A DNA stretch of 64,000 bases from Fibrobacter sp. (GTDB taxonomy: Bacteria; Fibrobacterota; Fibrobacteria; Fibrobacterales; Fibrobacteraceae), in contig JAKSIB010000008.1 in assembly GCA_024399065.1 (NCBI GenBank), positions 1-64,000 of the forward strand. Reading direction: 5' to 3'. How positions within the stretch are numbered: position 1 is the stretch's first letter; each line of letters begins with the position of its first letter. Both the position numbers and the translations under genes were made by a program. Below are positions 1 to 64,000 of this stretch, one piece after another. Under the pieces are notes generated by a model. That model had not been told where the DNA came from and ran no database searches. It saw nothing but the letters and a program-made list of their open reading frames with translations.

Positions 1-135
1 AAGAAGGCAAAGCTCGGTCCTAAGGCTCTCGCCAAGATCGAAGCTGAAAAGGCTGCCAAGGCTGCTGCTGAAGCAGAAGCTGCAGCTGCTGCAGAAGCTC
101 CGGCTGAAGCTGCTGAAGCACCGGCAGAAGCTTAA
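1..135 (+). CDS. rpsP: 30S ribosomal protein S16, C-terminal end (partial)
   Basis: The window opens inside an open frame that ends at a TAA at 133-135. The 44 visible residues are a Lys-rich stretch followed by an Ala/Glu/Pro tail made of repeated AEA and APAEA units. The conserved S16 core lies outside the window, so the name rests on context: rimM, trmD and rplS follow in the classical rpsP-rimM-trmD-rplS order, and a charged, Ala-rich C-terminal extension is what long S16 proteins carry. S16 is a small-subunit assembly protein. A hairpin terminator follows directly, so rimM may be made partly from read-through or from its own promoter. Confidence 0.72.
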   Translation, partial: KKAKLGPKALAKIEAEKAAKAAAEAEAAAAAEAPAEAAEAPAEA

Positions 136-153
136 TCCAAGCTTTTTGAATGA

Positions 154-186
154 GTCTCGCGCAGTAACCCTGCACGAGGCTTTTTT
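154..186 (+). terminator. Rho-independent terminator after rpsP
   Basis: An 11-bp imperfect stem (154-164 with 170-180) closes a five-base loop and is followed by six T residues at 181-186. It lies 19 bp after the rpsP stop and before rimM, so it probably attenuates rather than fully separates the two. Confidence 0.75.
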
Positions 187-285
187 CAAAGGAATCGCAA
201 GGTTCCAAACCCCCTTTGCAACCACCTTCCATATACAGTATCCGCTTTTTAGTTTACTGTAGTCAGATTCCCACCCACGTCTTTA

Positions 286-852
286 ATGTCTGAATCCGAA
301 GCACAAGAAGAGTATATCACCGTATGTCAGCTCATGCGCACTCATGGCGTAAAAGGCTACATCAAGGCGATGCCTCTGACTCACGACCTCACCCGTCACG
401 AGAAGCTTACGGATGTGATGCTAAAAAAGACCAATAGCGAACTGGTTAAACTGACGGTGGAAGATTCCAGGCTGGCAAACAACTTGTGGCTGCTTAAATT
501 CAAGGGGTACGACACACCAGAGTCCATCACCCACTTTGTCAATGGCGACATCATGATTCCTGAATCTGAACGCCTGCCTGCCCCCGAGGGCGAGTACTAC
601 ATTGACGACCTGGCTGGATTCCGTGTCAAACTGGAAGACGGCCGTGATGTTGGAGAGGTCATTGAGGTTCAAGAACTCCCCTCCGTCTATGCCTTCCAGA
701 TCAAGTTTGATCTGGAGTACCAGAAAGAGTTTTCCGCTCAACCTATTCTAGCCCCCTGGGTCGACGACTGCATCTTGGAAATCGACGAAGAAGGCGAGAG
801 CATTACCTGCGGCGCAGACTACCTCAAGAGTATGTGCCCGGGGGAAAAATGA
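286..852 (+). CDS. rimM: Ribosome maturation factor RimM
   Basis: 188 residues, close to the usual 170-185. The N-terminal half has the RimM beta-barrel signature (VCQLMRTHGVKGYIKAMPLT) and the C-terminal half is the PRC-barrel with the GEYYIDDLAGF and APWVDD elements. RimM binds S19 and helps 3'-domain maturation of 16S rRNA during 30S assembly in the cytoplasm. The ATG at 286 is chosen because the conserved region begins about 11 codons later; no strong ribosome-binding site is visible. The stop (850-852) overlaps the trmD start (849-851), which implies translational coupling. Confidence 0.95.
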   Translation: MSESEAQEEYITVCQLMRTHGVKGYIKAMPLTHDLTRHEKLTDVMLKKTNSELVKLTVEDSRLANNLWLLKFKGYDTPESITHFVNGDIMIPESERLPAPEGEYYIDDLAGFRVKLEDGRDVGEVIEVQELPSVYAFQIKFDLEYQKEFSAQPILAPWVDDCILEIDEEGESITCGADYLKSMCPGEK

Positions 853-1553
853 AGATAGATTGTATCACCATTTTTCCTGAAATGTTCACTCCCATGAAGT
901 CTTCTATCATGGGCAGGGCTCAGAATAAGGGGCTTATGGAATTCAACACTGTCTACCTGCGAGACTTCGCAATCAATGACTACGGTCAGGTAGACGACGT
1001 TCCCTACGGCGGCGAGCCGGGCATGGTCATCCGACCGGAACCTCTGGCTAAAGCTATTCGCAGTACGGGCGTCAAGGAAGACGGCGGCAAGGTCATCTAT
1101 TTGACTGCAGACGGCGTGCCTTTCACCCACAAACTGGCAGAGGAGCTTTCCCACGAAAGTCACCTGGTGCTGGTATGCGGGCACTACAAGGGTATCGACG
1201 ACCGCATCCGCCAGTCCGAAGTGGATTTGGAAATTTCCATAGGCGACTTCGTTGTCAGTGGTGGTGAATTGCCCGCCATGCTGGTAACAGACGCAGTGGT
1301 CCGCCTTATCGACGGCGCACTCGGCAACCGAGAATCCGGTGATACCGACTCCTTTGCCCAGGGCGTACTAGGATGGCCGGTCTACACCCGTCCGGAAGTT
1401 TTTGAAGGGAAAAAGGTTCCAGATGTGCTTTTATCGGGCCATCACAAGAACATTGCAGCCTGGAGGCGTCAAGAATCGTTAAAAAGAACGGCAGAAAGGC
1501 GCCCAGACATCTTTAAAAATCTCGAAAGAGATACTAAATTTGGCATCAAATAA
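849..1553 (+). CDS. trmD: tRNA (guanine-N1)-methyltransferase TrmD
   Basis: 234 residues. TrmD puts the methyl group of SAM on N1 of G37 next to the anticodon and so prevents +1 frameshifting. Visible signatures are IDCITIFPEMF at the N-terminus, PYGGEPGMV, the trefoil-knot SAM-binding loop GHYKGIDDRI and SIGDFVVSGGELPAM. The frame is also open from an ATG at 834, but the start at 849 is preferred because it begins the conserved N-terminus and gives the ATGA overlap with the rimM stop. rplS follows after 16 bp, as in the standard operon. Confidence 0.96.
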   Translation: MKIDCITIFPEMFTPMKSSIMGRAQNKGLMEFNTVYLRDFAINDYGQVDDVPYGGEPGMVIRPEPLAKAIRSTGVKEDGGKVIYLTADGVPFTHKLAEELSHESHLVLVCGHYKGIDDRIRQSEVDLEISIGDFVVSGGELPAMLVTDAVVRLIDGALGNRESGDTDSFAQGVLGWPVYTRPEVFEGKKVPDVLLSGHHKNIAAWRRQESLKRTAERRPDIFKNLERDTKFGIK

Positions 1554-1569
1554 TTAACTGAGGTACATT

Positions 1570-1914
1570 ATGTCCCTGAATATCGAAGCAATCCAGAATG
1601 AAAACGTGAAGACCGACCTTCCGGAATTCCGCGCTGGCGACACCGTCACCGTTAACGTCAAGGTTATTGAAGGCACCAAGGAACGTATCCAGCCGTTCAA
1701 GGGCGTTGTCATCCAGGTCAAGAACTCTGGCATTTCCAAGACCATCACCGTTCGTAAGATGTCCAACGGCGTTGCTGTTGAACGTATCTTCCCGGTCAAC
1801 TCTCCGCGTATCGCTAACATCCTCCTGGATCGCCCGGGTAAGGTTCGTCAGTCTCGCATTTACTACATGCGCGACCTCCGCGGTAAGGCTGCTCGTATCG
1901 ACGAACGTCAGTAA
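1570..1914 (+). CDS. rplS: 50S ribosomal protein L19
   Basis: 114 residues, the normal length. L19 sits at the 30S/50S interface. The sequence shows [50 protein letters not shown] near the middle and the basic end [19 protein letters not shown] Shine-Dalgarno-like ACTGAGG lies upstream of the ATG. It is the last gene of the rpsP-rimM-trmD-rplS group; the next frame starts only 26 bp later and no terminator is visible between them. Confidence 0.97.
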
Positions 1915-1940
1915 TCTTTACTGCTATCGGTAGTCCGACC

Positions 1941-2852
1941 ATGAAAACGGTGGATTCCCGGCAACATATAATCCCGCCCAATCGTATTCACGTGAAGGCG
2001 GGATTTGTTGTTTATACTCCGGATAGCGACGAACGGAGTATCGTCATCCTGAACGACGGGGAACTGGCAGCTCGCAACAAAGACAATCACAACGAAATTG
2101 TTTTCACCATGCATCCAGGTGACCTCGTAGGTGTGGCCGCCCTCTTGGAGCGTGAGCCTTTCCATCACGAACTTGTGGCTACCAAGGATTCCACCATCAC
2201 CATCGTCAACGAAGAGTGCATGGAATCCGAACTGCATCGTCTGCCGGTATGGCTTCTTGCCGTTATCAAGACCCTTTCTGCAAAGACCCGTAAGCTGAAG
2301 TATGCAGCCCGCCAGTCCAACGTGCAGAACACCTTGAAGAGCCTGGCAGAGTACTGCAGCCACAAGCCAGCAAAGACTCCGCAGTCTCTCACCGAGATGA
2401 TCCAGGAATACGCCTGGCTTACACGCATCCCCAGCGACTCCGTGCAAGAGGATTTCAAGTCCCTCATCCGCAGGCACCTGCTGCAGCTTACGAAAATCGA
2501 CGGCCGTGCGATTTGCAAAATCCCCGACCCGTTCCTCCTGAAAATTTTCATCGACTACCTGACTTCTGTGGAGAAGTGCGAAACCTTCGCACCCTACAAG
2601 CTGACGCTTTACCAGAAAAAGGTTCTGGTGTTCCTGTCCACCATGGACGCTGGCGTCAAGAAGGATGGTCCGGGGTGGCTTGCCTTCATAAAGCAGAACG
2701 ACCCCAAGGCCGATGTAACAGAATGGATTCACCTGGTCAAGTTGGGTTGGTTCAAGCCCGTAGATGAAGACAACTTCGCTGTCGATACAAACAAAGTAAC
2801 ATACTTCTTGAAAGCCCTGCGCTACGAGACCAACATTCGGGGGGTCGTATAA
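1941..2852 (+). CDS. Cyclic-nucleotide-binding-domain-like protein A
   Basis: 303 residues. The first ~110 residues look like a CNB (cupin-type beta-roll) domain: VKAGFVVYTPDSDERSIVILNDGELA and HPGDLVGVAALLEREPFHHELVATKDSTITIV. In cAMP/cGMP-binding members the phosphate-binding cassette has an Arg after the glycine helix; here that stretch reads EREPFHHEL without an Arg at the expected spot, so ordinary cNMP binding is doubtful. The remaining ~190 residues are helical, with no recognisable Crp-type helix-turn-helix. Its TAA overlaps the ATG of the next CNB-like gene by one base, so the two are probably co-translated and may form a complex. Function unknown. Confidence 0.7.
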   Translation: MKTVDSRQHIIPPNRIHVKAGFVVYTPDSDERSIVILNDGELAARNKDNHNEIVFTMHPGDLVGVAALLEREPFHHELVATKDSTITIVNEECMESELHRLPVWLLAVIKTLSAKTRKLKYAARQSNVQNTLKSLAEYCSHKPAKTPQSLTEMIQEYAWLTRIPSDSVQEDFKSLIRRHLLQLTKIDGRAICKIPDPFLLKIFIDYLTSVEKCETFAPYKLTLYQKKVLVFLSTMDAGVKKDGPGWLAFIKQNDPKADVTEWIHLVKLGWFKPVDEDNFAVDTNKVTYFLKALRYETNIRGVV

Positions 2853-3784
2853 TGAATCTTTCCGAAGGTCAATTCCTCTGCAAGGAAGGAGATTCCAAGG
2901 ACGCCCTCTACATCGTAAAGGACGGTCTCCTCAAGGGATCTTCTACCCACACAAGCAAGGTTAACAACTACGGTCCCGGCTCCCTGATTGGGGAATTCAG
3001 CTTAATCGAGGGTACGCCTTGCGATGAAACTATCCAGGTCATGGAAGACGCTGCAATCCAGGAAATTCCTCACGTTGCCTTGAAGAATATCCTGGACGAA
3101 GAACCAAGCTGGCTCCGCTCCATTTTGACATTCCTCACCGGACGTTACCATATTGCCGAAGAAGCAAACCAGAAGAACAGCCGCGTCATGGCCTTGCCCA
3201 CTCTTCTGTACTTGCTGAAATCCCATCTGGAAAACAATCCGAACCAAAAGATTTCTCTTCCGGAAGTCATCAAGGAAATCAACATCCTGGTGAACTTGGG
3301 TCGCGAAGATATCCAGGAACTTCTGTCCGCATTGGAAGGCCTAGATGTGCTCAAGGTTCACGGCGACGAAATCTTTGTAGATAGCCCCCGCGTCATCGGG
3401 CTTCTGTACGAGACAATCCAGTACCGTGCTACTAAGAAGAAGGTTTCTCCCAACATTCTTTCCATGACGGAACAGATGATCCTTACCGCCATCATGAAGG
3501 CCGTACAGGAAAGCCACGAGCCGCTGAACAACGGTGTTTGCGTCGTCACCACCGATACCATCAAGGCTACCGCCAAAAAGGCAATGCACGGCATGACCGT
3601 CACCATGCTCACCATCCAGCCCTTGGTTCAGCGCGGTCTCATAAAGCCCTCCATTCCCGTGGACTTCGGCGATCCCACCATCCCTCTGGAATCCATCGGT
3701 TTCTTCTACTGTGATTTCGAGAAGATCATGGATATGCTGGAATTGAACCGCATATTCCCGCAATTGGACAAGAAGCTGGTCTAA
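2852..3784 (+). CDS. Cyclic-nucleotide-binding-domain-like protein B
   Basis: 310 residues, a paralogue-like partner of the preceding gene. The N-terminus is a clear CNB beta-roll: LSEGQFLCKEGDSKDALYIVKDG, then GSLIGEFSLIEGTPCDETIQVMEDA, which aligns with the phosphate-binding cassette GE(L/F)-x-L-x-G-x-x-R-x-A but lacks the Arg. The helical C-terminal ~190 residues include LPEVIKEINILVNLGREDIQELLSALEGLDVL, which resembles a winged-helix segment without proving one. It starts inside the stop of the upstream gene. A regulatory or scaffold role is possible; no catalytic motif is visible. Confidence 0.72.
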   Translation: MNLSEGQFLCKEGDSKDALYIVKDGLLKGSSTHTSKVNNYGPGSLIGEFSLIEGTPCDETIQVMEDAAIQEIPHVALKNILDEEPSWLRSILTFLTGRYHIAEEANQKNSRVMALPTLLYLLKSHLENNPNQKISLPEVIKEINILVNLGREDIQELLSALEGLDVLKVHGDEIFVDSPRVIGLLYETIQYRATKKKVSPNILSMTEQMILTAIMKAVQESHEPLNNGVCVVTTDTIKATAKKAMHGMTVTMLTIQPLVQRGLIKPSIPVDFGDPTIPLESIGFFYCDFEKIMDMLELNRIFPQLDKKLV

Positions 3785-3849
3785 TCGTTCCGCGGTTTTT
3801 ACTATTTTATTTCCGTAATTATTAAACCCCTTACATAAAGGTTATTCAA

Positions 3850-4227
3850 ATGAAACTTTCCGCACTTCTCATCTCCCTCGCTTCCGTTGCAGCTTTTGCT
3901 CAGGATGCAGCAGCAGAACAGCAGCCCAGCGCTTTGGGTGGTTTCCTTCCGCTGATCCTCATGTTCGTCGTGATGTGGTTCTTCTTCATCCGCCCACAGA
4001 GCAAGGAAAGAAAGCTTCAGGAAGAAATGCGCAAGGGCCTCAAGAAGGGTGACAAGGTGATGACCACCGCTGGTATCATCGGCATTGTGACCAACATCGA
4101 CGAAACCTCTACCACCGTCACTGTTCGTACCGGTTCTACCACCCTCATCGACTTCGAAAAGGCAGCAATCCTCCGCGTTCTCAACGCAGAAGCAAAGCCG
4201 GCAGAAAAGACCGAAGAAAAGAAGTAA
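3850..4227 (+). CDS. yajC: Preprotein translocase subunit YajC
   Basis: 125 residues, typical for YajC. YajC is a small inner-membrane partner of SecDF-YidC at the Sec translocon. The sequence has an N-terminal hydrophobic, signal-like stretch (MKLSALLISLASVAAFA), the diagnostic membrane helix GFLPLILMFVVMWFFFIRPQSKERK at about 34-58, then KGLKKGDKVMTTAGIIGIV and an acidic/basic tail. AAAGG lies upstream of the ATG. The peptide deformylase gene follows after 17 bp; secD/secF are not in the window. Confidence 0.93.
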   Translation: MKLSALLISLASVAAFAQDAAAEQQPSALGGFLPLILMFVVMWFFFIRPQSKERKLQEEMRKGLKKGDKVMTTAGIIGIVTNIDETSTTVTVRTGSTTLIDFEKAAILRVLNAEAKPAEKTEEKK

Positions 4228-4244
4228 TCCAAGGTACATAAGTT

Positions 4245-4787
4245 ATGGCAATCCTCCCCATCCGAATTTACGGCGACCCGGTTCTGCGCAAGAAGTGCGA
4301 ACCCATTACCGAAATTACCCCGGAACTCCGTCAACTGGCCCGCGACATGCTTGAAACCATGTACGACGCCCCGGGTTGCGGCCTTGCCGCTCCTCAGATT
4401 GGCAAGAACATCCGTCTTGTGGTGATCGACACCGCTATCCCCGGAGAAGAGGAACCCCGCCCCTACATCATGTTCAACCCGGAATGGGAAGCTGAACCTG
4501 ATGCAGAAATCGTTGAATACGATGAAGGCTGCCTCTCTGTTCCCGACATTTTCTGCAACGTGCTGCGTCCGAGCAAGGTCTGCGTACGATTCTTCGACAT
4601 CAACGGTGAAGCCCAGGAAATCCACGACTGCGACGGTCTCTTTGGCCGCTGCATCCAGCACGAAACCGATCACCTGAACGGTGACCTGTTCGTGGACAAG
4701 ATCTCTACTTCTGACCGCATGATGAACCAGTCCAAGTTGAAGAAGATGGCCAAGGATTCCCAGGCCAAGCTCAAGGGCAAGCGCTAA
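4245..4787 (+). CDS. def: Peptide deformylase
   Basis: 180 residues. This metalloenzyme removes the N-formyl group from nascent proteins. All three family motifs are present: GCGLAAPQIG (consensus GxGLAAPQ), EGCLSVP with the metal-binding Cys, and QHETDHLNG with the HExxH metal ligands and catalytic Glu. PILRIYGDPVLRKKCEPI-type start is typical. It is closely spaced behind yajC and 19 bp before the SpoIID-domain gene, so the three may share one transcript. Confidence 0.96.
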   Translation: MAILPIRIYGDPVLRKKCEPITEITPELRQLARDMLETMYDAPGCGLAAPQIGKNIRLVVIDTAIPGEEEPRPYIMFNPEWEAEPDAEIVEYDEGCLSVPDIFCNVLRPSKVCVRFFDINGEAQEIHDCDGLFGRCIQHETDHLNGDLFVDKISTSDRMMNQSKLKKMAKDSQAKLKGKR

Positions 4788-4806
4788 TTTAGGGCAGGGA
4801 TATCCA

Positions 4807-6219
4807 TTGAAGTTCCGGTGGACATTCCTCTCCATTCTCTTTTACAGCCTGACGCACTTTGCATTTGCAGAGTCGCAGGCTGTTTCTGCATCTGCAGATG
4901 ATTTCGACCTGCCCGAAGACGTGGCCAAGGCGGAAGTGGTCAAGTTCGTTCCGGTAGCTCCGACAAACGCAGCGCCTGTTGCTCAACCTGTCGTAGACTC
5001 CGCAAGCGAAGATTCCTTGTTCATGGAAAACTTCGCTCCCATCGAGGCGGTTTCCACATCAGAAGAAGTGGAAGTCGCTTCACCCCAAGGTTTGCAAAAC
5101 AGGGCCATTCCTCAGGAATTGAACCGCCCCATCCGCGTAGGGATTTTCGTTGGCGTCAAGGAACTTTACCTGATGTTCAACGGCGAAGAAATCAAGGTAA
5201 CCGCAACAGGCTCCCGCGTTAAATTGCAGGCCGGCGGCAAGTCCATGGAAATGGAATCCCGCGAATTCCAGAACGAAGACGGCAGTTGCCTCGCCGTAGC
5301 CCAGGACCAGAAATCCTTAAAGCGCGCCTGCTATCCGGGCTCCGTACTGCTCCGCGCAACCAATGGCAAAGTCGACGCAATCAACGCCGTCGACGTGGAA
5401 GACTACTTACGCGGTTCCGTGCCCTACGAAATCGGCAAGCTGGACGCCTCCCGCATCGAAGCATTGAAGGCACAAGCTATCGCCGCACGCACCTACGCCT
5501 ACAAGCATTTTAACAGCCGCGAAGCCATGGGTTTTGACGTCTATGCCGACGTGAAAGACCAGGTCTATAAGGGCCTGGAAGGCGCCACCCCGCTGACCGA
5601 CGCAGCGGTCAAGGCTACCGCAGGCGTAGTCATGACCTACAACGGCGAATTCATCATCGCCTACTACCATTCCACATGTGGCGGCAAGACAGAAACGCTG
5701 GCCACCTGGAATCGTCCCAACCTTCCCTACCTGCAATGCAAGCCGGACCTGCGACCCAATGGCAGTCCCTGGTGCGATGAGTCTAGCTACATGAAGTGGG
5801 AGAAGCGTTTTACAGACAAAGAAATTGTTGACCTGTTCAAGAAGAATGCCAAGGAAGCCAAGGCAAAGTTCTCCGGCGGAACTGGAGCCGACTTCAAGAA
5901 GGTCAAAAACATTACCATCATCGACACTTTGATCAGCGGTCGCATTCTCACCCTTCGCATTGTAACAGACAAGGGTCACTTTGACGTTCTTACGGACAAG
6001 ACCCGCTGGCTTTTCAAGAAGGCAAATTCAATCCTCCCCTCCTCCCTCTTCAGCGTTACCCACGAAAAGCAGGAATGGATCGTGAAGGGTTCCGGATTCG
6101 GCCACGGCGTTGGCATGTGCCAGATGGGCGTCCGCGCCAGAGCACAGGCCGGCCAGTCCTTCCAGGAAATCTTGACCCACTACTATCCGGGCATCACCTT
6201 GGAAAAGTACACCCGCTAA
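4807..6219 (+). CDS. SpoIID/LytB-domain exported protein
   Basis: 470 residues with a TTG start at 4807, preceded by GGGCAGGGA. Residues 1-22 form a signal peptide (hydrophobic core ending AFAES). A variable Ser/Val/Ala segment follows, then the SpoIID/LytB domain from about 115: RPIRVGIFVG, AVDVEDYLRGSVPYEIG with the conserved Glu, LKAQAIAARTYA, TCGGKTE and the terminal GSGFGHGVGMCQMGVRARAQAG...ILTHYYPG. In spore formers SpoIID is a lytic transglycosylase acting on denuded glycan strands; in non-sporulating Gram-negatives homologues act in envelope remodelling, which is the likely role here. Placed periplasmic from the signal peptide. Confidence 0.88.
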   Translation: MKFRWTFLSILFYSLTHFAFAESQAVSASADDFDLPEDVAKAEVVKFVPVAPTNAAPVAQPVVDSASEDSLFMENFAPIEAVSTSEEVEVASPQGLQNRAIPQELNRPIRVGIFVGVKELYLMFNGEEIKVTATGSRVKLQAGGKSMEMESREFQNEDGSCLAVAQDQKSLKRACYPGSVLLRATNGKVDAINAVDVEDYLRGSVPYEIGKLDASRIEALKAQAIAARTYAYKHFNSREAMGFDVYADVKDQVYKGLEGATPLTDAAVKATAGVVMTYNGEFIIAYYHSTCGGKTETLATWNRPNLPYLQCKPDLRPNGSPWCDESSYMKWEKRFTDKEIVDLFKKNAKEAKAKFSGGTGADFKKVKNITIIDTLISGRILTLRIVTDKGHFDVLTDKTRWLFKKANSILPSSLFSVTHEKQEWIVKGSGFGHGVGMCQMGVRARAQAGQSFQEILTHYYPGITLEKYTR

Positions 6220-6245
6220 TCTTCGTCAACTAGCAAAGCAAACTT

Positions 6246-7607
6246 ATGTCCAAGCCCATTCTCAAAGTCATCAGCCAAGGCTGCGCAGCCAATTTCGGTG
6301 AAGGCGAAAAGATTGCCCGACTGCTGCAAAGCAAATATGACGTGGTGTTCGGTTTGGACGGAGAACGTCCCGACGCGTACATCTTAAACGTCTGTACGGT
6401 AAAGGGCAATGCCAGCGCCATCAAGCTCTTGAGACAAGCAAGAGACGCAGCACCCGAGGCCGCTATTTACGTCACCGGATGCGCCCCCAAGGACCTTCGA
6501 GAAGAAGTGGCCTGGATTGACGGGAAAGTCGTTTTCACAAGCCTGACGGAACTATCCAAGGGCTCCACCGAACTCGCCGCAGAACAAGCCCAAGAACCCG
6601 CAAAAACATCCGTACTTCGCGAGGCTCTACAAGTCGGCATCGTGAACATCGAAGAAGGCTGTCTCGATGCCTGCGCCTACTGCTCCACCCGACTGGTTAA
6701 AGGACGTCTCCGCAGTTTTGCTGCAGACTCCATCGTTGAGCAAATCCGCCAGCTCGTGCAGGACGGTTGCCGTGAAATCCAACTCACCGGACAAGATTGC
6801 GGATGTTATGGTTTCGATTTTGCGGAAGGCACCAATAACGGTGTCAGGAACCTGGCCGAGCTGGTTCAGAAGATTCTTGTGAACGTGCCTGGAGATTACC
6901 GCATGCGCCTCGGCATGGGCAACCCCCGCCATATGATGCAGTACAGCGAAGCCCTCATGGAATGCTTCCAGGACGATCGCGTGTACAAGTTCATCCACTT
7001 GCCGGTTCAAAGCGGTAGCGAGCGCGTATTGCAGGCTATGAACCGCAAGCACACCGCAGAAGACTACGTCAAGCTTGCCGCAGAATTCAACAAGCGATTC
7101 CCGCTGTTCACCCTCAGCACGGATCTCATCGTCGGCTTCCCCGGAGAAACAGACCAGGACTTTGAAGACACCCTCCAAGTTCTCCGCGAAACCCGCCCCA
7201 CCGTCTGCAACATCACCCGCTTCGTTTCCCGCCCGGGTACACCAGCCAGCCGCATGGTAGACGTCGTTCCCGACGAAATCAAGCACAAGCGTTCCGCGGA
7301 ACTGGCTGCCGCCTTTCAGCAAATCGCCGCAGAAAACAATTCCCGTTGGATCGGGCAGACAGAGCTGGTCACCATCGAGAAGCAAGGCTACCGTAAGGGC
7401 ACCCTCATCGCCCGAAACGACGCCTACCGCCCCGTCGCACTCGCCATGCCCAGCACAAGCGCAAACACTGCATCTGGCGCAGCCTCCAGCACGATTCTAA
7501 AAGGCGATATCGAAGCTTCCACCGCCCTATACCGCCCGGGCGAACGACTCCTCGTAAAAATTACCGCAGCCGAGCCCTTCGCCCTCATCGGCCAGCCAAT
7601 CGTCTAA
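6246..7607 (+). CDS. Radical-SAM tRNA methylthiotransferase, archaeal/eukaryal (e-MtaB/CDKAL1) type
   Basis: 453 residues. Members of this family convert N6-threonylcarbamoyladenosine at tRNA position 37 to the 2-methylthio form, using two Fe-S clusters. The N-terminal UPF0004 domain supplies Cys13 (SQGCAANF), Cys50 (NVCTVK) and Cys79 (VTGCAPK). The radical-SAM triad is C139-x3-C143-x2-C146. CTVK, LTGQDCGCYG and RLGMGNP are closer to archaeal e-MtaB and human CDKAL1 than to bacterial MiaB or MtaB (which use NTC[AT]VT). A TRAM-like C-terminus from ~370 is interrupted by a Ser/Ala/Thr-rich insert near 400-420. tRNA substrate and exact modification are inferred from the family. Confidence 0.88.
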   Translation: MSKPILKVISQGCAANFGEGEKIARLLQSKYDVVFGLDGERPDAYILNVCTVKGNASAIKLLRQARDAAPEAAIYVTGCAPKDLREEVAWIDGKVVFTSLTELSKGSTELAAEQAQEPAKTSVLREALQVGIVNIEEGCLDACAYCSTRLVKGRLRSFAADSIVEQIRQLVQDGCREIQLTGQDCGCYGFDFAEGTNNGVRNLAELVQKILVNVPGDYRMRLGMGNPRHMMQYSEALMECFQDDRVYKFIHLPVQSGSERVLQAMNRKHTAEDYVKLAAEFNKRFPLFTLSTDLIVGFPGETDQDFEDTLQVLRETRPTVCNITRFVSRPGTPASRMVDVVPDEIKHKRSAELAAAFQQIAAENNSRWIGQTELVTIEKQGYRKGTLIARNDAYRPVALAMPSTSANTASGAASSTILKGDIEASTALYRPGERLLVKITAAEPFALIGQPIV

Positions 7608-7695
7608 ACACAAGCTTACCGCACCACCTGCACGCCAACACTACGCGCCAACACCGCGCACTGCATCCCCGAAATACAATCGCTTTTACAAAAAG

Positions 7696-7730
7696 AAAAG
7701 CCCCAGGCTTTACGCCTAGGGACTTTTCTT
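7696..7730. terminator. Bidirectional terminator between convergent genes
   Basis: An imperfect stem with AAAAG/CTTTT ends and an AGGC/GCCT top, with A-rich and T-rich flanks, lies between the plus-strand methylthiotransferase gene (ends 7607) and the minus-strand fibro-slime gene (ends 7748). It can act for both. Confidence 0.65.
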
Positions 7731-7747
7731 AAACGCTATTCCAGCGA

Positions 7748-10435
7748 TTACTTCTTTTCTCTGCGGTAACCGCGAGTGTAGACGTTTGTAGTTCTGGAGT
7801 AGATAACGTTGTTTTCCTGAACAGCGCCACTAATCTTCTGGCAGGGAGTGTATTCTTCCTGAACCACGGTCACCTGATAGATATAGACGCCAGTTGCCAA
7901 GGCACGGCCATCCTGGGAAACCGGGTACATCTTGACGGTTGCAAGGAGCACACCAGTTTCACCATACACCGGAGTCTTACATGTAGCCGGAATAGAAGAA
8001 TCCTCTTTCTGCTTAGACAAGGCAGCCTTAATCATGTCTTCGGTAACAACCTGCTGGTACTGGCTCACGAAGTGGCCCAGGTGGTCGAATACGCGGACAT
8101 TGATACGGAACGGACCCTGCATTGCGAAGGACCAGCTAGTGCAGCTTTCAGTTCCGTCAGAGAAGCACATAGAAGCATCCTTTGCCTTGCCGCCAACGAT
8201 TGCAGTAGCACTGTTGCTAAGAGAACCATCGGCACTTGCAGAGCCAAAGAGCTTTGCGTCATCGTCGGTCAGGAGCAACGGGTTACCATTCTTACCGACC
8301 TGCTTGCCATCAGCTGTATATTCCGGAAGCGGAGCAAGGATAAGATCTGCAGTGGAGTTGATCGGCAGTTCGCCACCGTTTGCGTCTGCCATCTTAGTCA
8401 ATTCTTCAGCCTTTTCTGCGAAGTCCGGACGAGTAATGTCCTTATCCTGTTCAATAGGCTTAACGACACCAGAACCGAAGAACTTGACGAGAGCCCAGCT
8501 ATTCAGGTCATCCGGATAACCAACCACCGGCTTGCCAGAGGAAGAGGCGATATCGAACGTAAGCTTTTCGTTCCATTCAAGCAATCTGTTCCAAAGGGTC
8601 GGGTCAAGCTTGTCGTAAGCAGCCTTCAAATCTGTGTCTTGTGCAATATCCTTGTCATACTGGAAGTTGAAGGCCATCATGTCATTACCAAGAATGCCAC
8701 CCTTTTCAACCTGACCATCTTCACCAATCAGCACACCGGACATCTGGTACAGGATACCGTTGGCACCCTTATCCACGTCACCGGAAATGGAAGTGACGTA
8801 GTAACCATAGGTCTTGTAGGTGGTCACACCATTAATAGTCACGGCACGAACCACAACCATGGCGGGCTGAGCAAGATCCGGGTTTGTACTACCGAGGTTG
8901 AGGTAAGCCATAGTTTCCGGAGAGAGGGAGGTATTCAGCAAAACGCTAGTGGTCTGGTTACCTTCATCGTCAGCCTTCACGGTCACGTTACCGATAGACG
9001 GCTGACCATAGCGGGACGGAGCAACTTCAGCAAGAGAAGAACGAATGTAAATGTTGGAACCATCGGTCTGACGGTCTGCATAGAAGAAGTGCAAGTGGTG
9101 CCAGGTATTGTCGGCCCAACCAGTAGCGTCGGAAGCACCATCGCAGTTAGAATAGTTAGCGAGAGGTTCACCAGCATGGCAACCATGGTTGAACTGAGCC
9201 AAGGTAAAGATGTTCACGCTACCCGGAGCAGAAAGATGTGTACCGCCAAGGTCCACAACGAGCACACCGTCCACGAAGATCCACATGTCATCGTCACCGG
9301 CGAATTCGAAGACTTCCGGCTTGTATTTACCGTTCTTGTCCACCTGGTTTGCAGCCTTGTACTTGAACTTAGCATAACCCATCATGGTGAATGCATAGTT
9401 GCGGAGGTGCTGCTGACCAAGATTACCAGCGACGCTGGATGCGGCCAAAACAGCTGCATTCGGGTTTCTCGGACCGCCATTCTTCAGCCAAGCTTCGCAA
9501 AGTTTGGAAGTATTAACCTTACGGTAGTCAATCTGAGAACCAGCGTACTGATAGTTGTAAGGCGGGCAGAAAATGGAGAGGGACTGGGGACCATACTGTT
9601 CACACACACCATGAGGCTGAATTTCAGGATTACACTGTTTCATGCCAGCCCAGGTTCCGTCTGCATTAATAGTATCCAGCGGAGAGTAACCACCGTTGTT
9701 GTAGTTATAGTCGTAGATGTAGTAACCACTCTTGGCATCTCTCGGGATATCCATAGTGGTATTGGTTCTCAAGTTAACACCGTCAACATCCTTATACCAC
9801 TGGCCAAAGAAACGGCTGTCGCAGAAAGGGTTGTCCTGTTCGATGGTAACACCATCGTACATGTCGTAGTCTTCACCTTCTGCAGGAGGAGCAAACACCA
9901 AGTGCGGCTTAACCATGCCCGGGGTATAGTACACGGGGTTGGCCCAAACAACGGCGTTATTGGAGCACACAAAGCCCTGAACTTGAGGATCTCCAGTGGA
10001 GGCATCCACGCCGACCCTTTCGTAACCACGCTGGGTAATACCATTCACGGTACTGTTGCTGCATTCACCATACTTAAGGACTGTGGTAGTAGCGGAGGTC
10101 TCTTGCAAGTAACTCGGAAGAGAAGTGTTCTTCTGGTGCGGCTTACCGTCGATACCAATGGTAGAACCGAACTTCGTAGCGTCGTTACCGCAGGTTTCAT
10201 GATAGACCGTTGCATTATACCAGTCCATATCAAAGCCGTTGACAGACATCAGCGGGTAGTTGAAAATCTCATTCTTGTGCGCGTGAGCTTCTTCGGAGAA
10301 ATTTTCAAAGTCCGGGTGATTCGGCTGGAAGTCGCGAATCACAATATCAAGCTGGGTAATATCATTAGCTACAGCAAAAGCCAGGGACGAACATCCCATC
10401 AAGGTTCCCATGGCCAACAATTTCTTTGCGTTCAT
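7748..10435 (-). CDS. Fibro-slime (PA14-like) domain surface protein
   Basis: 895 residues from the ATG at 10435; an upstream in-frame ATG at 10504 is rejected because the signal peptide (NAKKLLAMGTLMGCSSLAFA) and an AGGTGGAG site fit the downstream start. The fibro-slime signature, a PA14-related carbohydrate-binding module known from Fibrobacter and slime moulds, is clear near 375-400: FEFAGDDDMWIFVDGVLVVDL followed by GGTH. Other parts are Asn/Tyr/Gly-rich and the C-terminus (RVFDHLGHFV...GVYIYQV) resembles the immunoglobulin-like end of secreted Fibrobacter proteins. Probably outer surface, with a role in adhesion to plant polysaccharide; this is inference from the family. Convergent neighbour upstream, own promoter not identified. 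Confidence 0.88.
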   Translation of the reverse strand: MNAKKLLAMGTLMGCSSLAFAVANDITQLDIVIRDFQPNHPDFENFSEEAHAHKNEIFNYPLMSVNGFDMDWYNATVYHETCGNDATKFGSTIGIDGKPHQKNTSLPSYLQETSATTTVLKYGECSNSTVNGITQRGYERVGVDASTGDPQVQGFVCSNNAVVWANPVYYTPGMVKPHLVFAPPAEGEDYDMYDGVTIEQDNPFCDSRFFGQWYKDVDGVNLRTNTTMDIPRDAKSGYYIYDYNYNNGGYSPLDTINADGTWAGMKQCNPEIQPHGVCEQYGPQSLSIFCPPYNYQYAGSQIDYRKVNTSKLCEAWLKNGGPRNPNAAVLAASSVAGNLGQQHLRNYAFTMMGYAKFKYKAANQVDKNGKYKPEVFEFAGDDDMWIFVDGVLVVDLGGTHLSAPGSVNIFTLAQFNHGCHAGEPLANYSNCDGASDATGWADNTWHHLHFFYADRQTDGSNIYIRSSLAEVAPSRYGQPSIGNVTVKADDEGNQTTSVLLNTSLSPETMAYLNLGSTNPDLAQPAMVVVRAVTINGVTTYKTYGYYVTSISGDVDKGANGILYQMSGVLIGEDGQVEKGGILGNDMMAFNFQYDKDIAQDTDLKAAYDKLDPTLWNRLLEWNEKLTFDIASSSGKPVVGYPDDLNSWALVKFFGSGVVKPIEQDKDITRPDFAEKAEELTKMADANGGELPINSTADLILAPLPEYTADGKQVGKNGNPLLLTDDDAKLFGSASADGSLSNSATAIVGGKAKDASMCFSDGTESCTSWSFAMQGPFRINVRVFDHLGHFVSQYQQVVTEDMIKAALSKQKEDSSIPATCKTPVYGETGVLLATVKMYPVSQDGRALATGVYIYQVTVVQEEYTPCQKISGAVQENNVIYSRTTNVYTRGYRREKK

Positions 10436-10616
10436 ATAATCCAATCTCCACCTATGATATAGGTTACGAATATTCAAACCTAAATATACACCATTTTTGG
10501 CCATTTTAATAATGCAAAATTTTAAAAAAGGGGTATTTTACGATTTTTGCAATTTTTCGTGACCATTTTCAAGCCATATCGTCCCAAAACACCCCTAAAA
10601 AGCTAAATAATAGCCC

Positions 10617-11237
10617 ATGAATTTCACAACAGTATTTACAATAGTCATTGCAGCAATCATTTTAAGGGCCCTTTGGCTCAGGCTCAAAGCCTCAGGAACC
10701 CGCAACGACAATTTCAAGCAACTGGCACCCAAGGACCAGCTTTCCGTACTCAAGGAATGCCTATTGAACAACCCCACGGAGCGAAATCTTCAAAATTTAG
10801 GGAAATTCGGCGCAGAGAACGGTTTTTCCTTTGATGTAGAAACTTACCGTCCCTTCATGGCCCGCCAACTGGAAATTTCCAAAAAAAAGGACGCCATTGC
10901 CGAAGACAACGAACTTTTTGCGGATGAAGCTCGCTGGCTCGACGCAATCCTCCCCCTTGAGTTCAAGGAAGCAGAGGATGCCCTGCGAAACAACGATAAG
11001 CGACAGTTCATTGAAAGAACCATCGAGGGCATCGCAAGGCTGTATTCCGACGAAGCCATCCAGTCCACCCTGAAAAATCTGGCATCCGAGTATAGCAAGG
11101 CAACCACTCTCCTGTCCCGCTACAAGGAACTTGTGGAAATTCGCGATCAAAGTGGAGCAGACGAAGCCTCCCTGGACAAGCTTCGCAAGGCACGAGACCA
11201 ATGGGAAGCAGACCTTTTGGATATCGCCGAAGAATAA
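10617..11237 (+). CDS. Membrane-anchored helical protein of unknown function
   Basis: 206 residues. One N-terminal transmembrane helix (about 4-22, TTVFTIVIAAIILRALWLRL) is followed by a charged, strongly helical cytoplasmic-type domain rich in Glu, Lys, Leu and Ala with coiled-coil character near 150-206 (SRYKELVEIRDQSGADEASLDKLRKARDQWEADL). No domain family is recognised. It is divergent from the fibro-slime gene across 181 bp and ends in front of a strong terminator, so it appears monocistronic. Confidence 0.6.
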   Translation: MNFTTVFTIVIAAIILRALWLRLKASGTRNDNFKQLAPKDQLSVLKECLLNNPTERNLQNLGKFGAENGFSFDVETYRPFMARQLEISKKKDAIAEDNELFADEARWLDAILPLEFKEAEDALRNNDKRQFIERTIEGIARLYSDEAIQSTLKNLASEYSKATTLLSRYKELVEIRDQSGADEASLDKLRKARDQWEADLLDIAEE

Positions 11238-11254
11238 AATTAACCTGAGCACAA

Positions 11255-11286
11255 AAAAAGAGACCGACGTTAATCGGTCTCTTTTT
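11255..11286. terminator. Strong bidirectional terminator
   Basis: A perfect 13-bp stem (AAAAAGAGACCGA with its complement) around a six-base loop lies between the 10617-11237 gene and the convergent DUF3078 gene, with A and T runs on either side. Confidence 0.9.
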
Positions 11287-11342
11287 AATATTTTTCTAGC
11301 AGAAAAGCTGGCGGTCTTCTGCGATTGCCAGCTTGGTCTAGA

Positions 11343-12224
11343 TTAGAACAGGCGCCAAGTTACGCCGAACAAGACCATGGTCTTGTACTGAGCATTTTCG
11401 GACTGATCCCAGTCGTATGCCATGTCGAAGCCAGCCTGGAGTTCAACACCAGCAGCGAGAGAAACGGTCAGGAGGTTTTCCCACTTGCCGTCGATCTTTT
11501 CAACGCCCTGGAAGTTGGTGAATGCCCACAAACGGCTCTTGAAGTTCACGACGTCAGAGAAAGCATACTTGCCTTCAGCGATAACTTCGAGACCCGGCTC
11601 GTCACGGAAGGTTTCAACCTTGTCGGTAGTTTCCGGATCGTCAGCATAGCCGTAACCATCGGAAATGGTCATACGGTTTGCGAAACCGCCACGGATAGAG
11701 AAGTTGTCATTGGGGATGTAAGCAAGACCGGCAACCTGAGTTTCATAAGCCGGGTCCATGAAGCTGGAAACAGCCTTAGCATGGGTTTTGCCTTCATCAT
11801 CGGTGGAGTAGGAGTAGCCGTTCATAACCTGAGTTTCGAAGCGGTTGCCGATGTAAGCCTTGACAGTAGCAGAGAACGGCAAGTTGAAGTCGAGCATGGA
11901 TTCCCAGAAGAGCTTGTCGTTAGACTTGCGCCAACCGAGTTCTTCAGTCCAAGTCTGGCCAACTTCTACGTCGATGAGGTTACGCCAGTTAGCGACCTTC
12001 CAGTTACCCTGGACGTCTGCGTGCCACAGGAACAACCAGTTATAGTTGGAGGTACCACCTGCCTGCCAGTTGCTGAAATTGTACCAGTTAATCTTGACGC
12101 TAGTGAAAACGTCAGCCTTCCAGTTTTCCGGAAGAGTACCTTCAAAAGTACCACCTTCAGCCATTGCGGGAGCGGCGATTGCGCAAGCAGCGGCGCATGC
12201 CATCAAGAAAGATTTCAACTTCAT
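11343..12224 (-). CDS. DUF3078-type outer-membrane beta-barrel protein
   Basis: 293 residues. A signal peptide (residues 1-22, ending APAMAEG) is followed by alternating aromatic beta-strands. NWYNFSNWQAGGTSNYNWLFLWHAD, WRNLIDVEVGQTW and GWRKSNDKLFWESMLDF match the DUF3078 pattern (NW-x2-GG ... GxRK-x-D-D-x-L), and the last residue is Phe, as for barrel proteins recognised by the BAM complex. Outer-membrane location is inferred; the cargo or role is unknown. GAGGAA lies 5 bp before the ATG, and a compact promoter lies about 50-80 bp upstream and overlaps the promoter of the divergent gene. Confidence 0.82.
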   Translation of the reverse strand: MKLKSFLMACAAACAIAAPAMAEGGTFEGTLPENWKADVFTSVKINWYNFSNWQAGGTSNYNWLFLWHADVQGNWKVANWRNLIDVEVGQTWTEELGWRKSNDKLFWESMLDFNLPFSATVKAYIGNRFETQVMNGYSYSTDDEGKTHAKAVSSFMDPAYETQVAGLAYIPNDNFSIRGGFANRMTISDGYGYADDPETTDKVETFRDEPGLEVIAEGKYAFSDVVNFKSRLWAFTNFQGVEKIDGKWENLLTVSLAAGVELQAGFDMAYDWDQSENAQYKTMVLFGVTWRLF

Positions 12225-12266
12225 TTCGATTCCTCAATTTTGTCAAAGATTTACTTTGATCGTGAT

Positions 12267-12295
12267 TTGACTGGAAAAATAGGAATATTTATAAA
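12267..12295 (+). promoter_or_regulatory. Sigma70-type promoter for the gene at 12377
   Basis: TTGACT (12267-12272), a 17-bp spacer and TATAAA (12290-12295). Predicted start near 12302, giving a ~75-nt leader. It occupies the same DNA as the minus-strand promoter at 12276-12303. Confidence 0.6.
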
Positions 12296-12303
12296 TCAGT
12301 CAA
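12276..12303 (-). promoter_or_regulatory. Sigma70-type promoter for the DUF3078 gene
   Basis: On the minus strand, TTGACT (12303-12298), a 16-bp spacer and TATTTT (12281-12276). Predicted start near 12270, ~45 nt before the ATG at 12224. Both -35 boxes are arms of the inverted repeat ATTTGACTG-N23-CAGTCAAAT at 12265-12305. Confidence 0.5.
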
Positions 12304-12376
12304 ATGAAATAAAAAAGTTTACCCTCTTTTCGTGATATGCTTCACGAAACAACACCTCCAATGCTATATTTTGGAC

Positions 12377-12892
12377 ATGAAACTCCCCCTCAGCTTCAAA
12401 AAAATGGTCACAGTCCTCGTTCTGTTGTTCGTGGGCATGGCCTGTGCTGCAGAAAAAAGGCTGCATTTTGAATCTGGTGTCGGTTTCCGAAATCAAACCC
12501 CGCTGGTTATTATGGGTGGCGTATCCTACGGAGAACTGACATTCCGCCTCCAGGGACTGGGTAAGCACAATGGTCCCAGGGATTTTTGGTGCGGCATGCG
12601 CGGAAGCTTCCTTTGGACGTTTTTCAACGAATTGCCCTTCAACGTCAGTCTCGGACTAGGTGCTGGCTACGAATACGCCCAAGCCCCCAACGACTTGCAT
12701 AAAGCCATTAACCAAGCCAACCAAGCCCTATATCTTTATCCCTACAATCAAAAGGAAATCCTTGATGTCTCTGGTGAAATCTGGGCCAACATCTATGGAT
12801 TTTACACACAAATTAGCATTCCCGTCTACAAGATCATGGAGCATGACGCACCCCGCATTTTATGGGGCGCAGGCTACATTGTAAAGTTCTAG
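12377..12892 (+). CDS. Small exported beta-rich protein, unknown function
   Basis: 171 residues from the ATG at 12377. An in-frame ATG at 12332 is rejected because the signal peptide begins at 12377 (MKLPLSFKKMVTVLVLLFVGMACAAEK). The mature part alternates Gly and aromatics (FESGVGFRNQTPLVIMGGVSYGELTFRL, SLGLGAGYEYA) and ends in Phe, which suits a small outer-membrane barrel. No family recognised. It is transcribed away from the DUF3078 gene from an overlapping promoter, so the two may be regulated together or exclusively. Confidence 0.65.
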   Translation: MKLPLSFKKMVTVLVLLFVGMACAAEKRLHFESGVGFRNQTPLVIMGGVSYGELTFRLQGLGKHNGPRDFWCGMRGSFLWTFFNELPFNVSLGLGAGYEYAQAPNDLHKAINQANQALYLYPYNQKEILDVSGEIWANIYGFYTQISIPVYKIMEHDAPRILWGAGYIVKF

Positions 12893-12918
12893 ACTAAAAA
12901 CTGATTTAAAACAAATTC

Positions 12919-12952
12919 AAAAAAAGAGCCGCGATTTCTCGCGACTCTTTTT
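12919..12952 (+). terminator. Rho-independent terminator
   Basis: A 14-bp stem with one mismatch (AAAAAGAGCCGCGA and its near-complement) around TTTC, ending in a T run, 27 bp after the stop at 12892. Confidence 0.88.
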
Positions 12953-13031
12953 AAATGCATCCTTACTCTATGAAGTTGCTTAAGGAATCCTTCCCTGACG
13001 AAAAGGCTAGATCTTTTGAATCAAGGAGGGA

Positions 13032-13173
13032 GTCCAGAGGGCGGACAGCTCAGACAATTTATTGTCTAGAGCGCATGGTCCTCTTTAGAGGAGAACCTAG
13101 GGTTCCCTTTGCATTACTAGCACGCTTCGCGTGCAGTAATCTACGGCTCGGAAATGCGAACACAAGTGTTCGC
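13032..13173. repeat. Chain of consecutive perfect hairpins downstream of argG
   Basis: The gap 12953-13191 holds no gene. It holds a run of short palindromes: 13052-13067 (AGACAAT arms), 13080-13091 (CCTCT arms), 13093-13105 (GAACC arms), 13113-13140 (ATTACT plus GCACGC arms, 3-nt loop) and 13156-13173 (GCGAACAC arms, 2-nt loop); a weaker GTCC/GGAC hairpin starts the series at 13032. None has a T run. They lie just past the 3' end of minus-strand argG and may stabilise its mRNA or be a palindromic intergenic repeat. Confidence 0.6.
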
Positions 13174-13191
13174 GCTTCACTCGCCTTACGA

Positions 13192-14463
13192 TTACTTCTT
13201 CGGGAGCTTGACCGGGGAACCGAAGTCCACGTTGGTCTTGTTGCCGAGGAGGAGAGCACGGGTCTTCAGCGGGAGGCCGAAGCAACGGATGAAACCAGTT
13301 GCATCCTTCTGGTCGTACATTTCGACGTCAGAGAAGCCACCGAGGTTCATGTCGTAGAGGCTGAAGGGGCTCTTCATGCCAGCCGGGATGATGTTGCCCT
13401 TATAGAGCTTGAGGGTAACTTCACCGGTAACAACCTTGTTCACTTCGTCGAAGAAGGCGTCCATGCACTGACGGAGCGGGGTGAACCACTGGCCATTGTA
13501 GACGAGGTTTGCATAGGTCATAGACATCTTCTGAGCTTCGAACAAGGTTTCCTTGTCGAGGACCAGCTGCTGGAGGCATTCGTGAGCCTTGTAAAGGAGG
13601 GTGCCACCCGGAGTTTCGTAAACGCCGCGGCTCTTGAGGCCGACAAGACGGTTTTCAACGATGTCCAGGAGACCGCAAGCATTTTCGCCACCGATCTTGT
13701 TCAAGGTTTCGAGGAGTTCCACTGCGCCCATCTTCTTGCCGTTGACAGAGACCGGAGTACCCTTGTCGAAGCCGATGGTAACATGAGCCGGCTTGTTGGG
13801 AGCCTTTTCATAGGTCACGGTATGCTTGAGCATATCGTACTGGTGTTCCTTATCCGGTTCTTCCAGGATGCCACCTTCGTGAGAGAGGTGCCACAGGTTG
13901 CCATCTTCGGAGTAGATCTTCTTCTTGCTGATGCCGTTCAGAGGAATCTTGCGGGCGGCAGCATAGTCAATAGCATCTTCGCGGCTGTGGATGTTCCACT
14001 TCGGGTCCTTCCACGGAGCGATGATTTCGAGCTTCGGGTTGAGAGCGGCGTAGGTCAGTTCGAAACGGACCTGGTCGTTACCCTTACCAGTTGCGCCATG
14101 GGAAACAGCGTATGCGCCTTCCTTTTCAGCGATCTTAACCTGGTACTTTGCGATAAGCGGACGAGCGAAAGAGGTACCCAGGAGGTAGGTGCTTTCGTAC
14201 TTGGCACCAGCGCGGACGGTGGGCCAAACGTAGTCTTCGAGGAATTCCTTCTTGAGGTCGAGAACGTAGCACTTGGATGCACCAGTTGCAAGAGCCTTCT
14301 GTTCCAGAGCCTTTGCATCCGGGAAGTCATTCTGACCGAGGTCAGCGGCGAAAGCGATCACTTCGCAGTCGTAGTTTTCCTTGAGCCAAGGAATGATGAT
14401 GGAGGTATCGAGGCCACCGCTATAAGCGAGGACGACTTTCTTCTTGGATTCTTTCTTTGCCAT
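13192..14463 (-). CDS. argG: Argininosuccinate synthase
   Basis: 423 residues, usual for the longer ArgG class. The enzyme joins citrulline and aspartate with ATP to give argininosuccinate, the penultimate step of arginine synthesis. The N-terminal PP-loop is VVLAYSGGLDTSIIIPWL; later motifs include AVSHGATGKGNDQVRFELTY, APWKDPKWN, DIVENRLVGLKSRGVYETPGGTLL and GQWFTPLRQCMDAFF. The ATG follows AAAGGA. It lies downstream of mtgA on the same strand with a 51-bp gap; no other arginine gene is in the window. Confidence 0.97.
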   Translation of the reverse strand: MAKKESKKKVVLAYSGGLDTSIIIPWLKENYDCEVIAFAADLGQNDFPDAKALEQKALATGASKCYVLDLKKEFLEDYVWPTVRAGAKYESTYLLGTSFARPLIAKYQVKIAEKEGAYAVSHGATGKGNDQVRFELTYAALNPKLEIIAPWKDPKWNIHSREDAIDYAAARKIPLNGISKKKIYSEDGNLWHLSHEGGILEEPDKEHQYDMLKHTVTYEKAPNKPAHVTIGFDKGTPVSVNGKKMGAVELLETLNKIGGENACGLLDIVENRLVGLKSRGVYETPGGTLLYKAHECLQQLVLDKETLFEAQKMSMTYANLVYNGQWFTPLRQCMDAFFDEVNKVVTGEVTLKLYKGNIIPAGMKSPFSLYDMNLGGFSDVEMYDQKDATGFIRCFGLPLKTRALLLGNKTNVDFGSPVKLPKK

Positions 14464-14514
14464 TGTTATTGTCCTTTTTTAGACAGTTGAATTTTGACTT
14501 ACAAAATATAGTAT

Positions 14515-15417
14515 CTAGCGGGAGGTTTGTGCAGTGGAGCCGCCACTACCACCCGAGGAAAGAGGTTGTACAGGCGGGGCAACAAGTTGCCTCAAGGAAT
14601 CTACAAGCAGGCTATCCCTCTTGGGGAACATGTTCTGGTAGATGACCGCACGGCGCTTGGCCATGAACTGGCTTTCACGCATTCCCGGATGATGCTTGCC
14701 CGGACTTGCAAGAATGGCCGCCATGTTGATGGCCTGGTCCAGGCTGATTTTCGAGCAGCTCTTCTTGTAATACAGTTTGCAGGCTTCCTGACAGCCGAAC
14801 ACATCCTTGCCCCACTGGGCGTAATTCAGGTACAATTCCAGAATGCGGTCCTTACCCAATTCGCGCTCCATGAGGACAGCGTAGGCCAGTTCCTTGAACT
14901 TGCGGTTAAAGGATCGTTCGCTGCTCAAGAAAACATTCTTCGCCAGCTGCTGAGTAATGGTGGAACCGCCAAACTTGGTTCTGCCAGCATTCTGGTTCGC
15001 ATCAAGAGCCTCGGCAATGGCACGGACATCAAATCCCGGATGGAAGTAGAAACCAGCATCTTCACTTGCAATCACCGCCTTGCGCAAGTAAGGACTGATG
15101 GAATCTAGGGGGACATAGGTATGCTTGATCTGGATGGCCGGATTGGAGTCCTGCAAGGCCTCCATGTACTTGCTCATTTCCGGTTGCGTTTCCTTCAACT
15201 GTTGCACACCATCGTAGATTTCATAGCCATAGGTAAACGCCCTGTAAAGCAGGTAGGACGCACCAATGGAGAATGCCGCGGAATAGATAATGGCGATCAG
15301 CAACGCCTGGCGAATCACAAAATTTATGGTTCGGTACAGCCATTTAAAAATGAAGCCACAGACCTTCGTAAACTTGCACTGGAAAAACCAGCTGAAAAAA
15401 GCTTTCACCTTCCCCAT
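14515..15417 (-). CDS. mtgA: Monofunctional peptidoglycan glycosyltransferase (GT51)
   Basis: 300 residues. A transmembrane helix near 36-57 (RQALLIAIIYSAAFSIGASYLL) anchors a GT51 domain that polymerises lipid II into glycan strands in the periplasm. Motifs: AVIASEDAGFYFHPGFD (catalytic Glu of the EDxxF motif), GRTKFGGSTITQQLAKNVFLSSERSFNRKFKELAYAVLME (GGSTITQQ), KDRILELYLNYAQWG and INMAAILASPGKHHP. There is no transpeptidase domain; the last ~40 residues are Pro/Ser/Gly-rich. The ATG overlaps the stop of the primase-like gene by one base. Confidence 0.93.
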   Translation of the reverse strand: MGKVKAFFSWFFQCKFTKVCGFIFKWLYRTINFVIRQALLIAIIYSAAFSIGASYLLYRAFTYGYEIYDGVQQLKETQPEMSKYMEALQDSNPAIQIKHTYVPLDSISPYLRKAVIASEDAGFYFHPGFDVRAIAEALDANQNAGRTKFGGSTITQQLAKNVFLSSERSFNRKFKELAYAVLMERELGKDRILELYLNYAQWGKDVFGCQEACKLYYKKSCSKISLDQAINMAAILASPGKHHPGMRESQFMAKRRAVIYQNMFPKRDSLLVDSLRQLVAPPVQPLSSGGSGGSTAQTSR

Positions 15418-16541
15418 TATTTTTTACCCCCAAACCAATCGTTAATGTCCTCCCCTTCCTTCATGGCCGTAGGCAAGCCTTCAAGGCCTTCTCCTAGCAC
15501 AATGTTTCGAATTCCGGCCTGGTTAAAGAGGTTCCCGATATACTCCATTCCGCTGCGGCCAGCCTCGTCGTGATCCAGACAAAGAACCACACTTTTATTC
15601 TTGAAAAGATTCAGCCATTCCACCTTGAAGGACCGGACCCCAGGAATTCCTACGGCGTTGATTTTCTGGCCGATGAAAGTCAAGGTATCGATACAGCCTT
15701 CGCACAAGTACACCCAGCCAGGAGTTCCATCCAGGGCAGCCACATTGTACGGATACGGAACAGTTCCACGCAATAGCATTTCCTTGGGAGTAATTCCGCT
15801 TTCTATGGCGCGGGCCTGAAAATACCAGGCGCGGCGCTGGGAATCCAAGTAAGGGAAAATCAAAGGATACTTGTAATAACGAAGATTGCCCTTGTCGTTA
15901 TACAGACCGACATACTTCAAGACTTCTTCGCCAAATTCTTCACGCAGCTTGCGGTTCAGTTCGCCGTAGTCCGTAATCGTGCGCAGAAGCATTTTATCCC
16001 AGACAGGCTTGTAAATTCGGCGACGGGCAAGCCAGGCGGCGGCCGGCGTGTTGTCCACGGGGCTGAGATGTTTCAGGAAGGAAAGAATCACGCGTTTGCG
16101 TTCATCTTCTGAAATAAGCTCCTTCTTTTCCTCTACGGGAGGCATATCCTGAAGAACCGGGGCCGGGCGGAAATTCATGGTCTTGGACGTATTGGACCTT
16201 GATGCAGAGCCTGATGCAGAATTCTGAACTACAGGACGTTTTGCACCATTGGGCACAAGGAAAGGATATTGTTCCATGAGCCAGTCAAGAGCTTCGGTGA
16301 AGGAGCAATCCTTTACAAGCTGAACAAGGGAAATGACATCTCCGCGAACATCGTCGCAAACCCAGCAACGGAAAGATCCACGCTCCTCGGAAACAGAAAC
16401 GGAAGGGGTGCGATCGCCATGGGAATGACGTTGCGGAAAGAAGCATCTGCATTTTCCGCGCACGACGTCAACCCCCAGTGACTGGGCCACTGCGGTAATG
16501 GATATGGACGCCTTGAACTGTTTCAGTTCCTCGTTTGTCAT
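15417..16541 (-). CDS. Short DnaG-like primase (CHC2 zinc finger plus Toprim)
   Basis: 374 residues from the ATG at 16541; the frame is open further upstream, but that part is non-conserved and would run into the divergent murB gene. Residues ~28-60 form a CHC2-type zinc-binding region (CRCFFPQRHSHGDRTPS, FRCWVC). The C-terminal half is a Toprim domain with GWVYLCEGCIDTLTF (catalytic Glu) and VVLCLDHDEAGRSG (DxD). Housekeeping DnaG is ~600 residues with a helicase-binding C-terminus, absent here. It may be an accessory or mobile-type primase, or a repair factor. It is coupled to mtgA by a TAATG overlap and is divergent from murB by 30 bp. Confidence 0.8.
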   Translation of the reverse strand: MTNEELKQFKASISITAVAQSLGVDVVRGKCRCFFPQRHSHGDRTPSVSVSEERGSFRCWVCDDVRGDVISLVQLVKDCSFTEALDWLMEQYPFLVPNGAKRPVVQNSASGSASRSNTSKTMNFRPAPVLQDMPPVEEKKELISEDERKRVILSFLKHLSPVDNTPAAAWLARRRIYKPVWDKMLLRTITDYGELNRKLREEFGEEVLKYVGLYNDKGNLRYYKYPLIFPYLDSQRRAWYFQARAIESGITPKEMLLRGTVPYPYNVAALDGTPGWVYLCEGCIDTLTFIGQKINAVGIPGVRSFKVEWLNLFKNKSVVLCLDHDEAGRSGMEYIGNLFNQAGIRNIVLGEGLEGLPTAMKEGEDINDWFGGKK

Positions 16542-16571
16542 CTTCCATAAATATATAACTAAATTTGAGGT

Positions 16572-17498
16572 ATGGAAATCCTTGAAAATGAACTTATGAG
16601 CAAACACACCTCCTTTAAGGTAGGAGGTGCGTCCCGTTACTTTGTTAAGGCAGAATCCGTAGATGAAATCAAGGATGCTTGCAAGTTCGCAAAGAACAAT
16701 GGACTTGCCCACTTCATTTTAGGTAACGGAACAAACCTTCTGGTTTCCGACAAGGGATTCAATGGACTAATCACAACCTTGGGAAGAACTTTTTCCGAAG
16801 TGACGGATTTAGGAGGCGGGAAGTTCAAGGTTGGAGCAGCCACGCCCCTGGGGGGATTCGCCCGCAAAACCATCAAGTTAGGTTTCGCAGGAATTCACAA
16901 ATTGGCGGGCATTCCAGGCACCTTGGGCGGAGCCATCTACATGAACGCCGGGGCCTACGGCCAGGAAGTCAGCCAGACCTGCGTAGAAGTGGAAAGCCTT
17001 TGCGCCGACGGAGCCATACGAATCAGAACTGCAGACGAATGTGGTTTTGGTTATCGTCACAGTCTGTTTCAAGAACTGGCTGCAAATCCGGAAACTGCTG
17101 AAATTATTTTATCCGCAACATTTCAATTGCAGCCTGCAAAAGTTTCCGGCAAGGATAGCTACACGCTGGAAACGGAAATGCAGGAATGCATGGCCAAGCG
17201 AAAGGCGAGCCAGCCACTGAACATGCCTAACGCAGGTTCCACCTTCAAACGCCTGGATGTGGGCTCCACAGATATGCCTCAGCAAATCGCACCCGGTTAC
17301 TACATCGAACAATCCGGACTCAAGGGCTATCGCATTGGCGGCGCCGAGGTCAGCACCGTCCACGCCAACTTCATCGTGAATGCCGGCGGAGCCACCGCAA
17401 GCGACATCAAAGCCTTAAGCGAACATGTACAGAAAACCGTAGCAGAAAAATTCGGAATCCAGCTCCGTCGAGAAATAATCCTTCTCGGAGATTTCTAA
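16572..17498 (+). CDS. murB: UDP-N-acetylenolpyruvoylglucosamine reductase
   Basis: 308 residues. MurB uses NADPH and FAD to reduce UDP-GlcNAc-enolpyruvate to UDP-MurNAc in the cytoplasm. The FAD-binding region shows NTSFKVGGASRYF-type sequence (KHTSFKVGG), ILGNGTNLLVSDKGF and GIPGTLGGAIYMNAGAYG. The proton-donor Ser lies in NAGSTFKR and the C-terminal catalytic Glu in GAEVSTVHANFIVN. GAGGT precedes the ATG. In many genomes murB is inside the dcw cluster; here it is ~29 kb from it, divergent from a primase-like gene. Confidence 0.96.
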   Translation: MEILENELMSKHTSFKVGGASRYFVKAESVDEIKDACKFAKNNGLAHFILGNGTNLLVSDKGFNGLITTLGRTFSEVTDLGGGKFKVGAATPLGGFARKTIKLGFAGIHKLAGIPGTLGGAIYMNAGAYGQEVSQTCVEVESLCADGAIRIRTADECGFGYRHSLFQELAANPETAEIILSATFQLQPAKVSGKDSYTLETEMQECMAKRKASQPLNMPNAGSTFKRLDVGSTDMPQQIAPGYYIEQSGLKGYRIGGAEVSTVHANFIVNAGGATASDIKALSEHVQKTVAEKFGIQLRREIILLGDF

Positions 17499-17511
17499 GC
17501 ACGCCTTTCCT

Positions 17512-20292
17512 ATGAAGCCTTTCGCATTTATTTGCTTTCTGGTTCTAGGCGTCATCACCGCCTGTTCTATGGACGAAGGCAACGGCATTGATGCAGAAAC
17601 CAACGTCCCCATTGCAGAAATTGATTCCCTGCATGAAGATTTCATTCTGGTCCACTCCAGCGGTAAAACCAGTTTTGTCGGCAGCGATGATTCTTCCGCC
17701 AAAGTAAACGAACGTCCGCAAATGGGCGTCACCTTCTCCTATGATTTTTCTCTTGAAAGGCACGAAACAACTTGCAAAGAATTCAAAAAGTTGATGCAAG
17801 AGGAATACAAGGACTTCGACTCGACAATCAGCTGCAAGAGCAGTTCCGCACCCATCACCAGAGTAACCTACTACGACGCCATACTGTTCGCCAATGCACG
17901 AAGTAAAACAGAAGGTTTCGATACCGTCTACACCTACACTAGGCTAAACCTGAACAAGGACAAGCATTGCATCAATCTTGAAGGACTCAATTTTCATCCC
18001 GAGAAAAAAGGCTATAGACTCCCCACTGAAGCGGAATGGATTTTTGCTGCCTCCCAAGGTTGGAACACAAACAATTCTTGGCACCAAGACAACGCCTCTG
18101 GACTTTCTCACGACATATGTCAAAAGGGTCAAAACGACGCAGGCTTTTGCGACTTGGAAGGCAATGTCATGGAATGGGTAAACGATTGGTTGGGTAACTT
18201 TAAGGACACAACCATCACAAACTTTGTCGGAGCCCCAGGCGGAAACGAAGTTGGCGAAAGAGTCGTAAAAGGCGGATACTTCAATAGTGACCCCATATCA
18301 ATAAATCCGCATCGACGCGGCGACACGTACGTCGTCACAGGCCCCGACTACACAAACTACATTGGTTTCCGCCTAGCCTTCGGCCCCATAGAAAACGGAA
18401 CCTGGTTAAGCAGTAACGGCCACATCACAAGCGACAAACTCACTTCTACGGCAAGTTCCGCACAAATAAAGAAACTAACCGGAACCTTTGACGCAAAGCT
18501 AGCCTTTAGAAATAATATTTCCGGAAATCTCGTCTATCTGGATTACACTTCCGGAAGCGCTTCGTTCACTGAATTCATGGACACTATTCCCGTCTACCAT
18601 CCTGAAATTTCACCCGACGGAAGATACGTCGCATTTTGCACAAGGCCCGAAGGCACCCCAGGAAATTCAGAGATTTACGTCAAAAAGTTGCAGAAATACG
18701 ACACGCCCCTCATGAAACTAGACGTTGATTCCGCGGCAATTCCACGCTGGAGAATTCTTGACGACGGGAGCACTGTCATTACCTACGTAAATAGTGCAAA
18801 CACAAATAATGGCGAAGACTTTTTAACAACTTCTTCCACCTGGCAAGTATCTTTCAGCAAGAACAAGTTCGGTGAACCACAAAAAATATTAGATGGCGCA
18901 TACCACGGAGGTATTAGCGACGACAATAAAATTGCAGTCACGGGAGCTCGACTTCTAAGAGCAAAGATTGCCACTGAAAACGACATTTTCCAATCCTCAG
19001 CATCAGATACTGTTTGGTACAACAACGAACAAGCCTGCAATGTGAGTTTGGCAAAAGATGGAAGCAAGCGTGTTCTGTTCCTAGATTTCGCTGGAAAGAC
19101 AGGGAAAAAGTATGTCGGCAACGCATACCATGTTCACGAAAGGCTATTCGTCACAGACAGCACAGGAGCACTTATCCAAAGCGTAAAAGCTCCCCAAGGA
19201 TTCACTTTTGACCATACCGAATGGGTTCAAGACAATTTGGTAATAGCCACACTAAGTAGTATCAGTGACAATCATGAAAAGATTGTTTTGGTAAACCTTT
19301 CGGACAGCAGCACGACAGAGCTGGTCGAAGGTACGGATTTATGGCATCCCTCTTTATGGATCAATCCTCATTCCTTTACTGAAGACAGCACCTTGAATCT
19401 GGATAGTGCAGGAGTCTACATGTTCGCAAACGACAGTTGGGCCTCCACCATCATGCGATACAAAATGGAACTGCTATGGGATTATTATGACACGCTTAAC
19501 GTGGCTATTTTGGGGTCGTCACGTCCGTTCTACGCGCTGAGTCCTAACCGACTCAGCAAAAAATTCTTCGCCGTCAATTTCGCCCACACCCCAAACTCCA
19601 TCTACGCCATACAGGATTTTGCCGAAAAATACATTCTCACCCACGGCCACAATTTAAAATACCTGGTTGTATCCCTCGATATAGATTTTTGGTATCACAC
19701 CAACGACGACAACAGCAACAACTTCTTTGTTTCCGCAGCTCCAAATTATCCAGGTTACGTGTACGACGCCAACCACGATTATTGGAAAGATGGCGTTCCC
19801 GAAGGACTTGCCAGAGCAACAAAAAAGAACTTAAGTATCGACAACGACTTTATCTACTTGAATGACCGCGGAAGACTTTTGGAAACCATTTGCGAAGGAT
19901 GGGGCGGTGATGCAGACGTTAAGGTCGACAGCACCATCTTTGATAATGATCCCAGCCTTTTGGATAATTCAAAAGCAGCACTGAAGGATATTATCCAAAA
20001 GGCCAAGAACAGAAACATTTATGTCATTGGAATGGTCTTCCCGCAAAACCCCGCCTACAAGGAAACAGGCGCTTTTGGACGCTACGGTCTTCGCCGCTCT
20101 ACGGCAAAGAAACTCATCGAAGAATTGAAGAGTTGGAGTTCAGACTATCCCAATTTCATCCTAATGGACGAAAACAAAATGGGAAATCACGACTATTCAG
20201 ACGATATGGCTTCCGACCAGGACCATCTCTGCACAGACGGCAGTCAAAAGATTACAGCACGCCTTGATTCCCTGCTTAAAACTCTGGATTAA
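17512..20292 (+). CDS. TIGR02171-type lipoprotein: FGE-fold, beta-propeller and SGNH-like modules
   Basis: 926 residues. Lipobox ITAC puts the lipidated Cys at 18. Residues ~50-295 form a formylglycine-generating-enzyme/sulfatase-modifying fold (RLPTEAEWIFAA, CDLEGNVMEWVNDW, RVVKGGYF, GFRLAFG) without the paired catalytic Cys of true FGE. Residues ~330-620 contain PD40/TolB-like repeats (HPEISPDGRYVAFCT). The last ~270 residues resemble an SGNH hydrolase: GSSR near 667 and DQDHL at 902-906. Length, lipobox and species fit the Fibrobacter paralogous family TIGR02171, whose function is unknown. A close paralogue lies at 22216-24975. The SGNH reading, and hence an acyl-ester activity, is inference. 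Confidence 0.8.
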   Translation: MKPFAFICFLVLGVITACSMDEGNGIDAETNVPIAEIDSLHEDFILVHSSGKTSFVGSDDSSAKVNERPQMGVTFSYDFSLERHETTCKEFKKLMQEEYKDFDSTISCKSSSAPITRVTYYDAILFANARSKTEGFDTVYTYTRLNLNKDKHCINLEGLNFHPEKKGYRLPTEAEWIFAASQGWNTNNSWHQDNASGLSHDICQKGQNDAGFCDLEGNVMEWVNDWLGNFKDTTITNFVGAPGGNEVGERVVKGGYFNSDPISINPHRRGDTYVVTGPDYTNYIGFRLAFGPIENGTWLSSNGHITSDKLTSTASSAQIKKLTGTFDAKLAFRNNISGNLVYLDYTSGSASFTEFMDTIPVYHPEISPDGRYVAFCTRPEGTPGNSEIYVKKLQKYDTPLMKLDVDSAAIPRWRILDDGSTVITYVNSANTNNGEDFLTTSSTWQVSFSKNKFGEPQKILDGAYHGGISDDNKIAVTGARLLRAKIATENDIFQSSASDTVWYNNEQACNVSLAKDGSKRVLFLDFAGKTGKKYVGNAYHVHERLFVTDSTGALIQSVKAPQGFTFDHTEWVQDNLVIATLSSISDNHEKIVLVNLSDSSTTELVEGTDLWHPSLWINPHSFTEDSTLNLDSAGVYMFANDSWASTIMRYKMELLWDYYDTLNVAILGSSRPFYALSPNRLSKKFFAVNFAHTPNSIYAIQDFAEKYILTHGHNLKYLVVSLDIDFWYHTNDDNSNNFFVSAAPNYPGYVYDANHDYWKDGVPEGLARATKKNLSIDNDFIYLNDRGRLLETICEGWGGDADVKVDSTIFDNDPSLLDNSKAALKDIIQKAKNRNIYVIGMVFPQNPAYKETGAFGRYGLRRSTAKKLIEELKSWSSDYPNFILMDENKMGNHDYSDDMASDQDHLCTDGSQKITARLDSLLKTLD

Positions 20293-20293
20293 A

Positions 20294-20704
20294 CTAATTC
20301 GAGGAAAGGGGATCGTACTTGTTTAAAAGCTTGCAAATCAGTGCATAGACGGATCCACCAATAAGACCGCCCAAGGTATCGGCAACAAGGTCAATGGCGT
20401 CACAAGAACGTCCTTCAACAAAACGCTGATGGAATTCATCTGTACAGCCATAAACCAAAGTCAAGATTACGACAACCAAAATTCGAAGCCAAATTTTCTT
20501 TGACCATTCCACACGAGTCCACCACAAGGAAAAGCAACCAGCCAAAGTGGCGTATTCACAAGTGTGAGCCAGCTTGTCCCAAACATGCGGGAGCCCCTGC
20601 AACTCATCTGCCGTCATTGAAGAAATTTTAAAAATAACGGCCATGCAAAGAACTGCGGGAATCGTGCGAAAGAACGGATACTTGGCAAATATGGATTCGA
20701 ACAT
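20294..20704 (-). CDS. VanZ-like family membrane protein
   Basis: 136 residues from the ATG at 20704. A longer reading from 20785 is possible but its first 27 codons lie in a degenerate repeat array, so it is rejected. VanZ-like features are DKLAHTCEYATLAGCF and YGCTDEFHQRFVEGRSCDAIDLVADTLGGLIGG, with about four hydrophobic segments. VanZ itself gives low-level teicoplanin resistance by an unknown mechanism; most homologues have no known role. It is convergent with the lipoprotein gene, separated by one base. Confidence 0.85.
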   Translation of the reverse strand: MFESIFAKYPFFRTIPAVLCMAVIFKISSMTADELQGLPHVWDKLAHTCEYATLAGCFSLWWTRVEWSKKIWLRILVVVILTLVYGCTDEFHQRFVEGRSCDAIDLVADTLGGLIGGSVYALICKLLNKYDPLSSN

Positions 20705-20706
20705 TT

Positions 20707-20769
20707 TAGCGAATAGTGAAGAGTGAACAGTGAATTTCGTCTTTTTGGTAGAAATTAGAAATTTTAGAC
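20707..20769. repeat. Degenerate 7-bp tandem repeat array
   Basis: Nine successive 7-bp units in one phase. The first four fit NAG(T/C)GAA (for example TAGTGAA, GAGTGAA), two in the middle are diverged, and later ones include TAGAAAT twice. It sits upstream of the VanZ-like gene. The rest of 20770-20999 shows no gene. Confidence 0.6.
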
Positions 20770-20999
20770 GTTCTGGGGGAAGCACCCAATGGACTTTACG
20801 CGCCCCTTCAATGTTATTTTATTTTTAATGGCGAGCATGGTAAGCTAAGGTAAAACCGACGAGAACAAAACGTATTCTTGGCTAGGATGAAAACTAAGAC
20901 AACCAATCCGCAGCGAAGCGAGGACCGTTTGGCGTGTTTTCTCCTAGACATTATAACCCGCATTTTTTGATTTTCGACTTAGTTTCTATATTTCCTCAC

Positions 21000-22193
21000 A
21001 TGAAAGCAATTACATTGAAAGCCGGACGCGAAAAGTCCGCACTCCGTTATCATCCGTGGATTTTTAGTGGCGCTATCGATGAAGTCGTAGGTGACCCTGC
21101 TTTGGGCGACGTTGTTGAAGTTTATTCCTACCATAGCGATTTTCTCGGCCTTGCCGCCTATTCCCCCAAGTCCCAGATCCGAGGACGTTTCTGGACCTTC
21201 GGCGAAAAGCAGAACATTGACCGTGAATTCTTCAGCGACATCTTGGACCGTGCCATCGCCTCCCGCAAGAGCCGCGGTTTTGACATCGCCGACAAAGAAG
21301 TTGCTTTCCGTCTGATTAACGCAGAAAACGACGGCATTCCGGGCTGCATCATTGACAAGTATGCAGACATCTACTCCGTAGAAATTCTCGCCGCCGGGGC
21401 TGAAGTCAACCGCAAGATTATCTACGAACTGCTGGCCGAAAAGACCGGCTGTCGCGGCATCTACGAACGCTGCGATTCCGACGTCCGCAAAAAGGAAGGC
21501 CTTCCCATCCGTACTGGCGTGGTCTACGGTGAAGTTCCCGACGAACCCGTCATCATTAACGAAAACGGCATCCTCTTCCCCATCGACGTGAAGAACGGCC
21601 ACAAGACCGGCTACTACCTGGACCAGCGCGACGCACGCCGCCGCGTGGGCGAACTGACCAAGGGCAAGAAGGTTCTCAACTGCTTCTGCTATACTGGTGG
21701 TTTCGGCCTCTACGCTCTCCGTGGTGGTTGCGAAAAGGTTTACCAGGTAGACGTTTCCAAGGACGCCCTGATGCTGGCTAAGGAAGGCATCATGCGCAAC
21801 AAGCTTTCTACCGCCCACGCCACCCATGTGGAAGCCGACGTATTCCAGTACCTGCGCAAATGCCGCGACAAGGCCGAAACATTTGACTTCATCGTTCTGG
21901 ACCCGCCCAAGTTTGTTGACTCCAAGGACAACCTCCAGAAGGGTTGCCGCGGTTATAAGGACATCAACCTCCTCGCCATGAAACTTCTGGCCGAAGGCGG
22001 CATGCTGGCAACCTTTAGCTGCTCCGGCCTTATGGAAATGGATCTGTTCCAGAAGATCATCGCAGATGCCGCAGCAGACGCCCACCGTCGTTTCCAGATC
22101 ATCGAACGCTTCGGCCAGCCCGCCGACCATCCGGTGAATACCGCATTCCCCGAAGGCCAGTACCTGAAGGGTTTGCTGGTTCAAGTCATCTAA
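21000..22193 (+). CDS. rlmI: RlmI-type class I SAM-dependent rRNA methyltransferase
   Basis: 397 residues from the ATG at 21000; an upstream in-frame ATG at 20934 is rejected as it precedes the conserved PUA start. RlmI methylates C5 of C1962 in 23S rRNA. The N-terminal PUA domain begins LKAGREKSALRYHPWIFSGAI, followed by the EEHD-like central domain (DIYSVEILAAG, GIYERCDSDVRKKEGL) and a Rossmann methyltransferase: VLNCFCYTGGFGLYALRGG, DVFQYLRK and FIVLDPPKF, then TFSCSGLM. Exact target base is inferred from the family. Confidence 0.88.
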   Translation: MKAITLKAGREKSALRYHPWIFSGAIDEVVGDPALGDVVEVYSYHSDFLGLAAYSPKSQIRGRFWTFGEKQNIDREFFSDILDRAIASRKSRGFDIADKEVAFRLINAENDGIPGCIIDKYADIYSVEILAAGAEVNRKIIYELLAEKTGCRGIYERCDSDVRKKEGLPIRTGVVYGEVPDEPVIINENGILFPIDVKNGHKTGYYLDQRDARRRVGELTKGKKVLNCFCYTGGFGLYALRGGCEKVYQVDVSKDALMLAKEGIMRNKLSTAHATHVEADVFQYLRKCRDKAETFDFIVLDPPKFVDSKDNLQKGCRGYKDINLLAMKLLAEGGMLATFSCSGLMEMDLFQKIIADAAADAHRRFQIIERFGQPADHPVNTAFPEGQYLKGLLVQVI

Positions 22194-22215
22194 CCCGCAT
22201 TTCTGGACACGCAAC

Positions 22216-24975
22216 ATGAAGAAAACCATTATAAAAAGAAGCCTACCTCTTCTTACAGGACTTTTTCTTGCTGCGTGCTCCAGCGATCCATCCTCCTCCG
22301 AAATCGTTTTTAATGAAAATGACCCCTTAAAATCTATCGTGACGATAGAGGCTACCGGGGCTTCCCTCTTGATGGGAACAAGCGATTCAAACTCCAGGGC
22401 TGATGAACGCCCACAAATGGAGGTTTCCTTTACATACGACTACGGAATGTCTCAGCACGAAGTTACGTGCAACGAATTCCTCAGCCTTATGAAAAAGGAA
22501 TTCGGCACACAGGTTTCCGCAATCAAATGCGAGAAAGACGACCTTCCCATTACAAACGTCACATTCTACGACGCTGTTTTGTTTGCAAACGCCCGAAGCA
22601 AGGCCGAGAAATTCGACACCGCCTATACCTATACAAAGACTACGTTTAACGAACACGGAAATTGCATCGGTATGGAAGGATTCAACTTCCATCCTGAAAG
22701 GGAATCCTACAGACTTCCCACTGAAGCGGAATGGATGTTCGCCGCAGGCAAAAAATGGACCGACGAAAATTCCTGGAACGGCAGCAACTCAGAATTAAGT
22801 CCACATAAAGTATGCTCCAAGAAAAAGAACGAATTCGGGCTTTGCGACATGTCCGGAAACGTGAGAGAATGGGTCAATGACTGGAAAGTTTCTTTCAAGG
22901 ACACCCTACTCACCAACTTTGCCGGCGCACCCGACGGAGGCGTCATCGGCGAAAGAGTCATAAAGGGAGGCTACTTCTATCAAGATCTGGACGTCATCAG
23001 TGTTAATCACAGAAGCGATGTCTATACCGTCACATCAACAACACAGAAGGACTATCTCGGTTTCAGACTAGCCCACGGTTCCATCCCCACCCCTTCGTGG
23101 CTTGATAAGAACGGCAACGGCAGCAGCATTAGAATCGTCTCCTTGGTCAATTCAGCAGGTATTCAAAACATTGCTGGAACATCACGAGTCAAGCTCGCCT
23201 TCAGAAACGATATTTCAAACAACCTTGCTTTCATCGACTACAGAAATGGAGCATCCTACATTCAAGAGATTCAGGACACCATGCCCGTCTACCATCCGGA
23301 AATATCTCCCGATGGTAAACATGTAGCCTTCTGCACAGTTTTCGAAACTATAGATGCTACTTCCAAAATCTACGTCAGAGATCTGGACGGTTACGGCAGT
23401 AACCTGGTGATGCTGGATGTTGAATCCGCTACAATCCCCCGTTGGCGAATTCTTGACAACGGCGATACCGCCATCGTATACGTTTCCTCCGCAGCATCTC
23501 TTAGCGAAAGCAACTTCAAAAAAGCCTCCACATGGCAAGTCGTTTTCAAGGATGGCAAATTCGGAACTCCTCAAAAACTGTTTGACGGAAATTACCACGG
23601 CGGCATCAGCGATGACAGCAAACTTGCTGTTTCCGGTGCTCCCAGGCTTCGTGCAAGAATTGCAACAGACAAGGACATCACACAAGATTCCGCCATCGAT
23701 ACAACATGGTACAACGATGAGCAAGCCTGTAACGCGAGCCTTTCAAAAGACAAGAGCAAACGTACTCTTTTCCTAGACTTTGCCGGAAAAACAGGAAAGG
23801 AATTCGTCGGGAAAGCCTATAGGGTTCACGAAAGAATTTTCATCGCAGACAGCACCGGAAAACTCATCAAGAGCATTCCATCTCCACAGAAATACGCCTT
23901 TGACCATACAGAATGGGCTTCCGAAAATCTCATCGTCGCAACTCTTACAAATTCAAGCAACGCCCACAGTAAAATCGCTGTAGTAAACGTTCAGGATTCC
24001 ACCATAACAGAACTTGTGGAAGGCGACGAACTCTGGCATCCTTCCCTTTGGATCGACAACCACGCCACCTTGGAAACGGAACTGGATTTGGACAGTGCCG
24101 GCCAATATTTCTATTCCGGCGGAAGCGAACTCGCCATGATTCTCCGTTACAAGATGGAAATTCTTTGGGGAAACCTTGATTCCAAACTTGCCATTGTTGG
24201 ATCTTCACGATCCCAGAACGGCATCATTCCACTTCAAATGGATTCTTCACTAAAGGCAATCAACCTTTCCCACATTCCCAATTCCCTTTTCAATTCCAGA
24301 TACATTATCGAGAATTACCTGTTAAATCATTTGAAGGAATTGAAATACCTGGTCCTTTCTCTAGACATTGATATGTGGTGGAAAACCAAAACCAATAACT
24401 ACGATAATTTCTTTGAAGCCGATTACAAAAAGTACGCAGGATTTATCTACGATGAAAACCACGACTTCTGGAAAGACGGTTATCCGGAAGGCTTACTGGA
24501 ATTGACCCACGATGCCCCCGGCTTTGATTACTACGAAACAAGATTTATGCCCACACTGGGTTATTATGGAGAACCTTCCGGAGGCTGGGAAGAAGAACCA
24601 TCCGTCGATTACGACAGCACTTGGACAGACAAGGGATCCCAATACCAGGAAAACTTTGACGAACTGGAAACCATTCTCAGTTTGGCAAAGAAGAAAGGAA
24701 TCTCCGTTATCGGAATTATCTTCCCCCAAAGTCCTGGCTACAAGCAAACAGGAGCCTACGCAAGATACGGTTTCCGCAGAAGCGAAGCCAAGGAACGAAT
24801 TCAGGAAATTGCAGATTTATCCAAGGACTACCCCAACTTCATCTTGATGGATGAATACAAAATGGGAGACCACGACTACACTGACGAAATGGCAGCAAAC
24901 AAGGACCATCTAAGCGAAAAGGGAGCCGAACAAATGACTCATCGTCTCGACTCCCTCGTGCAAGCCCTTGAATAA
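22216..24975 (+). CDS. TIGR02171-type lipoprotein, second paralogue
   Basis: 919 residues; lipobox LAAC with the lipidated Cys at 21. It parallels the 17512-20292 protein module by module: FGE-like fold with RLPTEAEWMFAAG, CDMSGNVREWVNDW, RVIKGGYF and GFRLAHG; PD40-like repeats (HPEISPDGKHVAFCT); and an SGNH-like end with VGSSRSQNG near 660 and NKDHLSEKGA at 895-904. The position three before the His is Asn895 here but Asp902 in the paralogue, so only the D-H pair is shared. The two copies bracket the VanZ-like gene and rlmI, which suggests an old duplication followed by rearrangement. Cell-surface function unknown. Confidence 0.8.
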   Translation: MKKTIIKRSLPLLTGLFLAACSSDPSSSEIVFNENDPLKSIVTIEATGASLLMGTSDSNSRADERPQMEVSFTYDYGMSQHEVTCNEFLSLMKKEFGTQVSAIKCEKDDLPITNVTFYDAVLFANARSKAEKFDTAYTYTKTTFNEHGNCIGMEGFNFHPERESYRLPTEAEWMFAAGKKWTDENSWNGSNSELSPHKVCSKKKNEFGLCDMSGNVREWVNDWKVSFKDTLLTNFAGAPDGGVIGERVIKGGYFYQDLDVISVNHRSDVYTVTSTTQKDYLGFRLAHGSIPTPSWLDKNGNGSSIRIVSLVNSAGIQNIAGTSRVKLAFRNDISNNLAFIDYRNGASYIQEIQDTMPVYHPEISPDGKHVAFCTVFETIDATSKIYVRDLDGYGSNLVMLDVESATIPRWRILDNGDTAIVYVSSAASLSESNFKKASTWQVVFKDGKFGTPQKLFDGNYHGGISDDSKLAVSGAPRLRARIATDKDITQDSAIDTTWYNDEQACNASLSKDKSKRTLFLDFAGKTGKEFVGKAYRVHERIFIADSTGKLIKSIPSPQKYAFDHTEWASENLIVATLTNSSNAHSKIAVVNVQDSTITELVEGDELWHPSLWIDNHATLETELDLDSAGQYFYSGGSELAMILRYKMEILWGNLDSKLAIVGSSRSQNGIIPLQMDSSLKAINLSHIPNSLFNSRYIIENYLLNHLKELKYLVLSLDIDMWWKTKTNNYDNFFEADYKKYAGFIYDENHDFWKDGYPEGLLELTHDAPGFDYYETRFMPTLGYYGEPSGGWEEEPSVDYDSTWTDKGSQYQENFDELETILSLAKKKGISVIGIIFPQSPGYKQTGAYARYGFRRSEAKERIQEIADLSKDYPNFILMDEYKMGDHDYTDEMAANKDHLSEKGAEQMTHRLDSLVQALE

Positions 24976-24980
24976 ATAAA

Positions 24981-26423
24981 CTAGAGTTTATGGATTCTGC
25001 GACCTTTCAAATTGTAGGTTCGCAATTCGCTAGCGCCGTCACCAAATTCCACATAGAGCATTCCATTCTTGCGGAACACATTGCTGCGGTAAGGAGCGAC
25101 GCTATTTACGTTTTCGCGAAGGTCGCGTCCAATGCTCTGCAAAGAATCAGTCTCTGTCGTATCGGTTTTCGGCTCTTCAGGTTTGTACTCAGAAGGTTTC
25201 ATAATGCGCCACTTCTGGTTCCATTCCCAACTGGTATTCCAGTCTTGGACAACACGGGTTCCATCAGAAGTAGAACGCAGGTAATGATTGCTATGAAGCA
25301 TCTTTAGACGATACTGATTGCTGTACTGATTTTCAAGCACAACCTTCTGGTGATTCTTGCCGTTCCATGTATAAACACCTGCGGTAACGCCAGGATCCGT
25401 AGTTTCGTTAGGCATTTCCACCACCATGTCACCGAAGTTGATTCGGAACGTTGTGGAAGAAAGAGGGGTGATCACGGCAACAGCAGATTCGTCTGCGCAA
25501 TCACCGAGAACCAGTTTCTTTTCGCTGTTAGGCATCATACAAGTCTTGAAAGCTTCATTATAAATCAAGACCGTATCAGGTTTTGCCGGCTTTGCCTGCC
25601 AAACACGAACCCAATCCGCTTCAAAGTAAGCCGGGTTATTTTCCGTAACTTCAATATCGTCTCCAGCCCAGCCGCCAATGGCCAAGTTCACAATGATATA
25701 CTGGGCAGACAGCTGTTTGATTTCCGTGGGGCGATTGTAGCTTGCAAACTTCTTGTCATCAAAGTAGAAACTCAAGGTAGATTCATCCCATTCCACGGCG
25801 TAGGTGTGGAAATCCGCAGAACGATCTACGTCATCATCCTTGTGGCCACCGAAGGAGGCTTCGTGATCCCAGGCGGAGCCATGGCTATTGTACCAATCAG
25901 GATTGGTGTAATGCAAGTAGTAGTGGTGCTGCTTACGGGATGCAGGAATTTCAAGAATGTCAATTTCCGGAGGCCAGCCATCCTGGAGGGTCCAGAAGGC
26001 AGGCCAGGTTCCCTTATGCTTCGGAGCCTTGAAACGACCTTCAATGTAGCCGTACTTCACTTCGAAATGGCCTTTGGTATCAATAGCTGCGGAAGTGTAA
26101 TCCACCGGAATTTCCTTGCCATTGAACTTAGCCGTGCCCGTTGCCTTGGGGTGCTTCTTGGCTTCACCCTTCAGCATCAGCTTGCCATCTTTCACAATGA
26201 CATTTTCTTCTGCACAATAGGCGCGGTGGTTGTGGGTGTGGCCCCAGTTGTAAGTGGGATTCCACTTTTTCAAATCGAGAGCATCGCCATCGAAGTTATC
26301 TTCGAAGACCAGATCCCAACCGCTAAAATTTGCCGGAGGATTAGCAACAGCAACCGTTGCCAATGCACAGATTGTTCCTACGAAAGCCTTTGCACAAAGG
26401 CTCTTCACTCCAAAGTTTTTCAT
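24981..26423 (-). CDS. GH16 family beta-glucanase (laminarinase-like), secreted
   Basis: 480 residues from the ATG at 26423, preceded by GAGG; ATGs at 26429 and 26444 are less well placed. Signal peptide 1-28 (CALATVAVA). The GH16 jelly roll spans ~35-270: WDLVFEDNFDG, YGYIEGRFKAPKHKGTWPAFW and the catalytic EIDILE with nucleophile Glu153, Asp155 and acid/base Glu158. The extra residue (beta-bulge) before the second Glu fits laminarinase-like rather than lichenase members. Residues ~280-400 look like a beta-trefoil or other carbohydrate-binding module, then a Pro/Thr/Glu linker and a C-terminus (YNLKGRRIHKL) like a T9SS-type signal. Substrate is inferred. Confidence 0.9.
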   Translation of the reverse strand: MKNFGVKSLCAKAFVGTICALATVAVANPPANFSGWDLVFEDNFDGDALDLKKWNPTYNWGHTHNHRAYCAEENVIVKDGKLMLKGEAKKHPKATGTAKFNGKEIPVDYTSAAIDTKGHFEVKYGYIEGRFKAPKHKGTWPAFWTLQDGWPPEIDILEIPASRKQHHYYLHYTNPDWYNSHGSAWDHEASFGGHKDDDVDRSADFHTYAVEWDESTLSFYFDDKKFASYNRPTEIKQLSAQYIIVNLAIGGWAGDDIEVTENNPAYFEADWVRVWQAKPAKPDTVLIYNEAFKTCMMPNSEKKLVLGDCADESAVAVITPLSSTTFRINFGDMVVEMPNETTDPGVTAGVYTWNGKNHQKVVLENQYSNQYRLKMLHSNHYLRSTSDGTRVVQDWNTSWEWNQKWRIMKPSEYKPEEPKTDTTETDSLQSIGRDLRENVNSVAPYRSNVFRKNGMLYVEFGDGASELRTYNLKGRRIHKL

Positions 26424-26528
26424 ACCCATCCTCGCCCACGGCACCCATAAACACCACTATCCGCAGGCAGTATCTTAAATATAACGTCTCGCACGGACTT
26501 TTCAAAATGTGGACTTTTTCGTACAAAT

Positions 26529-26557
26529 AAAAAAAGCCCCCTTTTCAGGGGACTTTC
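26529..26557 (-). terminator. Terminator after the TPR-protein gene
   Basis: Read on the minus strand: an AAAGTCCCC/GGGGGCTTT stem followed by a run of T residues, just after the stop at 26579. Confidence 0.8.
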
Positions 26558-26578
26558 TTAAACTTTGTCCGTAAAAAA

Positions 26579-28066
26579 CTAGCGCTTTCTCTTCGGCAGT
26601 TCCTTAGCGTGCTTTTCAAGCCATACAGCGTCTTCCAAGGCACGTTCTGCTTCAGTTGCCCAGTCGGAATCCGGGAACTGCTGCACCACTTCGCGGTAAC
26701 GAGTAACAGCGCTGTGGAAGTCTCGCATTTCACGATAGATGTTACCCATCTGGAGCATGGTGAAATAACGTTCTTCAGGATTCTGTTCTGTTTCCAACAA
26801 AGTCTTGTACATCTGGAGAGCGGCTTCCAGGCTGCCAGAGGTTACCAACAAATTAGCGTTCTGCACAGACGGTTCTACAGGAGCTTCGGCGGGAGCTGCT
26901 TCTGCAGTCTGTGTTTCAGGTGCGGCGGCCTGAGGTGCAGGTTTTGCTGCAGTCTGAGTAGCCTTGTCCTTGGCAGGAACTTCAGCGGTCTTGGTTTCCG
27001 TAGTCTTTTCTGCAGCAGCGGCCTTTTCTTCAGCGGCAGCCTTGTCTGCTTCAGCCTTTGCAGCCTTGATAGCAGCCAAACGTTCTTCAGCATTTCTGCG
27101 GTTCTTTGCGGCAGGACCAGCCTTCTTCAGATAAGCAGCCAAGAACTTCTGTTCCAGGTCCACCTTGGAATTCTTCTGATAAATGAGGGACAAGTAGTAG
27201 TTGGCTTCGTTGCCTTCTTCCTTGTATTCCAAGCCCTTCTTCAAGTTGTATTCAGCCTTATCCATTTCACCCATTTCAAAACGGGTAAGACCAGCATAGA
27301 AGTAAGCACCAGCATGCCCCGGAGTCTTCTTCAGGACTTCGCGCCAAGCCTTGGCTGCTTCGGCATAATTCTGTTCAGCGAAGAGAGCCTTGCCTCTTTC
27401 AAAGGGATCTATGGGAAGAGCCTTTTCTTCAGCAACAGGTGCTGCGGCCTTCGGTTCTTCCTTCTTGGCAGAAGCAGCTTCGGCGACCTTGGCCGGTGCA
27501 GGTTCTGCAACCTTCACAGGTTCAGCAGCCTTTGCGGGAGCGGGATCTGCAACCTTGGCAGGTTCAGCCTTAGGTTCGGCCACGGGAGCCGGTTCAACCT
27601 TAGGTTCGGCCTTCGGAGCTTCAGCAACCTTCACAGGTTCTGCTGCAGGAGTTTCCACAGAGGATGCTTCAATGGGAGCAACGACAGGAACTTCAGCCAC
27701 TTCTTCCACCGGACGGTTCTTCGGATCCTTGGCGCGTTCATCGGCAGCCTTGGACTTCTGGCCCAGTGCTTCATAGACCTTGGCAGCACCTTCATAGGCA
27801 GCGCTCATGGTCGGATCAAACTTGTATGCCAAACGGTAGTTGGCCAATGCACCGCTATAGTCCTTCATCTTCACGCGGACTTCAGCTGCAGCAAAGTATG
27901 CTTCAGAGTTCTTGGGATTTTCAGCCAGCATGGCACGGTATTCACCCAAAGCCATTTCATAATTTCCCTTAGCCTCAAAAATTGCGCCCTGTTCCATACG
28001 AGGGTCTGCGGCAAAGGAATAGCCAATCAAAAGAGACAAAGCAATTGCAGAAATTCGAATATTCAT
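26579..28066 (-). CDS. Exported TPR-repeat protein with Ala/Glu/Pro/Lys linkers
   Basis: 495 residues with a signal peptide (1-19, ALSLLIGYSFAA). Three TPR blocks are visible: ~22-110 (AIFEAKGNYEMALGEYRAMLAENP and the next two repeats), ~225-300 (GKALFAEQNYAEAAKAWREVL) and ~410-480 (VTSGSLEAALQMYKTLLE, FHSAVTRYREVVQQFPDSDWATEAERAL). Between them lie two low-complexity linkers rich in A, E, P and K (~120-215 and ~325-400). The last block resembles YbgF/CpoB-type TPRs that act in envelope processes. It probably works as a periplasmic scaffold; partner unknown. Confidence 0.8.
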   Translation of the reverse strand: MNIRISAIALSLLIGYSFAADPRMEQGAIFEAKGNYEMALGEYRAMLAENPKNSEAYFAAAEVRVKMKDYSGALANYRLAYKFDPTMSAAYEGAAKVYEALGQKSKAADERAKDPKNRPVEEVAEVPVVAPIEASSVETPAAEPVKVAEAPKAEPKVEPAPVAEPKAEPAKVADPAPAKAAEPVKVAEPAPAKVAEAASAKKEEPKAAAPVAEEKALPIDPFERGKALFAEQNYAEAAKAWREVLKKTPGHAGAYFYAGLTRFEMGEMDKAEYNLKKGLEYKEEGNEANYYLSLIYQKNSKVDLEQKFLAAYLKKAGPAAKNRRNAEERLAAIKAAKAEADKAAAEEKAAAAEKTTETKTAEVPAKDKATQTAAKPAPQAAAPETQTAEAAPAEAPVEPSVQNANLLVTSGSLEAALQMYKTLLETEQNPEERYFTMLQMGNIYREMRDFHSAVTRYREVVQQFPDSDWATEAERALEDAVWLEKHAKELPKRKR

Positions 28067-28262
28067 ACTACAAATCTAACTAATTTTCAAACATATAACT
28101 CATTGACACTCAACAAGTTACGTGTTTTAAGCACGTTTTCCAGGTAATTACCGGCCACACCTCGATCCAAACGTTAAAAAAAACTTTTTACCCTTAAAAT
28201 TGATGTTTTCGAGCCATGAAAAGCTAAATTACAGGTACAACTTTTGAGATTAAAGGTTTCTA

Positions 28263-28463
28263 ATGGGTAGACTGATTCAATACATTCTGGCAGGCGTCCT
28301 GGTGGACATCATCCTTTTCGCACTACATTATGCCATTTCCGATGACTTTTTTGCCAATACCATCGGAAACAACATCATGTTGGTGGTCTACCTTCTGGGC
28401 ATTATTGTTCCCTGCGCCATCTATTACATCAAGATGCCTCCTGGACAAGACACCAGACCTTAA
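28263..28463 (+). CDS. Small two-helix membrane protein
   Basis: 66 residues with two hydrophobic segments (about 6-24, YILAGVLVDIILFALHYAI, and 38-57, IMLVVYLLGIIVPCAIYYI). AAAGG lies before the ATG, and a strong terminator follows the stop by 8 bp, which supports a real transcription unit. No family recognised. Confidence 0.6.
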   Translation: MGRLIQYILAGVLVDIILFALHYAISDDFFANTIGNNIMLVVYLLGIIVPCAIYYIKMPPGQDTRP

Positions 28464-28470
28464 AGCCTTA

Positions 28471-28502
28471 AACCTCCCACGCCTCGGGAGGTTTTTCTTT
28501 TT
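28471..28502 (+). terminator. Rho-independent terminator
   Basis: AACCTCCC/GGGAGGTT stem with a short loop and a T-rich tail, just after the 66-residue protein gene. Confidence 0.9.
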
Positions 28503-28510
28503 CCGCTCAC

Positions 28511-28541
28511 AAAAAAAACGCAGCCCTAAGGACTGCGTTTT
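28511..28541 (-). terminator. Terminator of the YfhO-like gene
   Basis: AAAACGCAG/CTGCGTTTT stem; on the minus strand the eight A residues at 28511-28518 become the T run. It lies 40 bp past the stop at 28581. Confidence 0.85.
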
Positions 28542-28580
28542 CAACTTAGCTCTGCGAAAAGCCGCAGAACGTCATGGGAG

Positions 28581-31409
28581 TCATGCCTTACGGCTACGGA
28601 CTGCAGCGAACACGCCGAGACCAGCCAACAAAATCAAGGCAACAATGCTGACCTTGACGCTAGCATGGAAAGGCTTACTGCGGTATTCCATACGAACTTC
28701 AGACTTGCCTGCCGGAATTTCAACAGCACGAAGAGTTCCGAAAGCCTTGTAGACCTTAACTTCAGCGCCATTCACGTAGGCCTTCCAGTAAGGATGATAG
28801 TTACCGGCAACCACCATGAAGCCCGGGCGGTTTGCTTCTACGCTAAACACCTGGGTATCCATCTTGGGGCTTGCAATAAGTTTTGCAGAACCCTGAATCG
28901 GACCGTCTGCTGCAACACTACCCTTGAAATCGGAAGACGGCATTTCAGACAAAATAACCTTTTCCTTGTAGAAGAACTTTCCTTCTTCATCAGCATACTT
29001 CGGTGCGGCGGGCCTTGCGGCAACAGGAGCGGCTACGACAGAGGAATCTGCAGCCACAGCACTATCAGCGGCATTTTCAGCAACCGGCTCTGCAACAGAT
29101 TCTGCAGCCGGTTCTTCAGTCTTTTCCACGCGATGAGCAGCCTGCATGCGCAAGGTCTGAATTGCAGAAGAATCATCCATCACGACGGCTTCGCCAAAGA
29201 GGTAGGCTTCACCCATGGCAGTAAAGTTCACTGTCACGGGCATGTTCTTGGAGAAGTCCTGAATAATAAATCTGATATTCATCAAATCCAGGAACGGACG
29301 AGGAATATTAGGATCCAAGGCGCCCTGGTTGATATCATTCATGGTGAAGTTCATCAAGTAGTTTGCATTTCTCTGACCACCACGGAATTCACGATAGCTA
29401 GCAAGTTCGTTATCATGAATACCATCGGCATTGCGCAAGCGATACTGAGGGAAGTTGTTTCCGCTCAAAGCCTTGTTGCGGGAAATGGACAGCACGCGAG
29501 GAGTATTCAAGGAATCCGCCTTATAGGGAGCCTTGATAGCAGCGGCAATGGGATTTGTGGGCTGCAGGTATTCAGAAGCAGGAACATTCTGAATGAAGGC
29601 GCCATTGATGACAAACAATTCTACACCGGCAAAGATGGCGAGCACTGCAGCCTTCGCAGCAACACCAGCCTTCCATTTGAACACGCCCCAAGTAGCGGCA
29701 ATGATGACGAGAATCAGAACGAAGCCCGGAATCACCTTACCTGCGGTTGCATTCATCACCACTTCATTCAAGGACTTGAAATAAGGAGCGGTAATAGGAT
29801 CGTTCATCAAGTTCTGGCCACTCATAAGCAATATGCCAATGAAAGCAAAGCCGAACAAGATGCAAGCCTGGACGCCGCGATGAGTTCCCGGCAAACCAGC
29901 CTTATAGGCATCCATAAGATTTGCAACAGAGAATTTCTTGCCCTGGTCATCCATACTCATGACACCCAGGCAGAGAACCGCGTAAGCAATCATCACCACA
30001 AGACCAACAGGGCCGATAAAGGCGGTCCACGCAAAACGGGCAATCACAGCAAGCACCAGCAAAATCACATACATGGCGGTACCATGCATGAGGCCACGGC
30101 GATCCTTTTCCAAGGCTGCAGCTTCTTCAGGATCTTCAGACTTTGCGGTCAAAGCCTTCAACACAGGACCAGCCATCATCACCAACAAGAGCGGCAGCCA
30201 GAACAAGGCCATACCCGGGGCACGGAAATTCTTGACGCCCGGCAAAATATTGTACCACAACTTGAACAAGGGAGAATGGTCACCCATACCATAGCTAAGA
30301 GCAACTACCGCACCCATACCCCAGAAAGCAGCATAACGGCGCTTACCCGGCAGGAACAGGCAGAGGAAACCAAGGAAAGTCAAAAGAGCGCCCGCATTAT
30401 TGTGATCCAGCTTAAATGCATTGTGACCCCAGTAGAACGGAGAGCCACCACCAGCAGCCATGCTACGGTATTCATCCATGGTCACGTTCACAAAGGAACT
30501 ACCTTCCAGGTCGCCGGTCTTTTCGTTCTGCTCATAAACGTCAACGCCAACGAAACCCGGCAGAAGCATCTGGGCCATTTCTTCCTGATGCAAGGACCAG
30601 CTCACGGCATGACCGTAGTTGGTATGGCTATCGTCGCCACGGACAGACTGAGTGGTGGTATAAAGGTAGGGCGGAATAATCTGGAAGCAAGAAATTGCCA
30701 AGCCGAAAGCGAGACCGATAGCTGCAAGGCCAATACGCTTGCCGCGGGTCTGAAGACCATTGCAATGGAAAGCAATTTCATAAAGAGTGTAAAGGCCGGC
30801 GCCCCACAGGAACAAGTAGGTCAGCTGCAGGTGGGATCCGAGAATCATCCAGGCAACGCTCAAGGCAAGCACAATCATGTAAGGAATGCTACCGGTGCGA
30901 ACCACCTTACGAATAGCAAGCAAAGCCAGAGGAGCGATGGCGAACACCATCATCTTACCATCGTGGCCACCGTAGATGTAAGTGAAGAATTCCGGAGAAA
31001 GAGCATAGAGCAAGCCAAGAAGGCCAGCCCACCACTTGTTGCCGGTCAGGTTCCAGGCCAAGGCCATGGCACTCATAAAAGCAACCCACACCGTCAAGAT
31101 GAACTTGAAGCCAACAGCGCGAGCCGGATCCATAAGGAACTGCACCCAGACCAAGGGATGGTAGGCATCAGCAAACAATGCGTCGATAGTCGGCACACCG
31201 CCAAGACGGCTATCGTCCCATTCCGTCAGGATAGCGTTGAAGGTACGGACGATTCGGCTACCGATACCATTCAGCTGGTCACTGTTCAGCATCAGCTGGT
31301 TTGAATCGAAAGCGAATCCACGGAACACCACCAGAAGGATGGCAAGGAACAAAACGGACATAGCCGCAAAAAACGCAGGTTTCTTTTCAAAAATCTTCAT
31401 GGCAGACAA
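28581..31409 (-). CDS. YfhO-like multi-pass membrane protein
   Basis: 942 residues (start 31409; an ATG three codons later at 31400 is equally possible, and neither has a clear ribosome-binding site). About 12-14 transmembrane helices with YfhO-type loops: SDQLNGIGSRIVRTFNAILTEWDDSRLGGVPTIDA region near 45-80, YIYGGHDGKMMVFAIAPL and SVRGDD...HEEM-like loop. YfhO proteins are GT-C-like membrane glycosyltransferases thought to decorate cell-wall polymers. The soluble C-terminal part holds an Ala/Glu/Val low-complexity insert (~765-800) and then a beta-rich domain (GFMVVAGNYHPYWKAYVNGAEVKVYKAFGTLRAVEIPAG), followed by a last membrane helix. Donor and acceptor unknown. Confidence 0.82.
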   Translation of the reverse strand: MSAMKIFEKKPAFFAAMSVLFLAILLVVFRGFAFDSNQLMLNSDQLNGIGSRIVRTFNAILTEWDDSRLGGVPTIDALFADAYHPLVWVQFLMDPARAVGFKFILTVWVAFMSAMALAWNLTGNKWWAGLLGLLYALSPEFFTYIYGGHDGKMMVFAIAPLALLAIRKVVRTGSIPYMIVLALSVAWMILGSHLQLTYLFLWGAGLYTLYEIAFHCNGLQTRGKRIGLAAIGLAFGLAISCFQIIPPYLYTTTQSVRGDDSHTNYGHAVSWSLHQEEMAQMLLPGFVGVDVYEQNEKTGDLEGSSFVNVTMDEYRSMAAGGGSPFYWGHNAFKLDHNNAGALLTFLGFLCLFLPGKRRYAAFWGMGAVVALSYGMGDHSPLFKLWYNILPGVKNFRAPGMALFWLPLLLVMMAGPVLKALTAKSEDPEEAAALEKDRRGLMHGTAMYVILLVLAVIARFAWTAFIGPVGLVVMIAYAVLCLGVMSMDDQGKKFSVANLMDAYKAGLPGTHRGVQACILFGFAFIGILLMSGQNLMNDPITAPYFKSLNEVVMNATAGKVIPGFVLILVIIAATWGVFKWKAGVAAKAAVLAIFAGVELFVINGAFIQNVPASEYLQPTNPIAAAIKAPYKADSLNTPRVLSISRNKALSGNNFPQYRLRNADGIHDNELASYREFRGGQRNANYLMNFTMNDINQGALDPNIPRPFLDLMNIRFIIQDFSKNMPVTVNFTAMGEAYLFGEAVVMDDSSAIQTLRMQAAHRVEKTEEPAAESVAEPVAENAADSAVAADSSVVAAPVAARPAAPKYADEEGKFFYKEKVILSEMPSSDFKGSVAADGPIQGSAKLIASPKMDTQVFSVEANRPGFMVVAGNYHPYWKAYVNGAEVKVYKAFGTLRAVEIPAGKSEVRMEYRSKPFHASVKVSIVALILLAGLGVFAAVRSRKA

Positions 31410-31431
31410 TTTAGTAAAGGTGCGGGGGAAT

Positions 31432-31461
31432 AAAAAAAACGCCCCGTTTTTAACGAGGCGT
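31432..31461 (-). terminator. Terminator of the 36-residue protein gene
   Basis: ACGCCTCG/CGGGGCGT stem with one mismatch, followed on the minus strand by eight T residues. Confidence 0.8.
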
Positions 31462-31485
31462 ACAAAGAACTATTTGCGGGACCGA

Positions 31486-31596
31486 TTAGTCAACGGTGTT
31501 TTCGTCGGTCACGGTAGTCTTCATGAGGCAATAGACACCAAAAGCGGAAATAACGCAAGCGGCGATAATTGCAACATACTTAATGATTCTGGCCAT
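31486..31596 (-). CDS. Tiny (36-residue) single-helix membrane protein
   Basis: An ATG at 31596 with a near-ideal TAAGGAG seven bases upstream opens a 36-codon frame that ends in TAA at 31486. One hydrophobic helix (about 4-24, IIKYVAIIAACVISAFGVYCL) is followed by a short polar tail (KTTVTDENTVD). A terminator follows ~25 bp later, so this is a complete small transcription unit between the YfhO-like gene and the ArsR-type gene. No family recognised. Confidence 0.65.
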   Translation of the reverse strand: MARIIKYVAIIAACVISAFGVYCLMKTTVTDENTVD

Positions 31597-31684
31597 ACTT
31601 AAACTCCTTAATGTTTATTTCTGTTTCACAAAATATTTGTTTTTTTTCAAAAAATCAAGTCGGGTCTGTTAAAAATCACACTTT

Positions 31685-32635
31685 TTAGGCGTTTTTCGTC
31701 AAAATCATGCAAATAACAGGCAACTTCTTGTCCACCTCGTTTTCGCTGGGGATGATTTCGCTTTCAAGAACGGTGCAGTTCAGTTCCTTCACGAAAAATT
31801 CCAGCTGGGAACGGTCGAAACCGAGCCAAATATGGCCGTGGGTGGTGCGGAAGGATTCTTCCTTATGCTGAGCCAAGTCCAGCAGGGCAAGCATTCCACC
31901 GGGTTTCAAGATGCGGACGGCTTCCTTGAGGGCCAGTCGCGGATCCATGGCATGATGAAGCACCTGGCTCATGAGGACCAAGTCCGCAAAGTCTGCAGGA
32001 AGACCAGTCTTTACCATGTCCGCCACCTTGGGAGACACATTGGTAATACCCTTCTGCTTCAAAATCTTCTGGAAGCCGCTAATGACCTTGGGATCGCAGT
32101 CCAGGGAGGTCACGTGCCTGCAACGTCCACAAAGCATCAAGGACAGGTCGCCGCCTTCGCCGCAGCCCACGTCCACAGCGTTTTCAAAAGGCTGCATCAG
32201 CTTGCTGAAGAGGCTGATCTGGGCCTTGAGGCTACCGCCTGCCTGGTCCAGCTTATGAATCTGGTTCTTGGTGTTGTCGGAACGTTCTTCCAAAGCCTGG
32301 GCAGCACGGCACTTGAGGATTTCCTTGTCCGGAAGTTCCTCGTAGGCCTCGCGGATCATGGAAAGCATGCGGTTGCTCAGGTAAAGTTCTTCACTCAGGC
32401 GATAGTAGGCCTTGATACCGTCGCGGCGGTCCTTCAGCAAGTTGCAAGAGGAAAGCTTGGCCAGGTGGCGGCTGGCGTTACTCTGGTGAATATCCAGAAT
32501 ATCCTTGATTTCGTTGACAGTGAATTCAGCCTGGTCCAGCAGCAACAGAATCTTTAGACGCATTTCATCGGAAATGGTGCCGAAGAGGTCCATGCTAGGA
32601 ACGATAGGTTCGCGAGTGTAATTTGAATTTGCCAC
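31685..32635 (-). CDS. ArsR-type regulator fused to a SAM-dependent methyltransferase
   Basis: 316 residues. Residues ~15-100 are a winged helix of the ArsR type: GTISDEMRLKILLLLDQAEFTVNEIKDILDIHQSNASRHLAKL, then a DGIKAYYRL wing. From ~150 comes a class I methyltransferase domain: motif I NAVDVGCGEGGDLSLML, LVLMSQVLHHAMDPRLALKEAVRILKPGG. Such fusions occur in many bacteria, often near methionine/SAM-cycle genes and are thought to sense SAM or SAH; none of those genes is adjacent here. No metal-binding Cys pair typical of arsenic sensors is visible in the helix. Divergent from the PAP2 gene by 52 bp, where an operator could serve both. Confidence 0.88.
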   Translation of the reverse strand: MANSNYTREPIVPSMDLFGTISDEMRLKILLLLDQAEFTVNEIKDILDIHQSNASRHLAKLSSCNLLKDRRDGIKAYYRLSEELYLSNRMLSMIREAYEELPDKEILKCRAAQALEERSDNTKNQIHKLDQAGGSLKAQISLFSKLMQPFENAVDVGCGEGGDLSLMLCGRCRHVTSLDCDPKVISGFQKILKQKGITNVSPKVADMVKTGLPADFADLVLMSQVLHHAMDPRLALKEAVRILKPGGMLALLDLAQHKEESFRTTHGHIWLGFDRSQLEFFVKELNCTVLESEIIPSENEVDKKLPVICMILTKNA

Positions 32636-32687
32636 AAAAACTCCGTAGGAAGTTATACTGCCAATATAATTTTTTTAGTTTAGGCCT

Positions 32688-33509
32688 GTGGAAAAACGAA
32701 GTTCAATCATACGCTCTCTGGCCCTATCCGCCATTTTATGCCTGTGGTGTACCCCATCCAAGGCTTCCGCAGAGATTGAATACGAACTCTCCCCCACCTT
32801 GGATATTACACTTTCTGTATTAGGAGCCGCAGCCCAGGGAATCGGTTCCTACCTTCACAGCCAGATGGAAATCAAGGACCACGACGCTTTGCGCCCTGCC
32901 AAAGACTTCCTCCCCTGGGATAGAAAGTTCATGGGCCGTTACAGCGAAACTGCAGATTTAATGAGCGATATTGGATCCGTTATCGCAGTTGCACCCTTGG
33001 CCATCGGTGGTTATGCATGGTATAGCGGAGCCTCCAACGGAAAAGAATTCGCCACATTTTCCCTTATGTTCATCCAATCCATATTATTCCAAAGTGGAAT
33101 AAACCTGGCGACCCGCTCTTTGGAAATTTGGCCGCGCCCTTACATCTATTCTGAAAGCGAAAAGGGAAAAGAGGCAGTCCAAAATGCGAAAGGGGAAGCC
33201 TACGGATCCTTCTTTTCAGGCCACGCTTCCGCCGCATTTACGGTGGCTGTTTTCACCTCGGAATGGTATGACCAAGTCTTCCCCAACTCAGCAAATACAG
33301 GGCTTGTACGCGCATTGGCCTTTTCCTTGGCTGGTTTTGAAAGTGTACTTCGCGTCGCTGCCGGCAAGCACTACCCCACCGACATTCTCGTAGGAGCGTT
33401 GGTTGGTACCGGTGTAAGTTACGGAGTTCTTACATTGCATAAAAAACGGAACAAAAAGTTCTCTTTGTGGGTATTTCCCGGTGTAACGGGCGCCACACTT
33501 TACTTTTGA
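32688..33509 (+). CDS. PAP2-family phosphatase, exported
   Basis: 273 residues with a GTG start at 32688. A hydrophobic signal-like segment (~9-27) is followed by membrane segments. The three PAP2 catalytic motifs are present: R-SLEIWPRP (the K/R-x6-RP motif), SFFSGHASAAF (PSGH motif) and RVAAGKHYPTD (R-x5-H-x3-D). Members dephosphorylate undecaprenyl pyrophosphate, phosphatidic acid or lipid A, which of these applies is not decided by the sequence. The catalytic side is expected to face the periplasm. A longer reading in a different frame overlaps it but lacks motifs. Confidence 0.88.
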   Translation: MEKRSSIIRSLALSAILCLWCTPSKASAEIEYELSPTLDITLSVLGAAAQGIGSYLHSQMEIKDHDALRPAKDFLPWDRKFMGRYSETADLMSDIGSVIAVAPLAIGGYAWYSGASNGKEFATFSLMFIQSILFQSGINLATRSLEIWPRPYIYSESEKGKEAVQNAKGEAYGSFFSGHASAAFTVAVFTSEWYDQVFPNSANTGLVRALAFSLAGFESVLRVAAGKHYPTDILVGALVGTGVSYGVLTLHKKRNKKFSLWVFPGVTGATLYF

Positions 33510-33563
33510 AAACTTTTTATAACAACTAGTTTCAAATTCCTCGGTATATATTCAAAGAGTAAT

Positions 33564-33600
33564 GGCGCGGGACAGTGAGTTTCTGTCCACAATGTGCGCC
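33564..33600 (+). promoter_or_regulatory. Nested hairpin in the leader of the FISUMP-domain gene
   Basis: GGCGC (33564-33568) pairs with GCGCC (33596-33600), and GGACAG (33570-33575) with CTGTCC (33583-33588); an asymmetric 1/7-nt internal loop separates the helices. The structure ends 18 bp before the ATG at 33619 and lacks a T run. Confidence 0.4.
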
Positions 33601-33618
33601 TTAAAGGATTAGGCTAGT

Positions 33619-34311
33619 ATGTTTGTTTTTTCTCCAAAGCACATCGTCACCGCTTTAGTCGTGTCTGCGTTTTTCGCAAGCACAGGCTTTGCTGCACCCC
33701 ACAAGATGGGCGTAAAGAAATCCGTGAAGATGAGCAAGGCTAAGACCCAGATGGTTCACCAGAAGAGCGAAGCCTTGGAACAGCCGGCCGCAAATATGTC
33801 CGAAGAAGAACTTTTCAAGATGGCCCTGGAAAGCAAGAACATTTCCATGGACGGCAAGACCCTCACCGACAAGCGTGACGGCAAGAAGTATTCCATCGAA
33901 ATTCGCGGGGACAAGGCTTGGATGAAGAAGAACCTTGCATTCAGTATTTCCACTCCCCGCCAGTGCCTCATGGAAAACGAAGATTTCTGCAAGAAGTACG
34001 GCCGCTTCTACAGTCATCAGGAAGCTAACAAGGCTTGCCCCGCAGGTTGGCACCTTCCCGACGATGGCGAATGGCGCGATTACCAGAAAGATCGTTCCAA
34101 GCTTGATTGGAAGGATCTTGGCCAAGGCGGTTGCAAGGATTGGGACGGCTACTGCGAAAGCTCTACCACAGGTCACTACTGGTCCGCTTCCACCGTCAAG
34201 AAGAACACCGGCCGTTCCTGGGAATTCAAGAGCGAAGCCAAGAGCATCAACCGCACCGACGAAAGCGCAAGCAAGGGCCTCTACGTTCGCTGCGTCGCCG
34301 ACCTCCGCTAA
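33619..34311 (+). CDS. FISUMP (Fibrobacter major paralogous domain, TIGR02145) protein
   Basis: 230 residues: signal peptide to ~28 (ALVVSAFFASTGFAA), a Lys-rich stretch, and from ~75 the FISUMP domain: DGKKYSIEIRGDKAWMKKNLAF, then CPAGWHLPDDGEWRD, GHYWSAS and a final YVRCVAD. FISUMP is a C-type-lectin-like (FGE-fold related) module abundant in Fibrobacter and Bacteroidetes secreted proteins; function is unknown, with ligand binding plausible. Five Cys in the domain may form disulfides. A hairpin lies in its leader and a terminator after it. Confidence 0.88.
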   Translation: MFVFSPKHIVTALVVSAFFASTGFAAPHKMGVKKSVKMSKAKTQMVHQKSEALEQPAANMSEEELFKMALESKNISMDGKTLTDKRDGKKYSIEIRGDKAWMKKNLAFSISTPRQCLMENEDFCKKYGRFYSHQEANKACPAGWHLPDDGEWRDYQKDRSKLDWKDLGQGGCKDWDGYCESSTTGHYWSASTVKKNTGRSWEFKSEAKSINRTDESASKGLYVRCVADLR

Positions 34312-34370
34312 AGAACCGCGTACCAATTAACGCGCTATCATAAAGATTTTTTCTCTCCTCCTATAGAATA

Positions 34371-34402
34371 AAAAAGGCTCCGCGAAAGCGGGGCCTTTTT
34401 TA
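34371..34402. terminator. Bidirectional terminator
   Basis: AAAAAGGC(T)CCGC stem with GAAA tetraloop and T run, between convergent FISUMP and zinc-transporter genes. Confidence 0.9.
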
Positions 34403-34421
34403 TCAATGATTTTGTTATCTA

Positions 34422-35207
34422 TTAATGTTCGTGACCATGCTCGTGATGATGTTCGTGATGTTCACAGCAACCCCCGTGTGTGTGATCATGACTTCCAAGA
34501 ACGCGATGAGGAATACCATGGGCAATCAAGTCCACTTCACAGCCATAGGCATCCGTAATCATTTCGCGAGTAAGGTTGGAACCTTCGTGGTAATGGACAT
34601 CCTTGTTGACGCAGACGATGCTCTTCACGCGATTGGAAAGAGCCATCAGGTCGTGTGTCACCACCACAATGGTCATGCTGGAACTGAATTCAGCCAGCAT
34701 ATTATAAAGGTTTTCCTGGCCGGCGGCGTCAATGTTGTTGCTGGGTTCGTCCAGGAAGAGAATGCGGGGATTGCACACCAAGGAGCGGGCAATCAAAACA
34801 CGCTGGCGTTCACCACCGCTCAGTTCCCCAAGACGACGATCCAGGTAGCCCTCCATATGCACCTTGGAAAGAGCGGCGGAAACCTCCGGGGACTTGGGCT
34901 TAAGGCCGATTTTGCCCAGGGCAACGCACTCACCCACCGTAATGGGAAATTCAATATTCTTGTTGGTATTCTGGGGAACGTACCCCACCGCCACCTTGTT
35001 AGATGGAACCTTGTCACCAAAGAGGCGAACTTCGCCAGACTGGGGTTTGAGAAGACCCACTATCAGGCGCATCAAGGTAGACTTGCCACCGCCATTGGGG
35101 CCGATAATGGCAACGAAATCATTTTCCTCGATTTCCAAGTTCACATTGGAAAGCACCGGAGTCTTGCCGTAGGCGAAAGAAAGATTCTTGATTTCAATGG
35201 CGTTCAT
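34422..35207 (-). CDS. znuC: Zinc/manganese ABC transporter ATP-binding protein (ZnuC-like)
   Basis: 261 residues. Walker A GPNGGGKSTLMRLI (~38), Q-loop VPQNT, signature LSGGERQRVLIA (~138), Walker B ILFLDEPSNNID and the switch His in VVVTHDL are all present. The C-terminal ~25 residues are His-rich (SHDHTHGG, then HHEHHHEHGHEH) and could bind Zn. It is 15 bp downstream of the znuA-like gene. No permease gene of the family (ZnuB) is adjacent. Confidence 0.9.
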   Translation of the reverse strand: MNAIEIKNLSFAYGKTPVLSNVNLEIEENDFVAIIGPNGGGKSTLMRLIVGLLKPQSGEVRLFGDKVPSNKVAVGYVPQNTNKNIEFPITVGECVALGKIGLKPKSPEVSAALSKVHMEGYLDRRLGELSGGERQRVLIARSLVCNPRILFLDEPSNNIDAAGQENLYNMLAEFSSSMTIVVVTHDLMALSNRVKSIVCVNKDVHYHEGSNLTREMITDAYGCEVDLIAHGIPHRVLGSHDHTHGGCCEHHEHHHEHGHEH

Positions 35208-35222
35208 CGTTTACCAATATAG

Positions 35223-36134
35223 TTAGTCCTTGCGGTTTCCGTCTATGGCAGAAAGCAAAGCCCTGATGTTCTTTTCGTATTCAAAGGACAGCGGGTCCGT
35301 ATCCAAAATGACAGCATCCAGTTCACGGGCGATGGTTGTGGCGGCACGCTTGCTGAACTGAGGCTGCACAAACACGATATGGACGTTATTCGCCTTGCCC
35401 GTCTTTGCCAGGTTGAGCAAGTCACGAGGCTTCGGTTCCTTGCCGTTCACTTCCACAGTCAGCTGCGTCATTCCGTAGTCCCGGGCGAAATAGCCGTAAG
35501 ACGGATGGAACACGATAAAGGTTCTTGCCTGCTGGGGCAGCTTTGCAATGGAGGTGCGCAACTCGGCATCAAGCTTTTTCAAACGTGCAGTCAGTTTCAC
35601 CCAGCGTTCAATATACAATCCCGCATTTGCAGAATCCAATTTTACCAGAGCTTCGTAAACATTGCGTGCAACTTGCATCATCTGCAGGGGCGAAGTCCAC
35701 AGGTGGGGATCCAGTTCCTCCCCATCGTCGTGATCATCATGTTCTGCGACGGATTTTTCACCTGCGTGAATTGCGGCAGATTCTACTTCGTGGTGATGAT
35801 GTTCGTCTTCCTCCATCCAGTTGATATCCTTGGACAGGGAGACGATTTGAACGTTCTTGTTCACTCCCTTGAAACGAGGAAGCCAGGCTTCGTCCATGCC
35901 GGAACCATCGCTGAAATAAACAGAGGCCTTGGCGAAATCCTTCAAGGTGGATGGCTTAGGCTCAAAGGTATGGGGATCGGCCCCAGGAGGCAACAAGGTT
36001 ACCACCTCCAGCTGGTCACCGCCGATTTCAGAAACCACGTTAGCGTAAGGCTGCAAAGTCACAGCCACAGTCAACTTGGCTGCGGAAACGGAAACGCAAA
36101 AAATTGCGAGGATGACGGCAACAAAAAAGCGCAC
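35223..36134 (-). CDS. znuA: Zinc ABC transporter substrate-binding protein (ZnuA-like)
   Basis: 303 residues with a GTG start at 36134 that overlaps the stop of the HAD gene by one base. Signal peptide (1-18, VILAIFCVSVSAAK). Cluster A-I family elements: TLLPPGADPHTFEPKPS (first metal His), the acidic/His-rich loop HHHHEVESAA and AEHDDHDDGEE typical of Zn-specific members, LDPHLWTSPL (second His), VFHPSYGYFARDYG (third His) and LDTDPL (Asp). Captures Zn in the periplasm. Confidence 0.92.
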   Translation of the reverse strand: MRFFVAVILAIFCVSVSAAKLTVAVTLQPYANVVSEIGGDQLEVVTLLPPGADPHTFEPKPSTLKDFAKASVYFSDGSGMDEAWLPRFKGVNKNVQIVSLSKDINWMEEDEHHHHEVESAAIHAGEKSVAEHDDHDDGEELDPHLWTSPLQMMQVARNVYEALVKLDSANAGLYIERWVKLTARLKKLDAELRTSIAKLPQQARTFIVFHPSYGYFARDYGMTQLTVEVNGKEPKPRDLLNLAKTGKANNVHIVFVQPQFSKRAATTIARELDAVILDTDPLSFEYEKNIRALLSAIDGNRKD

Positions 36135-36934
36135 TAAAGGCGTCCTTCGAAAAAGCCTTCAAAGTCGATATCGCTGACCATTTCCACCACGTATTCAGGT
36201 TTTTCAGTCAGCTTTTCCAAGTCTTCGCGCTTGGTCTCGCCACAGAGGGGCAGCACAAAACGACAGCCTGAACGGCGAGCCAGTTCATAGTCCGTATAAA
36301 GACGGTCCCCCACAAAAAGGATTTCTTCCGGCTCATATGTTTTCAGCAAATCGGAAAGCATGGCGGGATTGGGCTTACCAAAGCTCTTTTCCGGTTCCAC
36401 ACCGTAGGCGGTCTTCAGGAGAGCCATGAAGCTACCGATATCGGGCACAGGGCCGTTGGCGTCTGGGCAAACAAAATCCGTATGGGTCACCCAGAAGGGG
36501 ATCTTGCGCTGCACGCGGAAGGAGAGTTCGCAAAGTTCACGGTAGTCAAAGGAATTGTGGTAGGCAATGAGGACCAGTTCCGTTTCTGCCACACTGGGGC
36601 GCAGGTTCAAGGTGGGATCCTGAGCGGCAAACCATTCCGTGACTTCGGGATTAGCAAAGAAGAACACATTCTTGATACCTTCTTCATGGATGGCATCCAA
36701 AGAAAGGTACAAGGCTGAAATAATAGCATCGTCAGTCAGAGGCAAGCCCATAACTTTCAGACGGTTTTCGTAGAACACCGGGGACTTGCTGGTGTTATTG
36801 CTCAGGTAGTAGACCGGAACCTGGCTAGCCACACGGTTCACCGTCTTTACTGCCTTCGGGTACGGGCGACCACTGAGGTAGAGGGTACCGTCCAGATCAA
36901 ACACCACTGCTTTTACAGGCTTATGACTTTGCAT
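36134..36934 (-). CDS. HAD-IIA (NagD-like) phosphatase
   Basis: 266 residues. HAD motif I VFDLDGTLYLSGRPYP (nucleophile Asp), motif II YYLSNNTSKSP, motif III Lys in GKPNPAML and motif IV ILFVGDRLYTDYELARRSG identify a subclass-IIA HAD with an alpha/beta cap. Such enzymes hydrolyse small phosphate esters such as nucleotides or sugar phosphates; the substrate is not predictable. Coupled to znuA by a TAGTG overlap and divergent from rsmE across 37 bp. Confidence 0.88.
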   Translation of the reverse strand: MQSHKPVKAVVFDLDGTLYLSGRPYPKAVKTVNRVASQVPVYYLSNNTSKSPVFYENRLKVMGLPLTDDAIISALYLSLDAIHEEGIKNVFFFANPEVTEWFAAQDPTLNLRPSVAETELVLIAYHNSFDYRELCELSFRVQRKIPFWVTHTDFVCPDANGPVPDIGSFMALLKTAYGVEPEKSFGKPNPAMLSDLLKTYEPEEILFVGDRLYTDYELARRSGCRFVLPLCGETKREDLEKLTEKPEYVVEMVSDIDFEGFFEGRL

Positions 36935-36971
36935 ACCGTCAAAAATAGCAAAATAAGCTATCTTTCATTCC

Positions 36972-37682
36972 ATGAAAACACCTGACAGTCGTTTCTATTG
37001 TCCCTTAATTACAGTTGGAACCCTGGTGCTGGACGAAAATGAAAGCACCCACGCCATTCGCGTCTGCCGCGCAGCCGTTGGCGATGTTTTACAGCTTTCC
37101 GACGGTTTGGGCCATTACGCCGACGCCACCATCGTCAAGGCCGACGCCAAGGCCTGCGAAGTAAAGGTGGACGTAGTAGAAAACGCTTCCGCAGAACGAC
37201 CCAAGGTATCTCTCGCCATTGCCTGCCTCAAGGACGACGCCTTGGAAGAGGTGGTCTTCCATGCTGCACAGACAGAAATTGACAGCATTATTTTCCTGCG
37301 CACCGACTATTCCCAGGAACCCAAGAATTCCGACCTGAAGAAGACCGTCCGCCGCGCCGAATTGAAGGCCCTGGTCAGCTTGAAGCAATCCAAGAAGCCC
37401 TGGCTTACCAAAGTGGAAGGCCCAATCGAATTTTCCGAATGGCTGAAAAACTACAAGGGCGACCTGGTCCTTTGTGACATGGACGGCAATGCCGCTCCCA
37501 GCGCCCAGGACCTGACGACTACGACCACATTGCTGGTTGGTCCAGAAGGTGGTTTCTCCCCCAAGGAAATTGACGCCGTTAAAAACTTCGGCGCAGGTCG
37601 AGTCCATCTGATGAAATTGGGCAATACCCGCCTACGCGCACGGACCGCAGCGATAATTGCGTTAGGCAAAATCGTTTGCTAG
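36972..37682 (+). CDS. rsmE: 16S rRNA m3U1498 methyltransferase RsmE
   Basis: 236 residues. N-terminal PUA-like domain (RFYCPLITVGTLVLDENESTHAIRVCRAAVGDVLQLSDG) and C-terminal SPOUT knot with LLVGPEGGFSPKEIDA and LGNTRLRARTAAIIALGKIV; the usual ILRxETA is RLRARTA here. It methylates N3 of U1498 in 16S rRNA within the 30S subunit. Confidence 0.93.
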   Translation: MKTPDSRFYCPLITVGTLVLDENESTHAIRVCRAAVGDVLQLSDGLGHYADATIVKADAKACEVKVDVVENASAERPKVSLAIACLKDDALEEVVFHAAQTEIDSIIFLRTDYSQEPKNSDLKKTVRRAELKALVSLKQSKKPWLTKVEGPIEFSEWLKNYKGDLVLCDMDGNAAPSAQDLTTTTTLLVGPEGGFSPKEIDAVKNFGAGRVHLMKLGNTRLRARTAAIIALGKIVC

Positions 37683-37717
37683 TTTTTTTGTAAATAATTA
37701 TGTATAATTTCTTACAG

Positions 37718-37735
37718 ACGTGATTCATTTCACGT
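37718..37735. promoter_or_regulatory. Perfect inverted repeat before the HD-GYP gene
   Basis: ACGTGA-N6-TCACGT, a perfect 6-bp inverted repeat, ends just before the AGAGGAG ribosome-binding site of the 37753 gene. A related ACGTG-N7-CACGT lies at 28120-28136 upstream of the TPR-protein gene. Operator or leader hairpin. Confidence 0.35.
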
Positions 37736-37752
37736 TTTAGAGGAGTTTTGTT

Positions 37753-39444
37753 TTGATTTACTATTTGCTGGCTGCGCTTATTATATCGTTCATCAACATC
37801 GGCCTGTTGATGTTGATCAACTCCAAGAGAACGACTTCTTTTTATACAGCAATGTTCTACGTAATGACCATCCAGTTGGCAGGTCACTACTTCCTGGCTC
37901 GATCCACCACCGTTGAAGAAGCCTTGTTGGCAAACAAGATTGCCTATGTCGGTGCCGTCTACGTCCCGCTGCTGTTCTTCCTTGGCGAATTGACCATTTG
38001 CAATATCAAGGTATCCAAGACCCTTCGAATCGTACTGTTCCTCATCAGTTCCGTGATTTACGGATTTGCCGCAACCGCCGGTTATAGCGATATTTTCTAC
38101 AAGAGCATCACCTTGGTGCAGCGCAACGGCATGACAGACTTCATTCCCGTTTTCGGCCCCACCCATGTGCTGTTCAACATCATGTTGTTCATATACCTGA
38201 TTTCCGGCATCGTTGTTCTCGTATACTCCCTCCTCAAGAAAAAGAATTTCTCCTACCGCAACCTTTGGGGCTTGGCCGCCATCGGTTTCATCAGCATCGG
38301 ATCCTTCTTCATCTTTAGAGAGTTGGGCTGCGACATGCTGGCCATGCCTGCGATTTATCTTGCTGTCGAAGCAATCATGCTTTGCATCATCCACCGCATC
38401 GGTCGTTACGATATCGAAGGCACCATTCGCGACACACTGGAATACCAGAACGAAAACGCCTACCTGTCCTTGGCCACCGACAAGACCTACCTTGGCTGCA
38501 ACGACATCGCCTATCATTTCTTCCCCATTTTGAAGACTTTCCGAGTAGATTCAAAGATTCGTGAAGCCGACGAATTTGGAAGCATCCTTTCCAGGTTCAT
38601 TGAAAAGTTCAATCCCCAGGATCTTTGCCAGGTGGACTACTTCCAGTATGGCAACAAGCATTACAAGAGCGTCCTGAGAAACCTGCACCATGGTTCCAAG
38701 ACCTGCGGCTACCTGTTCCGCATCGAAGACGACACCAAGATGCAACGCTACATCAAGCTTTTGGACAAGTACAACACCGACTTGGCTACCGACGTTCAGA
38801 ACAAGGATGAACACATCCAGGTTATCCAGGAACAGATGATTATCGGCATGGCCAACATGGTGGAAAACCGCGACAGCAACACCGGCGGACATATCAAGCG
38901 TACAAGCCAGGTCGTCAAGATTCTCGTCAACGAAATGAAGAAGGACGAAGCCTACCGCAACATGAACAAGTTCTTCAACGCAGTCATCAAGGTCGCCCCC
39001 ATGCACGACCTTGGAAAGATTGCCGTGGACGATGTCATCTTGCGTAAGCCAGGCAAATACTCTGCAGAAGAATACAACAATATGAAGACCCACTCCGAAA
39101 AGGGCGCCTACATCGTTGAAAATCTTTTGAAGGATGTCGAATCCCAGGAACTGGTGAACATCGCCAGAAACGTGACCCACTACCATCACGAACGTTACGA
39201 TGGTTCCGGTTATCCCAATGGTTTGAAGGGCACGAGTATTCCTCTGGAAGCTCGCATCATGGCTATTGCCGACGTGTACGACGCATTGGTCAGCCGCCGC
39301 TGCTATAAGGAAAAGATGTCCTTCGCAGAAGCCTACGACATCATCGTAAGTTCCATGGGTACACATTTCGATCCGGCATTGAAGAAGTATTTCATCAACT
39401 GCCACAAGGAACTGGAAGCCTTCTACGAAAGTTGCGGTGACTAA
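37753..39444 (+). CDS. Membrane HD-GYP phosphodiesterase
   Basis: 563 residues with a TTG start, preceded by AGAGGAG at the right spacing. The first ~225 residues hold seven to eight transmembrane helices resembling the 7TM sensor module of histidine kinases (YYLLAALIISFINIGLLMLI, YVMTIQLAGHYFLA). A PAS-like or linker region spans ~230-360. The HD-GYP domain has HD at 418-419 (APMHDLGKI) and HHE at 478-480 with GSGYP (484-488). HD-GYP proteins usually cleave cyclic di-GMP to GMP, so this is a membrane sensor output that lowers c-di-GMP. No GGDEF is fused. Solitary gene. Confidence 0.92.
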   Translation: MIYYLLAALIISFINIGLLMLINSKRTTSFYTAMFYVMTIQLAGHYFLARSTTVEEALLANKIAYVGAVYVPLLFFLGELTICNIKVSKTLRIVLFLISSVIYGFAATAGYSDIFYKSITLVQRNGMTDFIPVFGPTHVLFNIMLFIYLISGIVVLVYSLLKKKNFSYRNLWGLAAIGFISIGSFFIFRELGCDMLAMPAIYLAVEAIMLCIIHRIGRYDIEGTIRDTLEYQNENAYLSLATDKTYLGCNDIAYHFFPILKTFRVDSKIREADEFGSILSRFIEKFNPQDLCQVDYFQYGNKHYKSVLRNLHHGSKTCGYLFRIEDDTKMQRYIKLLDKYNTDLATDVQNKDEHIQVIQEQMIIGMANMVENRDSNTGGHIKRTSQVVKILVNEMKKDEAYRNMNKFFNAVIKVAPMHDLGKIAVDDVILRKPGKYSAEEYNNMKTHSEKGAYIVENLLKDVESQELVNIARNVTHYHHERYDGSGYPNGLKGTSIPLEARIMAIADVYDALVSRRCYKEKMSFAEAYDIIVSSMGTHFDPALKKYFINCHKELEAFYESCGD

Positions 39445-39466
39445 AAACTCGGCTATGCCGAGTTTT
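39444..39466 (+). terminator. Terminator of the HD-GYP gene
   Basis: AAAACTCGGC/GCCGAGTTTT perfect stem with TAT loop, starting at the stop codon. Confidence 0.88.
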
Positions 39467-39508
39467 AGTTATGAAATACAAATCACAAAGTATGAGATAA
39501 TATAAGAG

Positions 39509-39535
39509 AAAAGCTCGGCGAGGCCGAGCTTTTTC
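39509..39535. terminator. Bidirectional terminator downstream of purT
   Basis: AAAAGCTCGGC/GCCGAGCTTTT with a 3-nt loop; its arms closely resemble those of the hairpin at 39444-39466. Confidence 0.8.
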
Positions 39536-39537
39536 TA

Positions 39538-39572
39538 ATTACGAGGTACGAATTACGAATTATGAGAATTCG
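39538..39572. repeat. Degenerate 7-bp tandem repeat array, 3' side of purT
   Basis: Five successive 7-bp units; the first four follow (A/G)(T/G)TA(C/T)GA, such as ATTACGA and GGTACGA. The same 18-bp stretch occurs at 39546-39563 and 40829-40846 on the other side of purT. Confidence 0.65.
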
Positions 39573-39588
39573 CGGGTCCGGACCATTT

Positions 39589-40773
39589 TTACAGCGTGAT
39601 TTTCACCTTTTCGCGCATAGCCATGACGGTGTCCTTTGCTTCTTCCACAGTGTTGCGGCGAGCGAGGAGAACGCCCATACGGCGGTGACCCTTCAGTTCC
39701 GGCTTACCGAAGAGGCGAAGGCCAGTATCCGGTTCTGCGAGAACTTCTTCGAGGCCGCTGAACTTCACCTGAGTGGAGTTGCCGTCGCAAACGATTGCCT
39801 TGGAAGCACTGGGGCCGTGGAAAGCAATGTTGGGAATGGGCAGGCCGAGAATGGCTCGTGCGTGGAGAGCAAATTCGGAAAGGTCCTGGGAGATCAAGGT
39901 TACCATACCGGTGTCATGGGGTCTCGGGCTCACTTCGCTGAACAGGACTTCATCCTTGCAGACGAAGAGTTCTACACCAAAGATACCGCGGCCACCGAGA
40001 GCGTCGGTCACCTTCTTGGCAATGACCTTAGCCTGTTCCAGAAGTTCCGGCTTCATGGGCTGGGGTTGCCAGGATTCCTGATAGTCACCACCAACCTGAT
40101 GGTGGCCGATGGGTTCCAGGAATGCAGTGCCTGCCACGTGGCGGACGGTGAGCAAAGTAATTTCGTAATCGAAGGGAACGAAGCCTTCAATAATCACACG
40201 GCTTGCCTTACCGGTACGGCCTTCATTCTGGGAAATGTTCCAGGAATTCTCGATATCAGCTTCAGTCTTGATGACGCTCTGGCCATGACCAGAAGAGCTC
40301 ATCACCGGCTTGATGACGCAAGGAATACCGATTTCCTTGACGGCAGCCTTGAAGTCTTCGAAGTTGTCAGCAAACTTGTAGGGGCTGGTCTTGATGCCAA
40401 GTTCTTCGGCAGCGAGACGGCGGATACCTTCGCGGTTCATAGTCAGCTTGGTTGCCTTGGCGGTAGGAATGACGGTGTAGCCTTCGGATTCCATCTGAAC
40501 CAAAGTATCGGTAGCGATAGCTTCCACTTCCGGAACGATGTAGTCAGGCTTTTCCAGTTCAATGACGCGACGCAGTTCTGCACCATCCAGCATGTTGATT
40601 ACATGAGAGCGGTGAGCCACCTGCATGCCCGGGGCATTTGCATAACGGTCAACGGCAATCACTTCAACGCCGAGACGCATCATTTCGATGATGACTTCCT
40701 TACCCAGTTCACCTGCACCGCAGAAGAGAACCTTAGTTGCACTAGAGCTAAGCGGGGTACCGATTTCAGCCAT
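39589..40773 (-). CDS. purT: Formate-dependent phosphoribosylglycinamide formyltransferase
   Basis: 394 residues, the usual length. PurT uses ATP and formate to formylate GAR in purine synthesis without folate. ATP-grasp features: [57 protein letters not shown] (ATP-binding), [27 protein letters not shown] and [12 protein letters not shown]...[22 protein letters not shown] precedes the ATG. No other purine gene is near; both flanks carry heptamer-repeat arrays. Confidence 0.97.
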
Positions 40774-40827
40774 AAAAAACTCCTGTTAAAGGCCCTATAA
40801 AGATAGATAATAATGATGGATGAGCCA

Positions 40828-40876
40828 AGTACGAATTACGAATTATATTCTCATAATTCATACTTCATAATTCATA
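40828..40876. repeat. Degenerate 7-bp tandem repeat array with internal inversion, 5' side of purT
   Basis: Seven units in one phase. The first two read (A/G)xTACGA (AGTACGA, ATTACGA); the last four read xTTCATA or TCTCATA, roughly the reverse complement of the first type. The array ends two bases before the stop of the minus-strand gene at 40878. Confidence 0.65.
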
Positions 40877-40877
40877 A

Positions 40878-42503
40878 TTAGAATCTGTAGTCCACGGGGT
40901 TTAATGTGAATTTCACACCGGCACGGATCCAACCGTCGGTGCCATTTTCGCCTTTGACATGGTCCAAATTATCGTAAATGCGGAATCCACCACCCAGATA
41001 GTATTCAAACCAGCTCTTTAATTTGTCCTTATAAAGGACGTCAAAGACATACTGGCTTTCTTCCACACCGGAAGTGGAGCCCTTAGTATTCAGAGCTTGG
41101 TTATACTCGGTATAAAGTTCCTTGTCACCCTGCTGTAGCCAGGCAAAGGAAAAATCGACGGAACGTTTTCCGTATTTCCAATTGACATCGAGCCACAAAT
41201 CCAGTGCATCAGGGCCTCGACGGTAGCCTACAGGATAGTCCACAAAATAGGCATCAGCGTAGTCGGGATCATTTTGTTCACGATAATTGCTGCGGTACAT
41301 CCTGCGTCCAGTGTACTTGAGCAGGGGCAGCTTGCTATTGTTGGATGCGGGATCTGTAAGAACCACATCAAGACGGGTAGTAAACGTGCCGTATTTTTCT
41401 GTCGGAATTTCCTGGGTATAGCCAACCATATAGTTGATAATGGAGCGGCTCGTTCCCTTATCATCGTCCTCGCCTACCGGACTGTTCAAGTCTTCCATGT
41501 TCATCTGACCGTAGAATTTTGCACCCTTGATGGGCTTAAAACCTATGTCGAAGGAAGTTGCGGCCGAAGTATAGCCCGAGCCGTAATTATCGTGCCAGTA
41601 AATGAACGGATTAAAGGATCGGAATTCCAGTGGCTTGCCACCGACCATGCTGGTTTCAACCACATAAGCCCAGAATTTGGATGTTTCAAGACCAAAACGA
41701 TGGTACACCAAATTCTTTACATTTTCACCATAAGTTCTGTTACGCTGATTATCAACCTGTTGACTCGGTTCCGTACACTTCTGGGCGTAAGCTTCTGTTC
41801 CCTTGACCGGACAACCTGTTGCATGATCAATAACATCACCATAGAGCCAGGCGTTAAGAGAACTCAGCAAGAAATCGTAACGGAAGATACCCGGATTGAA
41901 TTTCCAATGGATACCGTCATGGTACGGGATTCCACCAATAAGGATGTCGTTGGGGGAAGTTTTCACATCAGCCTCAAATCGGCCCACCTGCACATAACCT
42001 ACCGGATTGTTCCAACGGGCATAGGCATTGATCGGGACATTGATATCCAATTCGCTAGGTTTGTAAGTCAAGTTCGTTTTGGTAGAACTATGATACCAAG
42101 CTTCAATATCTTTTCGAAGAGGAGCTTCCAGCAAGAAATGGAAATTCTTGTAACCGGCACGGAAACTCAACGTGAAGAAAGGATTGATGCGGTCTTCGTA
42201 ATTGCGGCCTGTTTCCAAGGGAATCTGGAGGCCGCGCCAATTGGCAGTGGGACCTCCGTAATGTTCTGCAGTATCTGCAGCAAAGTAGGAGGCCGTAGGG
42301 CCGCCATTAAAGCCAAATTCAAAATCCGTTCCAACCTGAACGTAGCCCTTGAGCTTGGAAGAATCACTCCAAAGAGAGCTGCGCCACTGTTCCACGGAAA
42401 CAGAGCTATCCACAGAAACTGCAGACGGAACAACCGTAGAAGCCTGAGCTGCGGCAACAAGCCCCATAAAGGCAAATGAGATTTTGAAAAAGGATCGCAT
42501 CAT
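40878..42503 (-). CDS. Outer-membrane beta-barrel protein, unknown function
   Basis: 541 residues from the ATG at 42503 (an adjacent ATG at 42500 is equally possible; a much longer frame that reads through the upstream terminator is rejected). Signal peptide ~1-22 (FAFMGLVAAAQAS). The mature part is a succession of amphipathic aromatic strands (FTLSFRAGYKNFHFLLEAPL, YARWNNPVGYVQVGRFEADV, FRYDFLLSSLNAWLYGD, FEYYLGGGFRIYDNL) and ends in YRF, a BAM-type terminal signature. Resembles large porins or polysaccharide-export barrels; no specific family could be fixed. Downstream of ftsZ but cut off by a terminator. Confidence 0.72.
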   Translation of the reverse strand: MMRSFFKISFAFMGLVAAAQASTVVPSAVSVDSSVSVEQWRSSLWSDSSKLKGYVQVGTDFEFGFNGGPTASYFAADTAEHYGGPTANWRGLQIPLETGRNYEDRINPFFTLSFRAGYKNFHFLLEAPLRKDIEAWYHSSTKTNLTYKPSELDINVPINAYARWNNPVGYVQVGRFEADVKTSPNDILIGGIPYHDGIHWKFNPGIFRYDFLLSSLNAWLYGDVIDHATGCPVKGTEAYAQKCTEPSQQVDNQRNRTYGENVKNLVYHRFGLETSKFWAYVVETSMVGGKPLEFRSFNPFIYWHDNYGSGYTSAATSFDIGFKPIKGAKFYGQMNMEDLNSPVGEDDDKGTSRSIINYMVGYTQEIPTEKYGTFTTRLDVVLTDPASNNSKLPLLKYTGRRMYRSNYREQNDPDYADAYFVDYPVGYRRGPDALDLWLDVNWKYGKRSVDFSFAWLQQGDKELYTEYNQALNTKGSTSGVEESQYVFDVLYKDKLKSWFEYYLGGGFRIYDNLDHVKGENGTDGWIRAGVKFTLNPVDYRF

Positions 42504-42530
42504 TACTTTGAATGTAGAAAAAGTATAAAA

Positions 42531-42568
42531 CAAAAAGGATTGCCCAGGCAGGGAGACCCAGGCAATCC
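42531..42568 (-). terminator. Terminator at the end of the dcw operon
   Basis: GGATTGCC/GGCAATCC 8-bp stem with a further GG/CC step; on the minus strand it is followed by TTTTTG and an A/T-rich tail. It closes the mraZ-ftsZ operon 130 bp after ftsZ. Confidence 0.8.
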
Positions 42569-42582
42569 CTTTGTGTTGTGTT

Positions 42583-42660
42583 GAATGCGCACTCGCGCAT
42601 TCGTGTGTGTGTGTGTTTCGTTGAAGACGCACTTGGCATAGCCTGCTGACAAATCAGCAG
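42583..42660. repeat. Two perfect hairpins between ftsZ and its terminator
   Basis: GAATGCGC-N4-GCGCATTC at 42583-42602 and CTGCTGA-N4-TCAGCAG at 42643-42660, with an alternating GT tract (42602-42616) between them. No T runs. The remainder of 42569-42696 shows no gene. Confidence 0.55.
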
Positions 42661-42696
42661 AGCTTATCTACACCTAATGGCCTTGAAACTGTTTGA

Positions 42697-44340
42697 TTAG
42701 AAATCCCTTCCGGAATTCATACGCATGTATGCGGGCAAGCTGTAGTCAACATCAGCCTGCTTCAGGGAATCTTCTGCTTCCTGACGGCCAGCAGCAACGG
42801 GCTGACGTACAGTAACATTTTCCTTCTGACGCTGCCATGCCGGAACTTCCAAACCTGCAGTACCACCGTTCATGATGTCGTCATCAGCAACAGCGGAGAA
42901 TTCAGAGGTTTCGGAGCTACGGAAGGTAGTTTCTTCTGCGGTAGCGTTAGCATTGAAGCCCGGATCGGCAAACATTGCTGCGCCAACTGCACGCATCACC
43001 TGAGAATCGGTGAGGGACGGAAGTTCCTGAGCAGGAGCCGGTGCCGGAGCAACGGGAGCAGCCTGCTGAGCGGGCATCTGACGGGTAAACATTTCAGGAG
43101 CAGGTGCTGCCGGAGCAACAGCAGGAGCGGCCTGAGTCTGAGCCAGAGCAACAAAGTTCATGGAAGTCGGACGCGGAGTAGCCTGCTGGACACCATGAAC
43201 CGGAGCGGGAGCTGCCGGAGCAACAGGAGCAACATGCTGTGCAGACGGAACAACGGGAGCTGCAAAGCCAGTCTGCATCATGGTCTGCTGCATTGCGTTC
43301 ATGACCGGAGCCTGAACCGGAGCTGCAGAGGTACCACCGCAACCGGTAGCGATGATGGTAATGCAAACCTTGTCGCCCATTTCCGGAATGGTGATGTCGC
43401 CGATGATGATGTTCGGATCGCCTTCTTCGCCGACCTTTTCATAAATGTGTTCCATAGCTTCGCTATGTTCGATCAAAGAGTAGTTTTCACCGTGAGCCAC
43501 GTTGATGAGCACGCCGGATGCACCCTTGACGTCGATATCTTCCAGAAGCGGAGATGCGAGGGCCATGTCTGCAGCCATAATGCCGCGGTTTTCACCCTGA
43601 GCGAAACCGGTACCCATGAGAGCGCTGCCGCCCTTGAGCATGACCTTACGAATATCAGCAAAGTCAACATGGACGAGGCCGTGGTGGAACATAATATTGC
43701 AAATGCTCTGCACTGCGTTGCCGAGGATTTCGTCAGCCATCTTGAAGGCTTCTTCCATGGTAGCCTTCTGGTTGGAAGCCTGGAGGAGGGTCAAGAGCTT
43801 CTTGTTTTCAACAACGATGATGGTGTCCACTGCTGCGCGGAGGTTGGTGATACCCTGCTGAGCAATCTTGGAACGTGCGTTACCTTCAAAGCGGAACGGC
43901 TTGGTCACAACGCCGACAGTGAGGATGCCGAGTTCGCGAGCAACGCTAGCAACGATCGGAGCAGCACCAGTACCGGTACCACCGCCCATACCAGCGGTAA
44001 CGAACACCATGTCAGCACCCTTCATGGCTTCCTTGAGTTCTTCAATGTTTTCTTCAACAGCCTTGCTTGCCTTTTCCGGTTCCATGCCAGCGCCGAGACC
44101 CTTAGTGGTCTTTTCGCCGATGGAGATCTTGTGATCAGCCAAGCTCATGTCCAAAGCCATGATATCGGTATTGACAGCGTAGTATTCAACGCCTTCGATA
44201 TTCATCTGCTTCATGCGGTTAACAGTGTTGCCACCTGCGCCACCGACGCCGAACACCTTAACCTTAGCGTTTCTGAAAGAGTTGTCGTCTCCGACGATGC
44301 GGGACTTTGCCTCGAAATTGATATTGTCGAATTCACTCAT
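42697..44340 (-). CDS. ftsZ: Cell division protein FtsZ
   Basis: 547 residues, longer than the ~380 norm because of a ~170-residue Ala/Pro/Gln/Val-rich linker between the GTPase body and the tail. FtsZ is the tubulin-like GTPase of the Z-ring. Motifs: VFGVGGAGGNTVNRM, the tubulin signature GGGTGTGAAPIVA (~118), KPFRFEGNARS-type T5 region and DFADIRKVM...GSALMGTG. The conserved C-terminal peptide that binds FtsA is DYSLPAYMRMN. Last gene of the dcw operon, 34 bp after ftsA. Confidence 0.98.
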   Translation of the reverse strand: MSEFDNINFEAKSRIVGDDNSFRNAKVKVFGVGGAGGNTVNRMKQMNIEGVEYYAVNTDIMALDMSLADHKISIGEKTTKGLGAGMEPEKASKAVEENIEELKEAMKGADMVFVTAGMGGGTGTGAAPIVASVARELGILTVGVVTKPFRFEGNARSKIAQQGITNLRAAVDTIIVVENKKLLTLLQASNQKATMEEAFKMADEILGNAVQSICNIMFHHGLVHVDFADIRKVMLKGGSALMGTGFAQGENRGIMAADMALASPLLEDIDVKGASGVLINVAHGENYSLIEHSEAMEHIYEKVGEEGDPNIIIGDITIPEMGDKVCITIIATGCGGTSAAPVQAPVMNAMQQTMMQTGFAAPVVPSAQHVAPVAPAAPAPVHGVQQATPRPTSMNFVALAQTQAAPAVAPAAPAPEMFTRQMPAQQAAPVAPAPAPAQELPSLTDSQVMRAVGAAMFADPGFNANATAEETTFRSSETSEFSAVADDDIMNGGTAGLEVPAWQRQKENVTVRQPVAAGRQEAEDSLKQADVDYSLPAYMRMNSGRDF

Positions 44341-44374
44341 GATTTAATCTCCCTGATTTTGAGTGTTGATGTTG

Positions 44375-45616
44375 TTATAGATAAGCTTTGATGATGTCAA
44401 CAAAACGTTGGAATCCTTTCTTGACGGAAACTGCAATCTGGGTGCCAGTTTCGTTTCTCTTCTTTTCGCGATACTGCTTGTTGGCGTAGTAAAGAAGGCC
44501 AATACCTGTTGCATAGGACGGATTCTGGTATGCTTCCTGAATACCGCTCATGCCCTTGGGGCGACCAATACGAACCGGCTTGCCAAATGCCTTGGAAGCC
44601 ACGTTGTCAATACCATCCAAAGAGCAGCAGCCACCAGTCAAGACGATGCCACCGTTGATGATAGAATCCAATTGATGTTTCTTAAGATCCTTTGCCAGCA
44701 ACTGGAAGATTTCGTTAACGCGAGCCGTAATCACCTGTGCCAAAAGCTTGCGGGAGCACGGGACGTCGCCACGGTCACCAACTGCGGGAACCGGGAAAGT
44801 TTCATCTTCAATCAAGTTGCTGATAACGCAAGTACCGTACTTCTTCTTGACTTCTTCAGCCTTGGAGAGTGCGATAGGAACTTGCAAGCACTTGCAAATG
44901 TCACTGGTAATCACGTTACCAGCTAAGTCCAGAGATGCTGTATAGCGAACAGAGTCGTTGACAAAGACGGCAATGTCAGCAGAGCCAGCACCAATATCCA
45001 CCAAGGCAACGCCTAATTCGCGTTCGTCATCGGTGAGAACTGCGCTAGCTGCTGCCAACGGTTCAAGCACGAAGCCAGCCACATTGAGGCCTGCCTTCTG
45101 GATGCACTTTGCCAAATTCTGCATAGCGTTCTGGCGGGAGGTGACCACCTGAACGTTAGCCTTCAAACGACGACCGGAGCGACCCTTCGGATTGCGGATC
45201 GGACCATCGTCATCAATGGTGTATTCACCGGGAAACACATGGATGATTTCACCGGCGGAAGCAGGAAGAGTGCTAGCCTGCTTCTGGACATTTTCAATAT
45301 CTTCTTCGCGAACTTCGCCTGTAGACAAGGTAATGATACCGTCGCAGCAGTAAGACTGGACATGCTTACCGGCAATGCCCACATACACGTCACGGACGTC
45401 CACACCAGCGGAAAGTTCAAGCTGGGATGCAGCTTTCTGCAAGGTTTCGACGATCAAGTCGAATTCCTCGGCATTTGCCAACGGGAAATCACCGCATTCG
45501 ACAACGCGAACGGAACTTCCTTCGGAAATACCAACAAACAGATTCACCTTGGATGCCCCGATATCAAGGCCAAAGATGTAATCTTCCTTCTTTATGGTTT
45601 GCTTGTTATCATCCAT
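44375..45616 (-). CDS. ftsA: Cell division protein FtsA
   Basis: 413 residues from the ATG at 45616 (AGAGGTG upstream); a start six codons earlier is weaker. FtsA is an actin-like ATPase that tethers FtsZ to the membrane. Motifs: YIFGLDIGASKVNLFVG (phosphate 1), SHMS-like IEEM domain 1C region, ALVDIGAGSADIAVF (phosphate 2), GGIVLTGGCCSLDGI (adenosine). The C-terminal amphipathic helix (KGFQRFVDIIKAYL) is the membrane anchor. Overlaps ftsQ by 8 bp. Confidence 0.96.
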   Translation of the reverse strand: MDDNKQTIKKEDYIFGLDIGASKVNLFVGISEGSSVRVVECGDFPLANAEEFDLIVETLQKAASQLELSAGVDVRDVYVGIAGKHVQSYCCDGIITLSTGEVREEDIENVQKQASTLPASAGEIIHVFPGEYTIDDDGPIRNPKGRSGRRLKANVQVVTSRQNAMQNLAKCIQKAGLNVAGFVLEPLAAASAVLTDDERELGVALVDIGAGSADIAVFVNDSVRYTASLDLAGNVITSDICKCLQVPIALSKAEEVKKKYGTCVISNLIEDETFPVPAVGDRGDVPCSRKLLAQVITARVNEIFQLLAKDLKKHQLDSIINGGIVLTGGCCSLDGIDNVASKAFGKPVRIGRPKGMSGIQEAYQNPSYATGIGLLYYANKQYREKKRNETGTQIAVSVKKGFQRFVDIIKAYL

Positions 45617-46451
45617 TGACGCACCTCTTATCAAAATTCCTTACATAGGCAAAGCCATGAAATCTCATGTCCACCTCCCCTGCGCAACGCAGGTCCTTGG
45701 CAAAGCCTTCACCCAAAGATTCATACAGGGCGAAGTCGTCTTTCTGCCAACCCGATGCCGGATAAAGAACACGATATCCAACATCTCTAAAAAACACTTC
45801 TACAGCCTTGTTCTCTTCATCCCAACCCACCTGGGACACATCTTCGTACAAAGCGTTGTTCATCTTCCTCATGGTATTCAGGAAGGTCGCAATGACTTCA
45901 ACCTTATCCAAGGATTCATTGTCCAAAACCGGCAAGCGCATGGCCGTTGCCATGGAAAGCGGCATGGAAATTCCCTTTTCGGAATAAACCTTGGCCTTAC
46001 CCTGATCAAGAACAGAAAGCACCGGAGAAGATTCCTGCAACTTGATAAACAAGGAGGACGGGAATCTCTTTTCCACTTCCACAGAACTGATCAACGGAAT
46101 CAGCATCAAGTTGGAAGCGACGGAGTCTGCATTCAGTTCAGACATGAGCATGCCAGTTTCCACCTGGGCATTCTGCATCACATCTTCCCAAGAAAGCATA
46201 CGGTTGCCTTCAATTTCCACATACTGCAAGTGGCGAAGTTCCAGAGGATTGAAGCGCTGGAGATAGAAACGTTCATGCCACAAGGCCACAGCGATAGCTA
46301 CCACGGCGACGAGCAAAGCCCAGCCACCACGCTTAAACCAGCGAGCCACGCGAGCAGTGCCAGACTTTACTTTCTGGACACGAGCTTCCTTGCGTTTGCG
46401 CTCGTTGTAGCCGATTCTGCGGCCAAGCAATGTAGTATCACGTTGACTCAA
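45609..46451 (-). CDS. ftsQ: Cell division protein FtsQ
   Basis: 280 residues. Basic N-terminus, one membrane helix (~43-58, WALLVAVVAIAVALWH) and a periplasmic POTRA domain (LRHLQYVEIEGNRMLSWEDVMQNAQVETGMLMSELNADSVASNLMLIPLISSVEVEKRFPSSLFIKLQE) followed by the FtsQ beta domain (SVLDQGKAKVYSEKGISMPL). It links FtsB/L to the late divisome. It lies between murC and ftsA, the canonical position. Confidence 0.92.
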   Translation of the reverse strand: MSQRDTTLLGRRIGYNERKRKEARVQKVKSGTARVARWFKRGGWALLVAVVAIAVALWHERFYLQRFNPLELRHLQYVEIEGNRMLSWEDVMQNAQVETGMLMSELNADSVASNLMLIPLISSVEVEKRFPSSLFIKLQESSPVLSVLDQGKAKVYSEKGISMPLSMATAMRLPVLDNESLDKVEVIATFLNTMRKMNNALYEDVSQVGWDEENKAVEVFFRDVGYRVLYPASGWQKDDFALYESLGEGFAKDLRCAGEVDMRFHGFAYVRNFDKRCVNG

Positions 46452-46469
46452 GTTCTTTGTTCCTATGTA

Positions 46470-47852
46470 CTAGACGCATTCCTCGAGAATTATTTCACCA
46501 AGCTTGTAGATGCTACCTGCGCCCATGAGAACAACCACATCACCTTCGCGAAGTTCCTTCTTCAAAATGGGGAGCAAGTTCATCTGGTCGCCAATGAAAC
46601 GGGCATCGCGATGGCCGCGGGCGGTGGCGCTGTCAGCAACCAGGGCTCCGGTAACACCTTCGATGGGCTTTTCACGGGCGGGATAAATATCGGTTGCAAG
46701 CAGAACGTCGCAGTTGGCAAATGCACTACCAAAAGCTTCGTGCTGGTCGCGGGTACGAGTGAAAAGATGAGGCTGGAAAGCAACGATGATTCGCTTGTCC
46801 GGGAATGCATCGCGGAAGCCAAGCAAAGTTGCAGTTGCTTCAGTCGGATGATGAGCATAGTCATCAAAGACCATCACACCATTCTTTTCACCGATAAATT
46901 CAAAGCGGCGCTTCACACCTTCGAAGGCTGCCACTGCCTTGCGGGCAATATCGGCAGAAATACCTTCTTCCACAGCCAAGGCCACAGCAGCTGTTGCATT
47001 CAGCACATTGTGACGGCCAGGAATCTGGAGGCGGAATTCACCGAGGCTAACTCCATCGTTCAAAATTTCAAATACCGGGAAACCCTTTTCGAAACGGAGG
47101 TTGTCCACGCGGTACTTTGCCTGACGGGAGAAACCGTAAGTAATCACAGGCTTCTTCAAACGGGCCAAAATCTGCTGCACATTGGAATCATCCAGGCAGA
47201 GAATAATCTGACCGTAGAACGGAATCTTATTTGCAAACTGTACGAAAGCATCCTTGATGTCTTCGATATTTTCGTAGGTATCCAGATGGTCTGCGTCAAT
47301 GTTGGTAATGATTGCAGAAGACGGCATCATGGAAAGGAAGCTACGGTCAAATTCGTCGGATTCAGCAATGAGGTAATTGCCCTTACCCACCTTGGCGCCA
47401 CTGCCATGACCCTTCACCACACCGCCAACGATAATGGTGGGATCCAAGCCAGCTTCTTCCCAAATCTGGCCAACGATAGAAGTGGTGGTGGTCTTGCCGT
47501 GAGTACCAGCGATAGAGAGCGTATACTTCATACGCATCAATTCACCCAGCATTTCTGCGCGCTTGATGACAGGAATGCGGCGGTTGCGAGCTTCCATCAA
47601 TTCCGGATTATCATGAGGAACTGCAGAAGAGTAAACAACCAGATCAGCATCTTCAACATTCTTTGCATCGTGCTTAGGGTCAACACGAATGCCCAAACCT
47701 CTGAGGTAGTCCACGACAGCGCTTTCGCTCATGTCGGAACCGCTAACAATAAAGCCATTAGCGTGAAGCACTTCAGCGATACCGGACATGCCGGCACCAC
47801 CGATACCTACGAAATGCAGGCGGCGAACACGTTTGCAATCATTAATCTGCAT
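46470..47852 (-). CDS. murC: UDP-N-acetylmuramate-L-alanine ligase
   Basis: 460 residues. MurC adds L-Ala to UDP-MurNAc with ATP. HFVGIGGAGMSGIAEVLHANGF at the N-terminus is the UDP-binding Rossmann loop; AGTHGKTTTTSIVG is the Mur-ligase P-loop; SDEFDRSFL, GRHNVLNATAAVALA and YAHHPTEATATL (ADP/substrate-binding) follow. Starts at the stop of murG (one-base overlap). Confidence 0.97.
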   Translation of the reverse strand: MQINDCKRVRRLHFVGIGGAGMSGIAEVLHANGFIVSGSDMSESAVVDYLRGLGIRVDPKHDAKNVEDADLVVYSSAVPHDNPELMEARNRRIPVIKRAEMLGELMRMKYTLSIAGTHGKTTTTSIVGQIWEEAGLDPTIIVGGVVKGHGSGAKVGKGNYLIAESDEFDRSFLSMMPSSAIITNIDADHLDTYENIEDIKDAFVQFANKIPFYGQIILCLDDSNVQQILARLKKPVITYGFSRQAKYRVDNLRFEKGFPVFEILNDGVSLGEFRLQIPGRHNVLNATAAVALAVEEGISADIARKAVAAFEGVKRRFEFIGEKNGVMVFDDYAHHPTEATATLLGFRDAFPDKRIIVAFQPHLFTRTRDQHEAFGSAFANCDVLLATDIYPAREKPIEGVTGALVADSATARGHRDARFIGDQMNLLPILKKELREGDVVVLMGAGSIYKLGEIILEECV

Positions 47853-48922
47853 TATGCATTCTCCTTATCCAGGATAATTTTTGCAATCTGGTCGGCAGCA
47901 TCAGGCATACCCAAAGTCTTTGCTGCAGTAGCCATGTCGGCCAAACGCTTTTCGTCGGCCAGAAGTGTTTCCACCTTTTCCCACAAATGATTTTCTTCAG
48001 CATCCAGTTCAACGAGAGCTGCACCAGCCTTTTCCACAACACGTGCGTTATGTTCCTGATGGTTTGCAGTTGCATGAGGGAACGGGAGCAAGATAGACGG
48101 CTTACCGAAAGCCAAAATTTCAGCAAGAGCAGATGCACCAGCGCGGCTGATGATCAAGTCTGCATGCTTCATATAAGAGTAGATGCCATCAAGAAAGCCG
48201 CGAACAGCAACATTGGGCATTTCACCGAGGCGAGCGTTGATAGCGTCAACGTTCTTTACACCCACCTGCCAGACCACAGATACGTCTTCACGGGCGGTAA
48301 TAGCCTTGATGCTTTCTTCAATCTTGTTGTTGATGCCTGCAGCACCCTGAGAGCCACCAACGATAAACACAGCCTTCTTGCCTGCGGCAAATTCAGCCGG
48401 ACGAGCCAAGGAGTCTTCGGTCGGCAATTCGCGAACCGGGTTGCCCAGGATGCGAATCTTTTCGATGGGGAAAGACTTGCCTGCTTCTTCAGAAGTCACG
48501 AAGATGGTCTTTGCATAACGGGAGCCGACCTTGTTAGCAATACCTGCAACAGCATTCTGTTCCTGCAGATAAACAGGAATACCCATGGAACCTGCGGCAA
48601 GAACGATCGGCAAAGAAACGTAACCACCGGTAGCTACGACAACATCCGGGCTCACCTTCTTGATAACGCTCTTGGCGCGAACGAGAGACTTGGTCAGTTT
48701 GAAGGGCAAAGCCAAATTCTTAAGGAACGGACCACGGTGAAGCGGTTCGGCAGAGATGTATTCATAGGGCCAGTTCTTTGCAACCAGGCGTTCTTCCATA
48801 GAACCCTTACGGCCAGCAAAAGTAATGTCGGTCACGCCCATCTTCTTCAGGCTATCGGCAATAGCTACTGCCGGGAAAATGTGACCACCGGTACCACCGC
48901 ATACGAAAAGAAACTTCTTCAT
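47852..48922 (-). CDS. murG: Lipid II synthase MurG (GT28)
   Basis: 356 residues. MurG moves GlcNAc from UDP-GlcNAc to lipid I on the inner face of the membrane. Motifs: CGGTGGHIFPAVAIADSLK, ATGGYVSLPIVLAAGSMGIPVYLQEQNAVAG, VFIVGGSQGAAGIN and SRAGASALAEILAFGKPSILLPFPHATANHQEHNA. It starts inside the last four bases of ftsW. Its lipid I substrate needs MraY, not encoded in this cluster. Confidence 0.97.
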   Translation of the reverse strand: MKKFLFVCGGTGGHIFPAVAIADSLKKMGVTDITFAGRKGSMEERLVAKNWPYEYISAEPLHRGPFLKNLALPFKLTKSLVRAKSVIKKVSPDVVVATGGYVSLPIVLAAGSMGIPVYLQEQNAVAGIANKVGSRYAKTIFVTSEEAGKSFPIEKIRILGNPVRELPTEDSLARPAEFAAGKKAVFIVGGSQGAAGINNKIEESIKAITAREDVSVVWQVGVKNVDAINARLGEMPNVAVRGFLDGIYSYMKHADLIISRAGASALAEILAFGKPSILLPFPHATANHQEHNARVVEKAGAALVELDAEENHLWEKVETLLADEKRLADMATAAKTLGMPDAADQIAKIILDKENA

Positions 48923-50094
48923 ACGCCACTCCTTGTAAATTCAAAATTCCTAAGTACGCTGCTTTCAAGTGAAGCTCTGCTGGAGAAAGGTTCCTTAATC
49001 AATCTTCCAGAGTTCGGACGAGAAATGTTCAGCAAGATTCCAATGACGACAGAGGAATAAATCAGGTTTGTTCCTCCAAAGCTCAGGAAGGGCAGAGGCT
49101 GGCCTGTCGTCGGTCCAAGATCGATACAAACGCAAATGTGGATTGCGAAATTCATAAAGATGGAAAGAGTCAAGGCCAAGGCCAAGTATTTTCCAAAGCG
49201 GGTGGAGGAGTTCTGAGCAATCTTGAAACCCTGTGCAAACAGGAGGGTAAACAACACCAGAACAGCCATCGTTCCCACAAATCCAAATTCTTCACCAACC
49301 ACAGCATAAACCACGTCTTTGTGAGCTTCCGGCAGGTAACCAAGTTTCTGAACGCCCTGACCGAAACCAGTGCCAAACCAGCCACCGTTTCCGAGAGCCT
49401 GCAAAGCATGATCCACTTGCCAGTTAGAAGCAGTCATTTCGCCATCACCAGCAAAGAATGCAAGAATTCGTGCACGAGAATGAGTTGAGGACAACAGCTT
49501 AAACAGCAGCACCGGAACCATGGCGGCAAGAGCATAGCCCATATACTTCAAATTCACGCCAGCAGTCAGCATAACGCAACCCACAATGATCAAGATGATG
49601 AGCATCATGGAATAGTTCGGCTGAAGCATCAAAAGCACAACTGTAATACCCACGGGAATTGCCGGCTGGATAACAGAGCACTTCAAGCTCTTGATATTGT
49701 CACCAGCCAAGGAAAGCTTTTCGCACAGCAGCACCAGCATTCCGAGTTTCATAATTTCAGAAGGCTGGATGCCCAAAATCCAACGATTAGCGCCCTTCAC
49801 GCCATGACCGGACACAAGTGCGGCAATTGTCAAGACAACACCAACACCAAATGCAATGCGTCCCAGCCAGCGCCAATGCCTATAATCAACGACGCGACCA
49901 AAGAACAAAATAAGTCCGATACCGACGATAGCTTTCTTAAGGTGAGCCATCATGTAAAATTCTGCAGGACGGCCATTGGCGACAGCAAAGGGAGCGGAGG
50001 CGGTATACACCTCTGCTACACCAAAGCAGATCAGCAACAAGGTCACTACCAGGAGGATCTTGTTCATGCCGTTATTTTGAACAGAATTTTCCAC
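48919..50094 (-). CDS. ftsW: Septal peptidoglycan polymerase FtsW (SEDS family)
   Basis: 391 residues with a GTG start at 50094; an ATG nine codons later (50067) is an alternative. About ten transmembrane helices. SEDS motifs: VKGANRWILGIQPSEIMKLGML, QPNYSMMLIILIIVGCVML, VGEEFGFVGTMAVLVLF and GQPLPFLSFGGTNLI. FtsW polymerises lipid II together with the transpeptidase FtsI. It directly follows murF; mraY and murD, which usually lie between, are missing. Confidence 0.95.
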   Translation of the reverse strand: MENSVQNNGMNKILLVVTLLLICFGVAEVYTASAPFAVANGRPAEFYMMAHLKKAIVGIGLILFFGRVVDYRHWRWLGRIAFGVGVVLTIAALVSGHGVKGANRWILGIQPSEIMKLGMLVLLCEKLSLAGDNIKSLKCSVIQPAIPVGITVVLLMLQPNYSMMLIILIIVGCVMLTAGVNLKYMGYALAAMVPVLLFKLLSSTHSRARILAFFAGDGEMTASNWQVDHALQALGNGGWFGTGFGQGVQKLGYLPEAHKDVVYAVVGEEFGFVGTMAVLVLFTLLFAQGFKIAQNSSTRFGKYLALALTLSIFMNFAIHICVCIDLGPTTGQPLPFLSFGGTNLIYSSVVIGILLNISRPNSGRLIKEPFSSRASLESSVLRNFEFTRSGV

Positions 50095-50108
50095 TAAACT
50101 TTTTTCCC

Positions 50109-51491
50109 TTAAGCCTTTACAGAAGTGAGACGAAGCATTGCATCAACAACCTGCTCCATGTGCATGCCGCGGCTGCCCTTCACCAGGAGGACATCACCTT
50201 CAGCAACAACTTCGGTCAAACTGTCGATAAGTTCTTGTACAGTATTAAAATGGAAAGCCTTCTTCATGCCCTTGGACTTTGCACCCTTCACGTAGAGTTT
50301 CGCCTTTTCGCCAACAGTGAAAAGCATGTCGAAATCCATTTCAGGAACAAGTTCACCCATCTGAACATGGAGTTCATCGGTCAACTTACCCAATTCAAGC
50401 ATATCGCCGAGAATAGCGATACGGCGATTGACCTTCATGTTACCAATGGTCTGCAGAGCCATCTTGGTAGAAGACGGATTTGCATTGTAGCAGTCAGAAA
50501 CAATCTGGAAACCGTTGGCCTTCTTCAATTCCATACGCATATTAGTAGAACGGAAGGTTGCCAAAGCCTTGGCAATTTCGGTCTTGGAGATCTTGAAAGC
50601 TTCGCCCACAGCGATTGCTGCCAAAGCATTGTAGACGTTATGGATACCAGGAACGTTCAGACTGAACTTGGTACGGCCAATGTAGAAGGTAGCGCAGTTG
50701 TCTTCGTTATAGGACAACTTTTCCGGTTTGTAGATACCGCGCTTGATACCGAAAGTCACCACCTTGTAGCTGGAATTGGTGCGGCACTTGCAAAGACGAG
50801 GATCATCAGCATTCACAATGAGAACGCCACCCTTCTTGAGGCCTGCAGTAATGGTCTTCTTTTCAGCAAAAACACCATCCAAGTCGCCAAGGCGTTCCAA
50901 GTGGCTTGCGCCAATGTTGGTAATCACAGCAACATCGGGTTCGGTAGCCAAGGACAGCGGACGAATTTCATCAGGACCGCTGGTACCCATTTCAATAACA
51001 GCAGCTTCGTGAGAATGCTTCAGCTGGAACAAGGTCATGGGAACGCCAATGTGGTTATTGAAGTTACCTGCAGTAGCGTGGGTATTGTACTTGGCAGAAA
51101 GAACAGCCTGGGTCATGCCCTTGGTTGTCGTCTTGCCGTTGGATCCGGTAATGGCAACCTTCTTCACGTTGAACTTACGCTGATAACCCTTAGCGAGTTT
51201 CAACAGAGCCTTGGTAGTATCGTCTACCGGTGCATACATCTTGAAGGTTTCAATGCCTGCGGCATCCTGATTTACAACGCTCATCAGCGCTCCATCCTTT
51301 TCCATCTGAGGTACAAACTGGTGGGCATCAAAACGTGCGCCCTTAATCGGCCAAAAGACTACGCCCTTGGCGGCTTCTCGAGAATCCATGCAAAGATTCA
51401 CCTTGCGGTTCTGGGTACGTCCATTGACGCCCACCGCGGTGGTCTCCAGGATTTCAAGCATTTCCTTAATTGTCAAGTCAAGCTTAAACAT
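50109..51491 (-). CDS. murF: UDP-MurNAc-tripeptide D-Ala-D-Ala ligase
   Basis: 460 residues. MurF adds D-Ala-D-Ala to the UDP-MurNAc tripeptide. VVFWPIKGARFDAHQFV (N-terminal substrate domain), ITGSNGKTTTKGMTQAVL (P-loop), NNHIGVPMTLFQL, IEMGTSGPDEI, IPGIHNVYNALAAIAV-type GIHNVYNALAAIAVG and SDCYNANPSSTKMAL are all present. Overlaps the end of murE by 8 bp. Confidence 0.96.
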   Translation of the reverse strand: MFKLDLTIKEMLEILETTAVGVNGRTQNRKVNLCMDSREAAKGVVFWPIKGARFDAHQFVPQMEKDGALMSVVNQDAAGIETFKMYAPVDDTTKALLKLAKGYQRKFNVKKVAITGSNGKTTTKGMTQAVLSAKYNTHATAGNFNNHIGVPMTLFQLKHSHEAAVIEMGTSGPDEIRPLSLATEPDVAVITNIGASHLERLGDLDGVFAEKKTITAGLKKGGVLIVNADDPRLCKCRTNSSYKVVTFGIKRGIYKPEKLSYNEDNCATFYIGRTKFSLNVPGIHNVYNALAAIAVGEAFKISKTEIAKALATFRSTNMRMELKKANGFQIVSDCYNANPSSTKMALQTIGNMKVNRRIAILGDMLELGKLTDELHVQMGELVPEMDFDMLFTVGEKAKLYVKGAKSKGMKKAFHFNTVQELIDSLTEVVAEGDVLLVKGSRGMHMEQVVDAMLRLTSVKA

Positions 51492-52911
51492 TTGCCATTG
51501 CCTTCACCACTTCCTCGTGGTCGTCAAAATGATGCTTTGTCTTGCCGATGATCTGGTAGTCTTCATGACCCTTACCGGCAACAACCAGCCAGTCGCCATC
51601 CTTGAGCTCAGCGCAGGCGCGAGCGATAGCTTCGGCACGGTTTTCAACAACTTCAAACTTATCGGTCTTCATACCGGCACGGACATCGTTAATGATGTCG
51701 GTGGGATTTTCGGTACGAGGATTATCAGAGGTGAGCCAAGCCTTGTCAGCCAGCTTTTCTGCGATAGCACCCATAATGGGTCGCTTGGTCTTGTCACGGT
51801 CGCCACCACAGCCGAACACGGTGGAGAGCTTGCCGCGGCAGAGAGAACGAGCAGTCATCAAGACTCGTTCCAATGCATCCGGAGTATGAGCATAGTCCAC
51901 AACCACATGGACACCGTTCTTGTTCCAGACCTTTTCAAAACGACCCGGAACACGAACTTCTGCCAGAGCCTTATCCATGGCTGACTTGGAAATACCCACA
52001 GCCTTTGCCCAGGAAAGGACCAGCATCACGTTATCTACATTGAAGTCGCCACAGAGAGCGGTTTCAAAATGAGCGTCAGCGCCAAAGCCAGCCAAGTCAA
52101 ACTTCAAGCCATCTTCGGTATTTTCAACAACACCAGCGGGCTTCACATCAGCCTTTTCAGAAGAAAGGCGAGAAACACCCACAACCTTACGGCCAGCAGC
52201 TTTCAATTCTTCGCAAAGCTTTGCACCATGTTCGTCATCCACGTTGATAACGGAAACGCCATCAGCAGCCTGGTACTTTGTGAAAAGCAGCTTCTTTGCT
52301 TCAAAGTAGGCTTCCATGGTCTTGTGGTAATCCAGATGATCCTGGGTCAGATTGCTGAACAAACCGCTACGATAGCTGATGCCAGCTACACGGCCCTGGT
52401 GCAGTGCATGAGAAGAAGCTTCCATCACCAAGTCGGTGCAACCTACTTCCACAGCCTTTGCAGCAAAAGCGAACAAATCCAAAAGACCCGGGGTGGTCAA
52501 GTTGGCAGGAACGGAAACATCGCCCACCTTGTTCTTGATGGTACCGAGAAGAGCGACCTTATGACCTGCAGCAGTAAGCATTGCATCCATGAGGAAGGCG
52601 CTGGTGGTCTTGCCGTTTGTGCCAGTAATTGCATGGCAAGCAAGCTTTGCAAAAGGATCCTTATAGAAAATCTTTGCTGCTTCAAGACGGGCTACGCGAA
52701 CATCGGAAACCTGAATCCACTTGGAAGTCAATCCTTCGGGAGCGATAGTTTCGGCAACGACGGCCACAGCACCCGCAGCAATTGCATTACGGGCGAAAAC
52801 ATCGGCTCCTTCAGCAGGAATCGAGAAGAACAAATCGTTTGCCTTCACGCGGCGGGAATCGTCGCACAAACCTTGAACATTCAAGTTCTTCATCAAAGTA
52901 TCAGACAGCAT
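51484..52911 (-). CDS. murE: UDP-MurNAc-L-Ala-D-Glu:meso-diaminopimelate ligase
   Basis: 475 residues from the ATG at 52911, which overlaps the ftsI stop by one base (TAATG) and has GAGGAG just upstream; a start ten codons earlier lies within ftsI. P-loop ITGTNGKTTSAFLMDAML, carbamylated-Lys region, HALHQGRV, FSNLTQDHLDYH and the DNPR motif in LTSDNPRTENP, which selects meso-diaminopimelate over lysine. This predicts A1-gamma-type, Gram-negative peptidoglycan. Confidence 0.97.
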   Translation of the reverse strand: MLSDTLMKNLNVQGLCDDSRRVKANDLFFSIPAEGADVFARNAIAAGAVAVVAETIAPEGLTSKWIQVSDVRVARLEAAKIFYKDPFAKLACHAITGTNGKTTSAFLMDAMLTAAGHKVALLGTIKNKVGDVSVPANLTTPGLLDLFAFAAKAVEVGCTDLVMEASSHALHQGRVAGISYRSGLFSNLTQDHLDYHKTMEAYFEAKKLLFTKYQAADGVSVINVDDEHGAKLCEELKAAGRKVVGVSRLSSEKADVKPAGVVENTEDGLKFDLAGFGADAHFETALCGDFNVDNVMLVLSWAKAVGISKSAMDKALAEVRVPGRFEKVWNKNGVHVVVDYAHTPDALERVLMTARSLCRGKLSTVFGCGGDRDKTKRPIMGAIAEKLADKAWLTSDNPRTENPTDIINDVRAGMKTDKFEVVENRAEAIARACAELKDGDWLVVAGKGHEDYQIIGKTKHHFDDHEEVVKAMANV

Positions 52912-54803
52912 TAGCTCCTCTCCTTCAACGTCAGTTTGCAAATCTGCCCTTTACGTAATTCTTCATCGGCTTTCGGGGATTGGGCAACAACGCGACCCTT
53001 GCCTGTATATTCCACATTCATACGGATGTTTCCGGCAATTTCCAGAGCATCCTTCAAGGAAAGACCCTTAAGATCCGGCATCTTGCCCGCAGTCATTTCG
53101 CCAAGCATCAAGGTGATTCCGAGGGAATCACTTCTGTCCCTGCGTTCGGAAATAACGCGGTTGCCTTCACCTTCAAACTGAACCGGGCAATTTCTGGAAG
53201 CGGCCAAGGCCTTGGCAGCGTCGGACTTCATACCCACATAATCACCCTTGCAACGGCTCTTGGCATCCACAACTTCCAAGCCGTAGGATGCAGGAGAAAG
53301 CTGCGGATGATAATAAACGGCTTCCATGATGCGACGGAAAATCGGGCCAGCGGTATTACCACCGTGTTTCTGCGCGGTTTGTGGATCATCCACCAGAACC
53401 ATGCAGACATAGCGAACATTTTCAACAGGAGCGAGACCAATGAAGGAAGCCACCTGATGATCGCGGTCATACTTGTGGGTTTCCTGGTTGTACTTTTCAG
53501 CAGTACCAGTCTTTCCACCAAAGACCACATCCGGAATCTTCTTGCTCATCACCTTCTTTGCAGTACCGTTGTTCACAACACGGTGAAGCATCTGGCGAAT
53601 ACTTGCGGCAGTCTTTTCAGAAATCACTCGACGAACTTCCACAGGTTCCTTCTTTTCAACCAGGTTGCCCTTGGAATCACGCCATTCCTTCACAATCATG
53701 GGTTCCATCAGCTTACCGCCATTGGCAACAGCGGAATAGGCCATCACCAACTGGATCGGAGTAGCCATCAATGCGTGGCCAAAGCCCATGGTTTTCAAGG
53801 TACGATCATCACGGCTCAATTCGTAGGGCTGGAGAATCTTGCCTGATTCTTCACCATAGAAAGCGTCGGAAGTTCTCATACCAAAGCCAAAGTTACGAGC
53901 CATGAGATAAAGCTTTTCTGCACCAACCTTGTCTGCAATCTTGCCGTAGACAATATTGGAAGACTGAACCATGGCTTCAGCCATATCCATGTCACCGTAA
54001 ACGTGGGTATCGCAAATCTTTTCAGACTTTTCGCTCCACTTCCAGCACTTGCCTTCGTTTTCAAAAACAGAATCTGGAGAAACAACACCATTTTCCAAGG
54101 CAGCGGCAGCGGTAATCACCTTGAAAGTGGAGCCTGGTTCGTAGGACATTGCCACAATATCGTTCTTGGCCATGCTACCAACGCCCTGCTTTTTGGAGTT
54201 GGGATCGAAAGTGGGATAGCTTGCCATGGCAAGAACTTCACCAGTATAAGGATCCACAACCACGGCGCTTGCGCTTGTTGCCTTGAATTCGTTAACGCCA
54301 GCCTTCAGTTCCTTTTCAACAATTTCCTGCATATTGCGGTCGATTGTCAAGACAAGGTTCTTGCCCGGCTCAGCTTCAGCAACGTTTTCAGAACGGCCGT
54401 AGATTTCGCGACTCTTGGCATCTTGAATGCTGACGCGGAAACCTTCACTACCTCGGAGACGCAAGTCGAAAATACGTTCCATGCCCATGCTACCCACGCC
54501 ATTATAGCCAACCTTGCCCACAATCTGGGAAGCAAGTTTGCCCTGCAGGAATACGCGGGTAAAATCTTCGGTCTTTACGGAATCACGGAGATTGTCAGCA
54601 AAGACAACTCCATTGCGATCCATGATCTGGCCGCGTTCTGCATAGATGTTCTTGGTGCGGGTCACCATGGTCTTGGTTTCAGCCTGGTAAACCTCGCGGT
54701 TCGGAACCTGGATAAGGAATGTCTGCAAGGCAATCACGCAGATAATGCAGTACACCAGAATCTTGATGATGAACAGGGGATTAATGTAATTGATCAATTT
54801 CAT
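52911..54803 (-). CDS. ftsI: Septal class B penicillin-binding protein (FtsI/PBP3) with PASTA domain
   Basis: 630 residues. One N-terminal membrane helix (~12-32), the class B dimerisation domain (RGQIMDRNGVVFADNLRDSV, GSMGMERIFDLRLRGSEG) and a transpeptidase domain with S225-T-F-K, SSN (~280) and K431-T-G. A single PASTA-like domain ends the protein (MPDLKGLSLKDALEIAG...VVAQSPKADEELRKGQICKLTL). It crosslinks septal peptidoglycan with FtsW. The PASTA end is unlike E. coli FtsI but common in other phyla. Overlaps ftsL by 4 bp. Confidence 0.95.
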   Translation of the reverse strand: MKLINYINPLFIIKILVYCIICVIALQTFLIQVPNREVYQAETKTMVTRTKNIYAERGQIMDRNGVVFADNLRDSVKTEDFTRVFLQGKLASQIVGKVGYNGVGSMGMERIFDLRLRGSEGFRVSIQDAKSREIYGRSENVAEAEPGKNLVLTIDRNMQEIVEKELKAGVNEFKATSASAVVVDPYTGEVLAMASYPTFDPNSKKQGVGSMAKNDIVAMSYEPGSTFKVITAAAALENGVVSPDSVFENEGKCWKWSEKSEKICDTHVYGDMDMAEAMVQSSNIVYGKIADKVGAEKLYLMARNFGFGMRTSDAFYGEESGKILQPYELSRDDRTLKTMGFGHALMATPIQLVMAYSAVANGGKLMEPMIVKEWRDSKGNLVEKKEPVEVRRVISEKTAASIRQMLHRVVNNGTAKKVMSKKIPDVVFGGKTGTAEKYNQETHKYDRDHQVASFIGLAPVENVRYVCMVLVDDPQTAQKHGGNTAGPIFRRIMEAVYYHPQLSPASYGLEVVDAKSRCKGDYVGMKSDAAKALAASRNCPVQFEGEGNRVISERRDRSDSLGITLMLGEMTAGKMPDLKGLSLKDALEIAGNIRMNVEYTGKGRVVAQSPKADEELRKGQICKLTLKERS

Positions 54804-55114
54804 TTTGATCCCCCGGACAAACGTACCTTGGTAGGTACAGCATTCAAGTCATAGCCAGCTTCTTCTGCAAAACCGGACAGGTTTTCCAGGGAGCTCAGCT
54901 TATTGATTTCAAATTCCTGCAGAAGGATCTGACGATCCAAAAGGCCCACCTGCTTGGAAAGCTCATGGGACTTTTCATAAAGACGAGTCAGACGATTCTG
55001 CATATACAAAGGCAAAATCAAGTTGAGGCCAGCCATCAGGACAACAACAATGAAACCCCGCACAATGGTGCGGTTGGAGTAGAAGACGGGAATGTTCTTC
55101 ACTTGTTCACTCAT
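54800..55114 (-). CDS. ftsL: FtsL-like cell division protein
   Basis: 104 residues: short cytoplasmic part, one membrane helix (~17-36, IVRGFIVVVLMAGLNLILPL) and a periplasmic coiled coil (RLTRLYEKSHELSKQVGLLDRQILLQEFEINKLSSLENL) then a short tail. Sequence is weakly conserved in this family; position between rsmH and ftsI, topology and length support the call. FtsL activates FtsWI with FtsB. Confidence 0.85.
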   Translation of the reverse strand: MSEQVKNIPVFYSNRTIVRGFIVVVLMAGLNLILPLYMQNRLTRLYEKSHELSKQVGLLDRQILLQEFEINKLSSLENLSGFAEEAGYDLNAVPTKVRLSGGSK

Positions 55115-56196
55115 ACCCGTTCGTATACCCTAAGTTTCGCAGAGCGAGCCCTGCTGTTGACGGCAACTTCATTATCAGAAGGAAGAATCGGCTTACGGTT
55201 CACCTTCTTGAGGCGCTGATGATTGCCACCGCACATGCATACAGGCAAGTGTTCCGGGCAAATACAAGCCTTTTCAAATTCTGCACAAACATCCTTGACG
55301 CAACGGTCTTCCACAGAGTGGTAGCTCATGACCACCAGACGACCGCCCACCTTAAGGCAATCCACTGCAGAACGGATGCTAGTTTCAATCTGGCGGAGTT
55401 CGCCATTCACTTCCATACGGACAGCCTGGAACACACGGGCCATAAGGCTGTTGGCATCACGGCGCTTATCCGGGAAGACTGCTTCTACGGCAACCTTGAT
55501 ATCGCTAGGCAGAATGTCGCGACCTTCGCGAGATGTTTCTGCAGCAATTTCAATAATGCGGGTAGCAAGCTTAAATGCACGGTCCATGTCGGCGTTCTTG
55601 CGGAGAGCTTCGGCAAGGTCGTCGGCGCTTACGGCACGGAGCCATTCCTGGGCAGAAACTTCTTCACGGCGATCCATGCGGAGATCCAGCGGATTGTTAC
55701 CTACGAAGGTAAAACCGCGAGAGGAATCATCAACCTGATGGCTGCTGATTCCAAGATCGTAAAGGACACCGTCTACAGCGTCGGCAGAAATTTCGTTACC
55801 CAGTTCACTGAACGGAACCGGATGGACAATAAACTGAGGAGCAACACCAGCAAGACGCTTGGTGGCAAACTTCACTGCGTCATCGTCGCGGTCGAAGGCA
55901 TGCAACGTGCCTGCTGCGGAAAGACGGGTTGCAATAGCATAGGAATGGCCGCCACCACCGAGGGTGCAGTCAACGAAGGTTCCGTCAGCGAGAATTTCAC
56001 CAGACTTGTTCAGTTCAGAACCGCTTTCAAGACGGAGGCCTTCCAGGCACTGCTTGAGCATCACAGGATCGTGATAGAAGACACCATTTTCGACACCAGC
56101 TGTTGCGGCATCGGTACAGGAGCGAACAACGCCGCCGGCGCTATTCAAAATTTCACTAGTCTGCAGGGATTTTACTTGGGGATCACTTTTGGACAT
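55111..56196 (-). CDS. rsmH: 16S rRNA m4C1402 methyltransferase RsmH (MraW)
   Basis: 361 residues, with a ~38-residue N-terminal extension before the usual start (YHDPVMLKQCLEGL). Motifs: GTFVDCTLGGGGHSYAIATRL (SAM loop), AFDRDDDAVKFA, GVLYDLGISSHQVDDSSRGFTF, DLRMDRREEVSAQEWL, FQAVRMEVNGEL and VMSYHSVEDRCVKD. It methylates N4 of C1402. GAGGGG lies upstream of the ATG; the start overlaps the end of mraZ by 14 bp. The extension has no recognisable domain. Confidence 0.95.
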   Translation of the reverse strand: MSKSDPQVKSLQTSEILNSAGGVVRSCTDAATAGVENGVFYHDPVMLKQCLEGLRLESGSELNKSGEILADGTFVDCTLGGGGHSYAIATRLSAAGTLHAFDRDDDAVKFATKRLAGVAPQFIVHPVPFSELGNEISADAVDGVLYDLGISSHQVDDSSRGFTFVGNNPLDLRMDRREEVSAQEWLRAVSADDLAEALRKNADMDRAFKLATRIIEIAAETSREGRDILPSDIKVAVEAVFPDKRRDANSLMARVFQAVRMEVNGELRQIETSIRSAVDCLKVGGRLVVMSYHSVEDRCVKDVCAEFEKACICPEHLPVCMCGGNHQRLKKVNRKPILPSDNEVAVNSRARSAKLRVYERV

Positions 56197-56662
56197 TCAA
56201 TCCCCTCGAAAAGCCAGTCATGCACATCTTATTGAACTCATCCATAGCATCTCCTCTGAGAGAAGAAACCTTGGCTTCGTATCTTTCTGTGCTCCACAAT
56301 TCCAGGGACTTGCCGCGGTACTCAACGAAAGTTACACCACTAGTAAGTCCAGCATACTGGATTTTATCCTTAGGGAGTAAAATGCGGTTCTGTCCATCCA
56401 GTTCCACTGTGGAAGACTGGAGAGACAGACGGAATTGTTCTGCTTTTTCGAGGTCGGGGTATTGATCCAACTCGTCCATGAACTTGTCATATTCTGACAT
56501 AACAAACAGGCGGAGTTTGCCGTCGGCCCAATATGTCAGCATGAATTCCGTCCCGTCTTCTTCGGTCAATTGACGACGGAATTCCCGAGGGAAGGCGCAC
56601 CTTCCCTTTCCGTCGATAGCCGATTTGGCCTGACCTCTAAAACGTTTCGGTTTATCGTTCAT
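56183..56662 (-). CDS. mraZ: Transcriptional regulator MraZ
   Basis: 159 residues with two SpoVT-AbrB-type halves: FRGQAKSAIDGKGRCAFPREFRRQL (DNA-binding) and SSTVELDGQNRILLPKDKIQYAGL. MraZ forms rings and binds arrays of TGGG-type repeats upstream of its own operon, repressing dcw genes in E. coli. The expected operator array is present upstream (56726-56821). First gene of the operon. Confidence 0.95.
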   Translation of the reverse strand: MNDKPKRFRGQAKSAIDGKGRCAFPREFRRQLTEEDGTEFMLTYWADGKLRLFVMSEYDKFMDELDQYPDLEKAEQFRLSLQSSTVELDGQNRILLPKDKIQYAGLTSGVTFVEYRGKSLELWSTERYEAKVSSLRGDAMDEFNKMCMTGFSRGLNVQK

Positions 56663-56719
56663 TACACACTATTCCATCACAATTTTACACAACACATGGA
56701 ATTATATACACACAGGACA

Positions 56720-56748
56720 AATATACCCACTTCCAACCACTTTGGCAA
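56720..56748 (-). promoter_or_regulatory. Promoter of the mraZ (dcw) operon
   Basis: On the minus strand: TTGCCA (56748-56743), a 17-bp spacer (56742-56726) and TATATT (56725-56720). Predicted start near 56713, ~50 nt before the ATG. Two GTGG boxes fill the spacer. Confidence 0.68.
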
Positions 56749-56821
56749 GATTTCCTACCATTTTATTACATTCTCGCCCCACTTTCGCCCACCATTTTTG
56801 ATTTTACCCACATTTCACCAC
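56726..56821 (-). promoter_or_regulatory. MraZ operator: six GTGG-type boxes in three pairs
   Basis: Boxes read on the minus strand as GTGGG or GTGGT lie at 56726-56730, 56736-56740, 56778-56782, 56788-56792, 56807-56811 and 56817-56821. Starts within each pair are exactly 10 bp apart (one helical turn); pairs two and three are 19 bp apart. This matches the known 10-bp periodic TGGG(N) MraZ sites. Confidence 0.75.
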
Positions 56822-56847
56822 CGATTTTTGTCTTTTCAGGACGTACC

Positions 56848-56876
56848 TCGACCCTAGGTCCGGCTAATTTTATACT
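56848..56876 (+). promoter_or_regulatory. Candidate promoter of the SNF2-family gene
   Basis: TCGACC (56848-56853), 17-bp spacer, TATACT (56871-56876); predicted start near 56883, ~56 nt before the ATG at 56939. Confidence 0.45.
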
Positions 56877-56938
56877 GCACAAAAAAGCACACCAATGTCA
56901 TTTTTTTGCACCCGTTTATTTCTATATTGCCACCGACA

Positions 56939-59900
56939 ATGGATTTTGGATATTCCGGAAATACTTGGTGGAGCAAGAAATGGCTGGAAACTCTGCTGCA
57001 AAATGCGCAGAGCGAAACCATCACTACGGCCCTTCGATACTTCAGTCGAGGCCAGCTCTCCTCCCTGGAAATCGCCGACAACCGAATCGTCTCCCATGTC
57101 AGAGGGCCAAACGGCGGATCTCACGACAACTATATCGTCTTCCCAAAAATTCCCAAGGAAAAGACCGACGTTCTAGTCAGCCTCCTGAAACAGCAACCCA
57201 CCGAACTAAGGGCATTATCCAACGACACCTTAAACCAGTCCCTGGAATTGCTGTTGTCCAAATGCGGAATTACGCTGTTCGATTCCGCCGATGCTGTAAA
57301 AATGGGCTGCGGCTGTAAGGATTCTCAGCCTTGCAAGTACGTCATCACCACATTCCTGGGTATCGCCAAGGAAATGGTGGACAACCCCTTCGTCCTATTC
57401 AAGATCCACGGAATGGATATTGAATTCTTGAAGGATCTGAAAATTGAACAGACGGAAGTCATGGAAGCGCCTTACGAAAGCGCCCTGGTTCAAGGCGTAA
57501 GGGGCGTGCCCACGGAAAAGGACGACCTCATCGCGGACCAGGAAAATTCCAACGGTCGCGTTCCCGAAATCAATTTTGACGAATGGCACGACTACTCCAG
57601 AATTCTCCCGGCCATGTTGCAGAACTTCCCGGACTTCTGCCCCGCAGGCAATTTCCGCAAAAGTTTCGCCGACGAAATGGAGTTCTGCCGCAAGTACTAT
57701 TCCGAATTCGAGACCTTCTACGATTTCGCGGAACAGTTCCGCCTATATAATAATAAGACATTCATGATGGAGGGAGAATCCCTTCAGGTGGTCCACTCCG
57801 ACGGCTGGAAATGGCATTTCATCCAGGCCAAGGACGGCCAGGTCATCAGTTCCGACCTTTCCGTGGAAACTGCCATGGGCGCCCTCTGCGCCCTGAGCCG
57901 CGGAAACTTCTTTATGCACCACGTGACGGTGCGTTTCCTGCACCGCGCCCTGATGGCCGCATTCCATCTGGTAAAAACAGGCGCCATCTATCCCCAGGTC
58001 TTCTGGATTGGAAAGGACGTGGCACAGATGCGGTGGCTTCCGGCAGAAATGCTGCCCGACGTTTTGGCTGTGGTTGCAGAATTCGAGAAGTTCGCCCCCG
58101 CAAGCATCGCCCTGCTGGACCGCGACGAAGACCGACAGCTCCTGCTCTCCCCTGCAGAGCACATCCTTTCCCTTTTCATCGGACAACTGCTGCGATTCGC
58201 CCGAAAGTTCAAGCCCCAGACTCAAAAGAGCAAGCACGAAAACCTGCTGGTGTTTTTCTTCAACTGCATTTCCGGAAAGCTGGCCAACAACGCCCACGCC
58301 ATTCCCGGAAAAATCCAGCAGTGGTTTTCCGTCTATAGCTCCCTGGATTTCCGCGCCCAGATTCTCTTCTCCTGCTCCGAGATTGGGAACGAAATTGCAT
58401 TGGACGTTTTCGTTCTCGACGATACGGGAACAGGAAGTGTCCGCACGCCTCTCGCAGCACTTTTCGAAAGCAACGATTCCCGTTTACTATCCATCCTCAG
58501 CATTTTGAACGGAATTGCAGAAGCCTTCAAGCCCATGGAGAAATACTTGGAGCGGAAGGCCAGCAGTTCCATCATCATGCATGGTGCAGAACTTCTGGAC
58601 TTCTTGCAGAACTCCCTCAAGAAGCTGGAGGTTCTTGGCATTCAGGCGGAACTGCCCAAGTCCTTGATGAACGTGGGTCGCCCGAAAACCCAGATGCGTG
58701 TGCAGGGCACCATGAGCTACGGCGCATTCAAGGCCCAAGACCTCCTGGATTTCGATTGGGAAGTGGCGATTGGCGACGAAGAAATTTCTGCCGAAGAATT
58801 CTTGAAACTTGCGAAAAATGCCGAGGGACTTTTGAAATACAAGTCCCAGTACATCCACATTACCGACGAGGATTTGAAGAACCTCCAGGAACGGGTGGAG
58901 AAGAAACAGTCCGGCGAACCGGACAAGGAAATCACCCAGGCGAAACTGGTGCAGGCATGCCTTACCGGCCAATGCGAAAGCGTGGGCGTCACCCTCACCG
59001 ACCAGATGAAAAGCCAGATTGAAGCTTGGCGCGGCGAATCGGAAATCGAATTACCCACAGGTCTCAACGCCACACTGCGCCCCTACCAGCTGCGCGGCTA
59101 TTCCTGGATGTACAAGAATCTGGATATGGGATTCGGTTGCATTCTCGCCGACGACATGGGCTTGGGAAAAACCTTGCAGGTCATCACCTACCTTCTGAAA
59201 ATCAAGCAGGAAGGTAAACTGGACGATAACAAGGCCCTGGTAGTATTGCCCGCAGGTCTTTTGTGCAACTGGCAAATGGAAATCAGGAAGTTTGCTCCGG
59301 AGCTCACCTTTATGCCTTACCATGGCGGTTCCAGAGATTTGCAGAAGTTCAATGCCGACGTTCTTCTCACTACCTACGCAACCTTCCGCAAGGATGTGGA
59401 CAAGCTTAAGGAACGCCAGTGGCAAGTCGTCATTATTGACGAAGCCCAGAACATCAAGAACGCAGACAGCGATCAAAGCAAACTGCTGCGATCCATGCAG
59501 GCTCCCATGAAGATCGCCATGAGCGGTACTCCCGTGGAAAACCGTCTGCTTGAATTCTGGACCATCATGGATTTCTGCAACCGCGGCATTCTCCCCAGTG
59601 CATCTGAATTCCACGAACGTTTTGAAATCCCTATTCAAAAGAATGGAAGTCAGCCTGTAGCGGAACAGTTCCGCAAGATTACGGCACCCTTTATGTTGCG
59701 CCGCCTCAAGACCGACAAGTCCATCATTAGCGACCTGCCAGACAAGATTATTCAGGATGAGTACGCGGAACTTACCAAGTCCCAGGCAATCCTGTACAAG
59801 ACTACTTTGGACAAGTTCCTTGCCGACCTGGAACTTGAAGAGATGATGCGGGAACAGGCCGCAGCCACATCCGGCGTAAGCGACGGCGGCGCAAGTGGAG

Positions 59901-60619
59901 CCGGCAATTCCTCCTTCAAGCGCAAGGGCATCATCTTGCAGATGATTCTTGCCCTCAAGCAAATTTGCAACCACCCCGCAACCTATATAAAAGGCACGAG
60001 GCGCGAGGTTGCAGGTTCGAGGAACGAGGCGCAAGACTCCAGCGAAAATTCAGCAACTGAACCCGAAGCAACTCCGGTCCTGGAATCCGGCAAGTTGCAA
60101 ATGCTTATTGACTTGCTAAGAACTATTCAGGAGCAGGGTGAAAAAACCATCATCTTTACGCAGTTCACCGAAATGGGCAATTTGCTGAAAAGTTCCATCA
60201 AGGAGGAACTGGGCATTGCGGCCAACTTCTATCACGGTGGCTGCACCCAGAGCCAGCGAAACTCCATGGTACAGGACTTCCAGGAAAATCCCGAGTCCAA
60301 GGTACTGATTCTTTCCTTGAAAGCAGCGGGCACCGGCCTCAACCTTACCGCAGCAAGCCAGGTCATCCATTACGATCTCTGGTGGAACCCCGCCATCGAA
60401 GCCCAGGCCACCGACCGCGCCTTCCGTATTGGCCAGAAGAAGAACGTTCAGGTTCACCGTTTCATCACCAAGGGAACCTTCGAAGAAAAGATTAACGCGT
60501 TGCTGGAATCCAAGAGGGCCATTGCGGAACTGACGGTGAACGCCGGTGAAACCTGGATCGCTGATCTTGACGACTCCGCCCTCAGCGAAGTCTTCGGCCT
60601 GGACAACAGCGTGGTTTAA
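56939..60619 (+). CDS. SNF2-family DEAD/DEAH-box helicase with SWIM-like finger
   Basis: 1226 residues from the ATG at 56939. The N-terminus has a SWIM-like motif C124-x-C126-x5-C132-x-Y134, where Tyr replaces the usual His. A long bacterial-SNF2 N-terminal region follows to ~690. The motor has Walker A ADDMGLGKTLQV (~740), DEAQ at 834-837, MSGTPVENRLLEFW, FTQFTEMGNL, AAGTGLNLTAA and DRAFRIGQKKNVQVHRFIT. Such proteins (HepA/RapA-like class) translocate on double-stranded DNA and may recycle RNA polymerase or act in repair. A low-complexity insert (~1018-1045) encoded by a heptamer array interrupts the second helicase half. Divergent from the dcw operon. Confidence 0.88.
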   Translation: MDFGYSGNTWWSKKWLETLLQNAQSETITTALRYFSRGQLSSLEIADNRIVSHVRGPNGGSHDNYIVFPKIPKEKTDVLVSLLKQQPTELRALSNDTLNQSLELLLSKCGITLFDSADAVKMGCGCKDSQPCKYVITTFLGIAKEMVDNPFVLFKIHGMDIEFLKDLKIEQTEVMEAPYESALVQGVRGVPTEKDDLIADQENSNGRVPEINFDEWHDYSRILPAMLQNFPDFCPAGNFRKSFADEMEFCRKYYSEFETFYDFAEQFRLYNNKTFMMEGESLQVVHSDGWKWHFIQAKDGQVISSDLSVETAMGALCALSRGNFFMHHVTVRFLHRALMAAFHLVKTGAIYPQVFWIGKDVAQMRWLPAEMLPDVLAVVAEFEKFAPASIALLDRDEDRQLLLSPAEHILSLFIGQLLRFARKFKPQTQKSKHENLLVFFFNCISGKLANNAHAIPGKIQQWFSVYSSLDFRAQILFSCSEIGNEIALDVFVLDDTGTGSVRTPLAALFESNDSRLLSILSILNGIAEAFKPMEKYLERKASSSIIMHGAELLDFLQNSLKKLEVLGIQAELPKSLMNVGRPKTQMRVQGTMSYGAFKAQDLLDFDWEVAIGDEEISAEEFLKLAKNAEGLLKYKSQYIHITDEDLKNLQERVEKKQSGEPDKEITQAKLVQACLTGQCESVGVTLTDQMKSQIEAWRGESEIELPTGLNATLRPYQLRGYSWMYKNLDMGFGCILADDMGLGKTLQVITYLLKIKQEGKLDDNKALVVLPAGLLCNWQMEIRKFAPELTFMPYHGGSRDLQKFNADVLLTTYATFRKDVDKLKERQWQVVIIDEAQNIKNADSDQSKLLRSMQAPMKIAMSGTPVENRLLEFWTIMDFCNRGILPSASEFHERFEIPIQKNGSQPVAEQFRKITAPFMLRRLKTDKSIISDLPDKIIQDEYAELTKSQAILYKTTLDKFLADLELEEMMREQAAATSGVSDGGASGAGNSSFKRKGIILQMILALKQICNHPATYIKGTRREVAGSRNEAQDSSENSATEPEATPVLESGKLQMLIDLLRTIQEQGEKTIIFTQFTEMGNLLKSSIKEELGIAANFYHGGCTQSQRNSMVQDFQENPESKVLILSLKAAGTGLNLTAASQVIHYDLWWNPAIEAQATDRAFRIGQKKNVQVHRFITKGTFEEKINALLESKRAIAELTVNAGETWIADLDDSALSEVFGLDNSVV
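59994..60035 (+). repeat. In-frame 7-bp repeat array inside the SNF2 gene
   Basis: Six consecutive 7-bp units, mostly G-x-x-CGAG (GCACGAG, GCGCGAG, GTTCGAG), total 42 bp, i.e. exactly 14 codons. The encoded Arg/Glu/Ala/Gly/Asn stretch lies between the conserved ICNHPATY and LESGKLQML of the helicase. Confidence 0.65.
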
Positions 60620-60660
60620 ATAAAGCTGTCCAAATAAAACATTTGGCTTTACACGAAAAA

Positions 60661-60690
60661 AAGGATGCCCTTCGGCATCCTTATCTTTTT
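60661..60690. terminator. Bidirectional terminator between SNF2 and surface-protein genes
   Basis: AAGGATGCC/GGCATCCTT perfect stem with a four-base loop, A run before and T-rich run after. Confidence 0.88.
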
Positions 60691-60750
60691 AAGTCGTTGG
60701 CGACAAGCGGAACAAGCCGCGACACTCTAAATTTCAGGACGTTAATGCGA

Positions 60751-63700
60751 TTACTGCACATTAATGCGCTGGGCGGCTGTTTGGCTGCCGACGCGAACGC
60801 GGAGCATATAGACACCGCGCTTGGGGACCGTCATTTCGAAGGCGTTGGTGCCGGCAGCCGTTGTGGCCTGCATAGCGGCCTCAACCTTGCCGGAAATACC
60901 GACGAGATCCACCTTCATATCCTTTCCGGCAAGAACAGCCCCCGCGTCAAAGCGGACATCAAGATTGCTTCCGGAGCGGGCAACATGGAGCTTGCCCAGG
61001 GGGTTCTTCATCAGTTCCAAGGCTTCCGCAGTCACAGTAACCTTTGCTGTTACAGACCCCTTCTGCAAGGCTACCTTCAAAGAAGAACCATCCTTCATCT
61101 CAACAGTGCGGTCATCAATGGTCACGTAGACATGCTTGCCGAAACGATTAACCCGAGCCACACCATCCAACTGCAAATAAGCTTCTCTTGCCGTGGTTGC
61201 ACCAAGTTTGATGGTCCATTCCATTTCTTCAGTTTCCGGCTTGAAGCTCTTAGCAAGAGCACGCGTCCCTTCCATAATGGCAAGACTTACATGGTCACCC
61301 ATTGCTGTAGGCGGTTCCGATTTTTCAACAACATAGGAATTGGAGCCCATCACGTTCAAAGAATCATATCTACCGTACTTATCCGTAAGAATCGCCTGCA
61401 GGGACCATCCGTCAATATCGTTGGACTTGGCCATGGCCTTCTTCACGGAAACACTCGGAGACTTGGCAACAAAGTTCAATGACTTGAAAGAACTTGCTCT
61501 AACCCAGGCAGCCTCGAAAGGACCAAGTTTCTTTGCATAATCGTAACCATTGCCATCGTAAACGTAGATGTCTTCAGGACCCAAGCCATCAATGCTTGAA
61601 ACGTCGATGGTCCAGGCATAGGGATTTGCAACCAGATTCCAGCCGCTATAGACGCTATCTACATCCCACTTAACCTCAAGACCGCTAGGAATCGGAGCCA
61701 ATTCCTCAACAGACAAACTGTCCGCAGTATAAATCCATGCTCCATGAGAAGCAGAAAGTTCATTGCCGACCTCGTAAGCCTTATACTGCCAGTATTCACC
61801 CAAGGAGGTAGATTCATCCCACCAGTAAACAGGGATTTCTGTCTTCAGGCTAACACCAGCCTTTTCCAAACCCTTGACGGAAACCATACGCCATTCAGCG
61901 GAACGAGCAGACGCGTCCACGGCAATCACATTGGAAGAACAGGAACCAGTCGGTGGAACAGTCACGCTGCTGGAAGAACTGCTTGTCTGTGTCGTGACAC
62001 TGGAGGAGCTTCCATCCTGAATAGATTCGCTGGAAGAGCTACTGGGCGGGATTACAGTTTCGCTGCTGGAGGAGCTGGAACTTGGTGAAGAAATAATGCT
62101 TTCGCCACTGGAGGAACTAGAACTTGGCGGAGGAAGAATTGTCTCACTGCTAGAACTGCTGGACGATCCCGGAACAACCGGAGTTTCTACCGGGAGTAAA
62201 GCAATCAGGTACGGAAGGTCGTCGTTCTTGCCTTTTTCAAAACCCCAAACTGGATTAGCCAAGGATTCTAATCCCCAAGCATAATTCAACTCCTTCTTCA
62301 ACCCATCAACGCCATCTTTCATCTGCTTGTCAACGAAAGTACCATTGTTAAATTCCGCATCAATGTTATAAGAAGGGCCATTACGGAAGTTGTACTGAAT
62401 ATCCCAACAAGATTCCCAAGAATTCTTATCACATTCATTATTGTACGTGTTCCATTTCTTTGACGTACCCGGATCAAAAAGGCCAATGGCATCCATTGTC
62501 ACAACCATATCATTGCCGTAATGATAGTTTGACTTCATGACATAAAGAACATCATTCGTTCTAAAACGAGCGTATCCCAACAGGTAACCCACATAAATCT
62601 GCTTCATGCCCAAAATATCTTTGGACACATTTAAATTACCCACATGGTAGGAATTCTTAAGAGCAAACTCTGCATTATGACCACTTACATTGGTTGTTGT
62701 CAAGTGACCAATGATACCGCCAACCACCATGGAATCTTTTTCTCCAGCAATTTCATGGCTAATATCAAAATTTCCCTTCACTTCAATATTATTGACGGTA
62801 CCAACCGTTTTACAGGATGCACAAAGTCCACCAACAACGTAGCGGTTATTGTCGCCAGAAGAACTACCTGCGAGAGTGATCAAAGACGAAGGAGAATTAA
62901 CCTTGATGTTTTCAAAAGTGATAAAGTTTCCTTTTTCACCCGTATAATAATTACCAATACCGCCAGCAACATCAATACTCTTCGCATTGCCATTAACAGC
63001 TATGCTTCCAAGATATTCGGAATTCACAACACGAACACTCTTCGAAGAAAAAGAATCATGCATGCCAGCTCTTCCAACAAAACCACCGACAAAAATGGAA
63101 TCGATGACAGACGATCCGTTCAATGCCACAGTGATATCAACATGGGACGTATCACCATAAACAGCACTGTCACTAACAGCAAAGCCACCAAAGCCCACAA
63201 GACCACCAACGGAAATTACACCTGCAGTAACAGAGCTACCAGCGTCTTCCACCACTTCAATAGAACCTGCAGTCTTGGTATTTATGAGGGAGAACATGTC
63301 ATCTTCGCCGGAACCAAGATTGATTGATTCCATACCACCCACAAGACCACCTAGATAATGCTTCTTTTCAGAAACAACATTGGACTTAAGGTTTGCATCA
63401 CTAACGCAGTTCCGGATCTTAAGAGGAACGTTGGACAGGAAGTTTCCTCCGATAAGACCACCCATGTAATAGTTCTTACTGGAAGACGGTTTAGAAATAT
63501 CTCCAGCAAAAGAGGAATTTTCAATCAGAAGACCTGCAACATTGTTTTCACTCTTCTTGATCAAACCAAAAATACCGCCCATGTTGGCGCCACCGCTAAT
63601 AGATGAACGGCTAGATTCAGAACCAATTTTCACGTTTTCTATTTTACGGGAAGTCGCTTCGGCATGGTCAAACAGGAGATTTCCGGCAAGACCGCCAAGA

Positions 63701-64000
63701 ATCGCACTATCATTGTTGGTTGCAGACAAGGATACATCTATGTCTATCTTGGAAAAACCAACATTGACAGCTAAGCCAACAACACCACCCAAAAATGTAT
63801 AGGCGCCATTGCCCAGGGAAACTCCAGCGACAGCCGTTCCCGAAGTAATACTGGATTCATTGCTGACAAATATTTTACTAGAACTATTTACGTTCTCAAT
63901 GGTCGAATTCAAGGCATAGCCAAAAACACCACCGGCCATGACACCAACAACCTTGACACCTTCAAGAGAAAGGTTCTTTACATGAGCATCTTCTGCCATA
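60751..64000 (-). CDS. Large surface protein with GLUG-like repeats, Ser linker and T9SS-like C-terminus (partial)
   Basis: The frame is open to the window edge, so the N-terminus and signal peptide are missing; 1082 residues are visible. The first ~580 visible residues are beta-helix-type repeats with VGGLVG/GGIIGH turns resembling GLUG motifs (for example YVVGGLCASCKTV, SVGGLVGFGGF). A Ser-rich linker with Ser runs and Pro spans ~610-680, as in Fibrobacter secreted proteins. Then come Trp-rich beta domains (NAMVS... SAEWRMVSVKGLEKAG, YSGWNLVANPYAWTIDVSSI). The end, GVYMLRVRVGSQTAAQRINVQ minus its last residue set, resembles a type A T9SS sorting domain. Probably exported and surface-attached adhesin; ligand unknown. 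Confidence 0.78.
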   Translation of the reverse strand, partial: MAEDAHVKNLSLEGVKVVGVMAGGVFGYALNSTIENVNSSSKIFVSNESSITSGTAVAGVSLGNGAYTFLGGVVGLAVNVGFSKIDIDVSLSATNNDSAILGGLAGNLLFDHAEATSRKIENVKIGSESSRSSISGGANMGGIFGLIKKSENNVAGLLIENSSFAGDISKPSSSKNYYMGGLIGGNFLSNVPLKIRNCVSDANLKSNVVSEKKHYLGGLVGGMESINLGSGEDDMFSLINTKTAGSIEVVEDAGSSVTAGVISVGGLVGFGGFAVSDSAVYGDTSHVDITVALNGSSVIDSIFVGGFVGRAGMHDSFSSKSVRVVNSEYLGSIAVNGNAKSIDVAGGIGNYYTGEKGNFITFENIKVNSPSSLITLAGSSSGDNNRYVVGGLCASCKTVGTVNNIEVKGNFDISHEIAGEKDSMVVGGIIGHLTTTNVSGHNAEFALKNSYHVGNLNVSKDILGMKQIYVGYLLGYARFRTNDVLYVMKSNYHYGNDMVVTMDAIGLFDPGTSKKWNTYNNECDKNSWESCWDIQYNFRNGPSYNIDAEFNNGTFVDKQMKDGVDGLKKELNYAWGLESLANPVWGFEKGKNDDLPYLIALLPVETPVVPGSSSSSSSETILPPPSSSSSSGESIISSPSSSSSSSETVIPPSSSSSESIQDGSSSSVTTQTSSSSSSVTVPPTGSCSSNVIAVDASARSAEWRMVSVKGLEKAGVSLKTEIPVYWWDESTSLGEYWQYKAYEVGNELSASHGAWIYTADSLSVEELAPIPSGLEVKWDVDSVYSGWNLVANPYAWTIDVSSIDGLGPEDIYVYDGNGYDYAKKLGPFEAAWVRASSFKSLNFVAKSPSVSVKKAMAKSNDIDGWSLQAILTDKYGRYDSLNVMGSNSYVVEKSEPPTAMGDHVSLAIMEGTRALAKSFKPETEEMEWTIKLGATTAREAYLQLDGVARVNRFGKHVYVTIDDRTVEMKDGSSLKVALQKGSVTAKVTVTAEALELMKNPLGKLHVARSGSNLDVRFDAGAVLAGKDMKVDLVGISGKVEAAMQATTAAGTNAFEMTVPKRGVYMLRVRVGSQTAAQRINVQ

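Follow-up and report, generated by a model that had tools for sequence, protein, structure and literature searches.

Heptad-armed hairpins in the intergenic DNA of a Fibrobacter genome and in other bacterial groups

Introduction

The STRR of cyanobacteria are degenerate intergenic heptamer arrays and are described as direct repeats. To our knowledge, hairpin pairing and polarity have not been stated as a rule for them. REP/BIME, REPIN, and MITEs such as ERIC are short dispersed intergenic palindromes, and effects at transcript ends have been proposed for them.

The GGGAATC and GGGGA(C/T)T repeats of Xanthomonas and Nostoc have a period of 7, are intergenic, and mostly consist of four units (Rehm et al. 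2015, PMC4692102). The GGGAATC-type repeats of Xanthomonas occur as inverted (convergent) pairs (Rehm et al. 2015, PMC4692102). The G-rich strand of the Xanthomonas and Nostoc repeats lies downstream on the coding strand or upstream on the noncoding strand; the repeats are under-represented between divergent genes, and their length and sequence vary widely between relatives (PMC4692102). STRR heptamers of Calothrix are mentioned in the same paper. The TAACTGA direct repeats of Beggiatoaceae are heptamers beside start codons and are also found in Cyanobacteria and Bacteroidetes (MacGregor 2015, PMC4679880).

In this study, a tandem heptamer array was analyzed in a 64,000-nt stretch of DNA from Fibrobacter sp. 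(contig JAKSIB010000008.1, positions 1–64,000), referred to as the window. The array would belong to a class of palindromic elements dispersed through intergenic DNA, each arm of which is a tandem run of degenerate 7-nt units, with roughly four units per arm in the best-defined family. The name heptad-armed hairpin is used for these elements, and the focal array is probably the one surviving arm of such a hairpin.

The heptad hairpins share the period of 7, the intergenic position, the polarity, the preference for four units, the scarcity between divergent genes, and the wide variation between relatives with the repeats of Rehm et al., and the inverted pairing with those of Xanthomonas. Xanthomonas and Nostoc have one G-rich, quadruplex-forming word per organism, whereas many words without G-tracts are used here and are replaced in place; the word list (AATTAYG, AGTGRTT, AGGYNCG, etc.) contains no GGG tract. 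A common core in one family and the occurrence in many phyla are further differences. The TAACTGA repeats have a single fixed word, related heptamers are seldom repeated, and inverted pairs are not the rule, in contrast to the heptad hairpins; TAACTGA is not among the listed array words of the source genome. The likeness to STRR lies in the degenerate intergenic heptamer arrays. Unlike REP/BIME, REPIN, and MITEs, the hairpins have arms of tandem heptads of changing word, and no link to RAYT was found.

Results and Discussion

The focal array and its gene neighborhood

The features around the focal array were as follows.

20297..20704, minus strand: VanZ-like gene, downstream of the focal array (Pfam PF04892, E 7e-14)
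20707..20734, plus strand: focal array of four heptads, TAGCGAA TAGTGAA GAGTGAA CAGTGAA (lag-7 identity, shuffles, and TRF)
20749..20763, plus strand: two copies of TAGAAAT, in phase with the focal array and of a different word (separate duplication)

The identity of the focal array was 0.86 at lag 7, and 0.13–0.38 at the remaining lags with the exception of the lag-14 harmonic. The top lag-7 score of this intergenic region was matched by none of 2000 dinucleotide shuffles. TRF reported the array as 3.4 copies of GAACAGT. Genes were called by a simple model of our own, which missed the VanZ-like gene; this gene was then added by hand. The array lies upstream of the VanZ-like gene (minus strand), with 2 bp between its end and the start codon; this distance, like all start distances given here, is approximate. 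Orthologues of the VanZ-like gene were present in 76 of 80 congeneric genomes.

The initial annotation described nine units in one strict phase, drifting from NAG(T/C)GAA to TAGAAAT. Units 1–4 were upheld by the shuffles, while units 5 and 6 (TTTCGTC and TTTTTGG) were no repeat units. Units 7 and 8, the TAGAAAT pair, are in phase and represent a separate small duplication, because the relative G093 keeps a single TAGAAAT in the conserved flank beside an array with a different word. The array thus consists of approximately four plus two units. No arm complementary to the focal array was found in its intergenic region, which leaves the array as a purine-rich left arm standing alone.

Two large open reading frames, at 17512–20292 (926 aa) and 22216–24975 (919 aa), flank the VanZ/methyltransferase pair and are related, with a clear similarity when compared by eye.

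Other heptad arrays in the window

Three further stretches with period 7 had been reported in the window, and all three were confirmed.

39540..39565, plus strand: heptad array TACGAGG/TACGAAT (AATTACG word) between convergent genes (0/2000 shuffles)
39592..40773, minus strand: PurT-like gene between two array-bearing intergenic regions (Pfam ATP-grasp and PurT_C)
40827..40845, plus strand: left arm of a heptad hairpin, AAGTACG AATTACG AATTA, pairing with 40851..40879
40851..40879, plus strand: right arm of the heptad hairpin, TCATAAT TCATACT TCATAAT TCATAAT T (lag-7 identity 0.91)
59994..60035, plus strand: heptad array with AGG words, AGGCGCG, AGGTTGC, AGGTTCG, and AGGAACG (lag-7 identity 0.66, 2/2000 shuffles)

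The stretch 40827–40879 (0/2000 shuffles) really consists of two arrays in opposite orientation, and its arms are 80–92% complementary. The core between these arms is lost here and kept in the relatives G090 and G096. A terminator scan of 39400–40900 gave one terminator, which was distinct from the heptad hairpin.

Upstream of the purT-like gene (L197–L226), several pyrimidine-rich arrays end immediately ahead of a TAnnTTTG-like element, as in TATCTTTG. This element resembles the −7 promoter element of Bacteroidetes. The Rfam ftsZ-DE RNA motif (RF02985, 87 bits) was found at 42533–42602 on the minus strand, upstream of the gene ending near 40878.

Excess of period 7 in the source genome

The genome sample comprised 464 kb (400 kb of stretches plus the window) of the 3.82-Mb draft and included 255 intergenic regions with a total length of 70 kb. 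The initial annotation proposed an autocorrelation test at lag 7. The bulk autocorrelation had no clear peak at this lag (z = 1.4), so that the proposed test would have come out negative in its simplest form, and the signal was confined to local arrays; therefore, local arrays were counted. By this count the excess was evident, with 33 period-7 arrays in the 70 kb of intergenic DNA and 1.0 expected from shuffles. Only 2 were found in 394 kb of coding DNA. Non-codon periods other than 7 gave 0–4 intergenic arrays each, and the harmonic at 14 gave 22. As tandem direct 7-nt repeats in mostly intergenic positions, the arrays are of the STRR/LSSR type.

A 21-nt pattern of three GAATTAC units with at most 3 mismatches had 60 matches in the source genome, and the reversed control had none. 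No heptad arrays were found in three stretches of E. coli K-12 (24.7 kb of noncoding DNA). In the congeneric genome G083, the reversed control pattern had 12 matches to CATTAAG-like heptamers, seemingly another word.

Arms, polarity, and core

Intergenic arrays at the left edge were mostly AATTACG, AGGTTCG, AGTGGTT, or AGACGAG, and those at the right edge were mostly the reverse complement. The left arm was purine-rich and the right arm pyrimidine-rich regardless of gene orientation, convergent regions included. Both arms were often present with a short interior, which may contain an ordinary terminator. The heptad arms have no T run, and the G+C-rich stem followed by a T run that defines intrinsic terminators was not seen in the heptad hairpins. 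RNA folding of four two-arm regions gave z-scores of −3.6 to −5.0. Rho loading by the pyrimidine arms was also considered and was dropped, since the first arm downstream of the stop codon is the purine-rich one.

The arrays closely adjoin start or stop codons. Several of them abut start codons, the focal array among them, as for the TAACTGA repeats, where a translation or RNA-binding signal before the start codon has been proposed (MacGregor 2015, PMC4679880). Such a signal is very unlikely for the heptad arrays: stop codons were adjoined as often, convergent regions had the same polarity, and the word differed between close relatives at the same site.

One sub-family has a common interior of about GAGATTTATAATCGCGGC-NNN-GCCGCCTAGCTAAGTCTC. 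In a search of 12 genomes, a model limited to the 39-nt core gave 6–18 copies in about 8–9 of the genomes and 0–2 in the remainder. Among 30 fetched core matches, 29 were bounded by heptad arms with a median length of 27 nt, or about four units. With their core and arms, these elements are short and dispersed and have terminal inverted repeats, consistent with MITEs. Unit-level covariation between the arms was not significant in the core-bearing family (83/1000). A strict double-arm pattern had one match within the phylum and was too strict for the degenerate arms.

Variation between relatives and slot turnover

The initial annotation expected copy-number variation between strains. Comparison of the source genome with G093 bore this out, as array lengths differed by exactly 7 and 14 bp. 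The NAGTGAA units upstream of the VanZ-like gene in the source genome correspond to AGGCTCC/AGGTACG units in G093. The flanks of this region are conserved, and its length is nearly equal in G093 and the source genome (297 vs. 295 bp). G087 and G089 carry further different words upstream of the VanZ-like gene. Words thus differ across sites and between relatives at the same site, in agreement with the earlier view that the period and not the word is conserved. The footprint of a binding protein had also been suggested. A word-specific protein is disfavored because the word is replaced in place; the polarity is also present in convergent regions.

One other orthologous slot was investigated in 29 congeneric genomes. 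A heptad hairpin of about 80–160 bp was present in 25 genomes, and the slot was nearly empty (0–6 bp) in the other 4. The filled slots carried at least 7 words, as labeled by eye. All 34 arrays found in them over lags 4–13 had a lag of 7, and the mean fold z was −4.0. On the flanking-gene tree, which is possibly blurred by recombination, the slot word changed at least 16 times, compared with a minimum of 7 and a value of 19.9 for shuffled labels. Sister species sometimes had different slot words. Slot sequences were 98–100% identical across species whose flanking genes were 79–92% identical, which suggests that intergenic alleles were exchanged between species.

The 130-bp AGTGGTT-hairpin region at G000:C1:197916-198045 (in L040; G000 is the source genome) is identical in G000, G093, and G094, and the genes flanking it in G094 are only about 87% identical. 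At C8:120959-121087 (in L046), the AGG/CCT arms are kept on both sides relative to G093 and the interior is wholly different; the flanking genes are about 97% identical.

A purely mutational origin would involve slippage in 7-nt steps and template switching at quasi-palindromes in unconstrained intergenic DNA, with no element and no function. The exact 7- and 14-bp length changes fit this origin, as do graded words inside one array, such as ACTTCAT to ACCTCGA (C1 224834). Heptamers have been described as the most abundant class of longer repeats, with polymerase slippage as the idea behind them (Mrazek 2007, as cited in PMC4679880 and PMC4692102). The origin is nevertheless rather doubtful here, since it predicts neither the fixed polarity nor the common core, and neither an arm length near four units nor identical hairpins in one slot across species. 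Pure slippage, as first suggested for the arrays, likewise fails to account for the inverted pairing, the polarity, and the common core.

Dispersed copies with a common core and arms, and slots that are filled in some species and empty in others, are also expected of currently mobile MITE/REP elements with a transposase acting in trans. Near-identical copies of the one family that was searched came solely from the same slot, and other near-full-length matches were 72–87% identical; therefore, recent transposition is not demonstrated. No clear target-site duplication was found at filled and empty slots, where the junctions are too diverged to read, and the Y1 transposase is missing from several array-carrying genomes. 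Current mobility is thus unlikely. Profile searches with PF01797 and PF00078 found no mobilizing enzyme. Mobilization by RAYT was rejected, since PF01797 was absent from the array carriers G093, G099, G085, and G098; G000 has one copy of PF01797, with its subtype unassigned. Telomerase-like reverse transcriptases of the DRT10 kind produce short tandem-repeat DNA in bacteria, with a 9-nt motif in the system studied (PMC12632851), and might template the units. This source of the heptads is highly improbable, as RVT_1 (PF00078) was unmatched in G000 and in 6 of 9 relatives tested, and such an enzyme would not account for inverted pairs at the edges of genes.

Occurrence in other phyla and origin of the hairpins

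A two-arm pattern matched at least 116 stretches across contigs labeled with many bacterial groups. The matches listed included Bacteroidota, Chloroflexi, cyanobacteria, Acidobacteria, Ignavibacteria, Peregrinibacteria/Peribacteria, Geobacter, Endomicrobium, Hydrogenedentes, and Fibrobacteria. Among the non-query arrays of the fetched cross-phylum loci, 115 intergenic arrays had period 7, compared with 27 for period 8, 13 for period 9, and 2–7 for periods 4–6 and 10–13. The words of the two arms of one region matched at 5.27 of 7 positions vs. 3.87 when arms were swapped (0/500). The initial annotation knew of no such arrays in Fibrobacter. A search of the heptamer-repeat literature, with most subscription journals outside it, agreed with this and returned no paper on Fibrobacter heptamers, on a word-independent rule, or on slot turnover. 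The arrays are, however, no oddity of Fibrobacter, as the same layout occurs in many phyla.

Pattern pairs were scarce between divergent genes (4/64 vs. 40/195, p = 0.007). This scarcity is consistent with hairpins selected at transcript boundaries, where they would end or stabilize transcripts in both directions or insulate neighboring genes, the structure mattering and the word being free. The matching of the arms in word, the same polarity for both strands, and the survival of the layout through many word changes in one slot point the same way. However, ordinary terminators are frequent in the regions that carry the hairpins, the T run typical of intrinsic terminators is missing from the arms, the slot is empty in 4 species, and the scarcity could also reflect promoter constraint. 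Selection of this kind is possible, and we consider it only tentatively.

Period 7, inverted pairing, polarity, word matching between arms, the core of one sub-family, 7-bp changes, and slot turnover are observed. They may well be explained by old, dispersed REP/MITE-like hairpin elements that are resized in 7-bp steps and swapped between species as intergenic alleles, an explanation held with moderate confidence. The families would have spread long ago as REP/MITE-like hairpins, and the sequence comparisons suggest that this dispersal was old and not recent. Since then, the arms may have changed length through slippage by one unit. Recombination at the flanking genes would exchange whole intergenic alleles, including word and core, between species, and the word would switch while the period and the hairpin persist. 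The hairpin itself is probably either tolerated or of slight structural use at the boundaries of transcripts. The exchange tracts count against this explanation: they are short and end near gene edges, which is unusual for ordinary recombination. The lone focal arm, the non-significant covariation of arms in the core-bearing family, the restriction of near-identical copies to one slot, and the failure to find a target-site duplication or a mobilizing enzyme also count against it.

An alternative is that one process produces or maintains the hairpins in many phyla, acting on the hairpin geometry independently of the word, with the 7-nt step, the purine-first arm, and the word matching between arms as its signature, and that the resulting hairpins are transferred between species one slot at a time. 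This is improbable; if true, it would define a word-free class of intergenic hairpins across many phyla. Heptamer repeats and, in Xanthomonas, their inverted pairs were known before, and the word-free generalization appears to be new. It suggests that the heptamer repeats of Calothrix, Xanthomonas, Nostoc, and Beggiatoa, so far noted singly, may be one phenomenon with word-independent rules: a 7-nt step, inverted arms, purine-first polarity, a position at gene edges, and fast word turnover. The question of why the step is seven would then be testable over thousands of genomes. In addition, the hairpin slots provide naturally occurring trans-species intergenic alleles with which the exchange of noncoding DNA between bacteria can be studied.

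The cross-phylum loci were selected by a pattern of fixed polarity, and polarity outside the phylum was therefore assessed with the other arrays of the fetched loci, which have other words, and with a small comparison of viral contigs. Purine-left polarity was found in 53 of 63 non-query arrays (p = 3e-8). The order of the arms was forward in 7 viral contigs and reverse in 1. The sole viral contig found reversed, IMGVR_UViG_3300044524_000063 (L294, L295), has GTAATTC arms outside and GAATTAC arms downstream.
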